This document shows, in pieces, positions 1-64,000 of a stretch of DNA of 64,000 bases. Below the pieces are notes generated by a model that did not search any database, had not been told where the DNA came from, and saw nothing but the letters and a program-made list of their open reading frames with translations. Within the stretch, counting starts at the first letter, position 1; every line of letters begins with the position of its first letter. Origin of the DNA: Oscillospiraceae bacterium (lineage in GTDB: Bacteria > Bacillota > Clostridia > UBA1212 > SIG427); the NCBI GenBank assembly GCA_015069135.1, contig SVJE01000002.1, positions 169,953-233,952 on the forward strand. The letters run 5' to 3'. The translations under genes were made by a program, and so were the position numbers.

Positions 1-1
1 C

Positions 2-754
2 GAAGCATTAGGTAAACTTGCAGAAAGTGAAGCTGATGCAAAGACAGGATATTTTACATACAAAGATACACAGTATCAGAAAGAAATTAAGATTGTTAAA
101 GATGAAGATGGTCTGGATGTAACAGAGGTTCACTGGTTTGAAGTAGAGCCTATATCCTGGATTGTTCTTGAAGAAAAAGATGGAAAGTTGTTTGTAATTG
201 CTGAGGAAAATGTGAATGCAGTTCCTTTTAACAAAACTCCTGAAGATACAAACTGGGCTATTTCTACTTTAAGAGATTGGCTTAATGGTCTTAACGAGTA
301 TAAGAATACATTTAACTTCTACAACTGTGCGTTTACTGCTGAAGAGCAGTCTGTAATAGTTACTCAGGATATTACAACAGCAAAGAATGCTGATTACAAC
401 ACAGAGTCAGGTGAAGCTGTTAAAGACAGAGTTTCTATTTTAAGTGTTGAGCAGATTGAAGATTCTAAAAAATGGGCAGATGGCTTATTTAATGAAGATA
501 AAGACGAACTTACATTAGGTAGAGCTTGCGGTAATACCGAATATTCTTTATTCAAAGGTGCAGCTGCTCACATTTCATATGACAGAAAGAATTCATCCTG
601 GTATTGGTTGAGAAACAGTGGTGCTAATGCAAAACAAGCTACTTATGTAAACGAAATGGGTAACACCATAAGTGCCGGTTATACAGTATCTTTCCCACAG
701 AATGGCGTACGTCCTACATTGGTTCTTGATACAGCTAACATTATTCTTAAGTAA
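2..754 (+). CDS. DUF6273 domain protein, C-terminal part (cut by window edge)
   Basis: The reading frame is open to the left edge, so the true start lies outside the window; about 250 residues are visible. The stretch ISWIVLEEKDGKLFVIAE followed by a W-rich segment and YWLRNSGANAKQATYV, then GVRPTLVLD near the end, matches the pattern I know from DUF6273 domains, which occur in surface or secreted proteins of Clostridia, often after Ig-like or repeat modules. A TTG at 188 could be read as a start, but the same frame and the same fold continue upstream of it, so it is internal. Function unknown. A clear terminator follows at 786, so this is the last gene of its transcript. Confidence 0.75.
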   Translation, partial: EALGKLAESEADAKTGYFTYKDTQYQKEIKIVKDEDGLDVTEVHWFEVEPISWIVLEEKDGKLFVIAEENVNAVPFNKTPEDTNWAISTLRDWLNGLNEYKNTFNFYNCAFTAEEQSVIVTQDITTAKNADYNTESGEAVKDRVSILSVEQIEDSKKWADGLFNEDKDELTLGRACGNTEYSLFKGAAAHISYDRKNSSWYWLRNSGANAKQATYVNEMGNTISAGYTVSFPQNGVRPTLVLDTANIILK

Positions 755-785
755 GATTTTAAATACCTTTAATATAGAATTAAGA

Positions 786-815
786 GTCGCCTCAACAAAA
801 GGGGCGACCTTTTTT
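786..815 (+). terminator. Rho-independent terminator
   Basis: An 8-bp stem GTCGCCTC/GGGGCGAC (786-793 with 801-808, one G-T pair) and a 7-base loop are followed by a run of T. It lies 32 bases after the DUF6273 stop codon. Confidence 0.85.
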
Positions 816-837
816 ATATAGAATATGTGTACGATTA

Positions 838-887
838 GTTGATAAATCAACGTTTTTCATGTATAATAAAAAAGTTGATTTATCAAC
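838..887 (+). promoter_or_regulatory. Promoter embedded in two matching palindromic operators
   Basis: TTGATA at 839-844 and TATAAT at 862-867 are spaced by 17 bp, a good vegetative promoter. The -35 box sits inside palindrome GTTGATAAATCAAC (838-851). A second copy, its exact reverse complement GTTGATTTATCAAC, lies at 874-887 just after the -10 box. Each site is a dyad with 6-base arms. A dimeric repressor bound at both sites would block the promoter, and the XRE regulator encoded immediately downstream is the obvious candidate (inference). Confidence 0.75.
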
Positions 888-921
888 AATGACCTTTGTT
901 TGAAAAGAATGGATTATTAAT

Positions 922-1521
922 ATGAACAGCATAAAAATGGTTGTTGCAAAGAATATAACCGAATTAAGACAGTCAAAAGGTATGACACAGTTGGAGTTAG
1001 CAGAGATGCTGAATTATTCAGATAAAGCTGTTTCAAAGTGGGAAAGAGGGGAATCTATGCCGGATATAGCTGTTCTGGTTGAGATTTCCAGACTTTTTGA
1101 TGTTAAACTTGATTACCTTATTTCAGCAGATCACGACATAGGATTGTTGAAATCAAGTAAAAACAGGAGTGAATACAACAGAGGTATTATTACTTCTGTT
1201 TCAGTATTGCTGGTTTGGTTTATTGCGGTTTTGACTTTTGTTATTATTGTTCTGCTAACAGGAAAGATAGGTTATGGATGGTTATCTTTTATATATGCAA
1301 TTCCAGTTTCTGCAATAGTTTGGCTGGTACTAAACAGCCTGTGGTTTAACAGAAAAAGTAACTATCTGATTATATCTTTGCTGATGTGGTCATTGCTGTT
1401 ATCGGTGCAACTGTCGCTTTTGCCTTTTGGGTATAATGTAGGCCTTATATATGTTATAGGAATTCCGGCACAAATAATTATAATATTGTGGTCTGTTATG
1501 AAAAAGAAAAAAAGTAACTGA
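922..1521 (+). CDS. XRE-family transcriptional regulator with C-terminal membrane segments
   Basis: This 199-residue protein begins with a Cro/C1-type helix-turn-helix at about residues 7-61 (ITELRQSKGMTQLELAEML, then SDKAVSKWERGESMPDI), the usual pattern of this DNA-binding family. From about residue 88 onward there are four hydrophobic stretches that look like membrane helices, ending in a lysine-rich tail. Such membrane-tethered XRE regulators are common in Clostridia; what they sense is generally unknown. The ATG at 922 has only a weak ribosome binding site. The gene stands alone between two terminators and directly follows a paired palindrome with an embedded promoter, which suggests autorepression. 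Confidence 0.85.
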   Translation: MNSIKMVVAKNITELRQSKGMTQLELAEMLNYSDKAVSKWERGESMPDIAVLVEISRLFDVKLDYLISADHDIGLLKSSKNRSEYNRGIITSVSVLLVWFIAVLTFVIIVLLTGKIGYGWLSFIYAIPVSAIVWLVLNSLWFNRKSNYLIISLLMWSLLLSVQLSLLPFGYNVGLIYVIGIPAQIIIILWSVMKKKKSN

Positions 1522-1523
1522 AA

Positions 1524-1559
1524 AATATCACTCTCCTTATGGTAGAGTGATATTTTTTT
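1524..1559 (+). terminator. Rho-independent terminator
   Basis: An 11-bp stem AATATCACTCT/AGAGTGATATT is followed by a T run, three bases after the stop of the XRE regulator. Confidence 0.9.
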
Positions 1560-1609
1560 GCTCTACAGAAGTAATTACTATAAGTATAGTGGGATGATAA
1601 AAGAGTAGG

Positions 1610-1638
1610 TTGAGTAAGAAAGTGGTAATACTTATAAT
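1610..1638 (+). promoter_or_regulatory. Promoter of the DegV gene
   Basis: TTGAGT (1610-1615) and TATAAT (1633-1638) are separated by 17 bp, about 34 bases before the DegV start codon. Confidence 0.65.
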
Positions 1639-1671
1639 GAAACTGTAAAAAGCTTCTAAGGAGATTAAACT

Positions 1672-2508
1672 ATGGAAAAATTTAAAATTGTTGCAGATTC
1701 TGCATCAGATGTTTTGACACTTGAAAAAGTAAGTTATGCATATGCACCGTTGAAAATAATTACTTCGGAAAAAGAGTATCTTGATGACAAGAATCTGGAT
1801 GTTAGAAAAATGGTTGATAACCTGTTAGAATATAAAGGAAAATCTTCCACTTCCTGCCCAAACCCTGATGACTGGATACAGGCTTTTGGTGATGCAGAAA
1901 ACATCTTTTGTGTAACTATCACCGGAACATTATCCGGCAGTCATAATGCAGCTAATTTAGCTAAAAACATATATGAGGAAATGTATCCGGAAAGAAAAGT
2001 TTGTGTTATCAATTCTTTGTCCACAGGTCCGGAAATGAAACTTATTATTGATAAACTACAGTATCTTATATTGCAGGAAAAAGAATTTGATGAGATTTGT
2101 GAAGAAATAAATGAATATTGTAAAAATACAGGTTTGTTCTTCATCTTGGAATCCATGAAAAACCTTGCAAATAACGGAAGGGTAAGTCCTTTGGTAGCTA
2201 AGGCTGCAGGTCTTCTGGGAATCAGAGTATTGGGAATGGCCAGTGAAATCGGTGATTTACAGATGCTTGATAAGTGCAGAGGCAGAGAAAAGGTTGTGGC
2301 TGCTTTGATCAGAGAGTTAGCAGAAAGAGGCCTCAAAAAAGGAAAAGTTTTTGTAGGTCATTGTTTTAATGAAGACACAGCTGTGATTATAAAAGAAAAA
2401 ATAAGGGAGGTTTTCCCTGAGGCAAAGGTAGAAATATATAACCTAAGAGGCCTTTGCAGCTTTTATGCCGAAAAAGGCGGTTTGATAATCGGTTATGAGA
2501 AATTCTGA
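1672..2508 (+). CDS. DegV family fatty-acid-binding protein
   Basis: DegV (FakB) proteins bind one fatty acid and, with the kinase FakA, present it for phosphorylation, feeding exogenous fatty acids into phospholipid synthesis. The 278-residue length is typical. The N-terminus KIVADSASDV and the segment VTITGTLSGSHNAANLA match the family's ligand-contact regions. The conserved TSQPS-like segment reads TSCPNPDDW here, so ligand preference may differ. AAGGAG lies 8 bases before the ATG at 1672, and a promoter is visible just upstream. Clostridia usually carry several DegV paralogues; which lipid this one binds cannot be told. No fakA gene is nearby. It converges on the HAD phosphatase gene with 14 bases between stops. 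Confidence 0.9.
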   Translation: MEKFKIVADSASDVLTLEKVSYAYAPLKIITSEKEYLDDKNLDVRKMVDNLLEYKGKSSTSCPNPDDWIQAFGDAENIFCVTITGTLSGSHNAANLAKNIYEEMYPERKVCVINSLSTGPEMKLIIDKLQYLILQEKEFDEICEEINEYCKNTGLFFILESMKNLANNGRVSPLVAKAAGLLGIRVLGMASEIGDLQMLDKCRGREKVVAALIRELAERGLKKGKVFVGHCFNEDTAVIIKEKIREVFPEAKVEIYNLRGLCSFYAEKGGLIIGYEKF

Positions 2509-2522
2509 TTTACAGCATATAC

Positions 2523-3332
2523 TTATTTTATAATTTCATACAAGTCTTTAATGCTGTTTAATACATAGTCAGGTTTAACTGTGGAATTAGACAGCATTTC
2601 TTTTGTGGTTTCACCTGAGAGAACACATACAGAAGTTACACCAGCATTTACAGCAGACATGATATCGGTATTGAGACGATCTCCGACAACAGCTATTTGG
2701 GAAGGAGTGCAGCCTTGTCTTTCCATAAACATGTTTATCATATGAGCATTTGGTTTCCCCGCTACAAATTCAGGTATTTTACCGGTGGTAATTTTAATAA
2801 GTTCCATGAAAGCTCCGGCGTCAGGCAATGAAAAATCTTCTTTGTATGGACACACAGCATCCGGATGAGTAGCCCAGTATGTTACACCGTCTTTAATATA
2901 ATGACAACCGTCAGTAAGCTTCTGATATGTAAGAGTTGTGTCGAAAGCAAGTACCACGAAATCAGGCCTTTTTTCAGGATCTTCCGTATACTCTTTTACC
3001 AGTGTATATCCGGATTCTTCCAGATAATTTTCTAAAGATGGAGTTCCCAATAAAAATATTTTCGCACCGGGAGCGGTCTTGTCAAGCATATATACCAAAG
3101 CCTGGGCTGAAGTTGAAAAATCTTCAGGACTTGCAGATATTCCCAGGTTTTTTAGCTTATTCACATAATCCATAACGGACTTTGATGAGTTATTTGTAAT
3201 ATAAATAGCCCTTTTACCCTGAAGTTTCAAAGTCTCCAGAAAATCCAGAGTTCCCGGAAAGAGAGTAGTATCCAGATAAATGGTACCATCCATATCCAGC
3301 AAAAAATATTTTATATCGCGCAAATCTTTCAT
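2523..3332 (-). CDS. HAD-IIA family hydrolase (NagD-like phosphatase)
   Basis: This is a haloacid-dehalogenase-type phosphatase of subfamily IIA. The nucleophile motif DMDGT is at residues 13-17, the threonine/asparagine motif ITNNSS follows at about 45, and the acidic motif GDRLNTDI is near the C-terminus. The length (269 residues) fits the NagD/4-nitrophenylphosphatase group, which dephosphorylates small sugar phosphates and nucleotides; the substrate is not predictable. AAAGGAG precedes the ATG. It lies just downstream of the ATPase/nuclease pair on the same strand, 12 bases apart, so it is probably co-transcribed with them. Confidence 0.9.
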   Translation of the reverse strand: MKDLRDIKYFLLDMDGTIYLDTTLFPGTLDFLETLKLQGKRAIYITNNSSKSVMDYVNKLKNLGISASPEDFSTSAQALVYMLDKTAPGAKIFLLGTPSLENYLEESGYTLVKEYTEDPEKRPDFVVLAFDTTLTYQKLTDGCHYIKDGVTYWATHPDAVCPYKEDFSLPDAGAFMELIKITTGKIPEFVAGKPNAHMINMFMERQGCTPSQIAVVGDRLNTDIMSAVNAGVTSVCVLSGETTKEMLSNSTVKPDYVLNSIKDLYEIIK

Positions 3333-3344
3333 CTGTACTCCTTT

Positions 3345-5264
3345 TTATAAAACGAGAAAGTTATAGTCCTGTAGTGGTGACAAATCACGATTCTGACAGG
3401 TAGCAAAAAGAACCTGTGTGTTGTTCTTTTTGGTAAAATTATTTATAAATTCCAATGTCGTATTGTATCTTGTATCGTCATACTGAACAAAAGGGTCGTC
3501 CAGATACAAAGGTAACGTATCTTTGTCTGAATCAAGAAGTGAAGCAAGAGCAAATCTCATGGCAAGATATATCTGGTCTTCTGTGGCTCCACTGTAATCA
3601 TTACCGGAATGTGACATCATATTAGTTTCATCATATATTGAAACCTGAAAATCAGAAGCAATACGAATAGTTCCATATTCTTTACCGGTCATTTCCAAAA
3701 GATAGTCATGTGTGTATTTGTTGATAACAGGACCGAAAGTGTTCTGCATTTCTGTTGTTGAGATTTCCAATACATTCTGGGCCAGATAAAGTGCATCCAG
3801 TTTGTTTTTGTATGTAGAAATCCGGGATTCAACCTCAGAAATGGCCTGATAAATATTATCACAATCGTCCAGGTCGCTATTTGCCTCAGGTGTAAGCTGA
3901 AGGGTAGTAATAGAGTCCCTGGTACCTTTTACATAGCTTATTCGTTGTTGTGTTTCCATCAACTCTTTAGTAACAGCTTCCAACTTTTCTTCAATAAGTT
4001 CAGGGGGACACTGCATTATATATTTAAGGGTATCCTGATTAAGTTTAGGATCTTGCAGAGATTTGGCTGTGACTGTCCACTTTTCCTCTAATTCTTCCAT
4101 GGTTGCACCGGCTTTAAGGTCAACCAACTCTTCTTCTGCAACAGCCTTTTTGTATTTAAGATATTCCAACTGATGAAAATTTTCTTCAGTATCTGTAGGA
4201 ATAGTTGGTGCTACATTTATTTTTAAGAGGCATATAATACTGAAAAGCAAAAACAGAAGAGTGACAACACCCGCTATAATCAAATGCAAAAAAGGCCTTC
4301 TTTCCAGGAACATATATACTGATGCAAAGATACCTGTTCCAAACAAAAGCAATGTCAGTATAAATAAAAATACGAACAAACCGGATTTCGTAGGCTTTAA
4401 ATCGTCATAAAGACTTGGATCCATTGTGGACTTTACGCTTTCAATATCCTGATCAATGTCTTCAATTTCTTTTATTTTTCGTAAAATAACTTTTCTTGTT
4501 TCTAATATACCGAAGGCCCTTTTTATTTCGCCGAACTGCAAATAATAGGCACGACGTTTTTCCAGTTTTTCTTCATTTTCGGTCAATTGTTCCAGTTCAT
4601 TGGAAAGATCCCCTATATGAGCTTGATTATTATCAATGACATTAAGCGTCGCTTTAAGTTTCTCTAATTTTTTATAAAGTTTATCCAGTACACCTTCTCC
4701 GCTTCGGTTTGTAATCTGGTGAATTGCCTTTTTTAAACGACGATTTGCTTCCTGAGATGATTCTGTTGAATCATTTGAAACACTGGATAACTTAGTAAAG
4801 AGAAGACCTGTTTTATCTTTAGTAAAATCAGCTTTTGAATCTAGCTGTGCAGCAAATACACTACAATCAAAAGCTCCTGCAGTCAGTCCTAATATATATT
4901 CACCAATTGTATTACCATCAGGCAAAGGAATTATTTCACCGGTAACGTCATTGTATAGAGTGATGACATCGGTCTTTTTTGATTGAGTAAATACCGCTAC
5001 AGCACGATATATTTTACCCATATGAGAAAACGTAATTTCACCACCAAAGCGATCTTCCGGATTGCTCCCCCAGGGCAGAAACTTTTTTCTTGGATTATCT
5101 GAAGATCTGCTGTCGAAGCCGTATAACACAGCTCTTACAAAAGCCAACAGTGTGGACTTACCACTTTCGTTGTTTCCTTTAATAACGTTTACTCCATCGG
5201 TAAAATTCAGGTTTAAATTAGTGTGACAACCAAATTTGTTTATTTTTATATTCTTAATCTTCAT
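3345..5264 (-). CDS. YhaN/SbcC-like AAA ATPase with internal membrane hairpin
   Basis: This 639-residue protein has an SMC/Rad50-type ATPase head split between its two ends. The Walker A motif GNNESGKST is at residues 30-38; a C-terminal block with DQIYLAMRFALASLL and LPLYLDDPFVQYD supplies the signature and Walker B parts. Between them lie coiled-coil stretches and two adjacent membrane helices at about residues 295-345, the arrangement seen in Bacillus YhaN. Such ATPases pair with a YhaO-type nuclease, a membrane-associated relative of SbcCD. Its start overlaps the nuclease gene by 11 bp, indicating translational coupling. A role in DNA-end processing is inferred from family, not shown. Confidence 0.87.
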   Translation of the reverse strand: MKIKNIKINKFGCHTNLNLNFTDGVNVIKGNNESGKSTLLAFVRAVLYGFDSRSSDNPRKKFLPWGSNPEDRFGGEITFSHMGKIYRAVAVFTQSKKTDVITLYNDVTGEIIPLPDGNTIGEYILGLTAGAFDCSVFAAQLDSKADFTKDKTGLLFTKLSSVSNDSTESSQEANRRLKKAIHQITNRSGEGVLDKLYKKLEKLKATLNVIDNNQAHIGDLSNELEQLTENEEKLEKRRAYYLQFGEIKRAFGILETRKVILRKIKEIEDIDQDIESVKSTMDPSLYDDLKPTKSGLFVFLFILTLLLFGTGIFASVYMFLERRPFLHLIIAGVVTLLFLLFSIICLLKINVAPTIPTDTEENFHQLEYLKYKKAVAEEELVDLKAGATMEELEEKWTVTAKSLQDPKLNQDTLKYIMQCPPELIEEKLEAVTKELMETQQRISYVKGTRDSITTLQLTPEANSDLDDCDNIYQAISEVESRISTYKNKLDALYLAQNVLEISTTEMQNTFGPVINKYTHDYLLEMTGKEYGTIRIASDFQVSIYDETNMMSHSGNDYSGATEDQIYLAMRFALASLLDSDKDTLPLYLDDPFVQYDDTRYNTTLEFINNFTKKNNTQVLFATCQNRDLSPLQDYNFLVL

Positions 5265-6390
5265 CGATTACCACCTCTCCTGAAAAAGCCTGGAGCCCTA
5301 ACTTCAACGCTTCTTGTTTCATTTCTTCATCAACAACCTGAGATAACATGTTTTTTACAAAAAAACCTTTAATTGTGGTTTCGTTTTTAAGTACCTCAAG
5401 ATTTGTTTTTACAGTTGTTTCATCTTTGATTTTTATATAAAAATATTTATCGGACAGCATGGTTTTAAGCCTTGCCGGAGAAACAATAAATGTTTCCGGT
5501 AAAGCGCCTTTAAGAATAACTTTATAAAGGTTATTATCTCTTGGACATTGTTCAAGAACTGCTGCACAGATATCTTCGTTGCTTTCCACATCCGTAATAT
5601 CTATATTTTTTACAATATATCGACGGATACATGTGTTTACAAATTTTGTTTTAACACTGTCTTTGCTTATCTGGCACAACATAACACCACAGGCATCACT
5701 TTCGTCAAAACCTCGCCCCTGAGGAATTCCGCTGTAACAATAAGGTGTAGAACCTACGCTCTTTACTCCGTAACTTTTATGTATATGACCAAAAGCCGCG
5801 TAATCGAATCCCATTTCAGAAAGGTTGTTCATGTTAACCGGGTTGTATACCGAGGTGGTACTTTCTGTGTCGCCGTGCATAAGTAAAATGTTGATGTACT
5901 CCTTATCCAGCTCCGGCAGTTCTCCTTTTCCGTCCTGTAAAAGAGTTTTTCTTGCAAATGCACCTGTAAAAGATCTTCCGTAAATGCGAACTCCATCTTT
6001 TTCAAAAAACTTGAGCTCGTCATCAAATATATGGACATTTTTGCTCCAATTGAATGTTACATAGGGACTTTCCGGAGTATAAGGGTCATGATTGCCTGCG
6101 GAAATACAAATGCTTATATCCGGGACAGACTTAAAATAGTTATTTATCAACTCAAGAGATTCCTGGCTTACACGTTGAGAATCGAACAAATCTCCTGCAA
6201 TAAGTATAAAAGAAGCTCCTGTTTTTTTAGCTAATACTATTATTCTTCCTAAAACAGAAAATTGTTCTTCCCGTAAAACCTTTGCTTTTGAAGAATCTGT
6301 TGTAAAACACGAAAAGGGAGAATCAAGATGCAAATCTGCACAATGAACAATTATCGGATTGATATCCTTTGCAACCGGTACATTTTCCAC
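5254..6390 (-). CDS. YhaO/SbcD-like metallophosphoesterase (DNA exonuclease)
   Basis: A 378-residue Mre11/SbcD-type nuclease subunit. All the metal-binding motifs of the calcineurin-like fold are present in order: CADLHLDSPF, AGDLFD, SAGNHDP, LLMHGD and FGHIHKS. It should act with the downstream YhaN-like ATPase, with which it overlaps by 11 bp. The start is GTG at 6390: GAGGT lies 7 bases upstream and there is no ATG before the first catalytic motif. The C-terminal 120 residues resemble the YhaO capping region. It is the first gene of a three-gene minus-strand unit that also includes the HAD phosphatase. Confidence 0.88.
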   Translation of the reverse strand: MENVPVAKDINPIIVHCADLHLDSPFSCFTTDSSKAKVLREEQFSVLGRIIVLAKKTGASFILIAGDLFDSQRVSQESLELINNYFKSVPDISICISAGNHDPYTPESPYVTFNWSKNVHIFDDELKFFEKDGVRIYGRSFTGAFARKTLLQDGKGELPELDKEYINILLMHGDTESTTSVYNPVNMNNLSEMGFDYAAFGHIHKSYGVKSVGSTPYCYSGIPQGRGFDESDACGVMLCQISKDSVKTKFVNTCIRRYIVKNIDITDVESNEDICAAVLEQCPRDNNLYKVILKGALPETFIVSPARLKTMLSDKYFYIKIKDETTVKTNLEVLKNETTIKGFFVKNMLSQVVDEEMKQEALKLGLQAFSGEVVIDED

Positions 6391-6494
6391 TTCAATTACC
6401 TCAGCTTTTGTAAAAATAATATAGTAAGATACATATCCACATTATACTATAAATTAAGCATAAGAACAAGGTAAATAAATGTGTGTTTTTATAT

Positions 6495-6735
6495 GGGGTT
6501 TGCCCCCCGTCACAAGGTGTAAAAAAGGGAAATAGTTTTTTTCGATACATGTCCACAAAAAACAACGTGAAAATAATAAAGTTGTGACGATTTTTATGTA
6601 AAATTGGGAAATAAGACCTGCCCCCTGTCTTGGGCCTAAAGACGCATATTATACCAAAAAAACACATAAATTTTGGTGGGAACCACTGAAATACAAGGCT
6701 TTAGCAAGGCCCAAGACGGGGGGCAGACCCCCGTC
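6495..6735. repeat. GC-rich inverted-repeat element in a gene-free gap
   Basis: The 430-base gap between the YhaO and E2-like genes has no convincing gene. It holds three related GC-rich blocks in otherwise AT-rich DNA. The block at 6615-6636 and that at 6708-6729 are inverted copies over 22 bases with 3 differences, enclosing 71 bases. The right block overlaps a perfect small hairpin GACGGGGG/CCCCCGTC (6715-6722 with 6728-6735). A third block, GGGGTTTGCCCCCCGTC, is at 6495-6511. It could be a small mobile or REP-like element; no transposase is present. Confidence 0.7.
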
Positions 6736-6824
6736 CAATATTTGACGATTTTCTGCTGCGTATTGTATAATTGCTTTGCGTTGTAAAGGTTGTAACAAAT
6801 AATATTGAATTTTGAGAGGTTTAT

Positions 6825-7757
6825 ATGATTAAATATACACGCAAGTTCGGAGACAGATATGATGGATACCGATTGAAAAATATTGATCCTTTTTCCTTTA
6901 TTGTTCCACATGTAATGAAATACAGAGCTGATAGCCAGGTGTATTTTACCAATGAATTAGATATAACAGAGTTGGAAGCTTTTGTAAGAGAACATGCCAA
7001 CTCAGATATACCGGGACTGAAAATGTACCATGTAATTATTGCTGCAGCAATGAGAACGTATGCGTTAAGACCATATTTAAACCGTTTTGTAATGCATGGA
7101 AAGTTATTCCAGAGAAATCACCTTTGTGTTTCCATGGCAATTAAGCGCAGAAGTGACAAAGAGGAAACAACTACCTTGAAAGTTGCCTTTGACCATAAGG
7201 ATACGCTTAAAGATGTTGTGGACAAATTTAATCGTATAGTTGAGCTAAACAAAGAAGAACTCAATGAGAATGGCACTGATAAGGTAGCCAAACTTTTAGG
7301 AAGTCTTCCTTCCTGGTTGGTGAGAGGTGCAATAAATTTCTTGTGGTGGCTTGACAAACATGGTAAAATGCCAAAAATTATCAACAAGGTGAGTCCTTTC
7401 CACACAGGTTTATTCATAACTAACATGGGATCTTTAGGAATTCCTCCTGTGTACCACCATATTTACGACTTTGGAACTACATCTGTTTTTGTGGCAATGG
7501 GTAACAAAACTACTAAATATGAATTAAATGAAAAAGGTGAGATAGAGGCAAAACGTAAAATGACAATAAAAGTCGTTGCCGATGAAAGAATATGCGACGG
7601 AGCATATTATGCAGGCTCTATGAGAATGATGAGCAGATTTATAAAAAATCCTTCTGCATTAATGACTCCGCCGGAAAAAATCGTTGTAGACGATGGTATT
7701 GTTATGAAAGGCAGAAAATCTTATGAAGTAACAGTTGGCGAAGAAGTTGAGCTTTGA
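6825..7757 (+). CDS. Stand-alone 2-oxoacid dehydrogenase E2-like acyltransferase domain
   Basis: The 310 residues resemble the catalytic domain of dihydrolipoamide acyltransferases (E2) and chloramphenicol acetyltransferase, without lipoyl or E1/E3-binding domains. The family's C-terminal catalytic motif, usually DHRxxDG, reads DERICDG, so the general-base histidine is replaced by glutamate. Either the chemistry differs or the protein is not an active acyltransferase. FHTGLFITNMGSLGI corresponds to the conserved core segment of E2. GAGAGG lies 5 bases before the ATG. No E1 or E3 genes are nearby. Its last 37 bases overlap the end of ftsH on the other strand. Confidence 0.7.
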   Translation: MIKYTRKFGDRYDGYRLKNIDPFSFIVPHVMKYRADSQVYFTNELDITELEAFVREHANSDIPGLKMYHVIIAAAMRTYALRPYLNRFVMHGKLFQRNHLCVSMAIKRRSDKEETTTLKVAFDHKDTLKDVVDKFNRIVELNKEELNENGTDKVAKLLGSLPSWLVRGAINFLWWLDKHGKMPKIINKVSPFHTGLFITNMGSLGIPPVYHHIYDFGTTSVFVAMGNKTTKYELNEKGEIEAKRKMTIKVVADERICDGAYYAGSMRMMSRFIKNPSALMTPPEKIVVDDGIVMKGRKSYEVTVGEEVEL

Positions 7758-9571
7758 TCGGCTTCTGCCAACAGATTCATAAATTCCTGACCGGTTATAT
7801 TTTCTTTTTCGTATAATTTTGCCGCAAGAGCATCAAGCTCTTTGCGGTTTTCTTTTAACAAATTCATTGTACGGGAATAACAATCGGATATAATTTTCAT
7901 TATTTCCGCGTCAATACGGGCTGCTGTGGCATCGGAATAAGAACCGGTTACATTATCAGACAAGAACATATTTGTCTTTTTCTCTAAATTAACAAAACCG
8001 AATTCATTGCTCATTCCGTATTGTGTAACCATAAGTCTGGCAATCTGAGTAGCTCTTTCAATATCATTTGCAGCCCCTGTTGTAATTGAATTAAAAACTA
8101 ATTCTTCTGCAGCACGACCGCCTGCTAACACACAGATATGTTCAAGTGCTTCTTCTTTGCTCATAAGATTTTTTTCTTCCTTGGCTACCTGCATAGTGTA
8201 ACCTAAAGCTCCGCTGGTACGTGGAATAATAGTGATTTTATGAACAGGTTCTGTGTTGGAAAGTCTTGCAGCAACCAAAGCATGTCCTATTTCATGATAG
8301 GCTACAATATTTTTTTCTTTATCAGAAAGAACTTTGTTTTTGCGTTCCTCTCCCGCAAGAATAACTTCAACAGCTTCCTCTAAATCAGTCTGGAAAACTT
8401 TGTTTTTATTCTTTCTTACAGCCCTAAGAGCAGCCTCATTAATAATGTTTTCCAGGTCTGCACCTGAAGCACCGGGAGTTTGTCTTGCAATAACATCCAA
8501 GTCCACTTCAGTATCCATTATTACATGGCGGGCATGTACATTTAAAATGGCAACACGTCCTTCTAGGTCCGGTAAATCCACAGTAATTCTCCTATCGAAT
8601 CTTCCCGGTCTTAACAAAGCTTTATCAAGCACCTCTGGCCTGTTTGTGGCCGCAAGAATAACAACACCCTTAGAGGAATCAAAACCGTCCATTTCAGAAA
8701 GCAACTGATTAAGAGTCTGTTCTCTTTCGTCATTTCCACCTAAAGTGTTATCACGACTCTTACCAATAGCATCAATTTCATCAATGAAAACAATACAAGG
8801 AGCATTGGAAACAGCCTGTTTAAACAAATCACGAACACGGGCAGCACCCATACCAACAAACATTTCTACGAATTCAGAACCGGAAAGAGAGAAGAATGGA
8901 ACATGAGCCTCTCCCGCTACTGCTTTAGCCATAAGGGTTTTACCGGTACCGGGAGGTCCTACCAACAAAGCACCTTTAGGAAGCTTCGCACCAATAGAAG
9001 TGTATTTTGCAGGATAGTTAAGGAAATCAATAATTTCCTTTAAAGCAACCTTAGCCTCGTCCTGACCGGCTACGTCAAGAAATGTTTTACCGGTGGACTT
9101 TTCTGCGTAAAGCTTACTGGTGTTTTTACCAAAAGACATAACACCACCGCCCATTTTCTTGGACATATTACGCATAATCAGAATCATTATAGCTCCGGTG
9201 AGTAAAGTTGGTAGAATGATATACATAAGAACCTGGGTAAAAGTATTATCTTTCTGTATAGGAGAACCGTATTTTACCCCGGAAGCCTCCAATTCTTCCA
9301 TCAACGTTGTATGTTCTACGTCGTATAAACGACCGGTTCTGTAAGTGACTTTAGCATAACTGTCTTCTTGAGCTACCGGTATGATTTCAATATAGTATGG
9401 TCCGAATTCAACTTCGGCTACCTTGTCTTCTTTCAGCATAGTTTTAAATTCACTGTATGATATTTCTTTTACCTGAGGAGCCATCATTGAAGGAATTACC
9501 ACAAAATACATCAGTGATAAGACAATGGCAATAATTATAGGTAAAATAAATGCTGGCTTCTTTTCTTTCAT
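7721..9571 (-). CDS. ftsH: ATP-dependent zinc metalloprotease FtsH
   Basis: FtsH is a membrane-anchored hexameric AAA protease that removes misfolded membrane proteins and selected regulators. Two membrane helices (about 9-29 and 113-133) flank an extracytoplasmic domain. The AAA module has Walker A GPPGTGKT at 205-212, Walker B FIDEID around 264, and the second region of homology with RPGRFDRR. The zinc site is HEIGH at 426-430, with isoleucine where most FtsH have alanine. Length (616) is normal. GGAGG precedes the ATG, and a promoter is visible upstream. Its 3' end overlaps the convergent E2-like gene by 37 bp. Confidence 0.97.
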   Translation of the reverse strand: MKEKKPAFILPIIIAIVLSLMYFVVIPSMMAPQVKEISYSEFKTMLKEDKVAEVEFGPYYIEIIPVAQEDSYAKVTYRTGRLYDVEHTTLMEELEASGVKYGSPIQKDNTFTQVLMYIILPTLLTGAIMILIMRNMSKKMGGGVMSFGKNTSKLYAEKSTGKTFLDVAGQDEAKVALKEIIDFLNYPAKYTSIGAKLPKGALLVGPPGTGKTLMAKAVAGEAHVPFFSLSGSEFVEMFVGMGAARVRDLFKQAVSNAPCIVFIDEIDAIGKSRDNTLGGNDEREQTLNQLLSEMDGFDSSKGVVILAATNRPEVLDKALLRPGRFDRRITVDLPDLEGRVAILNVHARHVIMDTEVDLDVIARQTPGASGADLENIINEAALRAVRKNKNKVFQTDLEEAVEVILAGEERKNKVLSDKEKNIVAYHEIGHALVAARLSNTEPVHKITIIPRTSGALGYTMQVAKEEKNLMSKEEALEHICVLAGGRAAEELVFNSITTGAANDIERATQIARLMVTQYGMSNEFGFVNLEKKTNMFLSDNVTGSYSDATAARIDAEIMKIISDCYSRTMNLLKENRKELDALAAKLYEKENITGQEFMNLLAEADQSSTSSPTVTS

Positions 9572-9604
9572 AAACGTCCTCCGTATAAAATCGTATACAC
9601 TTTT

Positions 9605-9633
9605 ATTTTACCACCCTTATTAAATGTAAGCAA
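9605..9633 (-). promoter_or_regulatory. Likely ftsH promoter
   Basis: On the minus strand, TTGCTT (9628-9633) and TAAAAT (9605-9610) are spaced by 17 bp, about 33 bases upstream of the ftsH start codon. Confidence 0.55.
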
Positions 9634-9665
9634 ATGTGTTATTATAGTAAAAAAGGAGGTTTAAC

Positions 9666-10130
9666 ATGTTTGAAATTGTTGAAATGACAGAGGAATACGC
9701 AGAAGTCATATCCAAGTGGACTTATCTGCCACCTTATGAGATATATAGTATGAAACCAACGAATGATGAAATTGAACAGCTTATGAATGGCTTGCACGTG
9801 GCTGTGATAGAAGGGAATGAGCTTGTGGGTTTTGCTGCTTTTGGATGGTCTGCCCAGGTAATTTGTCCCGAAAGTGAAGAAATGTACATGGACGAAAGCT
9901 ATACGGACATTGCATTTGGTTTAAAGCCTCAGCTGTGTGACAGGGGTCTTGGACTTAAGTTGGTAAAATGTTCTGTTGACTATATCAAAAAGCTTTTCCC
10001 GGAAGATGGTGTACGCCTTACAGTAAGGAAGGATAATATAAGGGCCAGGAAAGTTTACGAAAGAGCAGGGTTTCATAAGGATGTTGAGTTCTCCTGTGGA
10101 AAAGATAAGTTTGTGACTATGATTTTATAG
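9666..10130 (+). CDS. GNAT family N-acetyltransferase
   Basis: A 154-residue protein with the GNAT fold order: a beta-rich N-terminus, the acetyl-CoA pyrophosphate-binding segment CDRGLGLKLV at about 97-106 (R-G-x-G pattern), and the C-terminal segment VRKDNIRARKVYERAGF, typical of RimI-like members. AAAGGAGG lies just before the ATG at 9666. The substrate cannot be inferred. It is divergent from ftsH and ends with TAG, showing that TAG is an ordinary stop codon in this genome. Confidence 0.88.
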   Translation: MFEIVEMTEEYAEVISKWTYLPPYEIYSMKPTNDEIEQLMNGLHVAVIEGNELVGFAAFGWSAQVICPESEEMYMDESYTDIAFGLKPQLCDRGLGLKLVKCSVDYIKKLFPEDGVRLTVRKDNIRARKVYERAGFHKDVEFSCGKDKFVTMIL

Positions 10131-10177
10131 AAATCATATTGTGTTAGTAGAGTTTTTTATTAAGGAAGATTTGTGAA

Positions 10178-10378
10178 ATGTCAAAACTATACAAACCACA
10201 ACTAGGAGGTTTTGCAAATAAGCTGGGACTTAAAAATGGTATTGATGAATTAATAAGGAGACCTGTGCCACAGCAGGAGATATTACATTTAAATAACAAC
10301 GATATTAATGGTCCTCGGTTTGACGGGAAATCGGGAAATAAGTATAATAGGCGAAGAAATTACAGGAAACACAGATGA
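10178..10378 (+). CDS. Small basic protein of unknown function
   Basis: A 66-residue reading frame with an AAGGAAG site upstream of its ATG. The product is hydrophilic and strongly basic at the C-terminus (NRRRNYRKHR), with no membrane segment or cysteines. The N-terminal part KLYKPQLGGFANKLGLKNGI is unlike anything I recognise. The basic tail could bind nucleic acid or the ribosome, but that is a guess. It lies in the gap between the GNAT and thioredoxin genes, same strand. It could be a chance frame, but position, ribosome binding site and composition favour a real gene. Confidence 0.5.
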   Translation: MSKLYKPQLGGFANKLGLKNGIDELIRRPVPQQEILHLNNNDINGPRFDGKSGNKYNRRRNYRKHR

Positions 10379-10429
10379 TTGACTAGTTAAAGTAAATGAA
10401 ATATACTTAAGAGAAAGGGAGTGGTTTTG

Positions 10430-10765
10430 ATGGCTACGGAAAATATTATTTATCTGACTAACGAAACATTTGATAATATTGTAAAAAATAGTGAAAAACC
10501 GGTATTTGTAGACTTCTGGGCTGACTGGTGTGGTCCTTGCAGAGCATTGGCTCCGATTTTTGAGAGAGTTGCTTTGAACGAAGCATACAAGGATAAAATT
10601 GTTTTTGCAAAAGCAGATGTGGATAAATGCGAAATAGTGGCATTGAATTTGCGTATAGCAAGCATTCCCACTTTGATGCTTTTTAAAGATGGAGCCATTG
10701 CAGAAAAACTTATTGGTTTAAGAGCAGAAGACGAGATAAAAGAGATTTTAGATCAATATATATAA
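10430..10765 (+). CDS. trxA: Thioredoxin
   Basis: A 111-residue thioredoxin, the small cytoplasmic dithiol reductant of ribonucleotide reductase, methionine sulfoxide reductases and others. The active site FWADWCGPC is at about residues 26-34, and the conserved cis-proline segment ASIPTLMLFKDG is present. A GTG nine bases upstream is in frame, but it lies within the AAGGGAG ribosome binding site, so the ATG at 10430 (8-base spacing) is the better start. No thioredoxin reductase gene is adjacent. The DivIVA-like gene follows 34 bases later. Confidence 0.95.
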   Translation: MATENIIYLTNETFDNIVKNSEKPVFVDFWADWCGPCRALAPIFERVALNEAYKDKIVFAKADVDKCEIVALNLRIASIPTLMLFKDGAIAEKLIGLRAEDEIKEILDQYI

Positions 10766-10799
10766 TTAATCAAATTAAAATACAGGAGGGTTTCCGGAC

Positions 10800-11297
10800 A
10801 TGTCTAACAGTGTAAGTTTTGCAGATGAAAGAAAAGGATATAGCAAAAAACAGGTTGATGCATATGTGGCAGAAACAGAAGCTAAATTGAATTCTTTGAA
10901 TACAGAAATGAATATTCTTAAAATGGAGCTTGAAAATTGTCGTAAACAGTATGAAGAGGTTTCGGCAGAATACAATCAGATTAAAGACAATAAAGAGCAG
11001 ATTTCAGCAGCCCTTATTGATGCTCAGAACAGAGCTTCCGAAATAATGGAAGATGCTAAGAGAGAAGCTGAGGAAGAAAAAAATCGTTTAATTTCAGAAG
11101 CTGATGAAAAACGACAGCTAATAATTGAGCGTAACAAAATGCTTCGCGAAATGCGTATGGAAATTTGCGATTTATTTGAAGAAATGAAGCAGACTATGAA
11201 TTTCTCATTTGATGGTATAATAAAGACTATTGACGGAGATATAGAAAAGTTTAAAACTGAAACACAGACTGCTTCAGATAAATATCCGATAGAATAA
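10800..11297 (+). CDS. DivIVA-like coiled-coil protein
   Basis: The 165-residue protein starts with SFADERKGYSKKQVDAYVAE, the short DivIVA-type N-terminal signature (F..xxxGYxxxxVDxYV) that targets curved membranes at poles and septa. A long charged coiled coil follows from about residue 25 to 110, with many Glu and Lys, then a shorter C-terminal helix. AGGAGG lies 10 bases upstream of ATG. Relatives include GpsB and DivIVA, which organise cell-wall synthesis; which one this equals is unclear because the N-terminal domain is truncated compared with Bacillus DivIVA. It precedes the microprotein-cdaA-ybbR cell-envelope genes. Confidence 0.75.
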   Translation: MSNSVSFADERKGYSKKQVDAYVAETEAKLNSLNTEMNILKMELENCRKQYEEVSAEYNQIKDNKEQISAALIDAQNRASEIMEDAKREAEEEKNRLISEADEKRQLIIERNKMLREMRMEICDLFEEMKQTMNFSFDGIIKTIDGDIEKFKTETQTASDKYPIE

Positions 11298-11320
11298 TTT
11301 TCTTGAAAGGAAAAAACAAC

Positions 11321-11440
11321 GTGAAAAAAACAAAAAAGGATGCTATTAAAAAGAACATAGTAAGAGTGGTTTGTCTTATTCTGGCAATAACAATGGTAGC
11401 CAGTACATTTTTATATTTAATTTATTACTTACTCCAATAA
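11321..11440 (+). CDS. 39-residue single-pass membrane microprotein upstream of cdaA
   Basis: GTG at 11321 opens a 39-codon frame ending with TAA at 11440. GAAAGGA lies about 10 bases upstream. The product has a lysine-rich start (MKKTKKDAIKKN) and one hydrophobic helix of about 24 residues, ending in YYLLQ, so it should be a small inner-membrane protein with its N-terminus inside. It sits 23 bases after the DivIVA-like gene and 17 bases before cdaA, in the same direction. A role alongside CdaA or the envelope is inferred from position only. I do not recognise its family. Confidence 0.6.
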   Translation: MKKTKKDAIKKNIVRVVCLILAITMVASTFLYLIYYLLQ

Positions 11441-11457
11441 CATAAAGCGAGGTTGCT

Positions 11458-12330
11458 ATGCAGGTGTTTGCAATAACATTTCAAAAGGTTATAGAGTTTC
11501 TGGCGGGCTATCTAAATATAGATAGCTTTTGGGATATTGTCAGAACATTGCTGGACATTGGTATAGTTGCCTTTGTTTTCTTTAAACTTATTCAGATATT
11601 AAGAGATTCCAGAGCATGGCAGATTCTTAAAGGTGTAATCGTTATTCTGATTATTTCAGTAGTATCAAATTTTCTGGGCTTTACTACAATTTCATATATA
11701 ATTGGTATCATTTTACAGGTATTGCCTGTATTATTGGTTGTGTTATTCCAGCCTGAAATACGAAGAGCTCTGGAAGGTATGGGTAAAGGCCAATTACGAT
11801 TCTTTCTTAAAGGACAGGCAGGAAGTCATGGTACTTCAAAAATTATTGATGAAGTGGTGACCGCTACCGTCAACATGGGAAAATCCAGAATCGGTGCCTT
11901 GATTATATTCGAAAGAGATACGAACCTGGGCGAAATTATACGTACAGGAACAGTAGTGGATGCGGAAGTGTCTTCACAACTTCTTCAGTTGATTTTTGTA
12001 CCCAATACTCCTTTGCATGACGGTGCTGTTATTATTAGAGATAACAAAGTTTACGCAGCAGCATGCTTTTTACCACTCAGTACAAATCGTACCCTGAGCA
12101 AAGAACTAGGAACAAGACACAGAGCAGCTCTGGGAGTAACAGAAAACTCCGACTGTGTAAGTGTAATTGTTTCAGAAGAAACAGGGGGTATTTCCATAGC
12201 TGAAAACGGAGTGTTGAAACAGAGATTAACAGAAAAAGAGCTTCGTGAATTTTTATACAATACATTGGTTAAAACAGACAATGATTCTTTAGGCCGTCGC
12301 TTTAAGTTCAGAAAGGACGGGGTAAAATGA
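11458..12330 (+). CDS. cdaA: Diadenylate cyclase CdaA (c-di-AMP synthase)
   Basis: CdaA joins two ATP molecules into cyclic di-AMP, the essential Firmicute signal controlling potassium and osmolyte uptake and cell-wall stability. The 290-residue protein has three N-terminal membrane helices (about 30-95) followed by the DAC domain with both catalytic signatures: DGA at 188-190 and RHR at 220-222. The next gene, ybbR (cdaR), overlaps it by four bases (ATGA), the conserved regulator pairing. In many Firmicutes glmM follows; here it does not, and the locus ends after ybbR. Confidence 0.97.
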   Translation: MQVFAITFQKVIEFLAGYLNIDSFWDIVRTLLDIGIVAFVFFKLIQILRDSRAWQILKGVIVILIISVVSNFLGFTTISYIIGIILQVLPVLLVVLFQPEIRRALEGMGKGQLRFFLKGQAGSHGTSKIIDEVVTATVNMGKSRIGALIIFERDTNLGEIIRTGTVVDAEVSSQLLQLIFVPNTPLHDGAVIIRDNKVYAAACFLPLSTNRTLSKELGTRHRAALGVTENSDCVSVIVSEETGGISIAENGVLKQRLTEKELREFLYNTLVKTDNDSLGRRFKFRKDGVK

Positions 12331-13613
12331 AAGAGAAAATTTCAGAATTCTTAAAATCAAAAAGTTTCTATATTACTTTTTCTATTTTTCTGGCAATCGG
12401 AGCTTGGTTAATGGTTGTAAGTTCCCAGAACCCAAAAGAAAGCAGGAGTATTGAAGTTCCTATTACGTTTGTAAACTCTCAGATATTAGAAGAAAATGAC
12501 CTGGTTGATAATAGTGCTACTACATTGCCGACTACAGTTACCGTTAAAGTTTCCGGTAGTGAAGCTTTTGTGGATCGTCTTCAGCCAAGTGATCTTTATG
12601 TTGAAGTGGATTACAGTCAGATTACCGGTCCGGGCAATGTAACATTGGAAATCAAAGAGCCTGTTTGTGATACTTTAGGAGTTTATGTTGACTCATATTA
12701 TCCGATGACCATAGAATGTGTATATGACAAAACAGTTGAAAGATACATTGATGTGGAAGTTGATTGGAATGAAGATGTAACGGCCAGTGGTATTTCTATT
12801 GTAAGTGCAGTTGCAGAACCTTCAAATATACTTGTGACAGGTTACTCTATGGATGTGGACCGAATTGCTTCTGTTAAAGTGAATCTGGCTGATATGGGAT
12901 CCAAAATCAGTAAAAGTGGTTCGGTAAGTTTATCATGTCACTTCTATGATAAAAACGGCGCTGAGATAACCAGAGATTTTGCCGGAGAAAAAGTAGTGGT
13001 TCGCTATACAACCGGTAAAATAGTTCCTGTTAAATACAATCTTATTGGTGCTCCGGCAGACGGCTATTATGTTGTATCACATTTACCATCAGTGACATCT
13101 GTGACCTTAACAGGAGATGCAGAAGTAATTAATGATATTTCGTCTGTAAACTTAAGCAACATAAGTATTCAAGGAAGCAATAAGAATTTTACAAAGGGTG
13201 TGAACATTTCAGACTTTTTACCAAAAGGTGTGTCAGCTGTAGGTGTTTCTCAGGTAGATATCAGTATCAATATATCGAAATATGCTACAAAGACAGTTGC
13301 TATCAGCCAGGACAAGTTGAAAAAGACCGGGGAAAATACCGGATACCTGTATGAATATGTTTTAAGTGACAATAACCTTCAAATTAAGGGAACAGAATCC
13401 GCTTTAGGAAGAGTAACGGATACATCAATTTCTTATTCCATTGATGTTACAAAATTAGGAGAGGGTACACATAAAAATGTGAAAGTAACTTTTGAATTGC
13501 AGGAGGGTGTAACTATGGATAATATAGTTACATGTGATGTTAAGGTAACACCTTTGGCTACACCGGGAGAGAATCAGCCTCAGCCTACTGAACCTGCAGA
13601 ACCCTTAGAATAA
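12327..13613 (+). CDS. cdaR: YbbR-like protein, CdaA regulator
   Basis: A 428-residue membrane-anchored protein with a short cytoplasmic N-terminus, one membrane helix at about 15-32, and an extracellular part made of repeated YbbR domains (roughly four, each about 80 residues with valine-rich strands such as VTVKVSGSEAFV). YbbR/CdaR binds CdaA and modulates c-di-AMP synthesis. The tail is proline- and glutamate-rich (QPQPTEPAEPLE). It overlaps cdaA by four bases, so the two are translationally coupled. The last 34 bases overlap the convergent DUF3810 gene. Confidence 0.93.
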   Translation: MKEKISEFLKSKSFYITFSIFLAIGAWLMVVSSQNPKESRSIEVPITFVNSQILEENDLVDNSATTLPTTVTVKVSGSEAFVDRLQPSDLYVEVDYSQITGPGNVTLEIKEPVCDTLGVYVDSYYPMTIECVYDKTVERYIDVEVDWNEDVTASGISIVSAVAEPSNILVTGYSMDVDRIASVKVNLADMGSKISKSGSVSLSCHFYDKNGAEITRDFAGEKVVVRYTTGKIVPVKYNLIGAPADGYYVVSHLPSVTSVTLTGDAEVINDISSVNLSNISIQGSNKNFTKGVNISDFLPKGVSAVGVSQVDISINISKYATKTVAISQDKLKKTGENTGYLYEYVLSDNNLQIKGTESALGRVTDTSISYSIDVTKLGEGTHKNVKVTFELQEGVTMDNIVTCDVKVTPLATPGENQPQPTEPAEPLE

Positions 13614-14710
13614 TAATCAGCCAGCAATAAATCTGTGAGACGGCCGTAGCTTGCTACGCCGTCTTTTATGTTGTTGGCTTGCAGATAAGTATCGTTTACT
13701 TTTTCAGATATTTCACCAATTTTTGTATCATATTTATCCCAGAATGTTATTGAATAGTTGATATCTGCTTTTATGTCATCAGACATATGTTTCCATGCTT
13801 CTGTCCATAGTTGATAATTTACTGAATAAAGCGAATTAAGACAATTTATAATTGCTGAGTAATAACCTGAATATTGAAGATAGGAATTTTCGCTATTTAT
13901 ACAGGCAATAAAAGAAATGAAATTTGCTTCATCTTCCCTGGCGATAGCTCTTTGGTGAGCCATTTCATGACAGACAGTGGAACCAAGTGATGCAACGGGT
14001 GTATATTTGTTTATAACAGGCTCCGGAATCATATAAGGATATATTCCGGTAATATTTGTATAACACATCCATTTCGAGAACAGTGCAGGTTTTGCATTGG
14101 TAAAAAAGCCATCAGCCAGCAGTTTGTTATATTTTTCCGGCATGGTTACATAAGCTTCACCGGCAATTTTTGCTAATTCATTAAAATTATACATCTGCTT
14201 TAGGTTTCCGGCATCTTCTTCTGGTAATGCTTCTCGTATGGTGTTAGCCATTTCAATGTAGCAAACAGTCATTTGATAAAGCTCTTTTGCCGAGTAGGTT
14301 TTTGAATCATTATATCCCAGCCTTGTGTAAATAGTCTGACTGTTGTAATTTAAGCCACCAGACCAAATGAATACAGAAACAGCAAGCTCTGCTAATATAA
14401 TAATAAAAGCTAAAAACTTCAACAATGGTTTATAAACAAAAGTTTTTTGCTTTTTGCCGGCAGAAATTGTTTTGTATACTGAAAGAATAAGAGTAAGGAT
14501 TATACAAATAACTAATATAAGCAATACAATTTCACCTATGGAAAAAGGTAATAAATGGGTAATCCATTTAAGAGGTGCCGTAATAAGGTTATAGGCACCA
14601 TTACTGTAATACTTTGTTACAAAGTCAGGAAAATGTCTACTGATTTTATAAATTACAATTGAAAACAGGGCAACAATTGTAAAAATTATTAATGTCTTAT
14701 GCTTTTTCAT
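13580..14710 (-). CDS. DUF3810 membrane protein with HExxH metalloprotease motif
   Basis: This 376-residue protein has three N-terminal membrane helices (about 7-27, 52-77, 91-112), then a soluble domain that I expect to lie outside the membrane. The segment STVCHEMAHQRAIAREDEA contains HEMAH plus a downstream glutamate, the zinc-binding pattern of gluzincin-type peptidases, and matches the DUF3810 family. Neither substrate nor activity is known to me. It follows a gene of unknown function with a 14-bp overlap, so the two are probably made together. Its 3' end overlaps ybbR by 34 bp on the opposite strand. Confidence 0.8.
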   Translation of the reverse strand: MKKHKTLIIFTIVALFSIVIYKISRHFPDFVTKYYSNGAYNLITAPLKWITHLLPFSIGEIVLLILVICIILTLILSVYKTISAGKKQKTFVYKPLLKFLAFIIILAELAVSVFIWSGGLNYNSQTIYTRLGYNDSKTYSAKELYQMTVCYIEMANTIREALPEEDAGNLKQMYNFNELAKIAGEAYVTMPEKYNKLLADGFFTNAKPALFSKWMCYTNITGIYPYMIPEPVINKYTPVASLGSTVCHEMAHQRAIAREDEANFISFIACINSENSYLQYSGYYSAIINCLNSLYSVNYQLWTEAWKHMSDDIKADINYSITFWDKYDTKIGEISEKVNDTYLQANNIKDGVASYGRLTDLLLADYYSKGSAGSVG

Positions 14711-15239
14711 CTAGTTTCTTCTGCACTGGAGCAGGAACAGGTAAAGTAAGAGAACCATATTCTGTAACGAACCAAGGGTCTCCTAATAAATTTTTATTTA
14801 TTTTTCTGCGTTTTTTCTTTTCTAAAGTTATAGGTCTGTACATACCAACACCGGGACAACCTATATAAAGAGTTTTGAACTTACGTCGCAAGGATTTTTT
14901 GCCGTCATCCTTTATAGTTACTATGTATGGTAATTCAGGGGTATAGGCGTTGTCTATAGAAGCTCCTTTGAAAAAAGCCAAAGGAAGATAGCTGTATTTA
15001 TTTAATGGCTCGGATAAGAGATTTTTAACTTCCTTTTCATCAAGCTTTTCTTCATTTCTAAGGAAGCTGATCATTTTCAGACCTAAGTTACGGTCTACAG
15101 CATAAATACGTAAAGCAATTACAAAAAGTGCAGCAACCTTTTCAGGAAGATTTAATGTGCTCTCCGCAATGTTAAGAAATACGTCAAAATCAGTAGGAAG
15201 CTCATGAAAAAGCACTTCTGAATATTTTTCTTTTGCCAT
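14697..15239 (-). CDS. Conserved hypothetical protein in operon with the DUF3810 gene
   Basis: The best start is the ATG at 15239, giving 180 residues: GAGGGG lies about 7 bases upstream, whereas a longer frame reaching 15317 has a hydrophobic leader without a good ribosome site. The product is soluble and mixed helical, with NLPEKVAALFVIALRIYAVDRNLGLKMISFL as its most distinctive part (residues about 25-55) and a basic C-terminal third. I do not recognise the family. The stop overlaps the start of the DUF3810 gene by 14 bp, so the products are likely coupled. No promoter is obvious. Confidence 0.65.
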   Translation of the reverse strand: MAKEKYSEVLFHELPTDFDVFLNIAESTLNLPEKVAALFVIALRIYAVDRNLGLKMISFLRNEEKLDEKEVKNLLSEPLNKYSYLPLAFFKGASIDNAYTPELPYIVTIKDDGKKSLRRKFKTLYIGCPGVGMYRPITLEKKKRRKINKNLLGDPWFVTEYGSLTLPVPAPVQKKLDEKA

Positions 15240-15326
15240 ATCGGACCCCTCATTTTTATAACATAATATCATTAATATGATACTTGTAAAGCTCTGATAT
15301 GTCAAACAGATAAACAATAAAAAATA

Positions 15327-15374
15327 CCGCCGGACGTGACTTTAAGGTTGCATAAAGAAAGTGTGTGTCCGGCG
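15327..15374. repeat. Long hairpin between the hypothetical gene and the LysM gene
   Basis: CGCCGGAC (15328-15335) pairs exactly with GTCCGGCG (15367-15374). Inside, ACTTT and an AAAG/AAGT stretch extend the pairing. No clear T run follows on the minus strand, so it is either a weak terminator of the LysM gene transcript or an RNA stability hairpin. Confidence 0.55.
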
Positions 15375-15416
15375 AGTAAGGGGGTGGGCAAATTTGTGAA
15401 AAACTATTTAATTAAA

Positions 15417-15776
15417 TTATCCGTGGATAGCAGGTAACATGAGAATATCGCCTTCGTAAATTGTTGAGTCTGTTAATCCGTTAATCTCTTTAATCTGTGA
15501 AATAGCAGTTCTGATATTCATGTTTGGATAGTATTCACAGGCTAAAGACCAGAGAGAATCTCCGCTTTCTACTGCTACAGGAGCATATTCTAAATTTCCG
15601 TTGTCACCACTGGCAAAAACTACAGTGGATACCAATAGAAAGGCAACCAGACATATGGAAAGGGCAACGCAGATTCTGCGTCTTCTGAATTTCTTCTGTA
15701 TATGTCTTTTTCTTAAGTTGTATATTAATTCTTCGCTGCTATTGTAATTCTTCCATGAGTTTCGTCTTCTGTTCAT
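15417..15776 (-). CDS. YneA-like LysM protein, probable SOS cell-division inhibitor
   Basis: The 119-residue protein has an arginine-rich cytoplasmic start, one membrane helix (about 35-55) and a C-terminal LysM domain (about 68-115; SGDSLWSLACEYYP, then a hydrophobic IYEGDILMLP end). That layout is the one of Bacillus YneA, which delays division during DNA damage. The upstream region carries four LexA-type boxes, two of them overlapping the promoter, which supports SOS control. In Bacillus yneA lies beside lexA; here lexA is not adjacent. GGAGG precedes the ATG. Function is inferred from architecture and operators. Confidence 0.8.
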   Translation of the reverse strand: MNRRRNSWKNYNSSEELIYNLRKRHIQKKFRRRRICVALSICLVAFLLVSTVVFASGDNGNLEYAPVAVESGDSLWSLACEYYPNMNIRTAISQIKEINGLTDSTIYEGDILMLPAIHG

Positions 15777-15816
15777 AATAAATACCTCCGTAGTTTAAAT
15801 GCTTTATTTTGTAATC

Positions 15817-15908
15817 CGAACAATTTGTTCGTAGATGTTATTGTTTGGTACGAACATATGTTATCAGAATATTTGTTCGATGTCAATAGCTTTTCGAAAA
15901 AATGTTCG
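15817..15908 (-). promoter_or_regulatory. SOS (LexA) box array and promoter of the LysM gene
   Basis: On the minus strand TTGACA (15881-15886) and TAACAT (15858-15863) are spaced by 17 bp. Four sites resemble the Firmicute LexA box CGAAC-N4-GTTCG: 15895-15908 (one arm mismatch), 15866-15879 (two mismatches, inside the promoter spacer), 15851-15864 (one mismatch, covering the -10 box) and 15817-15831 (both arms perfect but with 5 bases between them, downstream of the start site). The matching of arms is read directly; repression by LexA is inferred. Confidence 0.8.
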
Positions 15909-16015
15909 AATAAAATTTGGTTTGTTTGGATTACAGGTATATTATCTCGGAAATGGTGTACAAAAAAACGGACTGTAAGTTTTCCCGGAAAAGAAAAAGA
16001 AGACATTTTACCTGA

Positions 16016-16044
16016 TTGACAAACAATATACCTTGTGATATACT
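16016..16044 (+). promoter_or_regulatory. rpsO promoter
   Basis: TTGACA (16016-16021) and TATACT (16039-16044) are spaced by 17 bp, giving a leader of about 85 bases before rpsO. Confidence 0.75.
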
Positions 16045-16134
16045 ACCAAAGGTTTATGACCGTTTTCTTGGAAACCGGACACTCCGACCTCTTTCTAAGA
16101 ATACGGCACAATTTATTAAAAGGAGATTTTGACC
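16045..16134 (+). promoter_or_regulatory. Candidate S15 autoregulatory leader
   Basis: The roughly 85-base untranslated leader of rpsO can form a stem CCGTTTTC/GAAACCGG (one mismatch) and contains further complementary segments. Many bacteria repress rpsO by S15 binding to its leader. The structure here was not modelled, so this is only a candidate. Confidence 0.3.
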
Positions 16135-16398
16135 ATGACAAAAGAAAGAAAACAAGAAATTATTGCTACTTTCGGTACACACGAAGGTGACACAGGTTCC
16201 CCAGAAGTACAGGTTGCTTTGTTGACAGAAAGAATCAACCACTTAAACGAGCACCTTAAAACTCACAAGAAAGACCACCATTCAAGAAGAGGTCTTTTGA
16301 TGATGGTAGGTCAGAGAAGAGGTATGTTACAGTATCTTGCTAAAGTAGATATTGAAAGATATCGTTCTTTGATTGAGAGACTCGGACTCAGAAAGTAA
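16135..16398 (+). CDS. rpsO: 30S ribosomal protein S15
   Basis: S15 binds the central domain of 16S rRNA early in 30S assembly. The 87 residues are full length, with the conserved core [23 protein letters not shown] and [15 protein letters not shown] segments. The ATG at 16135 is chosen because AAAGGAG lies about 9 bases upstream; an in-frame TTG two codons earlier sits too close. A terminator follows, and pnp comes next, the arrangement found in most bacteria. Its leader could carry autoregulation by S15. Confidence 0.98.
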
Positions 16399-16412
16399 TT
16401 TGAATTTGATAG

Positions 16413-16444
16413 CAAAGAGCGGCTACGCGTCGCTCTTTGTTTTC
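16413..16444 (+). terminator. Terminator after rpsO
   Basis: A perfect 9-bp stem CAAAGAGCG/CGCTCTTTG (16413-16421 with 16431-16439) is followed by TTTT. Readthrough into pnp is likely to be partial. Confidence 0.8.
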
Positions 16445-16603
16445 ATAATAAAGACAAGTAAGTATTTTAATTTTAACGGCACTAAAGGCTGTAGAAAGTA
16501 GGTTGTGTAACTGATGTTTTTGAAAAATTTATTTAAAGGAAAAGGAAAAGATGGGGGACAGAACCTACATGCTACCGCCAAGTGTCAGAACGAGGAGGAC
16601 AAA

Positions 16604-18697
16604 ATGTTTAAAACTTACAAAACAACTTTAGCCGGCAGAGAGCTGGTTATTGAAACAGGTAAGCTGGCACAGTTGGCTAATGGTGCTGTGTTGGTAAGAT
16701 ACGGCGAAACTGTAGTTCTTTCTACAGTAACAGCTTCTAAGGCACCAAGAGACGGAATTGACTTCTTCCCACTTAGCGTTGACTATGAGGAAAAACTCTA
16801 TTCTGTAGGTAAAATCCCGGGTGGATTTACAAGAAGAGAAGGAAAGCCTTCTGAGAAAGCTATTCTTACATCAAGAGTAATTGACAGACCAATAAGACCT
16901 TTATTCCCTAAGGACTTAAGAAATGATGTTGTCGTTGTAAACACTGTTATGGCTGTTGAGCAGGATAACTCTCCTGAGATCGCTGCAATGATTGGTACAT
17001 CTGCTGCAATTGCTATTTCCGATATTCCATGGGGTGGCCCTATCGGCGGCGTTGTTCTCGGTTTAGTAGATGGTCAGGTTGTAATTAACCCTAACTCTGC
17101 TGAAAGAGAAAAGAGTGACATGTATGTAACTTTGGCAGGTACAGCTGACAAGATCTGTATGATTGAAGCTGGTGCTAACGAAGTTCCTGATGATGTAATG
17201 CTTAACGCAATTATCGAAGGTCATAAGACAATTAAAGAAATCTGTGCATTCATTAACGAAATCGTTGCTGATTGCGGTAAGCCTAAGTTTGAATATGTTT
17301 CCTGTGATGTTCCTGCTGATATGTTTGCAGACGTAATGGAAATTGCCCACGAAGAAATGAAGCAGGCTGTTCTTGCAGTTGATAAGACTGTAAGAGATGA
17401 TGCAGTTGATGCTCTTACAAAGAAAGTTCACGAAGCTTTGGATGAAAAGTATCCTGAGCAGACATCTCTTATTAATGATGCTATGTACAAGCTTCAGAAG
17501 AAGGTAGTAAGAAACTACTTACTTAAGGAACACAAGAGAGTAGACGGCAGAGGCATGGAAGAAATCAGACCTTTAAGTGCTGAAGTTGACACTATTCCGA
17601 GAGTACACGGTTGCGGTCTCTTTAAGAGAGGTCAGACACAGGTTATGACAATTGCTACATTGGCTCCTGTATCAGAAGCTCAGAAGTTAGACGGTATTGA
17701 TGAAGAAGTATCTAAGAGATATATGCACCACTACAACTTCCCTTCATACAGTGTAGGTGAAGCAAAAAGCTCAAGAGGTCCCGGACGTCGTGAAATCGGT
17801 CATGGTGCTTTGGCTGAAAGAGCATTGGTACCTGTAATTCCTTCTGAAGAAGAATTCCCATACTCCATGAGATTGGTATCTGAAGTTCTTATGTCCAACG
17901 GTTCTACATCACAGGGTTCTGTATGTGGTTCCACATTGGCTCTTATGGCTGCAGGTGTTCCGATTAAGAGACCTGTTGCAGGTATTTCTTCAGGTTTGGT
18001 AACTAACGAAGAAGATGAAAACGACTTTGTAACATTTATGGATATCCAGGGTATCGAAGACTTCTTCGGTGATATGGACTTTAAGGTAGCAGGTACAGAA
18101 AAGGGTATCACAGCTATCCAGGTAGATATTAAAGTTAAGGGCCTTTCTTACGAAGTAATTAAGCAGGCATTTGCTCTTACAAATAAGGGTCGTATGCAGA
18201 TTCTTAATGACATCATCCTTCCTTGCATTCCTGAGCCAAGAGCTGAAGTTAACGAATATGCTCCTAAGATGTTTACAATGAAGATCGACCAGGATAAGAT
18301 TCGTGAAGTAATCGGTACAGGCGGTAAGGTAATCAACAAGATTATTGCTGATACAGGCGTTAAGATGGATATCATGGAAGATGGTACTATCTACATTGCT
18401 ACAAGCGATAAGGCAGCAGCTGAAAAGGCTATGAAGATTATCGAAGGTATCGTAGGTGATCCTGAAGTTGGTACAGTTTACGAAGGTAAGGTTACAAAGT
18501 TGATGGCATTTGGTGCTTTCGTTGAGTTCTTACCCGGTAAAGAAGGTCTTGTTCACATTTCTAAGTTAGCTGACCACAGAGTAGAGAAGGTTGAAGATGT
18601 AGTTGCTGAAGGCGATATGGTTAAGGTAAAATTAATTGAAATCGACAAGCAGGGCAGACTTAACCTCTCCATTAAGGATGTTAAAGACGACGAGTAA
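16604..18697 (+). CDS. pnp: Polyribonucleotide nucleotidyltransferase (PNPase)
   Basis: PNPase degrades RNA 3' to 5' by phosphorolysis and can add tails. Two RNase PH domains (about 10-140 and 305-450) flank a helical domain; KH (about 550-610, with the GTGGKVIN loop) and S1 (about 618-690) domains bind RNA. The start at 16604 has GAGGAGG seven bases upstream and gives 697 residues, the usual length. A frame open back to 16514 would add 30 residues without a good ribosome site and is rejected. The leader 16446-16603 contains GTAGGTT (16498) and its complement AACCTAC (16562), a possible hairpin. Paired with rpsO as in other bacteria. Confidence 0.97.
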   Translation: MFKTYKTTLAGRELVIETGKLAQLANGAVLVRYGETVVLSTVTASKAPRDGIDFFPLSVDYEEKLYSVGKIPGGFTRREGKPSEKAILTSRVIDRPIRPLFPKDLRNDVVVVNTVMAVEQDNSPEIAAMIGTSAAIAISDIPWGGPIGGVVLGLVDGQVVINPNSAEREKSDMYVTLAGTADKICMIEAGANEVPDDVMLNAIIEGHKTIKEICAFINEIVADCGKPKFEYVSCDVPADMFADVMEIAHEEMKQAVLAVDKTVRDDAVDALTKKVHEALDEKYPEQTSLINDAMYKLQKKVVRNYLLKEHKRVDGRGMEEIRPLSAEVDTIPRVHGCGLFKRGQTQVMTIATLAPVSEAQKLDGIDEEVSKRYMHHYNFPSYSVGEAKSSRGPGRREIGHGALAERALVPVIPSEEEFPYSMRLVSEVLMSNGSTSQGSVCGSTLALMAAGVPIKRPVAGISSGLVTNEEDENDFVTFMDIQGIEDFFGDMDFKVAGTEKGITAIQVDIKVKGLSYEVIKQAFALTNKGRMQILNDIILPCIPEPRAEVNEYAPKMFTMKIDQDKIREVIGTGGKVINKIIADTGVKMDIMEDGTIYIATSDKAAAEKAMKIIEGIVGDPEVGTVYEGKVTKLMAFGAFVEFLPGKEGLVHISKLADHRVEKVEDVVAEGDMVKVKLIEIDKQGRLNLSIKDVKDDE

Positions 18698-18726
18698 TTT
18701 GTCGGTAAAATATCTGTAAAATGATT

Positions 18727-18764
18727 AAAGGCGATTCCGTAAAAGGAACCGCCTTTATAATTTT
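18727..18764 (+). terminator. Terminator after pnp
   Basis: A 12-bp stem with one mismatch, AAAGGCGATTCC/GGAACCGCCTTT, is followed by a T-rich stretch. Confidence 0.85.
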
Positions 18765-18790
18765 AAAAAGCCTGTGGGACATATTATATT

Positions 18791-19972
18791 TTACAGGGCC
18801 ATACGATAAATTTTAGCCATATCCTCTTTATTAAGTGGAACCACTGCACCATTAGCACCGCCTGTCTTTTCGTGGCAGCTGGCAGCCATAAATTCAATCT
18901 GTTCATCGGTAGGAGTTACACCCAGTTCTTTCATATTTGTAGGCATTTTAATTGCACGATAGAAATCTTCCATAGCACATATGCCTTTCTCAACAGTTTC
19001 GGCGTCGTCAGCCCCGGGAGTAACACCCATAACATTAATTGCAAACTTAACAAAACGATGGGGAGCAGCTTTCCATACGTATCTTGCCCAGCTTCCCCAG
19101 ATGGCAGCCAGACCTGCGCCGTGAGCTACATCAAACATACCGCCGATTTCGTGTTCCATATTGTGAGTTGCCCAGTCACCACCGGCAGTACCGCAACCTG
19201 TAAGACCGTTATGAGAAAGACTTCCTGCCCACATAAGGTCAGCTCTTGCCTTGTAGTTTTTAGGGTCGTCTACCAGAATTTTTGCATATTCCATAACATT
19301 TTTCAGAAGTGCTTCGCTGATGGCATCTGTAATATCCATGTTATCTTCCTTGTTAAAATATCTTTCCATTGTGTGCATTAATATATCTGCTGCACCGCTG
19401 GCTGTCTGATAGTCAGGAAGTGTCATTGTAAGTTCAGGGTCCATAATTGTAAAAGCAGGACGAAGGAAGTCAGCGCCAAAGTCTCTCTTAAGACCGTTCT
19501 TCTCATTGGTAATTACAGCACCATGACTCATTTCACTGCCTGCAGCTGCAATGGTAAGAACAGAAGCAACAGGAAGTGCTTTTGAAGGAGCTCTTTTACC
19601 GATAAAGTAATCCCATACATCGCCTTCGTTGGCAAGACCTAAACTGATACCTTTAGCAGAGTCGATAACACTACCGCCACCGACAGCAAGAATAAAGTCA
19701 ATTCCTTCCTTTTTACCAAGTTCAATACCTTCGTAAACTTTTCCTACATGTGGATTTGGCACTACGCCGCCCAGCTCTACATAAGAAATTCCGGAAGCGT
19801 CCAAGCTTTCTTTCACACGATCCAAAAGTCCTGATTTTTTTGCGCTCTGTCCGCCGAAGTGGAGAAGAACTTTAGAACCGCCGTGAGCTTTAACTAAATC
19901 ACCAACCTGACATACTGTGCCTTTACCAAACACAACTTTTGTTGGTGTGTAATATTCAAAATTAGTGTACAT
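18791..19972 (-). CDS. Iron-containing alcohol dehydrogenase (BdhA/YugJ type)
   Basis: A 393-residue group III alcohol dehydrogenase, probably NAD(P)H-dependent and acting on short aldehydes such as butanal at the end of fermentation. The nucleotide-binding GGGS motif (AVGGGSVIDSAKGI) is at about 95-108. The iron ligands fit the family pattern: Asp in GAADILMHTMERYF, then His in that segment, and two more His in HNGLTGCGTAGGDWATHNMEHEIGG and FDVAHGAG. AAAGGAG precedes the ATG. It is a single gene, convergent with pnp and separated from the ABC operon by a hairpin. Confidence 0.93.
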   Translation of the reverse strand: MYTNFEYYTPTKVVFGKGTVCQVGDLVKAHGGSKVLLHFGGQSAKKSGLLDRVKESLDASGISYVELGGVVPNPHVGKVYEGIELGKKEGIDFILAVGGGSVIDSAKGISLGLANEGDVWDYFIGKRAPSKALPVASVLTIAAAGSEMSHGAVITNEKNGLKRDFGADFLRPAFTIMDPELTMTLPDYQTASGAADILMHTMERYFNKEDNMDITDAISEALLKNVMEYAKILVDDPKNYKARADLMWAGSLSHNGLTGCGTAGGDWATHNMEHEIGGMFDVAHGAGLAAIWGSWARYVWKAAPHRFVKFAINVMGVTPGADDAETVEKGICAMEDFYRAIKMPTNMKELGVTPTDEQIEFMAASCHEKTGGANGAVVPLNKEDMAKIYRMAL

Positions 19973-20019
19973 TTTACATTCTCCTTTACGTTTTGTTTCT
20001 GTAAAAAGTATAACATAAT

Positions 20020-20046
20020 AGCCCCATGGTGTAAAACCACAGGGCT
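20020..20046 (-). terminator. Hairpin at the end of the ABC operon
   Basis: AGCCC (20020-20024) pairs with GGGCT (20042-20046), and TGGT with ACCA inside. It lies just after the permease stop on the minus strand; the T run that follows is poor, so terminator strength is uncertain. Confidence 0.5.
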
Positions 20047-20066
20047 GTTAAAATGAGATGTTTTGA

Positions 20067-20954
20067 TTATTGGAGATTAAGCTTTTTATTAAGGTGGCGT
20101 TTGAGCAACAGGTAGGATACGACTATTACTATCACTAGTAACAAAATCTGAAGTCCGCTCTCCAGATGGATGATGCTTTGATATCTGGCATCCATTTCTG
20201 CCATTCTTTGTTCTGAAGTTGCCGCAGAAATCCAATTAAGATGGTTTGAGTACATTTTTGCTCTTAAGACATTAACAAGGAGAAAACCGATTAATGTTAC
20301 AATATTTTCACCTATAAACAATAATGTACCTAAGATTTTTCTATTATTACTGCTTCCGGTGCTTCCGATGGTTATGGCAAGGTAAGCTGCTAGCAAGATC
20401 ATGATAATATATAAAATAATTACCAATATTTTTTCTACACAATAAAGAGCATTTAGAAGTCCGGAGTCAAAATATGCAAAAACTATATTATTTGAAATCA
20501 TATGATATTTTAGGGTATAGCCAATACTTGATGGTGACAAAATAAGACACATTTCTGTTATAAAAATAATGAAACATAAAATTCCTGCTAGGAAAACAAA
20601 AAATATAGAAAGCATTGACGTAATTAACTTTGAAAGAATCAACTGATTAGATGTGACAGGCAAAGTAAAGGTCAGATATCCTTCGTTACCGTACATGTTT
20701 TTATAAAAACGACGGGCAAGAATTATAAAAGTTATTATAATAGCAGAAAGCACTCCGGCTAAACATATTGTAAATAGCAGATTGTTAACAAAATTCAAAG
20801 CCTCTTTTAGATAATTATCACTGAGACTGTTGAAGTGAAGCGCAAGTACAGGAAAGATGGCTGCCAACATACTTAAAACAATCATTCCTAAAGCAATTGT
20901 TCCAATAATTTTTCCTGTTGCTCTAATTTCATGCTTAATAAGTTTCCTTAACAT
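20067..20954 (-). CDS. ABC-2 type transporter permease
   Basis: A 295-residue membrane protein with about six hydrophobic helices and a charged N-terminus (MLRKLIKHEIRATGKII) typical of ABC-2 permeases. A cytoplasmic loop containing NKNMYGNEGYLTFTLPV-like sequence (FYKNMYGNEGYLTFTLP) follows the second helix, a pattern common in Clostridial YtrC/YtrF-type subunits. Its start overlaps the ATPase gene by 7 bp, so the two form one transporter. The GntR gene upstream completes a YtrA-like operon. In Bacillus the related operon responds to cell-wall antibiotics; the substrate here is unknown. Confidence 0.82.
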   Translation of the reverse strand: MLRKLIKHEIRATGKIIGTIALGMIVLSMLAAIFPVLALHFNSLSDNYLKEALNFVNNLLFTICLAGVLSAIIITFIILARRFYKNMYGNEGYLTFTLPVTSNQLILSKLITSMLSIFFVFLAGILCFIIFITEMCLILSPSSIGYTLKYHMISNNIVFAYFDSGLLNALYCVEKILVIILYIIMILLAAYLAITIGSTGSSNNRKILGTLLFIGENIVTLIGFLLVNVLRAKMYSNHLNWISAATSEQRMAEMDARYQSIIHLESGLQILLLVIVIVVSYLLLKRHLNKKLNLQ

Positions 20955-21646
20955 TTGAACACCTCCCTAAATAACAAATCCAAAGACTTGCCGTGCTCTT
21001 CACGGACTTCGTCAACGGTGGATTGCATGGCAATCTTACCGTCTTTAATAATGATAAATTCATCTAAGAATTTTTCTATATCGTAAAGTAAATGAGTGGA
21101 TAAAATAACCGTTGCACCTTCACTGTAATTGGAAACAACTGTACTTAAAATGTAATCTCTTGCAGCAGGATCTACCCCCGCAATTGGTTCATCCAGCATA
21201 TAAAGTTTTGCTTCTCTGGACATAACTAAAATCAGTTGTACTTTTTCCCTTCCGCCTTTTGAAAGTTCTTTAAGTCTGCGCTTCTCGTCGATATCAAGAG
21301 ACTTTAACATCTCTCTGGCTTTATCCATATTAAAATCTGCATAAAAGTCGTTAAAATATTCCAATACATCCCTAACTTTAAGGTTAATTCTTAAATATGT
21401 ATTATCGGGAAGATAAGAGACTAATTTTTTTGTTGCTACACATGGTTTCATGTTGTTAACCAGTATTTCACCGGCAGTTGGCACCAAAAGTCCGGATGCT
21501 AATTTTATCAACGTTGTCTTACCACTGCCATTAGGTCCTAAAAGTCCGATAATTTTACCTTTGGGAATAGATAAGTTGATTTTATCCAAAGCAGTAACAG
21601 TGGAATATTTCTTAGTAAGGCTTAAACATTCAAGAATATAATCCAT
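20948..21646 (-). CDS. ABC transporter ATP-binding protein (YtrB-like)
   Basis: 232 residues from the ATG at 21646, chosen because AAGGAG lies 7 bases upstream and the GntR stop codon is one base away; a longer frame to 21673 adds nine residues without support. Walker A is GPNGSGKTT at about 38-46, the signature region LKELSKGGREKVQ replaces the usual LSGGQ-type sequence with SKGGREK, and Walker B is MLDEPIAG. It powers the adjacent permease. The three genes are in the order regulator, ATPase, permease, as in ytrA operons. Confidence 0.92.
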   Translation of the reverse strand: MDYILECLSLTKKYSTVTALDKINLSIPKGKIIGLLGPNGSGKTTLIKLASGLLVPTAGEILVNNMKPCVATKKLVSYLPDNTYLRINLKVRDVLEYFNDFYADFNMDKAREMLKSLDIDEKRRLKELSKGGREKVQLILVMSREAKLYMLDEPIAGVDPAARDYILSTVVSNYSEGATVILSTHLLYDIEKFLDEFIIIKDGKIAMQSTVDEVREEHGKSLDLLFREVFKC

Positions 21647-21647
21647 G

Positions 21648-22013
21648 TCATATCTCCTTCCTGAGCTTTTCAATCAGTCTTGCAGCATCTGCAGCGTCTG
21701 AGCCCATGCTTTTCATTTTTTCTAAATACTCAAGGGTTAAAGCTTCCGCCATTTCCTTTTTTCCGGCATCAAGAACATCCTGATTAGTAGTAACAGTACG
21801 ACCGCTGTTTCTTTGAGTCTCGATAAAGCCTTCCTCTTCTAAATGTGCAAAAGCTCTTTGCATGGTATTGGGGTTTACTGCTGCTTCAAGGGCTAACTCT
21901 CTTACACTAGGAAGTTTGTCCCCGGCTTTATAATGACCTCTGAAAATGTCTTGTTTTATGCGTTCCACAATCTGAGGATAAATAGGTTTATCAGCGGCAA
22001 AATCCCATGCCAT
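21648..22013 (-). CDS. GntR-family regulator, YtrA subfamily
   Basis: A 121-residue repressor with an N-terminal winged helix-turn-helix (about 8-75; PIYPQIVERIKQDI, then GDKLPSVRELA and NPNTMQRAFAHLEEEG) and only a short helical C-terminal part, the size class of YtrA. AAGGAGG precedes the ATG. A 24-bp palindrome, AGTGTA-N12-TACACT, covers the transcription start region just upstream and is the evident operator. From memory, the Bacillus YtrA site has the same half-sites with a slightly different spacing. It presumably represses its own operon until a cell-envelope stress or ligand relieves it. Confidence 0.92.
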   Translation of the reverse strand: MAWDFAADKPIYPQIVERIKQDIFRGHYKAGDKLPSVRELALEAAVNPNTMQRAFAHLEEEGFIETQRNSGRTVTTNQDVLDAGKKEMAEALTLEYLEKMKSMGSDAADAARLIEKLRKEI

Positions 22014-22036
22014 TTGTAATACCTCCTTGCTGTATT

Positions 22037-22092
22037 AGTGTATTAAGCGCTTAGTACACTTTAAGAATAAAGTATGTTTTATCTTTTGTCAA
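22037..22092 (-). promoter_or_regulatory. Promoter and palindromic operator of the GntR-ABC operon
   Basis: On the minus strand TTGACA (22087-22092) and TATTCT (22064-22069) are spaced by 17 bp. Four bases beyond the -10 box begins a 24-bp inverted repeat (22037-22060) with arms AGTGTA and TACACT and only two mismatched positions, covering the transcription start. It fits a YtrA-type operator. Confidence 0.8.
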
Positions 22093-22117
22093 TACTTTTT
22101 TTATATGGCTACTGCAA

Positions 22118-22124
22118 ATCGACA
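22118..22124. promoter_or_regulatory. Possible Spo0A box upstream of spoIIE
   Basis: ATCGACA, the complement of TGTCGAT, differs by one base from the Spo0A box TGTCGAA and lies 51 bases before spoIIE, a gene that Spo0A activates in other spore formers. A single 7-base match is weak evidence. Confidence 0.3.
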
Positions 22125-22174
22125 AATTATGACTTGCTTCCATACTAAAATAATCACGCAGAGGTGATTTACAA

Positions 22175-24622
22175 ATGATGAAAAAGGCGTGGAGTTTGCG
22201 CATTAAAGAAATTATGAGTTATTTATCTGAAATGAAACCGGATAAATATGATACGGTTATAATGATTATTTTATTTTTTATGGGGAGAGCTCATCTCCCG
22301 GGAGGGATTACTGCTTTTGGCTTTCCGGCGTTGATGACAAGTATACTTTCTCCTCACTGTAAAATGTTCCCGGGCATATCTTTTTTGTATTTTTTTTGTA
22401 CAGCAATAGGTGTCATATCCATCGGGGAATGGTGGCAGTTATTTGTGCTTACTATAAGTAGTATAACCTTTTATCTTATAATGATTTTTGATAAAAGAGC
22501 TACTGATGATCCAAGGAACGACCAGGAGAAATATCGTTTTTCCCTGTGGGTGAAAGCCGGGATGGTTCTTGCTGTTTCTCAACTGGGTCCTATGTTTATA
22601 GCTGTATCAGTCAGTAAGAATACGGCCGATGCTCTTGTAATGATGTTTTTCCAATTGTTTGTAAGTTTCATTGCTTTTTATGTTTTTAAAACGGTAATTA
22701 CTGTTCTTGGGGATAGTATTTCCAGAAAACTTATGAGTAATGAAGAAATGGCTTGTATGGCTATATCTTTTGCAGTACTTATTCTGGGTCTGCCGGATGT
22801 TATTTTAATGGGAATTTCCTTAAGGAGAGTTATATGTGTTTGCATCACCCTGATTTTTGCACACAGGGGTGGTCTTGGAACAGGAGCTGCCTGTGGCATC
22901 TGCGTAGGGGCATTGTTGGCGGCAGCCTCAGGTACGGGCGAATTTACTCCTGTAATGATGGGGCTCTTAGGTTTATGTGGCTTTTTGTCGGGTGTTCTTA
23001 ACCGCTTTGGAAAGTTTGGAGTAGGTGCCGGTTTTATACTTGGTAACCTGGTCTTTTCTCCTTTGGTAACCTTAAGCGCTGATTTAATAATGAGTTTTTT
23101 TGAAGTGGGTTTTGCTGTGATAATATTCTGCATTTTACCGGAACAAGCAACTAAATTTTTAAAATTACCTCAGCTTACAGGTGTACATATTCCAACCGTA
23201 AAAATAAATTATGCAGATAAACTGAGAAATACTGCTATTTCAAGATTAAGCAATTTTAGCGATATTTTAAAAGAAATGTCTCACGTTTGTAATGAGCTTA
23301 CTGAGAAAAATAAAACTGAACCGGAAAAAACTGACCTTATGACGGCTATGAACCGAATCACTAATAATGTTTGTCACAGATGTATATTAAAAAATGATTG
23401 TTGGGAGAAAAACTTTTACCAATCTTACAAAAATTTTTTGAGTATTCTTACCACATTGGAAATTAAAGGAAATGTTAAGCCTGGGGATATTCCAATTTCT
23501 ATGTCTGAAAAATGTGCCAGATCAGCAAGAATTATTGAAGAATGTCGTGCCACTTTAGAAATGGGCAGGGTGGAAACTTTGTGGAGAGGGCGTCTGGAAG
23601 AAAGTCGTAAACTTATTCCTGCACAACTTATGGGGCTTTCAGGCATACTTGATAATCTGGCAAAGGAAGTAGATATGAGTGTACGTTTTATGGATAATCT
23701 GGAAAGAGATATTATAAGGCAGTTCAGAAAGAGGGAACTTCGCATCAAAAATGCAACAGTTTGCAGAAACCGGTATGGCAGATATGAGTGCCATATCGAA
23801 ATTAAGTGCTGTGATAATCCGGGAGAGGGACAGGCGTGTATTAAGGATTATGCTGCTATTATTTCAGATGTACTTGGTGTGGTAATGGGTCCTTGTGATG
23901 GCTTTTGTCAGCAAAATGAAGAAAATAAACTTTGGTGTAAGGTGTCATTTTACGAAAAAGAACCTTTACATACGCATGTTGGAGTGGCATGTACTCCTGC
24001 CTATGGTAGTAGTATTACTGGGGATTCACATTCGTATATGTCGATTGACAGGGGAATTCAAATGGCGGCATTAAGCGATGGTATGGGCACGGGAGAGGGT
24101 GCTTCCAGACAGAGCCGGGCGGTAATTCGTTTGTTGGAATTGTTTATGGAAAGTGGTCTCGATAAGTCTGCTGCAGTTTCTATGATTAATGCACTTCTGG
24201 AAAATGGTTCAGGTGAAAAAGAACTTTCTGCTACAGTTGATATGGCTGTGTTTGATTTGTATCAGGGCAGGGTCTCTTTTCTTAAGTTGGGAGCCATGCC
24301 CGCCCTTATTAAACGTGATGAACGTATTGAAATGGTTAAGGTGGCCAATCTTCCGGTAGGACTTGCCCCTTATGATGAGCCGGTTCATGCAGTGGAACGG
24401 AAAGTGGGTAATGGTGATTATGTAATTATGATGACTGATGGAGTGGGAGAGGCTTATCGCCGTGCAGGAGTAAAGGATTCTGATTTCTACGGTTTCATTG
24501 AACAAATTACTGAAGGTGCACCTCAGGAAGTGGCAGAAAAAATTATAAAGAAGGCATTGGCCATCAGTGGTGACAAACCGAAAGACGACATGTTGGTTAT
24601 GGTGACAAAGGTTGTGGCGTAA
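22175..24622 (+). CDS. spoIIE: Stage II sporulation protein E (SpoIIE phosphatase)
   Basis: SpoIIE dephosphorylates the anti-anti-sigma factor SpoIIAA and so activates sigma F in the forespore; it also binds FtsZ at the polar septum. The 815 residues have about ten membrane helices (about 30-330), a central region with several cysteines (RCILKNDCWEK), and a C-terminal PP2C phosphatase domain (about 600-815) with metal-binding DGMGTGEGASRQSR, TDGVGEA and a final DDM. The start ATGATG has AGAGGTG upstream. Full length, so the organism probably sporulates. It stands alone, divergent from the GntR operon. Confidence 0.95.
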   Translation: MMKKAWSLRIKEIMSYLSEMKPDKYDTVIMIILFFMGRAHLPGGITAFGFPALMTSILSPHCKMFPGISFLYFFCTAIGVISIGEWWQLFVLTISSITFYLIMIFDKRATDDPRNDQEKYRFSLWVKAGMVLAVSQLGPMFIAVSVSKNTADALVMMFFQLFVSFIAFYVFKTVITVLGDSISRKLMSNEEMACMAISFAVLILGLPDVILMGISLRRVICVCITLIFAHRGGLGTGAACGICVGALLAAASGTGEFTPVMMGLLGLCGFLSGVLNRFGKFGVGAGFILGNLVFSPLVTLSADLIMSFFEVGFAVIIFCILPEQATKFLKLPQLTGVHIPTVKINYADKLRNTAISRLSNFSDILKEMSHVCNELTEKNKTEPEKTDLMTAMNRITNNVCHRCILKNDCWEKNFYQSYKNFLSILTTLEIKGNVKPGDIPISMSEKCARSARIIEECRATLEMGRVETLWRGRLEESRKLIPAQLMGLSGILDNLAKEVDMSVRFMDNLERDIIRQFRKRELRIKNATVCRNRYGRYECHIEIKCCDNPGEGQACIKDYAAIISDVLGVVMGPCDGFCQQNEENKLWCKVSFYEKEPLHTHVGVACTPAYGSSITGDSHSYMSIDRGIQMAALSDGMGTGEGASRQSRAVIRLLELFMESGLDKSAAVSMINALLENGSGEKELSATVDMAVFDLYQGRVSFLKLGAMPALIKRDERIEMVKVANLPVGLAPYDEPVHAVERKVGNGDYVIMMTDGVGEAYRRAGVKDSDFYGFIEQITEGAPQEVAEKIIKKALAISGDKPKDDMLVMVTKVVA

Positions 24623-24677
24623 AAGGCGGGGTAACGAGAGTTTATTACTGCTAAATGGGTAAAATTTTATGATTTTA

Positions 24678-24865
24678 GCAGTAATTGCACTGACGTTGTG
24701 TGGTGTTTTATTGTATTTATCAGTGTAAAATGCCAGAAATTCCGGAAAAACCCTTGATTTTACTACGGAATCGAAGCAATTACACTGACAAAGAATAATT
24801 TTTGACTTTAAAAGTCAGTGTAATTACTGCCATTTGATGAATTATTAGAACCGATAGCAGTGTAA
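24678..24865. repeat. Cluster of CAGTGTAA-type inverted and direct repeats
   Basis: The 290-base gap between spoIIE and tRNA-Arg has no gene. It holds a 17-base inverted repeat with one mismatch (24678-24694 and 24814-24830, GCAGTAATTGCACTGAC against GTCAGTGTAATTACTGC). CAGTGTAA or its complement also occurs at 24721, 24780 and 24858. The long arms enclose about 120 bases and could form a cruciform or RNA hairpin. It could also terminate spoIIE, though no T run follows. Confidence 0.6.
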
Positions 24866-24870
24866 AAAAA

Positions 24871-24900
24871 TTGAAAGGCGAGCTTGCTTTGTGTTATAAT
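24871..24900 (+). promoter_or_regulatory. Promoter of tRNA-Arg
   Basis: TTGAAA (24871-24876) and TATAAT (24895-24900) are spaced by 18 bp, 13 bases before the mature tRNA. Confidence 0.65.
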
Positions 24901-24913
24901 ACCTTCTGCTCTT

Positions 24914-24988
24914 GTCCCGGTGGTCTAATGGATACGATTCTAGACTCCGACTCTGGCGATGTGGGTTCGATTCCCGCCCGGGATGCCA
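24914..24988 (+). tRNA. tRNA-Arg (anticodon CCG)
   Basis: The cloverleaf closes with acceptor stem GTCCCGG/CCGGGAT (first pair G-U), anticodon stem CTAGA/TCTGG with loop CTCCGAC (anticodon CCG, reading CGG) and T-arm GTGGG-TTCGATT-CCCGC. CCA is encoded. It has its own promoter and terminator, so it is a single-gene transcript. A nuclease gene lies directly downstream. Confidence 0.95.
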
Positions 24989-24991
24989 AAA

Positions 24992-25018
24992 CCTTGCAAA
25001 TTTTTTGCAGGGTTTTTT
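24992..25018 (+). terminator. Terminator after tRNA-Arg
   Basis: A 9-bp stem CCTTGCAAA/TTTGCAGGG with one G-T pair is followed by TTTTTT. Confidence 0.85.
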
Positions 25019-25091
25019 GTTTACTACAGAAATACGACGGACAAAAATAAAAGAATGTGATATAGTGTCTTTAAGGGTGAAAGGAGGCACT

Positions 25092-25838
25092 ATGTATCAG
25101 TACGAGTACAATTATCTTGAATACATTCTTGCACTGTGGAAGATATCACAAAAGATTAAAAAAAGAATAGAAGTTCTTCCTAAAGGACGTATAGATGTTC
25201 ATACAATTAGAGGATACAAGCAACTTTATCTGCACACATACGAAAATGGCAAACGTATAGTTAAGTATCTTTCTCCCGTAAGGGATGCTGAGCTGATAAA
25301 ACAAACAGAAAAAGGAAGAAAAGAAAAAATACAGCTAAAAAAACAATTAAAGTTTTGTGAAAGTGTTATAAAAAGAAATTTGCCGGTAGCTATAGAAATG
25401 ATAGAAAGTTTCAAGCCGACAGGCGAGGCATTTCCGCCATTTGATAGTCAGAAAAAAGAAAGACGGGACCAATTATCAATTCTTACTGACAGAGGCGAAA
25501 TGGTAAGGTCAAAATCAGAAAAGTTTATTGCCGACACATTATATAAATATAATTTAGATTACAGATATGAGCAAAAATTAGATTTGGATGGAATGTTGTT
25601 TCATCCGGATTTCACAATCATTAATCCACTGAACAACAATACTTATTATTGGGAACATCTTGGCTTGGATGATCCAAATTATTTAGTGGGTTGGGAAAAC
25701 AAGAAGAGGATATATAAAGAAAATGGAATTGAGATAGGTAATAATTTAATTATAACAACAGAAAAAGATAAAAACAGATTCAAAGAAATAACAGAGCAAA
25801 ACTTTACAATAAAAAGGTATAGGAACTTAATACAATAA
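25092..25838 (+). CDS. PD-(D/E)XK nuclease-like protein next to tRNA-Arg
   Basis: 248 residues from the ATG at 25092, with AAAGGAGG a few bases upstream; a longer frame through the tRNA gene is rejected. The N-terminal 60 residues look helical; residues about 60-115 are a lysine-rich helix. The C-terminal half shows restriction-nuclease fold motifs: VRSKSEKFIADTLYK (conserved Glu), then GMLFHPDFTIINP (the PD-type Asp) and YYWEHLGL (Glu, with H-L-G where the E-x-K Lys would be). Such proteins occur as orphan defence or phage genes, yet no methylase or helicase is nearby. Its substrate is unknown. It ends at a shared terminator. Confidence 0.65.
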   Translation: MYQYEYNYLEYILALWKISQKIKKRIEVLPKGRIDVHTIRGYKQLYLHTYENGKRIVKYLSPVRDAELIKQTEKGRKEKIQLKKQLKFCESVIKRNLPVAIEMIESFKPTGEAFPPFDSQKKERRDQLSILTDRGEMVRSKSEKFIADTLYKYNLDYRYEQKLDLDGMLFHPDFTIINPLNNNTYYWEHLGLDDPNYLVGWENKKRIYKENGIEIGNNLIITTEKDKNRFKEITEQNFTIKRYRNLIQ

Positions 25839-25844
25839 ATAAAA

Positions 25845-25867
25845 CCCTGCTGTTGCAGGGCTTTATT
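25845..25867. terminator. Bidirectional terminator between nuclease gene and bioY
   Basis: CCCTGC/GCAGGG (25845-25850 with 25855-25860) with a 4-base loop is followed by CTTTATT on one strand and TTTTATTTA on the other. It serves the convergent nuclease gene and bioY. Confidence 0.75.
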
Positions 25868-25893
25868 ACGGGACCAAATTGATAAACTAAAAA

Positions 25894-26445
25894 TCAAAGC
25901 AACTTTTTAAGCACAATTGCTCTTAATGGATAAGCTATCAATCCTGCCAGGAAAATTTTTACACATTCAAAAGTGATAAAAGGTGTAAATCCGCTTTTTA
26001 TGGCTTCCATAAAAGTAAAATTGCCGAAAATAATTAACCACATAGAACCGATGAAACAACAGCAAGCTACACCGGCTATCATGCCTACGAAGTAAAGATA
26101 AGCATTTTTAGGATTTCTGTCTACTATAAGTCCGGTAACAGCTGTAAGTGCCAGAAAGCCTATCAAATATCCCCCGGTCCGTCCGGCAAACTGCATATAT
26201 CCACCGGCCCAGTTTGCAAAAACAGGCAAACCTAAGGCTCCTAACAGTAAATACAGGATAACCGAAATGAGACTTCTTTTAAAGCCAATAACTGCAGCTG
26301 TAAGACAAATAATGCCGGTTGCAGCGGTGACAGGAATAGCTGCTTGCCACTCAAAAAACATAGGAGCCACCAGGCATATAGCTGCAGTGAAAAGTGCAAT
26401 ATAAATCAAATCTTTAAAACTAAAAACCTTTTTAGATCTTGCCAT
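25894..26445 (-). CDS. bioY: Biotin transporter BioY
   Basis: BioY is the substrate-binding membrane subunit of an energy-coupling-factor (ECF) biotin transporter. The 183 residues form about six helices; the segment GGYMQFAGRTGGYLIGFLALTAVTGLIVD is the diagnostic BioY motif around residues 75-105. The start at 26445 has GGAG 9 bases upstream; a longer frame begins with TTG inside the aminopeptidase end and is rejected. No ECF ATPase genes are in the window, so it depends on shared modules elsewhere. It lies 2 bases after the aminopeptidase stop, so it is probably transcribed with it. Confidence 0.93.
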   Translation of the reverse strand: MARSKKVFSFKDLIYIALFTAAICLVAPMFFEWQAAIPVTAATGIICLTAAVIGFKRSLISVILYLLLGALGLPVFANWAGGYMQFAGRTGGYLIGFLALTAVTGLIVDRNPKNAYLYFVGMIAGVACCCFIGSMWLIIFGNFTFMEAIKSGFTPFITFECVKIFLAGLIAYPLRAIVLKKLL

Positions 26446-26447
26446 AA

Positions 26448-27677
26448 TTAAAAACTCCAATTTCCGTTTTCGAATATTTTAAATTCCTTGCCGTCTTTAT
26501 CATAACCGGTAATGTTCATATCTTCAGAACCAATCATAAAGTCCACATGGATAATAGAGTCATTAACACCCTTTGCAACACATTCTTCCAGACTTAACTT
26601 TTCATAGCCGGGAATAACATTGTTAAAGCCGGCACCCAAAGCCAGGTGACAGCTGGCATTTTCATCAAAAAGAGTTTCGTAGAAAAGAATTCCTGTTTCC
26701 TTAATAGGGGAAGTCTTAGGAATAAGCGCAACCTCTCCCAAATATCCTGCCGTTTCGTCAGAAGCAATCATGTCGCGTAAAATGTCCTCGCCTTTTTCAG
26801 CCTTAACATCCACAGCTTTACCGTCCTTAAAAGTAACACTGAAGTTTTCAATAAGCTGTCCTCTGTAAGAAAGAGGCATGGTTGAAACTACAGTACCCTC
26901 AGCACATCCCTTCATAGGAGTGGTAAAAATTTCTTCGGAAGGCATATTGGGGTTATACGCTACACCGGACTGAGTTGTTTCTTCGCCACCCATCCACAAA
27001 AAGTCAGGGTTCATACCCACGGTAAAATCAGTTCCGTTACTGCTATTGAAAACCAATTTGTCCAACTTCATGGAATTAAGCTTCTGATAGCGGGCTTTTA
27101 AATTTTTATTGTGAGCATCCCATTCAGCAATTGGATCATTATCTTTGTTAACGCGGACAGTCTGTAAAATAGCATCCCATAATTTGTTTACAGCTTCGGA
27201 CTTTTTAAGTTCAGGGAATACCTTTTTAGCCCACTTTGGTGAAGGTACCGCCGCAATTACCCACTGTTGTTTTCCATCATATTGATCCATGTAAATTTTT
27301 CTTACTTTCTTTCTGGCAACAGTAGCTTTTTGTAGCTTTTCTTTATTAACACCTGCTAAACCGTCAGGATCTTCAGAAAGAATAAAAATTGTAGCAGGAA
27401 GTTCATCAACTATTACCTGATGTTTTTCTCTTCTCCATTGAGGGACCTTACAAAGTTGGGTGATAGTTTCACCTCTGTATATAATTTTCTCGAGTTCCTG
27501 ACAGGACCAGTCTACATCTACCCATTTGGCTCCGGCTTTATAACACTGTTGTGCAAGTGAACAAACAAAATCCTGCTGGTCAACAGCAGCATAAATAACT
27601 ACGCCCTGACCTTTCTGGACATTGGCACCTTTTTCTACCACAAGACGGGCATATTTTTTCAAAAGTGTTTTATTCAT
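26448..27677 (-). CDS. M29 family aminopeptidase (AmpS/PepS type)
   Basis: A 409-residue metallopeptidase that removes N-terminal residues from peptides. The N-terminal domain (MNKTLLKKYARLVVEKGANVQKGQ) and the C-terminal catalytic segments match family M29: NMPSEEIFTTP (metal Glu), the ENFSV segment, LGEVALIP (Glu), FYETLFDENASCHLALG (Glu and His), and IIHVDFMIGS (His, Asp). These supply the two cobalt or zinc ions. It is cytosolic: no signal peptide. It precedes bioY with two bases between, divergent from the polysaccharide deacetylase gene. Confidence 0.92.
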   Translation of the reverse strand: MNKTLLKKYARLVVEKGANVQKGQGVVIYAAVDQQDFVCSLAQQCYKAGAKWVDVDWSCQELEKIIYRGETITQLCKVPQWRREKHQVIVDELPATIFILSEDPDGLAGVNKEKLQKATVARKKVRKIYMDQYDGKQQWVIAAVPSPKWAKKVFPELKKSEAVNKLWDAILQTVRVNKDNDPIAEWDAHNKNLKARYQKLNSMKLDKLVFNSSNGTDFTVGMNPDFLWMGGEETTQSGVAYNPNMPSEEIFTTPMKGCAEGTVVSTMPLSYRGQLIENFSVTFKDGKAVDVKAEKGEDILRDMIASDETAGYLGEVALIPKTSPIKETGILFYETLFDENASCHLALGAGFNNVIPGYEKLSLEECVAKGVNDSIIHVDFMIGSEDMNITGYDKDGKEFKIFENGNWSF

Positions 27678-27819
27678 AGTACAATCTCCTTAATGCTTAT
27701 TATATAGTATTATAGCACATAATAACAAAAGGGAAGCACTTTATTTTTTCCTCAGAACATTGTATAATAAAGTACGTGATTTTTTATGGATAACAGGAAC
27801 AAAGCAAAGGAGATTCATT

Positions 27820-29334
27820 ATGTCTGTTCTACACATAATAGAAATTATTATTTTTATTGCTGCGTCCTTCGGAATATATAAATTGTTTAAAGCAAAAAAA
27901 TATCAGATACCGACATGTTTGGCAGTAATTACATTGTTGTTTTTGATATTGTTATTTCAATTTGTATTTTTGCCGGGACACAGTGGACCTTCTATATCTT
28001 TTAAGGGTGGAGATCACCTTACTTTAGAAGTCGGTACAAACTATGATGTAAATTCAGTTATTGCAACTGATGGTCTTAGTGATATTACAGATTTACTTAA
28101 AGCTGATAGTACACCGGATACAACAAAAACAGGTGAATATACAATTAGGTACACATTGGAGTATAAAGGTGATGTGTATTACAAAGATCGTGTGGTTTCC
28201 GTTGTGGATACCACAGCTCCTGTCATTGAGTTGAAAGAGAAAACTGCATTCTTGGCAATGGATAATTATGATGGTGATATTACTGCCAATGTACAGGTGG
28301 AAACAGAACAGCAAAAAGACGGAAAATACCTTCTTACATATACTGTTTCTGATTCATCAGGAAATAAGACTACTGCAACAAGAACAGTAGAGACTTTAGA
28401 CACAGAAGCTCCTGTAATAGAACTTAACGGTAATAAGATAAAAGTTATAATGGTTGGAGAAACATACAAAGATGAAGGTGTTAAAGCTATTGACAACATG
28501 GATGGTGACGTTTCTTCAAGAGTTCAGTCTGACTGTGGAGGAAGTTTTAAATCAGATGTTGCGGGAATATATAAAATTCAGTACACAGCAGAAGACAGCA
28601 GCGGAAACAAATCAACTGCTACCAGAACAGTTCATGTCCTGAATAAAATAGGATATGATTCAAGTCTTTGGAAGACCCCGGATGGTAAAGGAGTTGTGTA
28701 TCTTACTTTTGACGATGGTCCAAGTGAAGTAACCATTAAGAATCTAGACATCTTAAAACAGTATGGTGTGAAAGCTACTTTCTTTATTGTAAATCACAAC
28801 TATAATGAAAGTACAAAGCCAATTATAAAGAGAATTATTGAAGAAGGTCACACATTGGCGCTTCATGACGGTAATAACCATGACTACGACAAGACCTACG
28901 GAAGCAAGACTTCTTATCTCGAAGGCATAAACAGACTTCACGACCAGGTTTTGGCAGACTTTGGATATGATGCAAGGATTATAAGATTCCCGGGTGGAGC
29001 ATCTAATCAGGTAAGTAAAAAGCCATCTCCGGGCTTAATGGGTACATTACCGAAACTTATGTTGGATAACGGATATCTTTACTATGACTGGAACGTAGAC
29101 AGTACAGATGCTACTACAACAAACGCAAAAGATCCTGTGGCAATATATAACAATGTAACAAAAGGGTTAAAGCAGGGTAGAATAAATGTTGTGCTGATGC
29201 ACGATATAAAGAGTAAAACAGCTACAAATGAAGCATTGGATGATATTATAAAATACGGTATTGACAATGGTTACAATTTTGCAGCAATAACAGAAGATAC
29301 ACCTTTAGTATGTCACAATGCAACAAACGTTTAA
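27820..29334 (+). CDS. Membrane-anchored polysaccharide deacetylase with Ig-like domains
   Basis: 504 residues from ATG 27820 (AAAGGAG 8 bases upstream; a frame from 27760 is rejected). Two N-terminal helices are followed by two or three DUF5011-type Ig-like domains (about 60-275; D..PVIEL.G and VDTTAPVIEL patterns) and a NodB-type deacetylase domain (about 285-500) with TFDDGPS (catalytic Asp), GHTLALHDGNNHDYDKTY and RIIRFPGGA. The metal-binding His pair is H-D-G-N-N-H, one residue longer than the usual HxxxH. The enzyme should remove N-acetyl groups from wall or surface glycan. It is followed 18 bases later by the sugar transferase gene. Confidence 0.87.
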   Translation: MSVLHIIEIIIFIAASFGIYKLFKAKKYQIPTCLAVITLLFLILLFQFVFLPGHSGPSISFKGGDHLTLEVGTNYDVNSVIATDGLSDITDLLKADSTPDTTKTGEYTIRYTLEYKGDVYYKDRVVSVVDTTAPVIELKEKTAFLAMDNYDGDITANVQVETEQQKDGKYLLTYTVSDSSGNKTTATRTVETLDTEAPVIELNGNKIKVIMVGETYKDEGVKAIDNMDGDVSSRVQSDCGGSFKSDVAGIYKIQYTAEDSSGNKSTATRTVHVLNKIGYDSSLWKTPDGKGVVYLTFDDGPSEVTIKNLDILKQYGVKATFFIVNHNYNESTKPIIKRIIEEGHTLALHDGNNHDYDKTYGSKTSYLEGINRLHDQVLADFGYDARIIRFPGGASNQVSKKPSPGLMGTLPKLMLDNGYLYYDWNVDSTDATTTNAKDPVAIYNNVTKGLKQGRINVVLMHDIKSKTATNEALDDIIKYGIDNGYNFAAITEDTPLVCHNATNV

Positions 29335-29352
29335 CAGATGAGGAGCTTTGAT

Positions 29353-30777
29353 ATGCAAGAAAGAACAAAGAAAAACAAGGACCAGTATAAGAAGACGTTG
29401 AATTTTATAGCCACAGTGGTTTTAGTAGCAGTTTATACAGGTATTTTCGCATATATGTGGTTTTCATATTATAACAACAAAGAAATTGCATGGGGCTTTC
29501 ATACCAGAGGTAACTGGTTGCTTTTAGCGATTTATGTAATATTGATTATAATCATTTCAAGAGTATACAACGCATTTGCAGTAAACCTTAAAAAGGCCGG
29601 AGATGTTATTTATTCACAGGCTCTTTCTATGGCATGTGTAAATGTAATTACATATTTCCAGATTAGCTTGCTGGCAAGAGAAATGCTGAATGTAATACCA
29701 TTTGTTATCATGATGGTTGCAGATTTGCTCTTTGTCTCTCTATGGACACTTGCATTCCATAAACTTTTCAAAAAGTTGTACCCTCCGCATAACTTGCTTA
29801 TGGTTTACGGAAGTCGTCTTGTTGAAAGTTTTTCAAAGAAGGTTGCAGCAAGAAAGGACAGATATCGTATCGGTCGTTTTATGCACATAAGTGAAGGTGT
29901 TGAGGAAATCTGTAAAGTGATTCCTGAATATGAGGGTGTGGTAATTTGTGATGTTACCAGTAAGGAAAGAAACAGAATTCTTAAATATTGTTTCGAAAAA
30001 TCTATAAGAAGTTATACAGTTCCTAAAATTTCAGATATTTTAATCAGAGGTGCGGAAGACATTCATATGTTCGATTCTCCGTTACTTCTTAACAGAAACA
30101 TAGGACTTACATTCGGAGAAAGACTTCTTAAGAGACTTCTTGATCTTGTAATTGTAATACCGATTACTATAGTTGCTCTTCCTTTTATGGGAATTACAGC
30201 TCTTTTTATAAAACTATACGATGGTGGCCCTGTAATTTATAAACAAGAAAGACTTACAGAGGGCGGTAAGACATTTAACGTATACAAATTCAGAAGCATG
30301 ATTGTTGATGCCGAAAAAGACGGCAAAGCAAGATTGGCTGCTGAAAAAGACGACAGAATTACACCAGTAGGTAAAATAATTCGTAAAATAAGAATGGACG
30401 AGCTTCCTCAGCTTTTCAATATTCTTTTTGGACAGATGTCTTTTGTAGGTCCAAGACCTGAAAGACCTTCTATTGCAGATGAATATCAGAAAGAAATGCC
30501 TGAATTCAAATACAGAACAAAGGTTAAAGCCGGACTTACAGGTTATGCCCAGGTGTTAGGTAAGTACAACACAACACCTTACGACAAATTGAAGCTCGAC
30601 CTTACCTATATTACAAACTACTCAATACTTTTAGATATAAAACTTATATTTATGACAGTTAAGATTTTGTTTGAGTCTGAAAGTACAGAAGGCTTTGAGG
30701 ATAATTCAATTCCTTCGGCGGGGGGAGTAGAAACACAAAAAGAGGAAAAAACAGAAAGTGACGACAGAAATGAGTAA
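29353..30777 (+). CDS. Undecaprenyl-phosphate sugar phosphotransferase (WbaP-like)
   Basis: This enzyme transfers a sugar 1-phosphate onto undecaprenyl phosphate, the first step of exopolysaccharide or capsule synthesis. The 474 residues show about four N-terminal membrane helices, a nucleotide-binding-like middle part, then a fifth helix and the catalytic bacterial sugar transferase domain (about 250-450): YKQERLTEGGKTFNVYKFRSM, RMDELPQLFNILFGQMSFVG and PRPERP. ATG at 29353 is preferred over one 15 bases upstream because AGGAG then has proper spacing. No other glycosyltransferase genes follow; instead a fucosidase gene overlaps the end. Confidence 0.92.
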   Translation: MQERTKKNKDQYKKTLNFIATVVLVAVYTGIFAYMWFSYYNNKEIAWGFHTRGNWLLLAIYVILIIIISRVYNAFAVNLKKAGDVIYSQALSMACVNVITYFQISLLAREMLNVIPFVIMMVADLLFVSLWTLAFHKLFKKLYPPHNLLMVYGSRLVESFSKKVAARKDRYRIGRFMHISEGVEEICKVIPEYEGVVICDVTSKERNRILKYCFEKSIRSYTVPKISDILIRGAEDIHMFDSPLLLNRNIGLTFGERLLKRLLDLVIVIPITIVALPFMGITALFIKLYDGGPVIYKQERLTEGGKTFNVYKFRSMIVDAEKDGKARLAAEKDDRITPVGKIIRKIRMDELPQLFNILFGQMSFVGPRPERPSIADEYQKEMPEFKYRTKVKAGLTGYAQVLGKYNTTPYDKLKLDLTYITNYSILLDIKLIFMTVKILFESESTEGFEDNSIPSAGGVETQKEEKTESDDRNE

Positions 30778-33061
30778 AGACACATTCAATATATTCTTTA
30801 ATAAACCTGCAGAGTGTTGGACCGAAGCCTTTCCTTTAGGAAACGGACATTTAGGTGCAATGGTTTACGGCCACCCCTTAAAAGAGGTAATCAAGCTTAA
30901 TCATGACACCCTTTGGACAGGTCATCCAGTAGATGATAACAACTACGGAAGTTATAAATTTTTTAAGGAAGCACAGGCTCTTGCCATGGAAGGCAAACTG
31001 TGGGAAGCTCAGAGAATAATTGAAACAAAGTGTCAGGCTACCTGGAGTCACATGTATCTGCCTTTAGGGGATATCGAGATAGATTTCAAAGGTAATAAAG
31101 GTGAAAATTACAGCAGAAATCTTAACTTAAAAGATTCATTGGCCACTGTAAAATACGACAAAACAAATATAGAGTACTTTATTTCAAATCCGCACAAAGT
31201 TATGGCAGTAAAAATCGAAAGCGAAGAAACTTTAGATTTTACCATTGGTTTTACCTGTCCATTAATGTGCCAAGTTAAATCAGAGGGCAACAGAATTTTA
31301 GCAGACGGTGAGTGCCCTGGAGACTGCCACACCAACGAACAGGTTTATCACACACAGCCACTTCAGTATGGGGAGCAGCCTGAAGAGAAAGGCGTACCTT
31401 TCAGAATGGCAGCTGACATTTTACCGGGTGAAGGAAAATGCGTAGCGGAGTATGGTAAAATATCAGTTTCCGGTACAAATAAAGCTATAATATTTATTTC
31501 AGTAGAAACAGGTTTCAACGGATATGACAAAGCACCTCAGGTAGAGGGTAAGGAGTACAAGAATGCCTGCCTCGCTAATTTAGAAAAAGCAGAGGCTATG
31601 TCTTTTGATGAAATTAAGGAAATTCACATTTTAGATGTAAGAAGTATTTTTGACAGAGTAAACCTTGATTTAGGAAGCAATAACAAGGAAAATGTACCAA
31701 CACCGGAGCGTCTTATTAAGAAAGAAGCAGGGGAAGAGGATAAAGGTCTTTATACACTTTTCTATAACTTCGGAAGATATTTAGCTATTGCAGGTTCCAG
31801 AGAAGGATCTCAGGCAATGAACCTTCAGGGAATATGGAATCAGCTTATTGATCCACCTTGGAGAAGTAATTATACAACTAATATAAATACTGAAATGAAT
31901 TACTGGCCTATGCTTATGTGTAATATGGCAGAGCTTAATATGCCTTTAGTGGAGATGATTAAAGATCTTTGCGAAAAGGGTAAGACTACTGCTAAAGAGC
32001 ATTATGGAGCAAGAGGTTTTGCTGTTCATCACAATGTAGACCTTTGGAGACATACTGTGCCGGTTGGCGTAAACTTTTCAGAATACAGTGCGGAATGGTC
32101 CTTTTGGTATATGTGCGGTGGCTGGATGGCAAGACATTTATATGAGCATTATTATTACACAATGGATAAGGATTTTGCTCTTAGTACAGCTATTCCGGTA
32201 ATGAAGGAAGCCTGTCTTTTCTGCATTGACATGATGATAGAGGATAAGGATGGTTATTTAATCATAGGACCTTCTACATCACCTGAAAATGTTTTCTGGT
32301 ATCAGGACAACAGAATTGCAGTGTCCCAGACAACTACAATGACAATGTCTATTGCAAAAGATGTGCTTACTAACTTTGTGAAAATAGCAGAAGACTTAGG
32401 GCAGGAGCCGGAGCTGGTGGCTGAAATAAAAGACATTTTACCCAAATTGTTACCTTTTAAGATTACAAGCGACGGAAGACTTCAGGAGTGGTATGAAGAG
32501 GTGCCTGAAATAGAGCCTAACCACAGACATATTTCACATCTTTACGGTCTTCATCCTGCAAGACTTATTACGCCGGTAGAAACACCGGAACTGACAGAAG
32601 CCTGCATTAAATCATTGGAAATGCGAGGAGATGAAGGTACCGGCTGGTCTTTAGGATGGAAGATAAATGTCTGGGCAAGATTGTTAGATGGTAATCATGC
32701 GCTTAAGCTTTTAGACAGACAGCTTCATCCTGTAGAGGAAAAGGATGATCTTAAGAGAATCGGCGGTACATATCCAAATCTTATGGATGCACATCCACCA
32801 TTCCAGATTGATGGAAACTTTGGTGCTGTAAGCGGAATTACGGAAATGCTTATGCAGTCCTATGATGGTAAAATTTATATTTTACCGGCTTTACCGGAGG
32901 CCTGGAAGAAAGGATCAGTAAAGGGTTTGAAAGCCTGGGGTAACATCACTGTGAATATTGAATGGGATAATGGCGAATTAAGTAATTTTGAGCTTTTGGG
33001 AGATACTTCTAAAGTAAAAGTTTGTTATAAAGGTCAAGAGTTGAAAACAGAGGGAAAATAA
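30770..33061 (+). CDS. Glycoside hydrolase family 95 (alpha-L-fucosidase type)
   Basis: GH95 enzymes remove terminal alpha-1,2-linked L-fucose or L-galactose, for example from host mucins or plant xyloglucan. The 763-residue protein has the family's N-terminal beta domain (FNKPAECWTEAFPLGNGHLGAMVYG), a helical barrel (SLNTEMNYWPML-like INTEMNYWPMLMCNMAEL, SAEWSFWYMCGGWMARHLYEHY) and a C-terminal beta domain. No signal peptide is visible, so it works inside the cell on imported sugars. The ATG at 30770 overlaps the sugar transferase stop by 8 bp; the ribosome site is weak. It overlaps the DUF1846 gene by one base. Confidence 0.9.
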   Translation: MSKDTFNIFFNKPAECWTEAFPLGNGHLGAMVYGHPLKEVIKLNHDTLWTGHPVDDNNYGSYKFFKEAQALAMEGKLWEAQRIIETKCQATWSHMYLPLGDIEIDFKGNKGENYSRNLNLKDSLATVKYDKTNIEYFISNPHKVMAVKIESEETLDFTIGFTCPLMCQVKSEGNRILADGECPGDCHTNEQVYHTQPLQYGEQPEEKGVPFRMAADILPGEGKCVAEYGKISVSGTNKAIIFISVETGFNGYDKAPQVEGKEYKNACLANLEKAEAMSFDEIKEIHILDVRSIFDRVNLDLGSNNKENVPTPERLIKKEAGEEDKGLYTLFYNFGRYLAIAGSREGSQAMNLQGIWNQLIDPPWRSNYTTNINTEMNYWPMLMCNMAELNMPLVEMIKDLCEKGKTTAKEHYGARGFAVHHNVDLWRHTVPVGVNFSEYSAEWSFWYMCGGWMARHLYEHYYYTMDKDFALSTAIPVMKEACLFCIDMMIEDKDGYLIIGPSTSPENVFWYQDNRIAVSQTTTMTMSIAKDVLTNFVKIAEDLGQEPELVAEIKDILPKLLPFKITSDGRLQEWYEEVPEIEPNHRHISHLYGLHPARLITPVETPELTEACIKSLEMRGDEGTGWSLGWKINVWARLLDGNHALKLLDRQLHPVEEKDDLKRIGGTYPNLMDAHPPFQIDGNFGAVSGITEMLMQSYDGKIYILPALPEAWKKGSVKGLKAWGNITVNIEWDNGELSNFELLGDTSKVKVCYKGQELKTEGK

Positions 33062-34545
33062 TGAAAACAGGTTTTGATAATAAGTTATATATACAGAAAC
33101 AGACGGAGCATATTAAGCAGCGTATTAACCAGTTCCAGGGTAAGCTTTATCTTGAGTTTGGCGGCAAGCTTTTTGACGATCACCATGCAGCAAGAGTTTT
33201 ACCGGGCTTTGCTGCTGACGGAAAGTTGAGACTTCTCCAGGAATTTAAGGATATGGCTGAGATTATTCTTTGTATCAATGCTAAAGACATTGAAAAGAAT
33301 AAGGTGAGAGCTGACCTGGGAATTACTTACGACATGGAATGTTGCCGTCTTATTGATAAGTTCCGTGAAATGGGACTTTATATCAACAGCGTAGTTATTA
33401 CTCAGTACGGCGGACAGGAGTCTGCTGCAGCTTTTAGTAAGAAGCTGGAAATGAGAGATGTAAAAACATATTTCCATTATCCTATTGCCGGTTATCCTGC
33501 AAACATTGATTTGATTGTAAGTGACGAGGGATACGGTAAAAATGACTATGTGGAAACTACCAAACCTTTGGTGGTAGTTACTGCTCCCGGACCCTGTAGT
33601 GGTAAGCTCGCAACTTGCTTGTCTCAGCTTTATCACGAGTATAAAAGAGGTGTAAGTGCAGGTTATGCTAAGTTTGAGACATTTCCTATATGGAATCTGC
33701 CTCTTAAGCATCCTGTTAACCTGGCGTATGAGTCTGCTACAGCGGACCTTAATGATGTTAACATGATTGACCCTTATCACCTGGAAGCTTATGGAGAAAT
33801 GACTACAAACTACAATAGAGATATTGAAGCTTTTCCTGTTGTACGTACTATTCTCAACAAGATTATGGATGGTAAAGGTGTATACAAATCACCTACGGAC
33901 ATGGGTGTTAACATGGCAGGTTATGCTATTGTTGACGATAAGGCAGTAAGAGCTGCTGCTTCCCAGGAGATTATTCGTCGTTACTATAAAGCATGCTGTG
34001 ATTGTAAGCTTGGTAATGCTAAGCAGACCACTGCAGATAAATGTGAGCTGGTCATGAATCAGCTGGACTTGAAAGCAGAAGATAGGCCTGTAATAAAGGC
34101 GTCTTTGGATAAGGCTTTGGCAACAGGTGTTACAAGTATTGCAATGGAACTTCCGGATGGACATATTATTACGGGTAAGACATCTAACCTTATGACAGCG
34201 GCTTCAAGTTTAATACTTAATTCTTTGAAGCATTTGGCAAACCTTCCTGATGAATTGTTACTTTTAGCACCTAGCGTTTTAGAGCCTATTACAGCCCTTA
34301 AGAATAATCTTTCTAACGACACAAATTATTTGCTTACATTAGAAGACGTTTTAATTGCTTTAAGTGTTTGTGGTGCTACTTCTGACTTTGCCAATAAGGC
34401 TTTATCTCATTTAGGTTCCTTAAAGGGTTGTGAAGCCCATGCCAGCAGTATGATTACATCAGGAGAGGAACAGTTTATTAAGAGTTTGGGAATACACCTT
34501 ACTTGTGAGCCTGAATTCCCTAACAGTGAGTTATACTTTGCGTAA
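33061..34545 (+). CDS. DUF1846 domain protein
   Basis: A 494-residue protein that matches DUF1846, an uncharacterised family common in Clostridia and Lactobacillales with a P-loop-like fold. Diagnostic stretches are KLYLEFGGKLFDDHHAARVLPGF at about 25-47, the middle part RDVKTYFHYP and VVTAPGPCSGKLATCLSQLYHE, a nucleotide-loop-like segment at about 170-190. Function unknown; the fold has been linked to nucleotide or folate-like ligand binding only by inference. The start codon shares a base with the GH95 stop (TAATG), so the two are translationally coupled. The lipoprotein gene follows after one base. Confidence 0.9.
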   Translation: MKTGFDNKLYIQKQTEHIKQRINQFQGKLYLEFGGKLFDDHHAARVLPGFAADGKLRLLQEFKDMAEIILCINAKDIEKNKVRADLGITYDMECCRLIDKFREMGLYINSVVITQYGGQESAAAFSKKLEMRDVKTYFHYPIAGYPANIDLIVSDEGYGKNDYVETTKPLVVVTAPGPCSGKLATCLSQLYHEYKRGVSAGYAKFETFPIWNLPLKHPVNLAYESATADLNDVNMIDPYHLEAYGEMTTNYNRDIEAFPVVRTILNKIMDGKGVYKSPTDMGVNMAGYAIVDDKAVRAAASQEIIRRYYKACCDCKLGNAKQTTADKCELVMNQLDLKAEDRPVIKASLDKALATGVTSIAMELPDGHIITGKTSNLMTAASSLILNSLKHLANLPDELLLLAPSVLEPITALKNNLSNDTNYLLTLEDVLIALSVCGATSDFANKALSHLGSLKGCEAHASSMITSGEEQFIKSLGIHLTCEPEFPNSELYFA

Positions 34546-34546
34546 G

Positions 34547-35107
34547 ATGAAAAAACTTTTTGGTAGAATTTTAATATGCTTGATTTTGCTTCCGGTGTTT
34601 TTTTCTATTACCGGTTGTAGTATTCTTGATGGTGGAAGTCTTCTTAAAGAAGTTCAGATTTCTGTGACACCAATACCCTCGCCTGCACCGGCTCCTAAAG
34701 GTATAGGGGAAAGTTGCAAAGGCGATTCCTGGGAAATAATGCTGGCTGATGTTAAGACCGTCAAGACTGTAGGTGCAGCTCCTTATGATGAAAAAGCTTC
34801 TTCCGGCAATATTCTGCTGCTTTTGTATTTTGATGTTACAAATCTTAAAGAGGAAAGTAGCTATTTTAATAATATATATTTCAAAGCTTTTGTTGATGGT
34901 TCTTCTGTAATACAGAAGATTTTGTCACCGAAGAGTATTGAAGGAAGAGAAGTTGCTATCGGCACTGTAAAAGCAGGGGAAACCGCAAGATACTATATTG
35001 CCTACGAGGTTTCTGAAAACTGGAATGTTTTTGAAATATGTTACGATATAGGCGGCATGCATCCTGATAAGTTGGCTGATTTTAAGTTTGATAACAAAGT
35101 GAAATAA
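34547..35107 (+). CDS. Putative lipoprotein (DUF4352/DUF5067-like)
   Basis: 186 residues from ATG 34547, one base after the DUF1846 stop. A lysine start and hydrophobic stretch end in SITGC, a lipobox with the lipidated Cys at about residue 24, followed by a proline-rich linker (TPIPSPAPAPKG). The mature part (about 60-186) is beta-rich and contains ILLLLYFDVTNLKEESSYF, similar to DUF4352 or DUF5067 immunoglobulin-like domains. It should be anchored on the outside of the membrane. The role is unknown; position suggests a surface partner of the glycan genes upstream. The next genes are tRNAs. Confidence 0.8.
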   Translation: MKKLFGRILICLILLPVFFSITGCSILDGGSLLKEVQISVTPIPSPAPAPKGIGESCKGDSWEIMLADVKTVKTVGAAPYDEKASSGNILLLLYFDVTNLKEESSYFNNIYFKAFVDGSSVIQKILSPKSIEGREVAIGTVKAGETARYYIAYEVSENWNVFEICYDIGGMHPDKLADFKFDNKVK

Positions 35108-35123
35108 AATTTTAAAAAAATAG

Positions 35124-35152
35124 TTGACAGCTTTAATTCTAATTGATATAAT
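35124..35152 (+). promoter_or_regulatory. Consensus promoter of the tRNA-Met/tRNA-Glu operon
   Basis: TTGACA (35124-35129) and TATAAT (35147-35152) match the vegetative consensus exactly, with a 17-bp spacer. Confidence 0.9.
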
Positions 35153-35183
35153 AGCAAAGCGCTCGAAAATGAGCCTTGCGTAT

Positions 35184-35260
35184 GGCGGAGTAGCTCAGCT
35201 GGCCAGAGCACCCGGTTCATACCCGGTAGGTCAAGGGTTCAAATCCCCTCTCCGCTACCA
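35184..35260 (+). tRNA. tRNA-Met (elongator, anticodon CAT)
   Basis: 77 nucleotides with acceptor stem GGCGGAG/CTCCGCT, anticodon stem CCCGG/CCGGT region and loop TTCATAC (anticodon CAT), and an encoded CCA. The G1-T72-type closed acceptor stem (a Watson-Crick or wobble first pair) and overall sequence fit an elongator methionine tRNA rather than the initiator; a lysidine-modified Ile tRNA cannot be fully excluded. Confidence 0.9.
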
Positions 35261-35263
35261 TAT

Positions 35264-35338
35264 GGCCCCTTGGTCAAGAGGTTAAGACATCGCCCTTTCA
35301 CGGCGGCGACACGGGTTCGATTCCCGTAGGGGTCACCA
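35264..35338 (+). tRNA. tRNA-Glu (anticodon TTC)
   Basis: 75 nucleotides with acceptor stem GGCCCCT/AGGGGTC, anticodon arm CGCC-CTTTCAC-GGCG (anticodon TTC), T-arm ACGGG-TTCGATT-CCCGT and encoded CCA. It follows tRNA-Met by three bases and shares its promoter. Confidence 0.95.
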
Positions 35339-35343
35339 AACAG

Positions 35344-35373
35344 AAAGCACTTGCGTTTAGCAGGTGCTTTTTT
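35344..35373 (+). terminator. Terminator of the tRNA operon
   Basis: An 11-bp stem AAAGCACTTGC/GCAGGTGCTTT with one G-T pair is followed by a T run. Confidence 0.9.
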
Positions 35374-35430
35374 CGTGCTTGAATTTTTGAGTTAAAGAGG
35401 CGGACCTACCGTTGCAAACTGCTTTTGTAT

Positions 35431-35588
35431 AATAGGTTGGCCCAAACACCAAAAAAACCTACTGATTGACGTGATTTTTACTAGAATAGTTAGGACAAAA
35501 TCTCTGGATTTTAAGAAAAAGTCCTAACTGTCCTATATTTTTTTATCCAAAACAGTAGGATAATTGGCTAAAAAGTCCAACCGATTTT
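35431..35588. repeat. Intergenic palindromic repeat cluster A
   Basis: The 300-base gap before the NUDIX gene has no gene but contains three imperfect palindromic units of about 40-50 bases: 35431-35470, 35485-35533 and 35551-35588. Each starts like TAGGTTGG or GTTAGGAC and ends like TCCAACTGATT or GTCCTAACTG, with an A-rich middle. The arms within a unit pair (for example GTTAGGAC with GTCCTAAC). The same family recurs at 40921-41080. Spacing and middle sequences vary, unlike a CRISPR array. Confidence 0.65.
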
Positions 35589-35689
35589 AAAAAATTTGCT
35601 ATGTGCAGTTGGCTGTAATATGAAATTTAAACTTTACCGTGGTGTTAGATTTAGGAAAATGATATAATACCATCAAAAGGAGAATTTAC

Positions 35690-36154
35690 ATGAACAATAA
35701 ATTTTACACCGTCTGCGGAATTGTTGAAATTGAAAATAAAATTCTATTTGTCCGACATACCTATGGTACAGCCAAAGATAGAATTTTATTACCGGGGGGC
35801 TTTGTTACAGAAGGTGAACTTCCTTCAGTTGCTGCTGAGCGAGAACTCTTGGAAGAAACCGGTGTAACAGCCAAAGCTAAATCAATAATGGCAATGCAAT
35901 TTAAGCCTGAACAGTGGTGCGCAGTATTTGTTATGGAATATGTTTCAGGAATTCCTAAATCTGATGGGTATGAAAACAGTGAAGTACTTCTCCTTACTGC
36001 TGAGGAAGCTCTGGCAAGAAAAGACATTACAAATATGAGCAAAGAAATGATAAGAATATATAGCACAAAGAATTATGGGGAGTTAAACAGAAACAGCTAC
36101 GTTCCTGGTAGTGTAACTGAAGATAACTATGTGCTTTTTGGAGATAATGTATGA
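35690..36154 (+). CDS. NUDIX hydrolase
   Basis: A 154-residue NUDIX protein, which hydrolyses nucleoside diphosphates linked to another group. The complete Nudix box is at about residues 36-59: GGFVTEGELPSVAAERELLEETGV, with the metal-binding REL-EE core. There is no zinc finger, so it is not an NudC-type NADH pyrophosphatase by sequence. The substrate is not predictable, but its overlap of four bases with the sirtuin gene (NAD-dependent) suggests an NAD- or ADP-ribose-related substrate (inference). A likely TATAAT box lies about 30 bases upstream. Confidence 0.92.
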   Translation: MNNKFYTVCGIVEIENKILFVRHTYGTAKDRILLPGGFVTEGELPSVAAERELLEETGVTAKAKSIMAMQFKPEQWCAVFVMEYVSGIPKSDGYENSEVLLLTAEEALARKDITNMSKEMIRIYSTKNYGELNRNSYVPGSVTEDNYVLFGDNV

Positions 36155-36882
36155 CAAATTCATCCGGAAAATTAAAACAAATGATAGATGAGGCTTCTAC
36201 CATAGTTTTTTTTGGAGGAGCAGGAGTTTCTACAGCCAGCGGTATTCCTGACTTTAGGGGGACGTACGGCCTGTTTCAGCAGAAAAGAGGCATAAGCTAT
36301 GAGGAAATGCTGTCCAGAGAGCATTTTAAGGAAAATCCGGAAGATTTTTATTCATTTTACACAAAAGGTATGCTTTATCCGGAGGCTGAACCTAATGGAG
36401 CCCACAAAGCTGTAGCTGAGCTGGAACACAGGGGTAAGCTGGCAGCGGTAATTACTCAGAATATAGACGGTCTTCACACCATAGCCGGAAATACAAATGT
36501 TATAGAGCTTCATGGCAGTGCCCTTAAGAATCATTGTCTTAAATGCGGAGCCTCATATGGAGTGGAGAAAATACTGGAAGCAAGCGGAAAGGTTCCTTAT
36601 TGTAACTGTGGCGGAATAATTAAACCGGATGTGGTGCTTTACAACGAAAGTCTGGACAGCTATGCTATAGAGAAAGCCATAAAACATATCAGTAGTTGTG
36701 ATCTTTTAATTGTGGCAGGTACATCGTTGGTTGTATATCCTGCAGCAGGTTTTGTAAAATACGCCCGAGGTAACATAGTTCTCCTTAACAGAGATGCCAC
36801 AGCCTATGATTCATATGCTGATTTAGTTATACATGAAGATTTAGAGAAAGTTCTTTACGAGGCGGTATTCAATGAAAATTAA
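36151..36882 (+). CDS. NAD-dependent protein deacylase (sirtuin, SIR2 family)
   Basis: Sirtuins remove acetyl or other acyl groups from lysine using NAD. The 243-residue protein has all core motifs: GGAGVSTASGIPDFRG (NAD binding) at about 22-37, TQNIDGLH with catalytic His downstream in ELHGSALKNHC, and a zinc ribbon built from HCLKCGAS and PYCNCGGIIKPDVVLYNE. The zinc site has the C-x2-C and C-x-C pattern. It overlaps the NUDIX gene by four bases and the FAD protein gene by eleven, so it is in the middle of a four-gene operon. Confidence 0.95.
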   Translation: MTNSSGKLKQMIDEASTIVFFGGAGVSTASGIPDFRGTYGLFQQKRGISYEEMLSREHFKENPEDFYSFYTKGMLYPEAEPNGAHKAVAELEHRGKLAAVITQNIDGLHTIAGNTNVIELHGSALKNHCLKCGASYGVEKILEASGKVPYCNCGGIIKPDVVLYNESLDSYAIEKAIKHISSCDLLIVAGTSLVVYPAAGFVKYARGNIVLLNRDATAYDSYADLVIHEDLEKVLYEAVFNEN

Positions 36883-38377
36883 CGACATTAAATTGCCTAT
36901 AGATGCAAATTATGAAAATTTAATAAAAGAAGTTAAGAGACGGGCCCCGGGGGAAGAATTATCTTCCATGGAAATAACCCGTAAATCTCTTGATGCAAGA
37001 AGGGGACGTCCTTTTAGTTTTGTTTATGCCATAGATACAAAACCTGAAGACATATTAATTCCTGAAATTGAAAGAGAGTACAAACATCAGCCTATAGTTG
37101 TAGGATTTGGTCCTGCAGGAATGTTTTGCGCCTTGGTGTTGGCTAGAGCCGGCCTTAAACCAATTGTGCTTGAAAGAGGTGCTGACACGGATACCCGTGT
37201 AAAAACAGTGGAGACTTTCTGGCAAGGTGGTCCTCTGAACACAAAGACCAACGTACAGTTTGGTGAAGGTGGTGCCGGCACGTTTTCTGACGGTAAACTT
37301 ACTACATTAGTAAGAGACAAAGAAGGTTTAAGTCGTTTTGTACTTAAAGAACTTGTGAAAGCAGGTGCCCCTGAAGAAATAATGTACTCCTGGCGGCCTC
37401 ATGTAGGTACAGACAGACTTCGCTCTGTTGTGAAAAACATAAGAGAAGAAATAATTTCATTGGGAGGAAAGGTGTATTTTAACACCTGTCTTACTTTAAT
37501 AGAAACAGAAAATGGACAAGTTACAGGTTGCGTGGCAGAAGGTCAACACTTTGAAACAGATAGAATTTTCTTGTGTTTAGGTCACAGTGCCAGAGATACC
37601 TTTGCCATGCTTAAAGATATGGGAGTAGTCATGGAACGAAAGGCTTTTTCCGTAGGAGTGAGAATTGAGCATTTACAAAGTGAAATAGACAAGGCCCAAT
37701 ACCGTGAATATGCAGGTTCCCCTTATCTTGGTGCGGCAGACTACAAACTTTCAGTAACCGGAAGGGGTAGAAGAGGTGTGTATACCTTCTGCATGTGTCC
37801 CGGAGGTTATGTGGTGGCGGCTACTTCTGAAGAAGGTGGGGTTGTAACAAATGGTATGAGCAATTATGCTCGTGAAAGCAAAAATGCCAATTCAGCTTTA
37901 CTGGTTAGCGTAGTTCCTGAAGATTTTGTAGGCCAGGATATTTTGGCCGGCGTGGAATTTCAGCGAAAATTGGAGAAAGCTGCTTTTAGTTTAGGCGGTG
38001 GTAATTACAAAGCACCGGTACAAATGGCAGGAGATTTCTTACAGGGTAAAATGTCAACTGATTTAGGAAGGGTGCAACCAAGCTACAAACCGGGAGTTAC
38101 TTTAACCGATCTTAATTTGTTGTTGCCTTCTTTTGTGACTGATGCTATGAAGGATGCGCTTCCTGAAATGGGAAAAAAGCTTGCAGGTTTTGATTGTTAC
38201 GATGCAGTTATGACGGGAATTGAGTCCAGAAGTTCATCGCCTGTCCGTATTCTGAGAAATCCGGATACCTTTGAAAGCATTTCGCTTAAAGGCTTATGTC
38301 CTGTGGGAGAGGGAGCCGGATATGCAGGAGGCATTATGTCTGCGGCAATGGATGGAGTAAAGGCGGCTTTAAAATGA
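36872..38377 (+). CDS. FAD-dependent oxidoreductase (COG2509-like)
   Basis: A 501-residue flavoprotein. The Rossmann motif GFGPAGMFCALVLARAG is at about 76-92, after an N-terminal helical segment of about 70 residues, and is followed by VLERGADTDTR and a conserved VQFGEGGAGTFSDGKLTT block. The C-terminal part has GAGYAGGIMSAAMDG, closing the FAD site. This matches the uncharacterised FAD-dependent dehydrogenase family COG2509; the substrate is unknown. It begins inside the sirtuin gene (11-bp overlap) and ends overlapping the AlkD-like start (ATGA), so all four genes are coupled. Confidence 0.9.
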   Translation: MKINDIKLPIDANYENLIKEVKRRAPGEELSSMEITRKSLDARRGRPFSFVYAIDTKPEDILIPEIEREYKHQPIVVGFGPAGMFCALVLARAGLKPIVLERGADTDTRVKTVETFWQGGPLNTKTNVQFGEGGAGTFSDGKLTTLVRDKEGLSRFVLKELVKAGAPEEIMYSWRPHVGTDRLRSVVKNIREEIISLGGKVYFNTCLTLIETENGQVTGCVAEGQHFETDRIFLCLGHSARDTFAMLKDMGVVMERKAFSVGVRIEHLQSEIDKAQYREYAGSPYLGAADYKLSVTGRGRRGVYTFCMCPGGYVVAATSEEGGVVTNGMSNYARESKNANSALLVSVVPEDFVGQDILAGVEFQRKLEKAAFSLGGGNYKAPVQMAGDFLQGKMSTDLGRVQPSYKPGVTLTDLNLLLPSFVTDAMKDALPEMGKKLAGFDCYDAVMTGIESRSSSPVRILRNPDTFESISLKGLCPVGEGAGYAGGIMSAAMDGVKAALK

Positions 38378-39069
38378 TTGATTATGATAAAATTTTAAAG
38401 GAATTGAAATCTGCGGGAGATACCGAATACAAGAAATTTAATGAAAGCCTTATTCCGGGAGAAAAGGGTAGCTTTGGTGTGAGAGTGCCTTATCTTCGCA
38501 AAATGGCACAGGGTATTGCCAAAGGTGACTGGCAGGACTTTCTTAAGGTGGCAACCACAGATACTTACGAAGAGAGACTTCTTCAAGGATATGTAATAGG
38601 ATATGCAAAATGTAATCTGGAAACCAGACTTTCTTACCTTGAGGATTTTGTACCGAAGATAAACAGCTGGGCGGTGTGCGACGGAGTCTGTGCAGGACTT
38701 AAGGCTGTTAAAAAAGATTTGCCCCGGTTTCTGGAATTTTTACAGCCATATATGAAATCAATTCAGGAATTTGAACTTCGTTTTGCTTTAGTGTGTCTTA
38801 TGGACTATTACATAAATGATGAATACATAGATATGACTTTAGAGTTTATGGCAGGGACGGACTTTGATGCCTATTATGTGAAAATGGCTGCGGCCTGGGG
38901 ATTGTCAGTTTGCTTTGTAAAATATAGAGAGAAAACAATGAATTATTTTACAGAGGAGAAGATTGCTGACAGCTGGATTAATAACAAGGCAATTCAGAAA
39001 ATCAGAGAATCTTATAGGGTTTCTGATGCTGATAAAAAGTTGCTTTTGGACTTTAAAAGGCCTTCTTGA
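38374..39069 (+). CDS. DNA alkylation repair protein (AlkD-like HEAT repeat)
   Basis: 231 residues from the ATG at 38374, which overlaps the previous stop codon as ATGA; a longer frame inside that gene is rejected. The all-helical HEAT-like sequence contains FGVRVPYLRKMAQGIAKGD, EERLLQGYVIGYA and NSWAVCDGVCAGLK, the pattern of AlkC/AlkD DNA glycosylases, which remove alkylated purines. Catalytic acid and aromatic residues of AlkD were not assigned with certainty. Operon partners (NUDIX, sirtuin, flavoprotein) give no single pathway but suggest nucleotide and NAD housekeeping. Confidence 0.85.
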   Translation: MIDYDKILKELKSAGDTEYKKFNESLIPGEKGSFGVRVPYLRKMAQGIAKGDWQDFLKVATTDTYEERLLQGYVIGYAKCNLETRLSYLEDFVPKINSWAVCDGVCAGLKAVKKDLPRFLEFLQPYMKSIQEFELRFALVCLMDYYINDEYIDMTLEFMAGTDFDAYYVKMAAAWGLSVCFVKYREKTMNYFTEEKIADSWINNKAIQKIRESYRVSDADKKLLLDFKRPS

Positions 39070-39109
39070 TGTGATACAATAATTATATAAATTTTTTTGG
39101 AGGTGCCTT

Positions 39110-40315
39110 ATGGCAGTTTTATGTTACGGTGAAATTTTATGGGATGTTTTTCCCGATAAAGAATATATTGGCGGTGCGCCATACAACGTGGCAGCTCACG
39201 TACAGAAATTAAGTGGTGATTCATACATCTACTCAAGACTTGGAGATGACAGGTTAGGTCACAATGCTCTTGAAAAGGTTCAGGGCCATGGTGTAAATAC
39301 TGAATTTGTTCAGCTTGATAAGGAGCACCAGACAGGTACTGCGGTTGTTACTATGGATGAAAGAGCAGTTCCTACTTTCACAATTACTCCTGATACAGCT
39401 TATGACTTCATTGATGCAAGTGATGCTGATATTGAAGCCATAAAGGCTAAGAACTTTGATTTGTTCTATTTTGGTACTGTTGCCCAAAAGGGTGAGGTAA
39501 GCAGAAGGTCTTTGTACAGAATTTTAGACAATTGTAATTTTAAGAATGTATTTTTTGATATTAACTTAAGAAAGCCATTTTACAATGAAGAAATTATTGA
39601 GAAGTCTTTAGGCTATGCAACTATTCTTAAGATTAATGATGATGAAACTGCTTTGGTAGGCAGTATGTTCTTCGGTACTTCAGAAGAAGAAGCCGTGGTA
39701 AAGGCTCTTTATGAAAAATATCCAAAGATGCAGGTTATCTTGATTACTAAGGGGCCTGATGGTGCAAGAGTTTACACAAGAGATGAAGTTGTAGATGTAA
39801 ACTACTGTGTATCTCCTGCTGTTGATACTGTAGGTTCCGGTGATGCTTTCAGTAGTGGATTTATTACTACATATTTAAGAGGTGACTCTATTGAAAGAGC
39901 GGCTGTGTTCGGAAATATTATGGGTGACTTTGTGGCTTCTCAGAGAGGTGCCATTCCTGAGTATGACGAAAAGAAATTGCTTATGGACAGAGATCGTCGC
40001 ATAGTTGAGAAACCTATGAACGGTGAAGGTAAGATTTATCAGGACTTCATTGTTGGTAGTGATGTGCTTAGGGATAAATGCAGATTATTTGGTGACATGA
40101 CTTTAGAGCCGGGTGCTGCTATTGGTTACCATGAGCATCAGGGAGAGGCTGAGGTTTACTACATTATTTCAGGACAAGGTTTTTACAATGATAATGGTGT
40201 CGAAGTTGCTGTAAGAGCAGGTGATGCGTATACTTGTAAGAGTGGGGAAGGTCATGGCCTTAAGAATACCGGTAGTGATGATTTGAGATTTATTGCGCTG
40301 GTTGTTAAAGATTAA
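39110..40315 (+). CDS. PfkB carbohydrate kinase fused to a cupin domain
   Basis: A 401-residue fusion. Residues 1-295 are a PfkB/ribokinase-fold sugar kinase: the N-terminus CYGEILWDVFPDKEYIGGAPYNVAAHV resembles fructokinase, and VDTVGSGDAFSSGF is the ATP/anion-hole signature with the catalytic Asp. Residues about 300-401 form a small cupin: EPGAAIGYHEHQGEAEVYYIISGQG and GEGHGLKNTG give the H-x-H...E and His metal ligands. Cupins of this shape often bind sugars or isomerise sugar phosphates. The kinase is probably a fructokinase; the cupin partner is not assigned. GGAGGT precedes the ATG and a terminator follows. Confidence 0.88.
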   Translation: MAVLCYGEILWDVFPDKEYIGGAPYNVAAHVQKLSGDSYIYSRLGDDRLGHNALEKVQGHGVNTEFVQLDKEHQTGTAVVTMDERAVPTFTITPDTAYDFIDASDADIEAIKAKNFDLFYFGTVAQKGEVSRRSLYRILDNCNFKNVFFDINLRKPFYNEEIIEKSLGYATILKINDDETALVGSMFFGTSEEEAVVKALYEKYPKMQVILITKGPDGARVYTRDEVVDVNYCVSPAVDTVGSGDAFSSGFITTYLRGDSIERAAVFGNIMGDFVASQRGAIPEYDEKKLLMDRDRRIVEKPMNGEGKIYQDFIVGSDVLRDKCRLFGDMTLEPGAAIGYHEHQGEAEVYYIISGQGFYNDNGVEVAVRAGDAYTCKSGEGHGLKNTGSDDLRFIALVVKD

Positions 40316-40335
40316 TATTGAATAACGGTAAGAAT

Positions 40336-40368
40336 AAACCCGATCTGATTTTCAGGTCGGGTTTTGCT
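40336..40368. terminator. Bidirectional terminator after the kinase-cupin gene
   Basis: A 13-bp stem with one G-T pair (AAACCCGATCTGA with TCAGGTCGGGTTT) has TTTT on the plus strand and T-rich sequence on the minus strand, so it ends both the kinase gene and the convergent membrane protein gene. Confidence 0.85.
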
Positions 40369-40762
40369 TTGTTTTCTTGTAAGTAACAAACAGTAAAATT
40401 AGTTCAGCAATTAAAGATAATGTAATCAATGCACCAACCAAAGAGAAGTTTCTAATGCCATAAAGTAACGGACATAATGACAGTATTATACCAATATAAA
40501 GCAAAATTTTTGTGTTCTTTATCATACAATGTTTATATGTAAAAAAGTAAATCAACAATACAACCAGGATGGCACAAGTAGCTATTGCTGTAAGAAGAGG
40601 GGCAAAGTTTGCGTATCCATAAGGAGTCAAATCGAAATATGAAAAAGTGTGACGATGTGTTTCGTTAGGACCGCTTGCAAAATTACAAACTGCACCATAA
40701 GGCAATATTTCTAAAATCAGTGTAACGATTGGGAAGACTAAAAGTATTAATCTGTTTTTCAT
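40352..40762 (-). CDS. Small four-helix membrane protein, unknown function
   Basis: A 136-residue protein with four hydrophobic helices (about 5-25, 55-77, 83-104 and 107-129). Between the first two is a polar extracytoplasmic-looking loop containing NETHRHTFSYFDLTPYGYANFAP. AGGTGGGAT lies upstream of the ATG. I do not recognise the family, though similar small membrane proteins are scattered in Lachnospiraceae. It is a single gene, convergent with the kinase-cupin gene; the palindromic repeat cluster B lies upstream. Confidence 0.65.
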   Translation of the reverse strand: MKNRLILLVFPIVTLILEILPYGAVCNFASGPNETHRHTFSYFDLTPYGYANFAPLLTAIATCAILVVLLIYFFTYKHCMIKNTKILLYIGIILSLCPLLYGIRNFSLVGALITLSLIAELILLFVTYKKTKQNPT

Positions 40763-40920
40763 ATGATCCCACCTTTTGTTTTTTTGCGTCCTTAATGATT
40801 GTTACTATCAGTCTAAATTTTCTGTTTGTCTGGCTAAAGAATATCATAATAATTTTAATTATACAATAACAGGTGCTGTGGTTTTTAAAAGTGGCCAACT
40901 GATATTAGAAATATTTAACC

Positions 40921-41080
40921 AATAGGTAGGGCAAAGTGGGCGTTTTTCCTACCTGAATGTTAGTTCCCAAGGTGAATAGGTTGGACAAAATGGCTAAAAA
41001 ACCACGAAATATCCAACTGATTGTGGCTGAATTCAGGTAAATAGGTAGGAAAAACAGGGAATTTGTCCAACTGATTTTTT
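40921..41080. repeat. Intergenic palindromic repeat cluster B
   Basis: The 380-base gap before the radical SAM gene holds three more units of the family at 35431-35588: 40921-40959, 40974-41026 and 41039-41080. Two begin ATAGGTAGG and one ATAGGTTGGACAAAATGGC; two end in TCCAACTGATT. A partial unit starts at 41093 (GATAGGTAGGG) and runs into the radical SAM promoter, and a half-unit CCAACTGAT lies at 40895. No gene is seen in this gap. Confidence 0.65.
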
Positions 41081-41144
41081 AAACTATAAAAAGATAGGTA
41101 GGGTATTCTTGCCCCTCACATATAATTTATGTTACAATCCTCCT

Positions 41145-42677
41145 ATGAAAGTTTTATTATGTGCTATAAATTCCCAATACATTCATTCTAACCCTGCAGT
41201 TTACTTCCTTAAGGAGGCTGCCAAGGATTATGCTGATATTGAAATCCGCGAGTACAGCATAAATGACAACTACCAGGCCTTACTGTACGGTATACTTTCC
41301 GCGGGGACAGACCTGGTGGCTTTTTCATGTTACATTTGGAACGTAGAGATTGTTACCCGTTTATGTAAAGATATTAAATCTGCTTGTCCTGACACAGTTA
41401 TAATATTAGGTGGTCCGGAAGTTTCTTTTGGTGTGGAGCATACATCTTTGGAAGAAACAGATTACGACCACATATTAAAAGGGGAAGGGGAGAAAATATT
41501 CCCGGAACTTTTAGCAGAAATTCAGGGAATAGAATTCAAAGAACCGGAAGATGATTTGTGGCCGGAAATATATACTGCTGAGAATATTAAACATTTTACA
41601 AATAGAATTGTGTATTATGAATCCTCACGAGGTTGCCCTTTTAAGTGCGCCTACTGTCTTTCCTCCGTATGCGGGAAAGTTCGCTTTTTACCCATAGAAA
41701 GAGTTAAAGCTAATATTGATACATTTACAAAAGAACAGGTACCACTGGTTAAATTCACTGACCGTACAGCAAATTGTAATTCCGGTCGCTTTAAAGAAAT
41801 TCTCCGTCACATAATGAAACAGGAGAACTGCAACACCACCTTTCATTTTGAAATAGGGGCAGACCTTTTAGATGATGAAGAGCTGGACCTTTTAAGTCAG
41901 ATGCCTGTGGGTCGTGTTCAGTTAGAGGCCGGTATTCAATCTACCAACGAAGAAACCTTGGCGGCTTGTGTAAGAAAAACAAACCTTGAAAAGATATTTT
42001 ACAATCTTGGTAAAATAATGGAGTTTAAGAACATAAATCTTCATGGTGATTTAATTGCAGGACTTCCTTATGAAGGATTGGAGCGATTTAAAAAATCTTT
42101 CAATGACCTTTACAGTTTAAGACTTCACCAGCTGCAATTAGGTTTCTTAAAGTTACTGCCGGGAGCACCACTTAACAATATGGTAGAGGAACACCAATAT
42201 GTGTTTTCTACGCATACCCCTTATGAGGTGCTTAAGAACAAATACATAAGTTCAGAGGAATTAGGTGAACTTAAGGCTGTGGAAGATGTACTTGAAAGAT
42301 ACTATAACTCAGGAAGATTTACGGAAAGTATACTTATGTTGGAAGAATGTTTTGAAACTCCGTATCACATGTATAAAGCGTTGGCTGAGGAGTATAAAAA
42401 ACGTAACCTTTTGTTTGGTAAAATATCATTGGATGTGCAGTGCAATGTTCTAATGGAATTCGGAAGGGAAAATGGTTTGGGAGATAATTTTGCTAAAGCT
42501 ATGCTACTGGACTTTTTCTCTACAAACAGACAGGATCTTCCACCAGAAAGTCTCAGATATCTTTGGCAGAGCAGTCGTAGACTTAAGCTGGGCCCGGGAG
42601 CCAGATGTGTTGATGGTAAAATATATTGTTTTAATTATAATAAAAAGAATCCTGTAGACGGCAAATATTGTTTGTGA
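41145..42677 (+). CDS. B12-binding domain radical SAM protein
   Basis: From the ATG at 41145 the protein has 510 residues: a cobalamin-binding Rossmann domain (about 1-135), a radical SAM barrel with the cluster motif SSRGCPFKCAYCLSS (C-x3-C-x2-C, about 165-175), then a DUF4080-type C-terminal region. Related proteins are annotated as anaerobic magnesium-protoporphyrin cyclase-like, but the true substrate is not known. No ribosome binding site precedes this ATG: TTGCCC (41109) and TACAAT (41133) could make a promoter starting at the ATG itself, giving a leaderless message. An in-frame TTG at 41109 seems unlikely. Confidence 0.85.
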   Translation: MKVLLCAINSQYIHSNPAVYFLKEAAKDYADIEIREYSINDNYQALLYGILSAGTDLVAFSCYIWNVEIVTRLCKDIKSACPDTVIILGGPEVSFGVEHTSLEETDYDHILKGEGEKIFPELLAEIQGIEFKEPEDDLWPEIYTAENIKHFTNRIVYYESSRGCPFKCAYCLSSVCGKVRFLPIERVKANIDTFTKEQVPLVKFTDRTANCNSGRFKEILRHIMKQENCNTTFHFEIGADLLDDEELDLLSQMPVGRVQLEAGIQSTNEETLAACVRKTNLEKIFYNLGKIMEFKNINLHGDLIAGLPYEGLERFKKSFNDLYSLRLHQLQLGFLKLLPGAPLNNMVEEHQYVFSTHTPYEVLKNKYISSEELGELKAVEDVLERYYNSGRFTESILMLEECFETPYHMYKALAEEYKKRNLLFGKISLDVQCNVLMEFGRENGLGDNFAKAMLLDFFSTNRQDLPPESLRYLWQSSRRLKLGPGARCVDGKIYCFNYNKKNPVDGKYCL

Positions 42678-42722
42678 TATAATTTTATCATATATTAATG
42701 CGTTTTTTTGGAGGTTAATAAC

Positions 42723-43145
42723 ATGTATTGTGAAAAATGCGGTAAAGAAGTTCAGGATGGTCAGGTTTGTGACTGTCAGACAACAGTAGTAACAGATCAG
42801 GCAGCAGGCAATAGCAAATTATTTTCTATTCTTTCTTACATATCGATTCTGTGGCTTTTAGGGCTCCTTATAAGCCCTGAAAAGAATGATCCAAAAGTTA
42901 AATTCCATGTAGGACAGGGAATTATACTTAGTATTGTTGGTGCAGCTCTTGGAATAACAGCCGGGATCATAAGCGGAATTATGACTGCTATTCTTCCGGA
43001 TTTGTTGGCGGCATTACTTACAGCTCCTATTTCTCTGGCAGCTTCTGCAGCTTCAATTATCTGGATGGTTCTTGGTATTATTAATGCTGCGAAAGGTGAG
43101 CAGAAACAGCTTCCTATTATCGGTCAGTATGCTTTTATTAAATAA
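42723..43145 (+). CDS. DUF4870-like zinc-ribbon membrane protein
   Basis: 140 residues from the ATG at 42723 (GGAGG 8 bases upstream). An N-terminal zinc ribbon MYCEKCGKEVQDGQVCDC supplies four Cys; then three hydrophobic helices, the first starting FSILSYISILWLLGLL, match the DUF4870 family (small membrane proteins with a helix-loop containing KNDPKVKFHVGQG). Function unknown. It is a single gene between the radical SAM gene and the alpha-galactosidase. A hairpin follows. Confidence 0.83.
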   Translation: MYCEKCGKEVQDGQVCDCQTTVVTDQAAGNSKLFSILSYISILWLLGLLISPEKNDPKVKFHVGQGIILSIVGAALGITAGIISGIMTAILPDLLAALLTAPISLAASAASIIWMVLGIINAAKGEQKQLPIIGQYAFIK

Positions 43146-43168
43146 TTAAGACCAGATTAATTACACCG

Positions 43169-43196
43169 AACTGCGGGAGCGGAAACTTCCGCAGTT
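43169..43196 (+). terminator. Hairpin after the DUF4870 gene
   Basis: AACTGCGGGAG pairs with CTTCCGCAGTT (43169-43179 with 43186-43196, one G-T pair) around a 6-base loop. The T run after it is short (CTTGTATAT), so it is a moderate terminator at best. Confidence 0.55.
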
Positions 43197-43228
43197 CTTG
43201 TATATATATCTATACAGGAGGAAATGAA

Positions 43229-45421
43229 ATGAAATTGATCAGATTTGACGAAGAAAGAAGAATCTTTCACCTTACAAGTGGAGATAGCAGTTATATAATG
43301 GGTGTTAATGCTCAGAATTTCTTAATTCACGGATATTGGGGACGGAAGCTTCCTGACAGTGATTTTAATTATTTAATGGAAACTCAGGGTCACTCTTCTT
43401 TTGAAGCTTGTGAAGACAATGAGGTTGGTTATTGGCATTCTCCTAACTGTATGAGAATGGAGTTCCCTGTAACAGGTCGTCAGGATGTTAAAAAGACAGC
43501 TTTAGAGCTCAAAAACGCTGACGGAACCAATATGCTGGACTTAAGATATCAGGGGTATAAAATCCATGAAGGAAAGCCGGGACTTCCGGGACTTCCTGCT
43601 ACATATGAAACTGAAAAAGGTCAGGCAGAAACTCTTGAAGTTATACTTTTAGATGACCATTCAAATATAGAAGTAAGTGTATTTTACAGCGTATGGGCTC
43701 ACTTAAACGCAATCTGTCGTTGGGCTGTTGTTAAAAATAACGGAAACACACCGGTTATGCTTGAAAGAGTAATGAGTGGTTGCGTGGACTTCCCTGACAG
43801 AGACTATATTATGACCACCAACTACGGTGCCTGGGCAAATGAGAGACAGATTGAAAAACATAGACTTTTCAGTGGTGTACAAGGTCTGTACAGCAGAAAG
43901 GGAACATCTTCTCATATGCATAATCCTTTTGTTATTTTGCAAAGACCTACTTCCGACGAGTACCAGGGTGACGTTTACGGGGCTGTTTTGGCCTATTCCG
44001 GCAACTATGAAGCCGTAGTAGATGTGGACTCCTACGGAATGTCCAGAATGATTTTAGGTATCAATCCGGACGGATTTACATGGAAGTTAGAGCCGGGTGA
44101 AACTTTTACTACTCCTGAGCTTTGTTTAGCTTATTCATATAAGGGTGTAAATGGAATGTCCAATACTTTCCACAAGCTTTTTAGAGACCATATGGCAAGA
44201 GGAAAGTATAAAAATACAAGACGTCCTGTTCTCCTTAATACATGGGAAGGTTGCTACTTTGGCATTAACGAAGAGCTGATTGAAAATATCGCTAAAGAAG
44301 CTGCCAAATTAGGTGTTGAGCTTCTTGTTGTGGATGATGGTTGGTTCGGTGAAAGAAACAACGACATGACAAGCCTTGGAGATTGGTATCCTAATAAAGC
44401 AAAACTTCCAAATGGCGTGGAGGGTATGGCTAAAAAGGTTAATGCCGCCGGTGTAGACCTTGGTATCTGGTTTGAACCTGAAATGATTAGTAAGGAAAGT
44501 CAGCTTTACAAGAAGCACCCCGAGTGGACACTTTGTGTAAAGGGTCGCCTTATTTCCCAGGGTAGAAACCAATATGTTCTGGATATGTCAAGACAAGACG
44601 TTCAGGACTACCTTTATGACTGCATTGCTGACACTATTAAAAAAGGCAATATTACCTATGTAAAATGGGATTATAACCGTAATCACGCTGAGATAGGCTC
44701 GGAACTTCTGCCTGCTGACAGACAGGGAGAGGTTGGTCACAGATATGTATTAGGTCTTTATGCTTTAATGGAAAGACTGGTAACTAACTTCCCTGATGTA
44801 CTTTTCGAAAGCTGCAGCGGTGGAGGCGGTAGATTTGACGCAGGTCTTCTTTACTATATGCCACAGGCATGGACATCTGATGACACAGATGCTATCATGA
44901 GATTATCTATTCAGTATGGTACATCTCTGGTTTATCCTTTATCTTCTATGTCTGCTCATATTTCTGTATGTCCTAACCATCAGACTTGGCGTAGTGTGTC
45001 ATATAAGACAAGACAGGATGTGGCTTACACAGGTTCCTTTGGTTTTGAACTGGATCCTCTTAAGCTTTCTGAAGAAGAAAGAGCCCAGATGGCAGCTACT
45101 GCTGAAGACTACAAGAGTTACGGCGATTTATTTGTAAATGGTGACTATTACCGCCTGGCAAATATTTATGATGATAAGTGCTCAGCTTGGATGTTTGTTT
45201 CTCCTGAAAAGGATTTTGCTTTGGTAACTCATGCTTCTATTGATGTAAATATTGAAGGTCCACAGAAGAAGTTTAAGCTGTATGGTCTTGATGAAAATGC
45301 AACTTATGTTGATGAGGGAAGAGGAAGAATATATTCCGGTGCAGCTTTAATGTATGACGGACTTCCGATGGACGGATTGGGAGACAGAGCAACTGCAACA
45401 TATAAACTTAAGAAAATGTAA
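43229..45421 (+). CDS. Alpha-galactosidase, glycoside hydrolase family 36
   Basis: GH36 enzymes remove terminal alpha-1,6-linked galactose from raffinose-type sugars and galactomannan. The 730 residues are full length for the family: an N-terminal beta-sandwich domain, a catalytic barrel and a C-terminal beta domain. The barrel shows VVDDGWFGERNND, YVKWDYNRNH with the nucleophile Asp, ESCSGGGGRFD, and WTSDDTDAIMRL with the acid/base Asp. No signal peptide, so it acts on imported sugars. GGAGG precedes the ATG. It stands alone with its own terminator and no transporter beside it. Confidence 0.96.
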   Translation: MKLIRFDEERRIFHLTSGDSSYIMGVNAQNFLIHGYWGRKLPDSDFNYLMETQGHSSFEACEDNEVGYWHSPNCMRMEFPVTGRQDVKKTALELKNADGTNMLDLRYQGYKIHEGKPGLPGLPATYETEKGQAETLEVILLDDHSNIEVSVFYSVWAHLNAICRWAVVKNNGNTPVMLERVMSGCVDFPDRDYIMTTNYGAWANERQIEKHRLFSGVQGLYSRKGTSSHMHNPFVILQRPTSDEYQGDVYGAVLAYSGNYEAVVDVDSYGMSRMILGINPDGFTWKLEPGETFTTPELCLAYSYKGVNGMSNTFHKLFRDHMARGKYKNTRRPVLLNTWEGCYFGINEELIENIAKEAAKLGVELLVVDDGWFGERNNDMTSLGDWYPNKAKLPNGVEGMAKKVNAAGVDLGIWFEPEMISKESQLYKKHPEWTLCVKGRLISQGRNQYVLDMSRQDVQDYLYDCIADTIKKGNITYVKWDYNRNHAEIGSELLPADRQGEVGHRYVLGLYALMERLVTNFPDVLFESCSGGGGRFDAGLLYYMPQAWTSDDTDAIMRLSIQYGTSLVYPLSSMSAHISVCPNHQTWRSVSYKTRQDVAYTGSFGFELDPLKLSEEERAQMAATAEDYKSYGDLFVNGDYYRLANIYDDKCSAWMFVSPEKDFALVTHASIDVNIEGPQKKFKLYGLDENATYVDEGRGRIYSGAALMYDGLPMDGLGDRATATYKLKKM

Positions 45422-45432
45422 AAATGTGTATA

Positions 45433-45463
45433 AAAAGGGCTACCTTCGGGTAGCCTTTTTTAT
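45433..45463 (+). terminator. Terminator after the alpha-galactosidase gene
   Basis: GGCTACC/GGTAGCC with a TTCG tetraloop (45438-45455), flanked by A and T runs. Confidence 0.9.
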
Positions 45464-45480
45464 ATGGTGAAATCGTCAAA

Positions 45481-45566
45481 TTGCGTTTTTTATAGTTTTT
45501 ATCGCTTTTTAACTTGCGTTTTTTATAGTTTTTGCCACTTTTTATCTTGCGTTTTTTGCATTAGTG
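45481..45566. repeat. Two and a half 33-bp direct repeats upstream of the AAA gene
   Basis: A 33-base unit beginning TTGCGTTTTTTATAGTTTTT starts at 45481 and 45514 and the first half begins again at 45547. Units 1 and 2 differ at a few positions near their ends. The third half-unit runs into TATAAT at 45568-45573, so the TTGCGT starts could serve as spaced -35-like or activator sites. The 33-bp period is close to three helical turns. Confidence 0.75.
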
Positions 45567-45598
45567 ATATAATACAATTAAGAGGGGAGGCTTTTGTT

Positions 45599-46957
45599 AT
45601 GATTTTTAAAAGAAAAATATACTCTAAATTGCTCGAGTGGAAGCAAAATGCCAGAGGTGAAAAGGCTCTTTTAATTGAAGGTGCCCGCCGAATAGGTAAA
45701 TCAACTATTGTTGAAGAATTTGCCAAAGCGGAATACAAAAGTTACATTCTTATAGACTTTAACGACGCAAGTAAAGTGGTTTTTGATGCGTTTACCAAGT
45801 ATCTTAATGATCTGGACACATTCTTTATGATTTTATCTACTGAATACGACAAACAACTTTATCCTGGAGAAACTCTTATTATATTCGATGAAGTACAAAG
45901 ATTTCCCAAGGCAAGACAGTCTATAAAAAAGTTAGTAAAAGACGGAAGATATGACTATATTGAAACAGGTTCTCTTATATCAATTCAGGAAAATGTAAAA
46001 GATATAACAATTCCTTCTGAAGAAAGAATGATTAAAATGTATCCTCTTGATTTTGAAGAATTCTGTTAGGCGTTAGGCGAAGAAAAGCTCTTAAACTATA
46101 TTAAAAATTGTTATAAAACCCTAACACCTCTTGAAGATGACTTTCATCATAAAGCAATGCTTTTATTTAAGCAATACATGTTGGTTGGTGGTATGCCTAA
46201 AAGTGTTTCTGCATATTTAGAAAATAACAGAAGCTTTGTAGCTTCCGATTTGGAAAAAAGAGATATTATAGCCCTTTATAGAAACGATATAAATAAAGCT
46301 GATGTAAAATACCGAACCAGAATATCATCTGTTTTTGAACAAATACCTGCGTTTTTATCAATGCATGAAAAACGAGTAAGACTTTCTAATATAGGAAGTA
46401 ACGGGTCTTATCCTATGTATCAGGATACTTTTTACTGGCTGAGTAATTCTATGATGACAAATGAATGTTTTAATTGTAATGATCCAAATATGGGACTTTC
46501 ACTTAACGAGGACAGAACACTGATTAAATGTTATATGGGTGATACAGGTCTTTTGGTAAGCCACGCTTTTACTGAGTCGGAGATTGCTGAAGGAGAATTG
46601 TATAAGCAGATATTACATGACAATTTAAGCCTTAACGAAGGAATGCTCTTTGAAAATGCTATTGCCCAATGTCTTGTTGCAAAAGGATACAAGTTGTTTT
46701 TCTACACACATTACAGTGAAGAAAAGCACAGAAATGATATTGAAATTGATTTTTTAATTTCCAACGGTAGTATTACAAAGCCTAAAATTTATCCTATTGA
46801 GGTAAAATCAGGAAAGAAATATACAACTAAATCCCTTGAAAGGTTTATTGAAAAGTACAGGCAACGGGTAGGTAAAGCTTATGTAATACATCCTAAGAAT
46901 TTATCAGTAAAAGGTGATATTATTTGTATTCCATCTTACATGACAATGTGTTTATAA
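45599..46957 (+). pseudogene. AAA/DUF4143 ATPase gene broken by an in-frame TAG
   Basis: From ATG 45599 (AGGGGAGG 8 bases upstream) one frame runs to 46957 and is interrupted once, by TAG at 46067-46069 (codon 157). No other stop or frameshift occurs in the 453 codons. The first part has Walker A GARRIGKST at 28-36 and Walker B IIFDEVQRFPKA; after the stop, the conserved DUF4143 part continues, ending in a nuclease-like segment DIEIDFLISN and PIEVKSGK. In relatives the segment around the stop reads like FEEFLWALG, so TGG to TAG is the likely change. TAG terminates other genes here, so recoding is improbable. Confidence 0.85.
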
Positions 46958-46961
46958 AATG

Positions 46962-46990
46962 AAAAGCACCGGCATGACCGGTGTTTTTCA
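46962..46990. terminator. Bidirectional terminator between AAA gene and DUF3021 gene
   Basis: CACCGG/CCGGTG (46967-46972 with 46978-46983) has TTTTT after it on the plus strand and TTTTCATTTT on the minus strand. Confidence 0.8.
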
Positions 46991-46993
46991 TTT

Positions 46994-47425
46994 TTAATTA
47001 TGTTGTTTTTTCTTCAACACTTCGTTGAGTCTTTCTGTTTTCCTTCTGACAAAGGAAAAAATAATTGCCCAGATAACCAAATAGCCGACTATAAATATAC
47101 CGGTAAAAACTAAAATAGGAGTTAATCCCCATTTTAGCCAATCATTCAGTAAGTAAGTAGCCAAATAACAGATGTATAAAACACAACCATGAATTAAAAT
47201 TGCCACCATCAGAGGTAATTGTTCAAGCTGATAGATTACATTTATACCACCTGCAATAAAGGCAAGTGCAGTTAATGAAAATATTCCGATACAGACCTGA
47301 TCTACGGTCAGAGTTTCAACTGCAGCATGATGTTTCAAAATCAGATAGAGCACTGCCAAAACAATGGGTCCAATACCGGATGCGATTAAGCCACGACGAC
47401 AAAAATCTAAAACATACTTTTTCAT
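46994..47425 (-). CDS. DUF3021 membrane protein, partner of LytTR regulator
   Basis: A 143-residue protein with four hydrophobic helices (about 12-30, 45-65, 72-94, 103-128) and a basic, charged C-terminal tail, matching DUF3021. Members are usually encoded next to a LytTR-domain regulator and are thought to control it from the membrane; this is inferred from context in other Firmicutes. The start overlaps the LytTR gene stop by four bases. It is the last gene of a four-gene minus-strand operon with an ABC exporter, followed by a terminator. Confidence 0.85.
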   Translation of the reverse strand: MKKYVLDFCRRGLIASGIGPIVLAVLYLILKHHAAVETLTVDQVCIGIFSLTALAFIAGGINVIYQLEQLPLMVAILIHGCVLYICYLATYLLNDWLKWGLTPILVFTGIFIVGYLVIWAIIFSFVRRKTERLNEVLKKKQHN

Positions 47426-47865
47426 ATTCTTTCATACCTCCTTCTGATTTCTGCAAAACAACGCCTTGATACATATTCCCGGTAGCCACACTTAAATATA
47501 GCATCTACACCACCGCTGAAAACAGCATTAAACCTTAAAATGCGATGTTCATTGGCAAGGGCAGATTTGTTAATGCGGATAAAATAAGAGGGCAGAACAT
47601 CTTCTAAATCACGAAGCCTTTCCTTGATACGATATTGGTTCCCGTTAGTGTCAATGGCAATGACTTTTCTGTCAAGAATAGTGATACACTCTATTTCAGA
47701 AAATGCTATTTTTCGCATTTCATCATCCTTGTATCCAATAATGCTGTCTTGGCCGGAAAAATTACAGACAAGATTTTCTATCTGTTGTGTCAGAGAGGAG
47801 GGGGCATGTACAGTTGCTACTATTTCCTCTTCTGCATTTTTGTCGATAATAAGTTTATATTTCAT
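47422..47865 (-). CDS. LytTR-family DNA-binding regulator
   Basis: A 147-residue protein with no receiver domain: the N-terminal third is a short unassigned region and the C-terminal two-thirds (about 45-145) is a LytTR domain (IGYKDDEMRKIAFSEIECI, VIAIDTNGNQYRIKERLRDLED, FIRINKSALANEHRILRF). LytTR proteins bind direct repeats of about 9 bases upstream of target promoters. It overlaps the DUF3021 gene by four bases, suggesting a membrane-controlled regulator pair. Probable target: the ABC genes directly upstream in the same operon. No binding repeats were found convincingly. Confidence 0.9.
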   Translation of the reverse strand: MKYKLIIDKNAEEEIVATVHAPSSLTQQIENLVCNFSGQDSIIGYKDDEMRKIAFSEIECITILDRKVIAIDTNGNQYRIKERLRDLEDVLPSYFIRINKSALANEHRILRFNAVFSGGVDAIFKCGYREYVSRRCFAEIRRRYERI

Positions 47866-47877
47866 ATCTTTAAGTCC

Positions 47878-48609
47878 TTACTGTTTTTTCATTTGTTCAA
47901 GGAAGGAGAACACGGCAATCACCGTTACACATATGCTGTACAAAAGAACAGGCAATAAGTGATCGGCTGCAAGCTGGAAATTCCCCTTAAACAGTGCTTT
48001 TTCCAATTCGACTCCGTGAACAAAGGGTAATACGTTGGCTGTTTTTTCAAAAAATCCGCCTGCAAGTTTTAAATCAAACCATACACCTGAAAGCCAGGCA
48101 GAGAGATTTGTAAGTAATGCGCCGCAAATACCGCCAACCTGCTTAACGCCTAAAACACTGCCACACAAAAGTCCCAAAGAAATATTGAAAATAGCCATAG
48201 GAATAATTCCAAGAATAGCATATACAATATTTACACTGACAGTCAAGCCAAGAGGTATTGCAAATAGATAGCAGATAGTAGTTTGTCCTAAAGCAATGGG
48301 CAAAATAGGGAGCATATAGCCAAGTATAAAATCAAAAGCTGTAAGTGGTGTTGTGTATAATCTCTGTAATAAGGCACTTTCACGATCTTTGGCAATAAGC
48401 GTTGCGGAAAAAAGTGTCATAAATGACAACCCGAATACAGTAATACCCGGTGTAAGTGTGTCGATTTCAAAAAGGTTTACAGGAATGTTTGCCTGAAGAC
48501 TGCTTAAAAGTAACAGTAGAACTAAAGGAAATCCAAGACCGAAACATAGATTAACAGGATCACGCAAAATCTCTTTTGTGCACCTTTTTGCAAAAGTTAT
48601 TGTTCTCAT
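47878..48609 (-). CDS. ABC-2 type transporter permease
   Basis: A 243-residue permease with six hydrophobic helices and the ABC-2 layout (N-terminal RCTKEILRDPVNLCFGLGFPLVLLLLLSSL, then a polar loop with KDRESALLQRLYTTPLTAFDFILGY after the second helix). Such drug- or lantibiotic-type exporters pair with one ATPase. It overlaps the ATPase gene by four bases. The substrate is unknown; the LytTR/DUF3021 pair downstream suggests a sensor-linked exporter. Confidence 0.87.
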   Translation of the reverse strand: MRTITFAKRCTKEILRDPVNLCFGLGFPLVLLLLLSSLQANIPVNLFEIDTLTPGITVFGLSFMTLFSATLIAKDRESALLQRLYTTPLTAFDFILGYMLPILPIALGQTTICYLFAIPLGLTVSVNIVYAILGIIPMAIFNISLGLLCGSVLGVKQVGGICGALLTNLSAWLSGVWFDLKLAGGFFEKTANVLPFVHGVELEKALFKGNFQLAADHLLPVLLYSICVTVIAVFSFLEQMKKQ

Positions 48610-49334
48610 ACAGAAGCCTCCTTTACAATAGAAACGAAAGTAGTTTCAAAGTTGTCAGTCCCGGCTTTTCTGTTTAGTTCTTCTACTGTTCCCGTTGCAA
48701 GAAGATGGCCGTTTTTCATAATACCTATACGGTCAGAAAGTACTTCTGCTTCCTCCATGTAATGTGTAGTCAGAATAATAGTTGTCTTGCCTTTCAAAGA
48801 ACAAATCACTTCCCAAAGGTCATGCCTTGCTATAACATCCAAGCCAAGGGTAGGTTCGTCCAGAAATAAAATCTCCGGTTCACTGATTAGTGCCATGGCA
48901 ATACTGACACGACGTTGCCAACCTCCTGATAACTTGCCGGCTTTCCTGCTTAAAACTTCGCTTAAAGTAAATTGATCAACCAGTTCTTTTATTTTTGCTG
49001 ATGTTTTTTCTTTAGAAAATCTATGAATACCACAGATAAGTTCCAGGTTTTCTTTTACGGAAAGGTTAGGTGCAACAGCAGTTTCCTGAGGAGATACACC
49101 TATAAGAGTTTTTACTTTATCCGGGTCTTTTGTAACACTGTAGCCGCCAATAAAGGCATCTCCGTCTGTAGGTTTTGTGAGACAGGAAAGCATTTTAATA
49201 ACTGTAGTCTTTCCTGCACCGTTAACACCTAAAAGAGAAAACAGTTCGCCTCGTGGAATTTCTAAATTAAGATTATCCACGGCAGTAATATTTTTGTACT
49301 GTTTTGTAAGCTTATGGGTTTTAATAGCTTCCAT
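48606..49334 (-). CDS. ABC transporter ATP-binding protein
   Basis: A 242-residue ATPase with Walker A GVNGAGKTT at about 36-44, signature LSGGWQRRVSIAMAL, Walker B LFLDEPTLGLD and the H-loop TTHYMEEAE. It resembles the NatA/BcrA-type drug or daunorubicin exporter ATPases. AAGGATGG precedes the ATG. It is the first gene of the operon ATPase-permease-LytTR-DUF3021; the upstream 230 bases contain a TATGAT-like -10 element but no promoter I would state firmly. Confidence 0.93.
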   Translation of the reverse strand: MEAIKTHKLTKQYKNITAVDNLNLEIPRGELFSLLGVNGAGKTTVIKMLSCLTKPTDGDAFIGGYSVTKDPDKVKTLIGVSPQETAVAPNLSVKENLELICGIHRFSKEKTSAKIKELVDQFTLSEVLSRKAGKLSGGWQRRVSIAMALISEPEILFLDEPTLGLDVIARHDLWEVICSLKGKTTIILTTHYMEEAEVLSDRIGIMKNGHLLATGTVEELNRKAGTDNFETTFVSIVKEASV

Positions 49335-49510
49335 TTACACCATCCTTACTTTATATTTACAAGCTCATCATAGCAAATATAAAGGGCGAAATGTTGATTT
49401 TTGTCTGTTCGGTATTTTTTAGTGTCTCATCGGTAAAATAAGAATTCATCCAGAATAATTTTCCATACCCAAATGAAGTTTTTAGAAAAAGGGGCATGAA
49501 ATTTTATTTT

Positions 49511-49543
49511 CAAAAAGGCCGACTCAAAATTTTGAGACAGCCC
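49511..49543 (-). terminator. Terminator of the pgeF-to-recG operon
   Basis: On the minus strand a stem of GGCTG/CGGCC and the 14-base palindrome CTCAAAATTTTGAG (49523-49536) is followed by TTTTTG, 26 bases after the recG stop. The rest of the gap up to the ABC operon (to 49335) holds only short chance frames. Confidence 0.8.
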
Positions 49544-49568
49544 AAGGTCAATAAGATCCTTTATGTTT

Positions 49569-51614
49569 TTACAAACTAAGCTTACTTTCCAGCTCACTGA
49601 CAACTTTATCCCCATAAGCCTTAACTTCAGGATCTTTACTACCCTTTATCCATTCTGCACAAGACAGGGCTTCCTGAAGTATTGCTGTGTCTTCATAGAG
49701 GTTTGCAATCTTGAATGTAGGAATACCATGCTGTGCAGTACCGAAAAACTCACCAGGGCCTCTTAAGTCAAGGTCTTTTTGTGCGATTTCAAAACCATCG
49801 TTGGATTTAACCATTATATCAATTCTTTGTTTAGTAAGTTCGCCGTTACCCTGATTAAAAAGTACACAGTGAGACTGTAAATTTCCTCGTCCTACACGGC
49901 CTCTTAACTGATGAAGCTGAGCAAGACCGAAACGCTCTGCATTTTCCACAATCATCAAAGTAGCATTGGCCACGTCTACACCAACCTCAATAACTGTGGT
50001 GGAGAAAAGAACAGATATTTTACCGGCTGAGAAGTCCTTCATTATGGCATCTTTGTCTTTGGCTTTCATTTTACCGTGAACCAAAGCTGTGGGGATACCT
50101 GTAAAATATTTAGCGCTTGCTTCTGTGAAATTCTTCTCTGCAGAAGATAAGTCTAACTCTTCGTTTTCTTCAATAAGAGGGTGGACAATGTATATTTGTT
50201 GTCCCTGGTCAGCCAGCTTTCTTGCCCAGGTGTACACACGATCACGATAGGACTCGTCAACTCCGTAGGTGCGTATTGGAAGTCGTCCGGCAGGCAGAGC
50301 AGTAATTGTGGATATATCCAAGTCTCCGTAAAGAATTAAAGCCAAGGTCCTTGGAATAGGGGTAGCAGTCATAACAAGTACATGACAGTTTTCGCCGTAA
50401 GAGGACAGAACACTTCTCTGGCGCACACCAAAACGGTGTTGCTCGTCAGTTATTACTAAACCGGGACGATTGAATTCCACACCTTTCTGAATTAAAGCAT
50501 GGGTTCCTATAACACACTGTATCTCTCCGGATTTAAGGCGATTAAGTACATCTTTTTTTGCAGATGCTGTCAAGGAGCCTGTAAGAAGTCCTACTTTAAT
50601 CCCTAAGGGCTCCATGTATTTCTGAATATTTCCAAAGTGCTGTTCTGCCAATATTTCAGTAGGTGCCATAAAGGCAGCCTGGTAGCCTGCGGCAATTGCT
50701 TTTACCATGGCAAGAACTGCTATAATTGTCTTACCGGAACCAACATCACCCATAACCAAGCGGTTCATTATACGGCCGCTTTCCATATCCCGCTGAATCT
50801 CAGCCCAGACTTTTTCCTGAGGCTGTGAAAGTTGGAAGGGAAGTCCTGAAATCAGCTTATCAATCAAAGGGGTCTTACCCATAACTATTCCGTGCTTGCT
50901 TGTATCTTCCGATGAAGACTTAATGCTTGAAAGCATAATAGCCATATCAAGAAGTTCCTGAAAAGCAAGACGACGGCGGGCAGGGGTAAGCATTGACATA
51001 TCCTTGGGAAAATGAACGGTATTAATGGCAGGTCCTAAAGGCATAAGAGCATACTTATCCCGGATAGTCTCAGGCATATCATCTTCCTGCATCTTATTTG
51101 TAATTCCTGCTGTAACCAAAGCCTGTGCCACTAATTTTCTAAGCACATTCTGAGATAAGCCTTTAGTTAAAGGATATACAGGTAACAAGCGCTGGAATTC
51201 TTTCTTTTGGGTAGCCGGTGCAAAAGCAGGATTTACCATTTCCAAAGCTCTGTAACCTCTGGTAACTTTTCCGTAAAAACAATATTCTTTTCCCAGGGAC
51301 AGACTTTGTTTAATATATGGTTGGTTATAGTACACAACTGAAAGGGTGCCTGTGTCGTCTGCAATCAGCACCTTTAATATATTAAGATTTTTTCTTATTC
51401 TCTGAACGGGGGAAATGCTGGCCACTCTTGCAACTAAAGATACTTCTGTGTCCGGCACAAGCCAGGCAATTTCAGAAAGATTAGACCTGTCTTCGTAAGT
51501 ACGGGGGTACAGCTTGCATAAATCACCAACAGTATGCACACCTAAGTTAGCCAGAAGCTTTTCCCTGGCTTCACTTACACCCTTTATACAGGTTACAGGT
51601 TTATTTAAATCCAT
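49569..51614 (-). CDS. recG: ATP-dependent DNA helicase RecG
   Basis: RecG reverses stalled replication forks and processes Holliday junctions. The 681 residues comprise a wedge/OB-fold domain (about 50-150), helicase motor 1 with Walker A GDVGSGKT at 289-296 and DEQH at 390-393, and motor 2 with the VIEVGVDVANAT and QLRGRVGRG segments. Length is normal for Firmicutes. Its start overlaps the stop of the OMP-decarboxylase-like gene by one base (TAATG), so the genes are coupled. It is last in its operon. Confidence 0.98.
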   Translation of the reverse strand: MDLNKPVTCIKGVSEAREKLLANLGVHTVGDLCKLYPRTYEDRSNLSEIAWLVPDTEVSLVARVASISPVQRIRKNLNILKVLIADDTGTLSVVYYNQPYIKQSLSLGKEYCFYGKVTRGYRALEMVNPAFAPATQKKEFQRLLPVYPLTKGLSQNVLRKLVAQALVTAGITNKMQEDDMPETIRDKYALMPLGPAINTVHFPKDMSMLTPARRRLAFQELLDMAIMLSSIKSSSEDTSKHGIVMGKTPLIDKLISGLPFQLSQPQEKVWAEIQRDMESGRIMNRLVMGDVGSGKTIIAVLAMVKAIAAGYQAAFMAPTEILAEQHFGNIQKYMEPLGIKVGLLTGSLTASAKKDVLNRLKSGEIQCVIGTHALIQKGVEFNRPGLVITDEQHRFGVRQRSVLSSYGENCHVLVMTATPIPRTLALILYGDLDISTITALPAGRLPIRTYGVDESYRDRVYTWARKLADQGQQIYIVHPLIEENEELDLSSAEKNFTEASAKYFTGIPTALVHGKMKAKDKDAIMKDFSAGKISVLFSTTVIEVGVDVANATLMIVENAERFGLAQLHQLRGRVGRGNLQSHCVLFNQGNGELTKQRIDIMVKSNDGFEIAQKDLDLRGPGEFFGTAQHGIPTFKIANLYEDTAILQEALSCAEWIKGSKDPEVKAYGDKVVSELESKLSL

Positions 51615-52375
51615 TAAAGCATTTCCTTAAATTTAATAAATGTATCAGGACTCTTTACTTCTTTGGGAGCCACTACTAAGGAGCAAACTGCAGCCAGTTC
51701 CTTAAGCTGTGAAATGTTGTCTACACCTGTTGGGCAGGCAAGGGAGATGAGACCTTCTTTAGATTTTACCGCAGAAGTAATTTCAGCACAGGTTCCTCGT
51801 AAAATAACACCACAGGTATCAAGGTCTATAGCTTCTGCGAAAGAGATACCCCTGGTAAAATCACCACAGCAATCCATAAGTACACCGGCGCCGGCTCTTT
51901 CTGTTTCTACAGCAACATAACCTGCATTTTTACCGGAAAGAGCAACCGGGTTATATGTCATGGCATCACAGTCAAAGGCCCCTTCTCTTAATGGGCTGTC
52001 TTCCGGAAGATTAGGGTCGATAGGTGCAATCCATGCACGAGCAGCAGCCTTGATTGCGCTTTGGTTTGCGCCTGTTTTATCTGTAAGAGCAATAACAATT
52101 ATTCCAAGGCTTTTTGAGTAATCAATGGTACTCTTAAGACAAACTATACCACCAAGACCATATACTTCAAAAGCCTGAATATCCAACAATACAGCAACTG
52201 CAGTGTCTTTGACACCGTCTAAAAGTGCTTTGTTGTATACAAACAAAGCTGCACCTGCACTTTTGTATTTTTCCTTAACCTGAGGAGGAAGTTCCCCCCA
52301 GGAAGGTGAAAGTGTAACAGCTGCTTTACTTCTTAATTCTTTAACTCTGTTTTCTATTAACTGTTTAAATGTCAT
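51614..52375 (-). CDS. Degenerate OMP-decarboxylase-like protein
   Basis: 253 residues, no signal peptide. The pattern AVAVLLDIQAFEVYGLGGIVCLKSTIDYSKSLGIIVIALTDKTGANQ (59-105, read in pieces) resembles orotidine 5'-phosphate decarboxylase group 2, where the segment ends in an invariant D-x-K-x-x-D. Here only the lysine (K100) of that catalytic array remains; the aspartates are Thr98 and Ala103. A later MTYNPVALSG corresponds to the usual NPY-like segment. It is therefore probably not a decarboxylase; function unknown. Coupled by one base to recG and by four to the upstream epsG gene. GGAGG precedes the ATG. Confidence 0.6.
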   Translation of the reverse strand: MTFKQLIENRVKELRSKAAVTLSPSWGELPPQVKEKYKSAGAALFVYNKALLDGVKDTAVAVLLDIQAFEVYGLGGIVCLKSTIDYSKSLGIIVIALTDKTGANQSAIKAAARAWIAPIDPNLPEDSPLREGAFDCDAMTYNPVALSGKNAGYVAVETERAGAGVLMDCCGDFTRGISFAEAIDLDTCGVILRGTCAEITSAVKSKEGLISLACPTGVDNISQLKELAAVCSLVVAPKEVKSPDTFIKFKEML

Positions 52376-53856
52376 TTTCTATCCTCCAGTAAATCTTTAA
52401 CTCTTCGATAATGATCTTCTTTGTAAGTATCTTTTTCTTTTATTTCAACATAATCTTTTTCTGAATAAATATTGTCTGTGTTTTCTAATTCTAATAATGA
52501 GACAACAGAACCTGAAGGGGAAAGGGCTTCCGGCACGGTTCTGAAAGTACTTATTTTGTACGGAGAGGACAACAGAGGAAAATACGTGTCAGAAAAACTG
52601 TCGTTAAAACCTATCTGTTGTGGTTGTTCTCTTTCCATCATAGCATAGTACTCTTCGTAAACATAACCGGGAGCTTCTCTGAAAGAATACATATCTTTCA
52701 TATTGAAAACAGTAAAATAAGGATAAATATACCCAGGGTTGTTATACTTACTCTGGCCCATAACATCTTTTGTCGTTTTTAGGTACATAAATCCCAGAAG
52801 CCCTACAGTTACAATCACAACACAGGCTTTGACACTCATATCCAACCAACGTTTTTTTTCTGCAAGTCTTGAAACAAATAAAGGTTTTAGAATATTTTTC
52901 AGAGTAAAATGTCCTATAAGATTAGGTATCAGAACTATTTCGATAACTTTTAAGTAAGCATTAAATCTGGATGACACAAGTTCTGAACGGAAGAGGGCAC
53001 AATAAAGAAGAATACCAATAAGGTAACCTCTGAAAAGCATACGGTTCATATCACTTAGTTTACCGTTGCAACCTATATACAGAACAACTATAACTGCAAG
53101 AAAAGCCAGTCTTGACATAAGAGCCATAGGACTAAAGGTAGGGGTTGTAATATACGGTTCAATTCTTGCATACAGATTTTCCGGTAACAGAGAAAGATAA
53201 TTCCACAGTTTCTGCCATTGAGAGATGTATAAGAGACTTACGCAAACAAAAGCAAAAAGCACTGAGAAAATAACGGATCTTTTTCTGATAAGATTATCAA
53301 GGCTTTTCCATTTTACAGAGATATATGGAAGAATAAATATAAGTCCTACGATGCCCGATGTATGGAACATGAATCCCAACAAAGGGAAAAACAGCGTATA
53401 CCAGATTTTTTGTTTTTTTGCAGCCAATATGAATCCCAGAAGTACCAGCATCATTGCCATTGCCTGCCTTACACCGTTCTCAAAAAATTGAAGATAGTAA
53501 AGGGCATAAACGGTGAACAGAGCCATAAATTTGTTTTCACAGGCTTTTGTGACGATAAAATATAGCAAAACCATAATTGTAACGGAAAAACAAAAAACAA
53601 AAACTGTGTAAGGTAAGTTTAGATTTCGAAAAATTTCACTTACAAAGTTAAAACCAGGTTCATGGTGATATTCCGGAGAATCGTGATGAATATAAATTCT
53701 GCAGTATGAAAAATAGTCCGTTCCCTGTCCGCCACGCAATGCCAACATTAATGTCAGGGCAGAAAAAGTAATTGGGAATACAAACTTTTTCATTGGTTTT
53801 ATATATTCTATTATTGCCAGTGTCAGCAAAAGCACCAGAACAAATAAACGAAACAT
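52372..53856 (-). CDS. EpsG-family polysaccharide polymerase-like membrane protein
   Basis: A 494-residue protein with about twelve hydrophobic helices; ALRGGQGTDYFSYCRIYIHHDSPE near the N-terminus is the EpsG-family signature (R-G-x-GTDY-x-x-Y), and the C-terminal 130 residues are soluble. EpsG proteins are thought to polymerise exopolysaccharide repeat units. No other exopolysaccharide genes are beside it, though a sugar transferase gene lies at 29 kb. Four-base overlap with the OMP-decarboxylase-like gene; 34 bases after the RluD gene. Confidence 0.85.
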   Translation of the reverse strand: MFRLFVLVLLLTLAIIEYIKPMKKFVFPITFSALTLMLALRGGQGTDYFSYCRIYIHHDSPEYHHEPGFNFVSEIFRNLNLPYTVFVFCFSVTIMVLLYFIVTKACENKFMALFTVYALYYLQFFENGVRQAMAMMLVLLGFILAAKKQKIWYTLFFPLLGFMFHTSGIVGLIFILPYISVKWKSLDNLIRKRSVIFSVLFAFVCVSLLYISQWQKLWNYLSLLPENLYARIEPYITTPTFSPMALMSRLAFLAVIVVLYIGCNGKLSDMNRMLFRGYLIGILLYCALFRSELVSSRFNAYLKVIEIVLIPNLIGHFTLKNILKPLFVSRLAEKKRWLDMSVKACVVIVTVGLLGFMYLKTTKDVMGQSKYNNPGYIYPYFTVFNMKDMYSFREAPGYVYEEYYAMMEREQPQQIGFNDSFSDTYFPLLSSPYKISTFRTVPEALSPSGSVVSLLELENTDNIYSEKDYVEIKEKDTYKEDHYRRVKDLLEDRK

Positions 53857-53890
53857 TAAACTACAGCCTTCTTTGTAAAATATTCATATT

Positions 53891-54826
53891 TTATTTTAGC
53901 ACATTTAAGAGATTTTGGAAATCTTCCGGTAAAGGTGCCGTAAATGTCATGGACTCTCCTGTGGAAGGGTGGGTAAGGGTAAGTTCTCCGGCATGTAAAG
54001 CCTGTCCGCTAAGCCCACGATTATTTTTTCTTCCGTATACCGGGTCTCCTGCAACGGGATGACCTATATATGCCATGTGCACTCTTATCTGGTGAGTGCG
54101 ACCGGTTTCCAAACGACATTTTACCAGAGTGGTATTTTCAAATCTTTCTATTACGGTAAAATGTGTTATGGCTTCTTTACCGTTTTTGGTATTAACAGCC
54201 ATCTTTTTACGGTCTACAGGATGTCTTCCCACAGGTGCATTTACCATTCCTGAGTTTTCTTCAAAAAGCCCTTCCGTAAGAGCTGTATATATTCTGGAAA
54301 CTTTATGATATTTTATTTCATCTGCCAAAAAAGTATGGGCTTTGTTATTTTTTGCCACAACTAAAAGTCCGGTGGTATCTTTATCTATTCTATGGACTAT
54401 GCCGGGACGTCTGACTCCGTTTATATCTGATAAATCTTTGCAATGATATAAAAGGGCATTTACAAGTGTACCGGTGTAATTTCCGTCGGCAGGATGAACG
54501 ACCATGCCACGGGCTTTGTTTATTACAATAATGTCGGAATCTTCGTAAACAACATCAATAGGTATATTTTCCGGTTCAACGGTAAGTTCTCTGACCTCAG
54601 GAATTTCCAAAGTGAAACAATCTCCCGGCTTAACTTTATATTTTGTTTTAACAGGAACCCCGTCAAGTAAAACGCCACCGTTTTCTATGAGCTTTTGTAT
54701 ATAGCTACGACTGCTGCCGGGAAGTAAATGGCTACACTTTTCAGTAAGGACTGCATCTGTTCTTTTTCCCACATCATCCTGCTCCGCAACATATTCAAAT
54801 ATGTCTTTTTCCTGGAAATCACTCAT
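53891..54826 (-). CDS. RluD-family 23S rRNA pseudouridine synthase
   Basis: A 311-residue enzyme with an N-terminal S4 RNA-binding domain (about 18-80, SRSYIQKLIENGGVLLDG) and the catalytic domain, with the conserved GIVHRIDKDTTGLLVVAK (catalytic Asp in HRIDKDT). The C-terminal RTHQIRVHMAYIGHPVAGDPVYG block is typical. It probably converts uridines in helix 69 or elsewhere in 23S rRNA; which site cannot be told from sequence. It overlaps lspA by 8 bp, the same order as in many Firmicutes. Confidence 0.94.
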   Translation of the reverse strand: MSDFQEKDIFEYVAEQDDVGKRTDAVLTEKCSHLLPGSSRSYIQKLIENGGVLLDGVPVKTKYKVKPGDCFTLEIPEVRELTVEPENIPIDVVYEDSDIIVINKARGMVVHPADGNYTGTLVNALLYHCKDLSDINGVRRPGIVHRIDKDTTGLLVVAKNNKAHTFLADEIKYHKVSRIYTALTEGLFEENSGMVNAPVGRHPVDRKKMAVNTKNGKEAITHFTVIERFENTTLVKCRLETGRTHQIRVHMAYIGHPVAGDPVYGRKNNRGLSGQALHAGELTLTHPSTGESMTFTAPLPEDFQNLLNVLK

Positions 54827-55343
54827 GTCTGACTCCTTTTTTCATAAAGCCCGGTCTTAAGAAAAGCTGAGCTTCGTTACGGTAGATTATTACGGCAAGA
54901 AGCATAATTCCGCCTCCTACAACTACACATATGTCAGCAATGTTGAAAACAGGGAAATCATAGCCGAAAATTACAAAATCCAGAAAATCATTTACATAAC
55001 CGAGACGGAATCTGTCTATCATATTGCCGATTGCTCCTGAAAGCATAAGACCTAAAGAAGCTGACAGCAGGGGATATTTTGAAAATATAATAAGTACAGC
55101 TACCAATATGGTTGCTATTAAAGAAACATAAGCTAAAACATCTACATTCCCTGAAAACATACTCCAGGCAGCTCCGGTATTTCGACAATTTGTAAGATAG
55201 AAGAAACCTTTAACTATGGGTTTCTCCTGATTTAAAGGGAGGTTGGTTACTGAAAGATACTTGGTATATTGATCCAGGGCAACCAAAAGTAAAGCTCCTG
55301 TATATATAAGAATAATAGTTATAATCCTCTTTTTTGTATTCAT
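54819..55343 (-). CDS. lspA: Signal peptidase II (lipoprotein-specific)
   Basis: LspA cuts signal peptides from prolipoproteins after lipidation. 174 residues and four membrane helices. The catalytic segments are GNMIDRFRLGYVNDFLDF and FPVFNIADICVVVGG (active-site Asp pair), and NCRNTGAAWSMF is the conserved N-x-GAA motif. AAGGAG precedes the ATG. It lies three bases after pgeF and overlaps the RluD gene by 8 bp. Confidence 0.97.
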   Translation of the reverse strand: MNTKKRIITIILIYTGALLLVALDQYTKYLSVTNLPLNQEKPIVKGFFYLTNCRNTGAAWSMFSGNVDVLAYVSLIATILVAVLIIFSKYPLLSASLGLMLSGAIGNMIDRFRLGYVNDFLDFVIFGYDFPVFNIADICVVVGGGIMLLAVIIYRNEAQLFLRPGFMKKGVRHE

Positions 55344-55346
55344 AAA

Positions 55347-56129
55347 TTACTCCTTGATACATATTAAAGAACCCATGGCGGCAATTGTAACATTTTCTCC
55401 CGCTTGAGCTTTTTTACTGTCACGCCTGTGTGAGAAAAATTCTTCTTCACAACAACAGGTGCATGGAAGGGTATTATCTATATTCTCAGGAAGAACTCCG
55501 GCTTTAACAAGACTGTTAAAAACAAAAGCTTTAAGGTTAAGATGCCATTTACCTGGGATTTTACCGGGGTATATATATTCACTGTCGGCGGAAAGTTCCG
55601 GGAATTTTTCACAAAAAGGAACATAAACGTCTTCACTGATTTCAAAACATTGCTGACAGATTCCGGGACCTATAGCTGCTATCAGTTTGGAAGGGTCTGT
55701 GTTGTAATGTTTTTTCATAGCTTCCACAGTCTCAAAAGCAATTTCCCCAAAAGTTCCTTTCCAACCGGAGTGGATAGTGGCTACAGCTAAATTTGCCGGG
55801 TCGAAAAGCTGAACCGGAATACAGTCTGCGTGAACGGTCAATAATGTTATACCGGGGATGTTTGTTATTAAGGCATCCGTGTTAGTAAAATACGTATCTT
55901 TATAAACACCGGTCCCTACATGTTCCTTGGTAACAACTCCTACTTCTATACCATGGGTCTGACGAGCACAGACATAATTTTCCGGATTTAAATTCAGTTT
56001 GTCTGCCAGATTAACAAAGTTGGTAATTACACGTGACTTGTCAGGATCTCTGGTAAAACTGAAATTTTTATCAACACGTTGGGTAAAATGACTTATTATT
56101 CTGTTATCTTTTATTATTTCACGACTCAA
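55347..56129 (-). CDS. pgeF: Multicopper polyphenol oxidase family protein (PgeF/YfiH)
   Basis: PgeF-type proteins edit peptidoglycan stem peptides (removing misincorporated L-Ser) and were earlier called YfiH. The 260-residue protein has the conserved histidine/cysteine metal site: LLTVHADCIPVQLFDP, TIHSGWKGTFG and GPGICQQCFEIS, plus a C-terminal CCCEEEFFSHRRDSK. The start is TTG at 56129: GAGGAG lies 7 bases upstream and no in-frame ATG precedes the first motif. First gene of the operon to lspA and recG. Confidence 0.93.
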   Translation of the reverse strand: MSREIIKDNRIISHFTQRVDKNFSFTRDPDKSRVITNFVNLADKLNLNPENYVCARQTHGIEVGVVTKEHVGTGVYKDTYFTNTDALITNIPGITLLTVHADCIPVQLFDPANLAVATIHSGWKGTFGEIAFETVEAMKKHYNTDPSKLIAAIGPGICQQCFEISEDVYVPFCEKFPELSADSEYIYPGKIPGKWHLNLKAFVFNSLVKAGVLPENIDNTLPCTCCCEEEFFSHRRDSKKAQAGENVTIAAMGSLICIKE

Positions 56130-56377
56130 AGCCTTACTCCTCTTTGGATTGTTTACATAATATTATACGATAAATGCTTATGTGGGGGCAAGGCGAAATA
56201 TCGGGAAATAATTAATCTCGACATATTGCATCACAATAATTTCTGAACATGCCAAAAAATGGGGAGTTTCAGCGCTGTCGAAAAGGAGATGAAACCGGTT
56301 TGTTTTTGGGAAATATTTGAGTTTTAGAGTATTCTGTGTGATTATTATGCCGTAATATTTTTGAGGGAGGAAGAGAA

Positions 56378-56659
56378 ATGGATGTTTTAAAAGTTTCTGC
56401 AAAATCAAATCCTAATTCAGTGGCAGGGGCACTTGCAGGTGTTGTTCGGGAATCCGGCGCAGCCGAGATTCAGGCAATTGGAGCAGGTGCACTAAATCAG
56501 GCGGTTAAGGCAGTTGCAATTTCCAGAGGTTTTCTGGCACCTTCAGGTGTTGAACTGATTTGCATTCCCGCATTTACTGATATTCAGATTGATGGAGAAG
56601 AAAGAACTGCCATCAGGCTTTTAGTTGAGCCACGCAGTGTAAGAAATCATGCAATGTAA
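56378..56659 (+). CDS. spoVS: Stage V sporulation protein S
   Basis: SpoVS is a small regulator needed for later sporulation stages in Bacillus. The 93-residue frame gives a full-length protein: MDVLKVSAKSNPNSVAGALAG, then AIGAGALNQAVKAVAISRGFLAPSG and a final IDGEERTAIRLLVEPR. GGGAGG precedes the ATG. It has a dedicated terminator and is divergent from pgeF; a sigma H or sigma A promoter was searched for in the preceding 250 bases, and none was convincing. Confidence 0.95.
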   Translation: MDVLKVSAKSNPNSVAGALAGVVRESGAAEIQAIGAGALNQAVKAVAISRGFLAPSGVELICIPAFTDIQIDGEERTAIRLLVEPRSVRNHAM

Positions 56660-56673
56660 TATTGCAATAGAAA

Positions 56674-56712
56674 GAGAGTGCTTCGGTAAGTTATCGGAAG
56701 TGCTCTTTTTTG
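56674..56712 (+). terminator. Terminator after spoVS
   Basis: A 10-bp stem AGAGTGCTTC/GAAGTGCTCT (two G-T pairs) is followed by TTTTTT. Confidence 0.85.
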
Positions 56713-56818
56713 TTTGTCTGAATTTGTCAAAATAAGTCCTGTTTTTTACCAAAAAAAATAAAATTTATTTATACATGTTAATATTCCTTACAAATATTAA
56801 TTTTGGAAGGTGATGAAC

Positions 56819-57421
56819 ATGTATTTTGGTTCAGGAAATTTTGAAGTGGTAGCTTTGGTTATTGCTGTAATCAGCGCAATTGCAGCGACAATTCTGGCGT
56901 TTATTTTTATTTTGCCGGAAAAGAAAAAAGACAAGTTAAAAGGCCTAGGCAAATTATTACATAATGTAGGTAATTTTAAATCTCTTATTATTGAAAAAAT
57001 ATTACAGGCTGTGTATGTTTTCCTTACTTGTGCTTCTGTTATTTATGGTTTCCTTAATCTGTTTTCAGTAAGACAGTCCATTTTTGGTGGTGTTTACTGG
57101 AATGGCGGAATGGGACTTTTGATTATGATTGTAGGTCCTATTGTAATAAGACTTGCTTTTGAAATGACTATGATGTTTATTTTATTGGTGAAAAATGTTA
57201 TTCAGATTAATAATAAGCTGAAAAGCAGTTCTGATGGCAATATTCAGGAAGATGCTTTTTCCGTACCGGTATTTAATAATGATAAAACTGAGCCTGCTCA
57301 GCCACAGCCGGAAGCAGCTTTTTGTACAAACCGTGGTTCTCAACTTGTAAACGGTGTATGCCCTTATTGTCAGGGTGGTTATTACAATTACAGTAATTAC
57401 AATCAGAATTACAACCAATAA
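56819..57421 (+). CDS. Membrane protein with altered C-terminal zinc ribbon
   Basis: 200 residues from the ATG at 56819 (GGAAGG 8 bases upstream; GTG and ATG codons at 56810 and 56813 are too close). Three hydrophobic helices at about 10-30, 55-80 and 90-120, a DUF4282-like middle, and a C-terminal zinc-ribbon-like FCTNRGSQLVNGVCPYCQG, where the second Cys of the usual CxxCG is Arg, so the site keeps three Cys only. A Tyr/Asn-rich tail follows (YNYSNYNQNYNQ). Function unknown. It stands between the terminator of spoVS and the terminator before rsmD. Confidence 0.75.
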   Translation: MYFGSGNFEVVALVIAVISAIAATILAFIFILPEKKKDKLKGLGKLLHNVGNFKSLIIEKILQAVYVFLTCASVIYGFLNLFSVRQSIFGGVYWNGGMGLLIMIVGPIVIRLAFEMTMMFILLVKNVIQINNKLKSSSDGNIQEDAFSVPVFNNDKTEPAQPQPEAAFCTNRGSQLVNGVCPYCQGGYYNYSNYNQNYNQ

Positions 57422-57451
57422 GTTTAGTTTTTAATATTTTACAGAAATGGA

Positions 57452-57490
57452 AATCTGGTCCTGATACTTTGGGGCCAGGTTTTTAATTTT
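57452..57490 (+). terminator. Terminator before rsmD
   Basis: AATCTGGTCC pairs with GGGCCAGGTT (57452-57461 with 57472-57481, two G-T pairs) and is followed by TTTTAATTTT. Confidence 0.8.
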
Positions 57491-57559
57491 ACCGACGTTA
57501 TAGCTAAAGTGTTTTAAATATGGTAGAATAAAATCGTATTAAAAAGAGAGGATTATTTT

Positions 57560-58619
<1,060 letters not shown>

Positions 58620-58689
58620 TTGTAAAAAAAGTGTTATATTATATATAATTAATCAGTAATATATGAGAAATTGAAGGGAGAGTAGACCT

Positions 58690-59133
58690 ATGAAAGTTGA
58701 AATTGTAAACCTGATAGATATGTTGGAAGAGATTGTTAACAATGGTGGCAAAGTTCCTTTTTCCAATAAAATAACTGTTGATAAGGACGAAGTTTTGTCA
58801 GTTCTTAATGAAATGCGTATGAGACTGCCTGCTGATATTAAATTAGCCCTTGAAATTATTGATGAGAAGCAGAGAATTCTTTTAAGTGCTCAGAAATCAG
58901 CTAAGGAAGTTATTGAAGAGGCTCAGCACGAAAGAGAAGAACTTATTGAAGAGCATGAGATCACTAAAATGGCAACTGCTCATGCAGAGGAGCTTGTTGA
59001 GAAGGCTCAGAATCATGCTAAAGAAATGCGCGCAGGAGCTACAGATTATGTAGATACAATGCTTGAAGAATTTCAGGAGTATCTTAAAGAAAAAATCAGA
59101 GAACTGGATGAAAACAGAAAAAGCTTAAGGTAA
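58690..59133 (+). CDS. Coiled-coil protein with DivIVA/ATPase-subunit-like composition
   Basis: A 147-residue hydrophilic protein. After about 45 residues (with KITVDKDEVLSVLNEMR) a long charged coiled coil extends to the end (IIDEKQRILLSAQKSAKEVIEEAQHEREE). Its composition resembles the C-terminal part of DivIVA-like or ATP-synthase B-like proteins, but no specific motif is visible. In Clostridia such a gene often follows coaD. GGGAG precedes the ATG. The last 38 bases overlap the convergent ylbJ gene. Confidence 0.7.
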   Translation: MKVEIVNLIDMLEEIVNNGGKVPFSNKITVDKDEVLSVLNEMRMRLPADIKLALEIIDEKQRILLSAQKSAKEVIEEAQHEREELIEEHEITKMATAHAEELVEKAQNHAKEMRAGATDYVDTMLEEFQEYLKEKIRELDENRKSLR

Positions 59134-60013
59134 TTATTGTTGCTATAAGTGTTTGAAAGATTTTTCCCAATATATATTTTTTGCATGACAAGCCGGCATT
59201 CGTGAGAATGCCGGCTACTTGTATGTGTACGGAAATTCCGGCCCAGGCAGATATGGCAGAAATGATGGTTAATTTTTTTAATGGGGACAGACACTCTGAT
59301 AAAACAGTGCGGTGTATACCAGATGTTATTTCCAGGATTCCATTTAGTGGGGACAGACACTGCGGAATTATATGAAGGGCATCAAGTATACCTGTAAGAG
59401 CAGCGAAAAATATTATAGCGGCAGCAATAGGTACCATACTCATCATGGAGTCAGTGAGAATTAATGGCAGAGATTTTTGTGGGGACAGACACTGAAATGG
59501 TTTGTTTGACATATTATTGGATTTTTCGGATTTGCATCTGAAGACCATACCGGTTAACAGCGCTGATAATACATGTATTATCCAGAGATATATGCCAAGA
59601 AGACTGTTTCCCAGCATAACTGCTCCTACTGTACCTATTATAAAAAGAGGACCACAGTTATTAGTAAATGCTGACAAAGTATAGGCTTCTTTTCTTGTAA
59701 TAAGATTTCTTTTATATAAATCTGCCGTAACTTTAGCTCCGGCAGGGTAACCACTAACCAGTCCGATGAAAATAGCGATACTACAGCTTCCGGAGAGACC
59801 AAAAAGTTTTTTTGTTACAGGTGTAAGTTTTTGAGAAGCCTTAATGGATAAATCTGAAGACATAAGTAAACCTGATGCCACATAGAAGGGAAAAACAGAA
59901 GGAAGAACCTTGGTAAAAAACATGTTTATACTATCTGCTACCACCGGTAGACAAGTATCAGAGCATAAGGCAAATAATACCATAAAACATATGGCTGTTA
60001 ACCCTTGTATCAT
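59096..60013 (-). CDS. ylbJ: Sporulation membrane protein YlbJ with three in-frame repeat insertions
   Basis: A 305-residue membrane protein with about eight helices. The core SGYPAGAKVTADLYKRNLITRKEAYTLSAFTNNCGPLFIIGTVGAVML (about 85-135) is the YlbJ family motif, a nucleoside-recognition-like fold needed for spore coat or cortex function. In the C-terminal half the peptide CLSP appears three times (QCLSPQK, QCLSPLN, ECLSPLK), each encoded by the complement of TGGGGACAGACACT. These lie at 66- and 132-base intervals and stay in frame. The protein is shorter than the roughly 400-residue Bacillus YlbJ. GGAGG precedes the ATG. Convergent overlap with the coiled-coil gene. Confidence 0.85.
   Translation of the reverse strand: MIQGLTAICFMVLFALCSDTCLPVVADSINMFFTKVLPSVFPFYVASGLLMSSDLSIKASQKLTPVTKKLFGLSGSCSIAIFIGLVSGYPAGAKVTADLYKRNLITRKEAYTLSAFTNNCGPLFIIGTVGAVMLGNSLLGIYLWIIHVLSALLTGMVFRCKSEKSNNMSNKPFQCLSPQKSLPLILTDSMMSMVPIAAAIIFFAALTGILDALHIIPQCLSPLNGILEITSGIHRTVLSECLSPLKKLTIISAISAWAGISVHIQVAGILTNAGLSCKKYILGKIFQTLIATIITLSFFCFHPVL
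59282..59494. repeat. Three copies of TGGGGACAGACACT within ylbJ
   Basis: Copies at 59282, 59348 and 59480 on the plus strand (59295 and 59362 and 59494 approximate ends). All three sit in the same codon phase of ylbJ, encoding CLSP on the minus strand. Distances are 66 and 132 bases. The 14-mer is unlike the surrounding AT-rich DNA. Confidence 0.9.
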
Positions 60014-60026
60014 AGTGTGTACCTCC

Positions 60027-60112
60027 TGTACAAAATAGTTAAAGAATGATATAATGCATTAATAATATTCAGCTTGACCGCCAATTATTAATGAGTATAA
60101 ATATAACGGTCA
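60027..60112 (+). promoter_or_regulatory. metA promoter and leader hairpin
   Basis: TGTACA (60027-60032) and TATAAT (60050-60055) are spaced by 17 bp. The leader contains TGACCG (60075) and CGGTCA (60107), which pair with a 26-base loop. It does not show the conserved core of a SAM (S-box) riboswitch. The pairing could be a control element or a chance repeat. Confidence 0.5.
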
Positions 60113-60142
60113 GGACCAGAGAAAAAGAAAGGGAAAATTACA

Positions 60143-61123
60143 ATGCCAATTAAGATTCCAAACGATTTACCGGCCATGAAAATATTACAGGAAGAACATA
60201 TTTTTGTCATGGACGAAAAGATGGCTTTCCATCAGGATATCAGACCTTTAAAAATTTTAATTATGAATCTGATGCCTACTAAAATCGTGACGGAAACCCA
60301 GCTTTTGAGAATGCTTAGTAATTCACCGCTACAGGTTGAGATTACACTGATTCATCCAGCTTCTCATGTGTCAAAAAACACACCACAGGAGCATATGTTG
60401 GCATTTTACAATACGTTTGACGACATTAAAGATCAGAAGTTTGACGGTCTTATCATTACAGGTGCTCCTGTTGAGAACCTGGAGTTTGAAGAAGTTACCT
60501 ACTGGGAAGAACTCTGCCGACTTATGGAATGGTCCAGAGAAAATGTAACTACCACACTTCATATATGTTGGGGAGCTCAGGCCGGAATGTATTATCATTA
60601 CGGAATTCCTAAAGTTCAACTGGAGAAGAAACTTTTTGGTGTATATCCCCATCACCCAAGGAAGGAAGCTGCAAGAATTTTAAGAGGTTTTGATGATACT
60701 TTCTATGTGCCTCATTCAAGATATACAACAACCAGATTGGAAGACGTCTTAAATCAACCAAGACTTGATGTGTTAGCAACTTCTGAAGACGCAGGGCTTT
60801 GTATTTGTGCTTCCCATGACAGAAGGCGTATATTTGTTACAGGTCATCTTGAGTACGATAGAGATACATTAAAGCTTGAGTATGAAAGAGATCGAGCTAA
60901 GGGACTTGGAACGGATATCCCGAAAAATTATTTTCCTGATGATGATCCTTCTAAAGACCCATATTACAAGTGGAAGAGCCATGCTTATCTTTTATACGGA
61001 AACTGGCTTAACTATTACGTATATCAGGCAACTCCGTTTGATCTTAAAGATGTAAACAAAGACTTTTTACCTGAAAGAAAGGGCGATGTAAATGGGCAGA
61101 ACACCGGGAAAAACTTACGTTGA
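60143..61123 (+). CDS. metAA: Homoserine O-acetyltransferase MetA (predicted acetyl-CoA specific)
   Basis: MetA activates homoserine in methionine synthesis. The 326-residue protein numbers exactly like E. coli MetA: catalytic Cys142 in HICWGAQAG, His235 and Glu237 in VTGHLEYD. Position 111 is glutamate (APVENLEF), the residue that directs acetyl-CoA rather than succinyl-CoA use; succinyl enzymes have glycine there. The annotation as homoserine O-succinyltransferase that transfer often gives would therefore be wrong. The C-terminal 32 bases overlap the next gene. Confidence 0.96.
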
Positions 61124-62600
61124 GAAGGATTTCAGAAAAAATAGCGTTGTTCTTACAGTGGTACTTATAATTACACTGATTATTATTGCTTTGGTTTCAC
61201 TTATTCCCAACAGAACCTCTAAAGGTGGGGATCTTAGCAGAATAGGTGTTTCCAGAAGTTTTATGTTCCCTTTTGCATACCTTGACGAAAGAAATGCTTT
61301 GAAAGTTATTGATTCAGACTTAAAGATATTGTCTGTTGACGACAGTGTCAGTTCATCAGTTCATGACTATACTAAAGAAAAAATTTATTACTTAAGAGAA
61401 GATGTTCTTTATGAGTATGATATAAAGCTTAACAAAAGAAGAATTTTGGTTGGTGGTTCTGTGACTGATTACAGGGTACTTAACGATAGATCTGCATTTG
61501 TATATGTTACACAGGCCAAGGAACTTCATCTTTATGACTATATTACCAAAAAGGACATTGTTCTGGCAGATGATATGCCTTCTATGTCTCTGGCTTGTTG
61601 TTTATCTGTAGGTGATTCCGGCTTTATATTTATGGGAGATGGTAATGCAGTGTTGGCTAATCTCTATTACAGTGATAATTCCGGTAATGTTACGGAAATT
61701 GCCAAAGATGTAACTGTAGGTACTTCGGTTATCTCTGAAAATGAATCTCACATATGCTTTGTAAAGGACAACACTCTATATATTACAGATACTAAAGGAA
61801 ATTCTGTTGCAGACATTACCGGAGGCAAACTGATTTCTTCTGTTTCAAAGGTGGAAAACGTAGCTTCAGCTCCTGAAACCGGAAAGTTTAATGAAGGAAG
61901 AAAAATTAGTTATGTTTTAAGTGAACATAATGAACTTTACTGGTTTACCGGTAAAGAGTTAAGAATTGTGGATTCTGATGTAAGTGAAATTGTTTTATAC
62001 AACGAGGAAAGTAGCAGGATATTTTACACAAAGCTTACTAAAGAAGACAGTGAAGATATGGAAGTTCTGATGTCCAAAAACGGAAGACGTGCTTCTTCGG
62101 TTGTGAAAGTATCCTATGCTTCTGAATTTATCTGGCAGGAAATCACAGGAGAACTTTATTGTCTTGATGGAAAAGATTTAAAATGTATAGAAGTTTTTGA
62201 CAATTTCAGTGTAAGGGATGTTGCCACAGGAGTTACCGGAATTAAATATTATCCGGGCAAGTCTTTTGTGGTATATACAGACAGTCTTAAAAATAACTAT
62301 TATTCTATGCCGGACGGAAGTATTGAGCAGGTGGCAAATGGTTCTGTAAGGCTTTATGGTCTATCAGCCAATGTGTATTTGCTGCAGAGTACCTATGATG
62401 GAGATTGCTTGTCTTTGGATATAGTAGAAAATGATGGCATGCAAAGGTTGGATTCCGACATTATTAAAGTAATTGCATTGGATAGTTCTTTAAGCCAGGT
62501 AATGTATCTTAATAACAAAGGTCTTATGTTAAGAACAGACCATGAAACAAAACTTTTAGATACTCCCGGCTTAATCAGTTGTGTTCCTTTGAAAGATTAA
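61092..62600 (+). CDS. Membrane-anchored propeller-like protein, unknown function
   Basis: 502 residues starting within the end of metA (32-bp overlap; AAAGGG lies 8-9 bases before ATG). A short charged N-terminus leads into one membrane helix (about 19-40), and the rest is a repetitive beta-rich ectodomain in which blocks such as [20 protein letters not shown] and [16 protein letters not shown] recur, as in beta-propeller sensors (DUF5050-like or WD-like). No catalytic residues are apparent. It could be a membrane-bound sensor or scaffold; no operon partner other than metA helps. It ends 30 bases before the last gene. Confidence 0.65.
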
Positions 62601-62630
62601 AAATCAGTATATTTATATATGGAGATTAAT

Positions 62631-64000
62631 ATGAACGACTTTGTGAAAAAAGTAGAAGAAAAAGCAGATGAATTTGGTAGTATTCCTTTTTGGTCCTGGA
62701 ATGATAAATTGGAGCCTGAAGAATTAAGAAGACAGATTAGAAGAATGCACTATCTTAAAATGAAAGGCTTTTTTATGCATGCAAGAGGAGGCCTTGAAAC
62801 TCCTTATTTAGGAGAAGAATGGTTTGAGTGTATCAAAGCCAGTGCTGACGAAGCTCAGAAACTTGGTATGGAAGCCTGGCTTTATGATGAGAACGGCTGG
62901 CCCAGTGGTTTTGCAGGTGGTGCCTTGTTTAAAGACCCTGCCAATTTTGCGTTGTATCTGGAAATGTCAACAAAAGATATGCCGGATCCGGAGGCTATGG
63001 CTGTTTACATAAGAGAGGGAAGTAAAGTTCGTCTTCGTAAAGAAGGAGAAATATTTCCTGAGTACTATTGCATATACAAGCGTGCTTGTAACGCATATGT
63101 AGATACCATGGATGCCAGAGTAACAGATCAGTTTATAGAGGCAACCCACCAGGAGTATAAGAAGCGTTTCGGAGATTTAATGGGAACAGTTATCCCCGGT
63201 TTTTTTACTGACGAGCCTCAGTACTACAGATGGGCAACACCATGGTCAGATACATTTCCGGAAGCTTTCCAAAAGGCTTTTGGCTATGATGTAATGTCAG
63301 GTTTAGCTGCACTTTTTACAGATTATGATGGTGCAGAACAGTTCAGATATGATTATCATAAACTTTGCCACACCCAATTTTTAGAGAATTTTGCCCGTCC
63401 GGTATATGAGTGGGCAGAGGCTAACGGTTGTAAAATAACAGGTCACACCATTGAGGAGTCTTTTTTAGCCGGCCAAATGTGGTGTACCGGTGGTGTGATG
63501 CCATTTTACAGATATGAGCACATCCCCGGTATTGACCATTTGTGCAGAGGACTGGGGAATGACCTGAGCCCTAAACAGATAGGTTCTGTAGCAGCACAGC
63601 TTGGTAAAAAACGAGTTCTCACAGAGAGTTTTGCAGCCTGTGGTTGGGATGTATCCCCTCTGGAACTTAAGAATATACTTCAGTGGCAGTATGCTTCCGG
63701 CATAAACTTAACATGTCAACACCTGTACCCTTATTCCATAAGAGGACAGAGAAAAGGCGACTATCCGGCTTTCTATTCAGAACATTCACCTTGGCAGGAT
63801 GCACTTAAGGATTTCAACCAGTATTTTAACCGTCTGGGTGCCGCATTGGCAGAAGGCAAGGAAAGAGCCAATGTTCTGGTAATTCATCCTATTCACAGTT
63901 GTTGGATGAAGTATAAGAGAATTGACGACGGTTCCATCTGGCAGTTTGAGGAAAACATCGGCACATTGGTTCGTGAGTTTGCAGACCATCAGGTACTTTA
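62631..64000 (+). CDS. Large glycosyl hydrolase, GH106-like (cut by window edge)
   Basis: GGAG lies 7 bases before the ATG at 62631; the frame stays open to the right edge (456 residues visible), so no stop codon is seen. PFWSWNDKLEPEELRRQIRRM, then GFFMHARGGLETPYLGEEWF and GMEAWLYDENGWPSGFAGG match the N-terminal barrel shared by GH106-type alpha-L-rhamnosidases and related large glycosidases. No signal peptide: cytoplasmic. Exact activity is uncertain because the catalytic C-terminal part may lie beyond the window. Confidence 0.7.
   Translation, partial: MNDFVKKVEEKADEFGSIPFWSWNDKLEPEELRRQIRRMHYLKMKGFFMHARGGLETPYLGEEWFECIKASADEAQKLGMEAWLYDENGWPSGFAGGALFKDPANFALYLEMSTKDMPDPEAMAVYIREGSKVRLRKEGEIFPEYYCIYKRACNAYVDTMDARVTDQFIEATHQEYKKRFGDLMGTVIPGFFTDEPQYYRWATPWSDTFPEAFQKAFGYDVMSGLAALFTDYDGAEQFRYDYHKLCHTQFLENFARPVYEWAEANGCKITGHTIEESFLAGQMWCTGGVMPFYRYEHIPGIDHLCRGLGNDLSPKQIGSVAAQLGKKRVLTESFAACGWDVSPLELKNILQWQYASGINLTCQHLYPYSIRGQRKGDYPAFYSEHSPWQDALKDFNQYFNRLGAALAEGKERANVLVIHPIHSCWMKYKRIDDGSIWQFEENIGTLVREFADHQVL

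Follow-up and report, generated by a model that had tools for sequence, protein, structure and literature searches.

Repeats in ylbJ of an Oscillospiraceae bacterium belong to a locally crowded family that a TIRYT-type transposase may have spread, often by replacement

Mobile repeats are generally regarded as additions to the genomes that carry them, and as sequences that selection clears from essential genes. Short exact motifs within coding sequence are also known from matS, which is domain-limited, and from uptake sequences. TIRYT or TIRtron repeats (Di Nocera 2013, PMC3733652) belong to transposases classed as TnpA_Y1 subclass 2.1 (Quentin 2018, PMC6006769) and are inverted repeats with the consensus GGGGWSAS. 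Passages of the same papers report in-frame REPs in protein loops, and in PMC3733652 Rickettsia palindromic elements (RPE) are described as repeats in conserved genes with the frame kept.

The window, i.e., the whole 64,000-nucleotide stretch analyzed (G000:C4:169953-233952, genome G000, contig C4), carries three copies of TGGGGACAGACACT within one gene:

59096..60013, minus strand: ylbJ, the host gene, sporulation integral membrane protein YlbJ, 305 aa, TIGR02871 match
59282..59295, plus strand: copy 1, TGGGGACAGACACT, antisense to ylbJ, upstream TTTT at 59276-59279, encodes ECLSP
59348..59361, plus strand: copy 2, TGGGGACAGACACT, upstream ATTT at 59342-59345, encodes QCLSP
59480..59493, plus strand: copy 3, TGGGGACAGACACT, upstream TTTT at 59474-59477, encodes QCLSP

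The initial annotation had described three in-frame repeats spaced 66 and 132 bp that all encode CLSP in a common phase, and both statements hold: the start-to-start distances and coordinates are exact, and all copies run antisense to the gene and share a single codon phase, giving the peptide (Q/E)CLSP. The YlbJ open reading frame (ORF) matched TIGR02871 at 198.6 bits (E 1.5e-58), which is under the curated cut-off of 304.65. No further match to TGGGGACAGACACT was found in the window at ≤2 mismatches, and 100 shuffles of the window gave a maximum of 2 matches (mean, 0.35). A 66-bp tandem duplication was ruled out as the source of the spacing; because identity at offset 66 is merely 0.29 overall, the 66/132 ratio is probably a coincidence. 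Including its upstream part, the site in ylbJ reads TTTT-N3-GGGGACAGACACT, with ATTT at copy 2.

A genome-wide count revealed that the repeat is dispersed and not confined to ylbJ. In the 1.9-Mb genome (C3:16,001-88,000 and C8 being left out of the count), the 13-mer GGGGACAGACACT is present 49 times without mismatch, compared with 0 for the reversed control; 43 lie in C1:41,611-164,784, 6 lie in C4:229-275 kb at the contig end, and 0 lie elsewhere. In G001, the nearest relative, which is of the same family with ~50 to 75% identity per protein, sequences homologous to C4:289-303 kb and to C1:99-120 kb are ~5 kb apart on one contig (C2); the two zones are thus a single ancient neighborhood. In samples of other genomes (31 of the order and 391 of the class) the repeat occurs at most as single copies, none was found in viral contigs, and among the titles listed in a literature search on the motif, all concerned eukaryotes.

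The motif reads TTTT-YRY-GGGGACAG-ACACTG, and the consensus of the copies, TTTTYRYGGGGACAGACACTG, is without a GTAG/GTGG foot. A 40-bp palindrome, AGTGTCTGTCCCCATGAAAATTTTCATGGGGACAGACACT, is found in exact or near-exact form at two sites. ORFs hold 47 of the 56 12-mers (~84%). The left part TTTTCAT is complete more often in intergenic copies (6/9) than in ORFs (7/47; Fisher P 0.003), which suggests a full element of ~21 bp. In partial copies the 5′ GGGGACAG is retained and variation falls at the 3′ end, with hardly any case of the opposite pattern; this octamer is 15-fold enriched without the 3′ half, and the 3′ half by itself is not enriched. Within C1:41-165 kb, GGGGACAG followed by another 3′ end (often ACCTTG) is ~15 times denser than elsewhere, and such partial copies may be a second subfamily.

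The genome encodes three Y1_Tnp genes, one putatively REP-type and two IS200:

C1:120534-121340: putative REP-type transposase, 268 aa
C1:53401-53757: IS200-type tnpA, apparently unrelated to the repeat
C5:82323-82679: IS200-type tnpA, apparently unrelated to the repeat

Both IS200-type genes match NF033573; they were rejected as the repeat source, as neither has copies at its ends and one is on a copy-free contig. The putative REP-type protein matches PF01797 (44 bits over cut-off), contains HIH and YIHNNP motifs, reaches 61 bits against NF047646 REP_Tyr_transpos (under the cut-off of 80), and has no IS200 equivalog match. Its ~130-aa C-terminal extension, where a TIRYT would be expected to have an HTH or Bac_DnaA_C domain, gave no Pfam match at E<1. 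The initial annotation had linked the repeat to RAYT-type transposases, and one RAYT-like gene, this one, does lie amid the copy cluster, in the densest stretch on C1; the median distance of copies to it is 19 kb, compared with 33 kb under uniform placement in the cluster. The link is strengthened by the repeat itself, since GGGGACAG fits GGGGWSAS, the terminal-repeat consensus that passages of PMC3733652 and PMC6006769 give for the group. Weak inward-facing candidate terminal inverted repeats (TIRs) flank the gene, AGGGACAGACACT at ~C1:118,676 (with a mismatch) and GGGGACAG at ~C1:121,578; as a pair, AGGGACAGACACT on the left and GGGGACAGTCTTTG on the right, they are imperfect.

Two neighbors of the transposase gene were also noted. 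An adjoining UvrD-like helicase gene was rejected as its partner, being already ancestral at the same place in the relative. An EPSP-synthase-type (MurA-like) ORF beside it (C1:121398-122471) is N-terminally truncated, fragment-like, and on the strand opposite to most of its neighbors.

Similar crowding was found around two other TIRYTs, with mostly intergenic repeats. In Acetoanaerobium noterae, where a TIRYT is flanked by the TIR AGGGACGGTTCTTTTTGA, 27 of 29 cores fall in one 81-kb stretch of 2.63 Mb with the TIRYT within it; at these sites AATCA is fixed some bases upstream, and the bases directly preceding GGGAC vary, a layout (fixed upstream word, variable bases, core) that is the same as in the source genome. 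This 2.63-Mb sequence (NZ_CP154629.1) was deposited as a plasmid and has only 4 features in PLSDB; judging from its size, it may be the chromosome. Pseudoalteromonas sp. THAF3 has 11 cores in 801 kb, 10 of them in a 5-kb stretch, and a Sporomusa plasmid has one further TIR pair 10 kb off. In relatives from Skermanella, Paraburkholderia, Cylindrospermopsis, Collinsella, and Legionella, TIRs were not clear enough to count.

We consider it reasonably probable that the ylbJ repeats are copies of the TIR recognition core of the TIRYT at C1:120534 and that the enzyme spreads this core locally, mostly overwriting its own length. The core, TTTT-YRY-GGGGACAG-ACACTG, would derive from the terminal repeats of this HUH tyrosine transposase, which would spread it across short chromosomal distances, so that copies would accumulate only around the transposase. 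In the proposed mechanism, the enzyme would nick a TIR in single-stranded DNA (TTTTCATGGGGACAGACACTG is a candidate substrate for nicking and joining by the C1:120534 protein), and the nicked TIR would be joined to a nearby T-rich site at the same replication fork. The free 3′ end would then re-pair with the template, and the core would thereby replace a stretch about as long as itself, with no insertion; trimming of the 3′ end would yield a conserved 5′ core and a variable 3′ end, and selection would leave the frame-keeping outcomes. The observations behind this proposal are the family, its copy number and confinement, the location of the transposase, the likeness in two other TIRYTs, the mostly length-neutral copies in genes, and the conserved 5′ core with its variable 3′ end. 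From these we infer local, transposase-driven copying of a TIR core, often by replacement. Weighing against this reading are the imperfect TIRs beside the gene, the lack of a Pfam match in its C-terminal extension, and the behavior of the T-run and of the upstream positions described below. Among the titles listed in a literature search on short-patch illegitimate recombination, none dealt with that subject.

An unlikely alternative is that the copies are ordinary REP/TIR insertions of ~15 to 21 bp, kept in frame in protein loops, and that the length-neutral sites lost neighboring codons later. The initial annotation had read the ylbJ segments as insertions of this kind, and the comparison with relatives went against it. 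YlbJ proteins of Monoglobus, Vescimonas, Bacillus, and Paenibacillus (n = 4) have residues at all three copy positions, the gap expected of a frame-keeping insertion is absent from all 4, and at the 59282 site 3 of the 4 are of equal length (±1 residue). Deleting each 5-mer lowered the TIGR02871 score from 198.6 to 196.4, 196.2, and 191.4. Thus, the ylbJ copies appear to sit within preexisting YlbJ sequence and not to be additions. In G001 there was no ylbJ match; the interval where the gene is expected, from the coaD neighborhood to the next shared gene (contig C5, near L170:19,537 to L222:780), is short, and ylbJ may be absent there.

Other genes with copies include those we take, from reading their sequences, to be MurE, TruB, Mfd, MutL, and MutS, as well as MurF, whose identity is backed by PDB matches. 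At 25 copies alignable with the nearest relative, the net length change was 0 in 11, +1 to +3 aa in 6 (hence 0 to +3 aa in 17/25), +4 to +6 aa in 4, longer than +6 aa in 2, and shorter in 2; at control positions, 88% were unchanged and 1% were +4 to +6. Exact length-neutral copies occur in MutL, Mfd, MiaB, and TruB, and length-neutral 12-mers occur in MutS and RibF. An insertion does not fit GCLSPL versus GCESPL in MutS, nor WGQTL in TruB, which several relatives also have. Because the source genome is the only one of its genus, replacement is read from a relative with the above identity and not seen directly.

Clean insertions do occur, in TruB at C1:105046 (~30 relatives aligned; missing from relatives among the matches listed) and in MurF at C1:91081, and insertions of 3 to 8 aa are in excess in the cluster core only (22 versus 9 expected, P 2e-4), which is also in line with local spread by the transposase; the published in-frame REPs in loops (passages of PMC3733652 and PMC6006769) likewise favor insertion. 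In-frame repeats in genes thus have a precedent, and clean insertions are a minority of the copies. Insertion as the sole mode was rejected for ylbJ and for most alignable copies. Clean insertions and the excess of 3 to 8 aa do not explain most copies, which seem to have replaced existing letters. Presence of the T-run did not track with insertion or replacement.

It is improbable, in our estimate, that the repeat is instead a DNA site needed by a host protein (possibly a domesticated transposase), akin to matS or uptake sequences, that arose in genes by point mutation and selection. The upstream TTTT-YRY positions vary independently of each other and not as one copied block, which also suits a putative selected binding site; the relatives' aligned DNA at copy sites is somewhat nearer the motif than average, and density within ORFs is near random. 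However, the copies are clumped (10 intervals of <300 bp versus 5.2 expected, P 0.02), with 4 in TruB and 3 in ylbJ, clean insertions occur, and the other TIRYTs are equally crowded with mostly intergenic repeats. One-mismatch neighbors are not depleted, which counts against such a site; for the same reason we rejected the idea that most copies arose by conversion of natural near-matches.

A last reading is that the peptides GTDT, GDRH, and GQTL were reached by chance or by convergent codon usage. A few partial copies would fit it, in that their GDR/TDSR residues are conserved and their codons natural (MurE, RsmH, and MurF), but it is highly implausible and is refuted for exact copies. Coding DNA elsewhere in the genome (1.5 Mb) is without the 13-mer, and synonymous shuffling of the same genes gave 0.25 exact sense 13-mers versus 29 observed and 2.1 GGGGACAG versus 58 observed, which places the copy excess at the DNA level.

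Returning to local copying by the transposase, we tentatively raise a broader possibility, about which we are doubtful: that TIRYT-group transposases overwrite nearby DNA with their core by templated replacement, editing essential genes in their vicinity, and that such cis-local action is general to the group. If copies replace and do not insert, the enzyme would be a natural short-patch editor; if TIRYT repeats are always local, they would mark where the enzyme acted and its reach. In contrast to the expectation for mobile repeats, dozens of copies, all near one transposase, lie in MurE, MurF, TruB, Mfd, MutL, and MutS and lengthen them slightly or not at all.

Compared with known systems, the source-genome family is close to the TIRYTs described in passages of PMC3733652 and PMC6006769, with which it shares a small dispersed family of the TIR motif and, probably, a TnpA_REP-related tyrosine transposase with GGGGWSAS inverted repeats; it differs in that its copies are mostly in ORFs, largely length-neutral, and strictly near the transposase, a local confinement that those passages do not mention. 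It shares with REP/RAYT systems (GTAG REPs and REPINs) short nonautonomous repeats, a dedicated HUH transposase, and some in-frame intragenic copies, whereas it has no GTAG/GTGG foot, its single copies form no stable hairpin, and it occupies one neighborhood where REPs are genome-wide. RPE, as described in PMC3733652, likewise sit in conserved genes with the frame intact but are longer palindromic insertions, compared with 13 to 21 bp and mostly no added length here. Unlike matS and uptake sequences, the repeat is transposase linked and clumped, and some of its copies are insertions.
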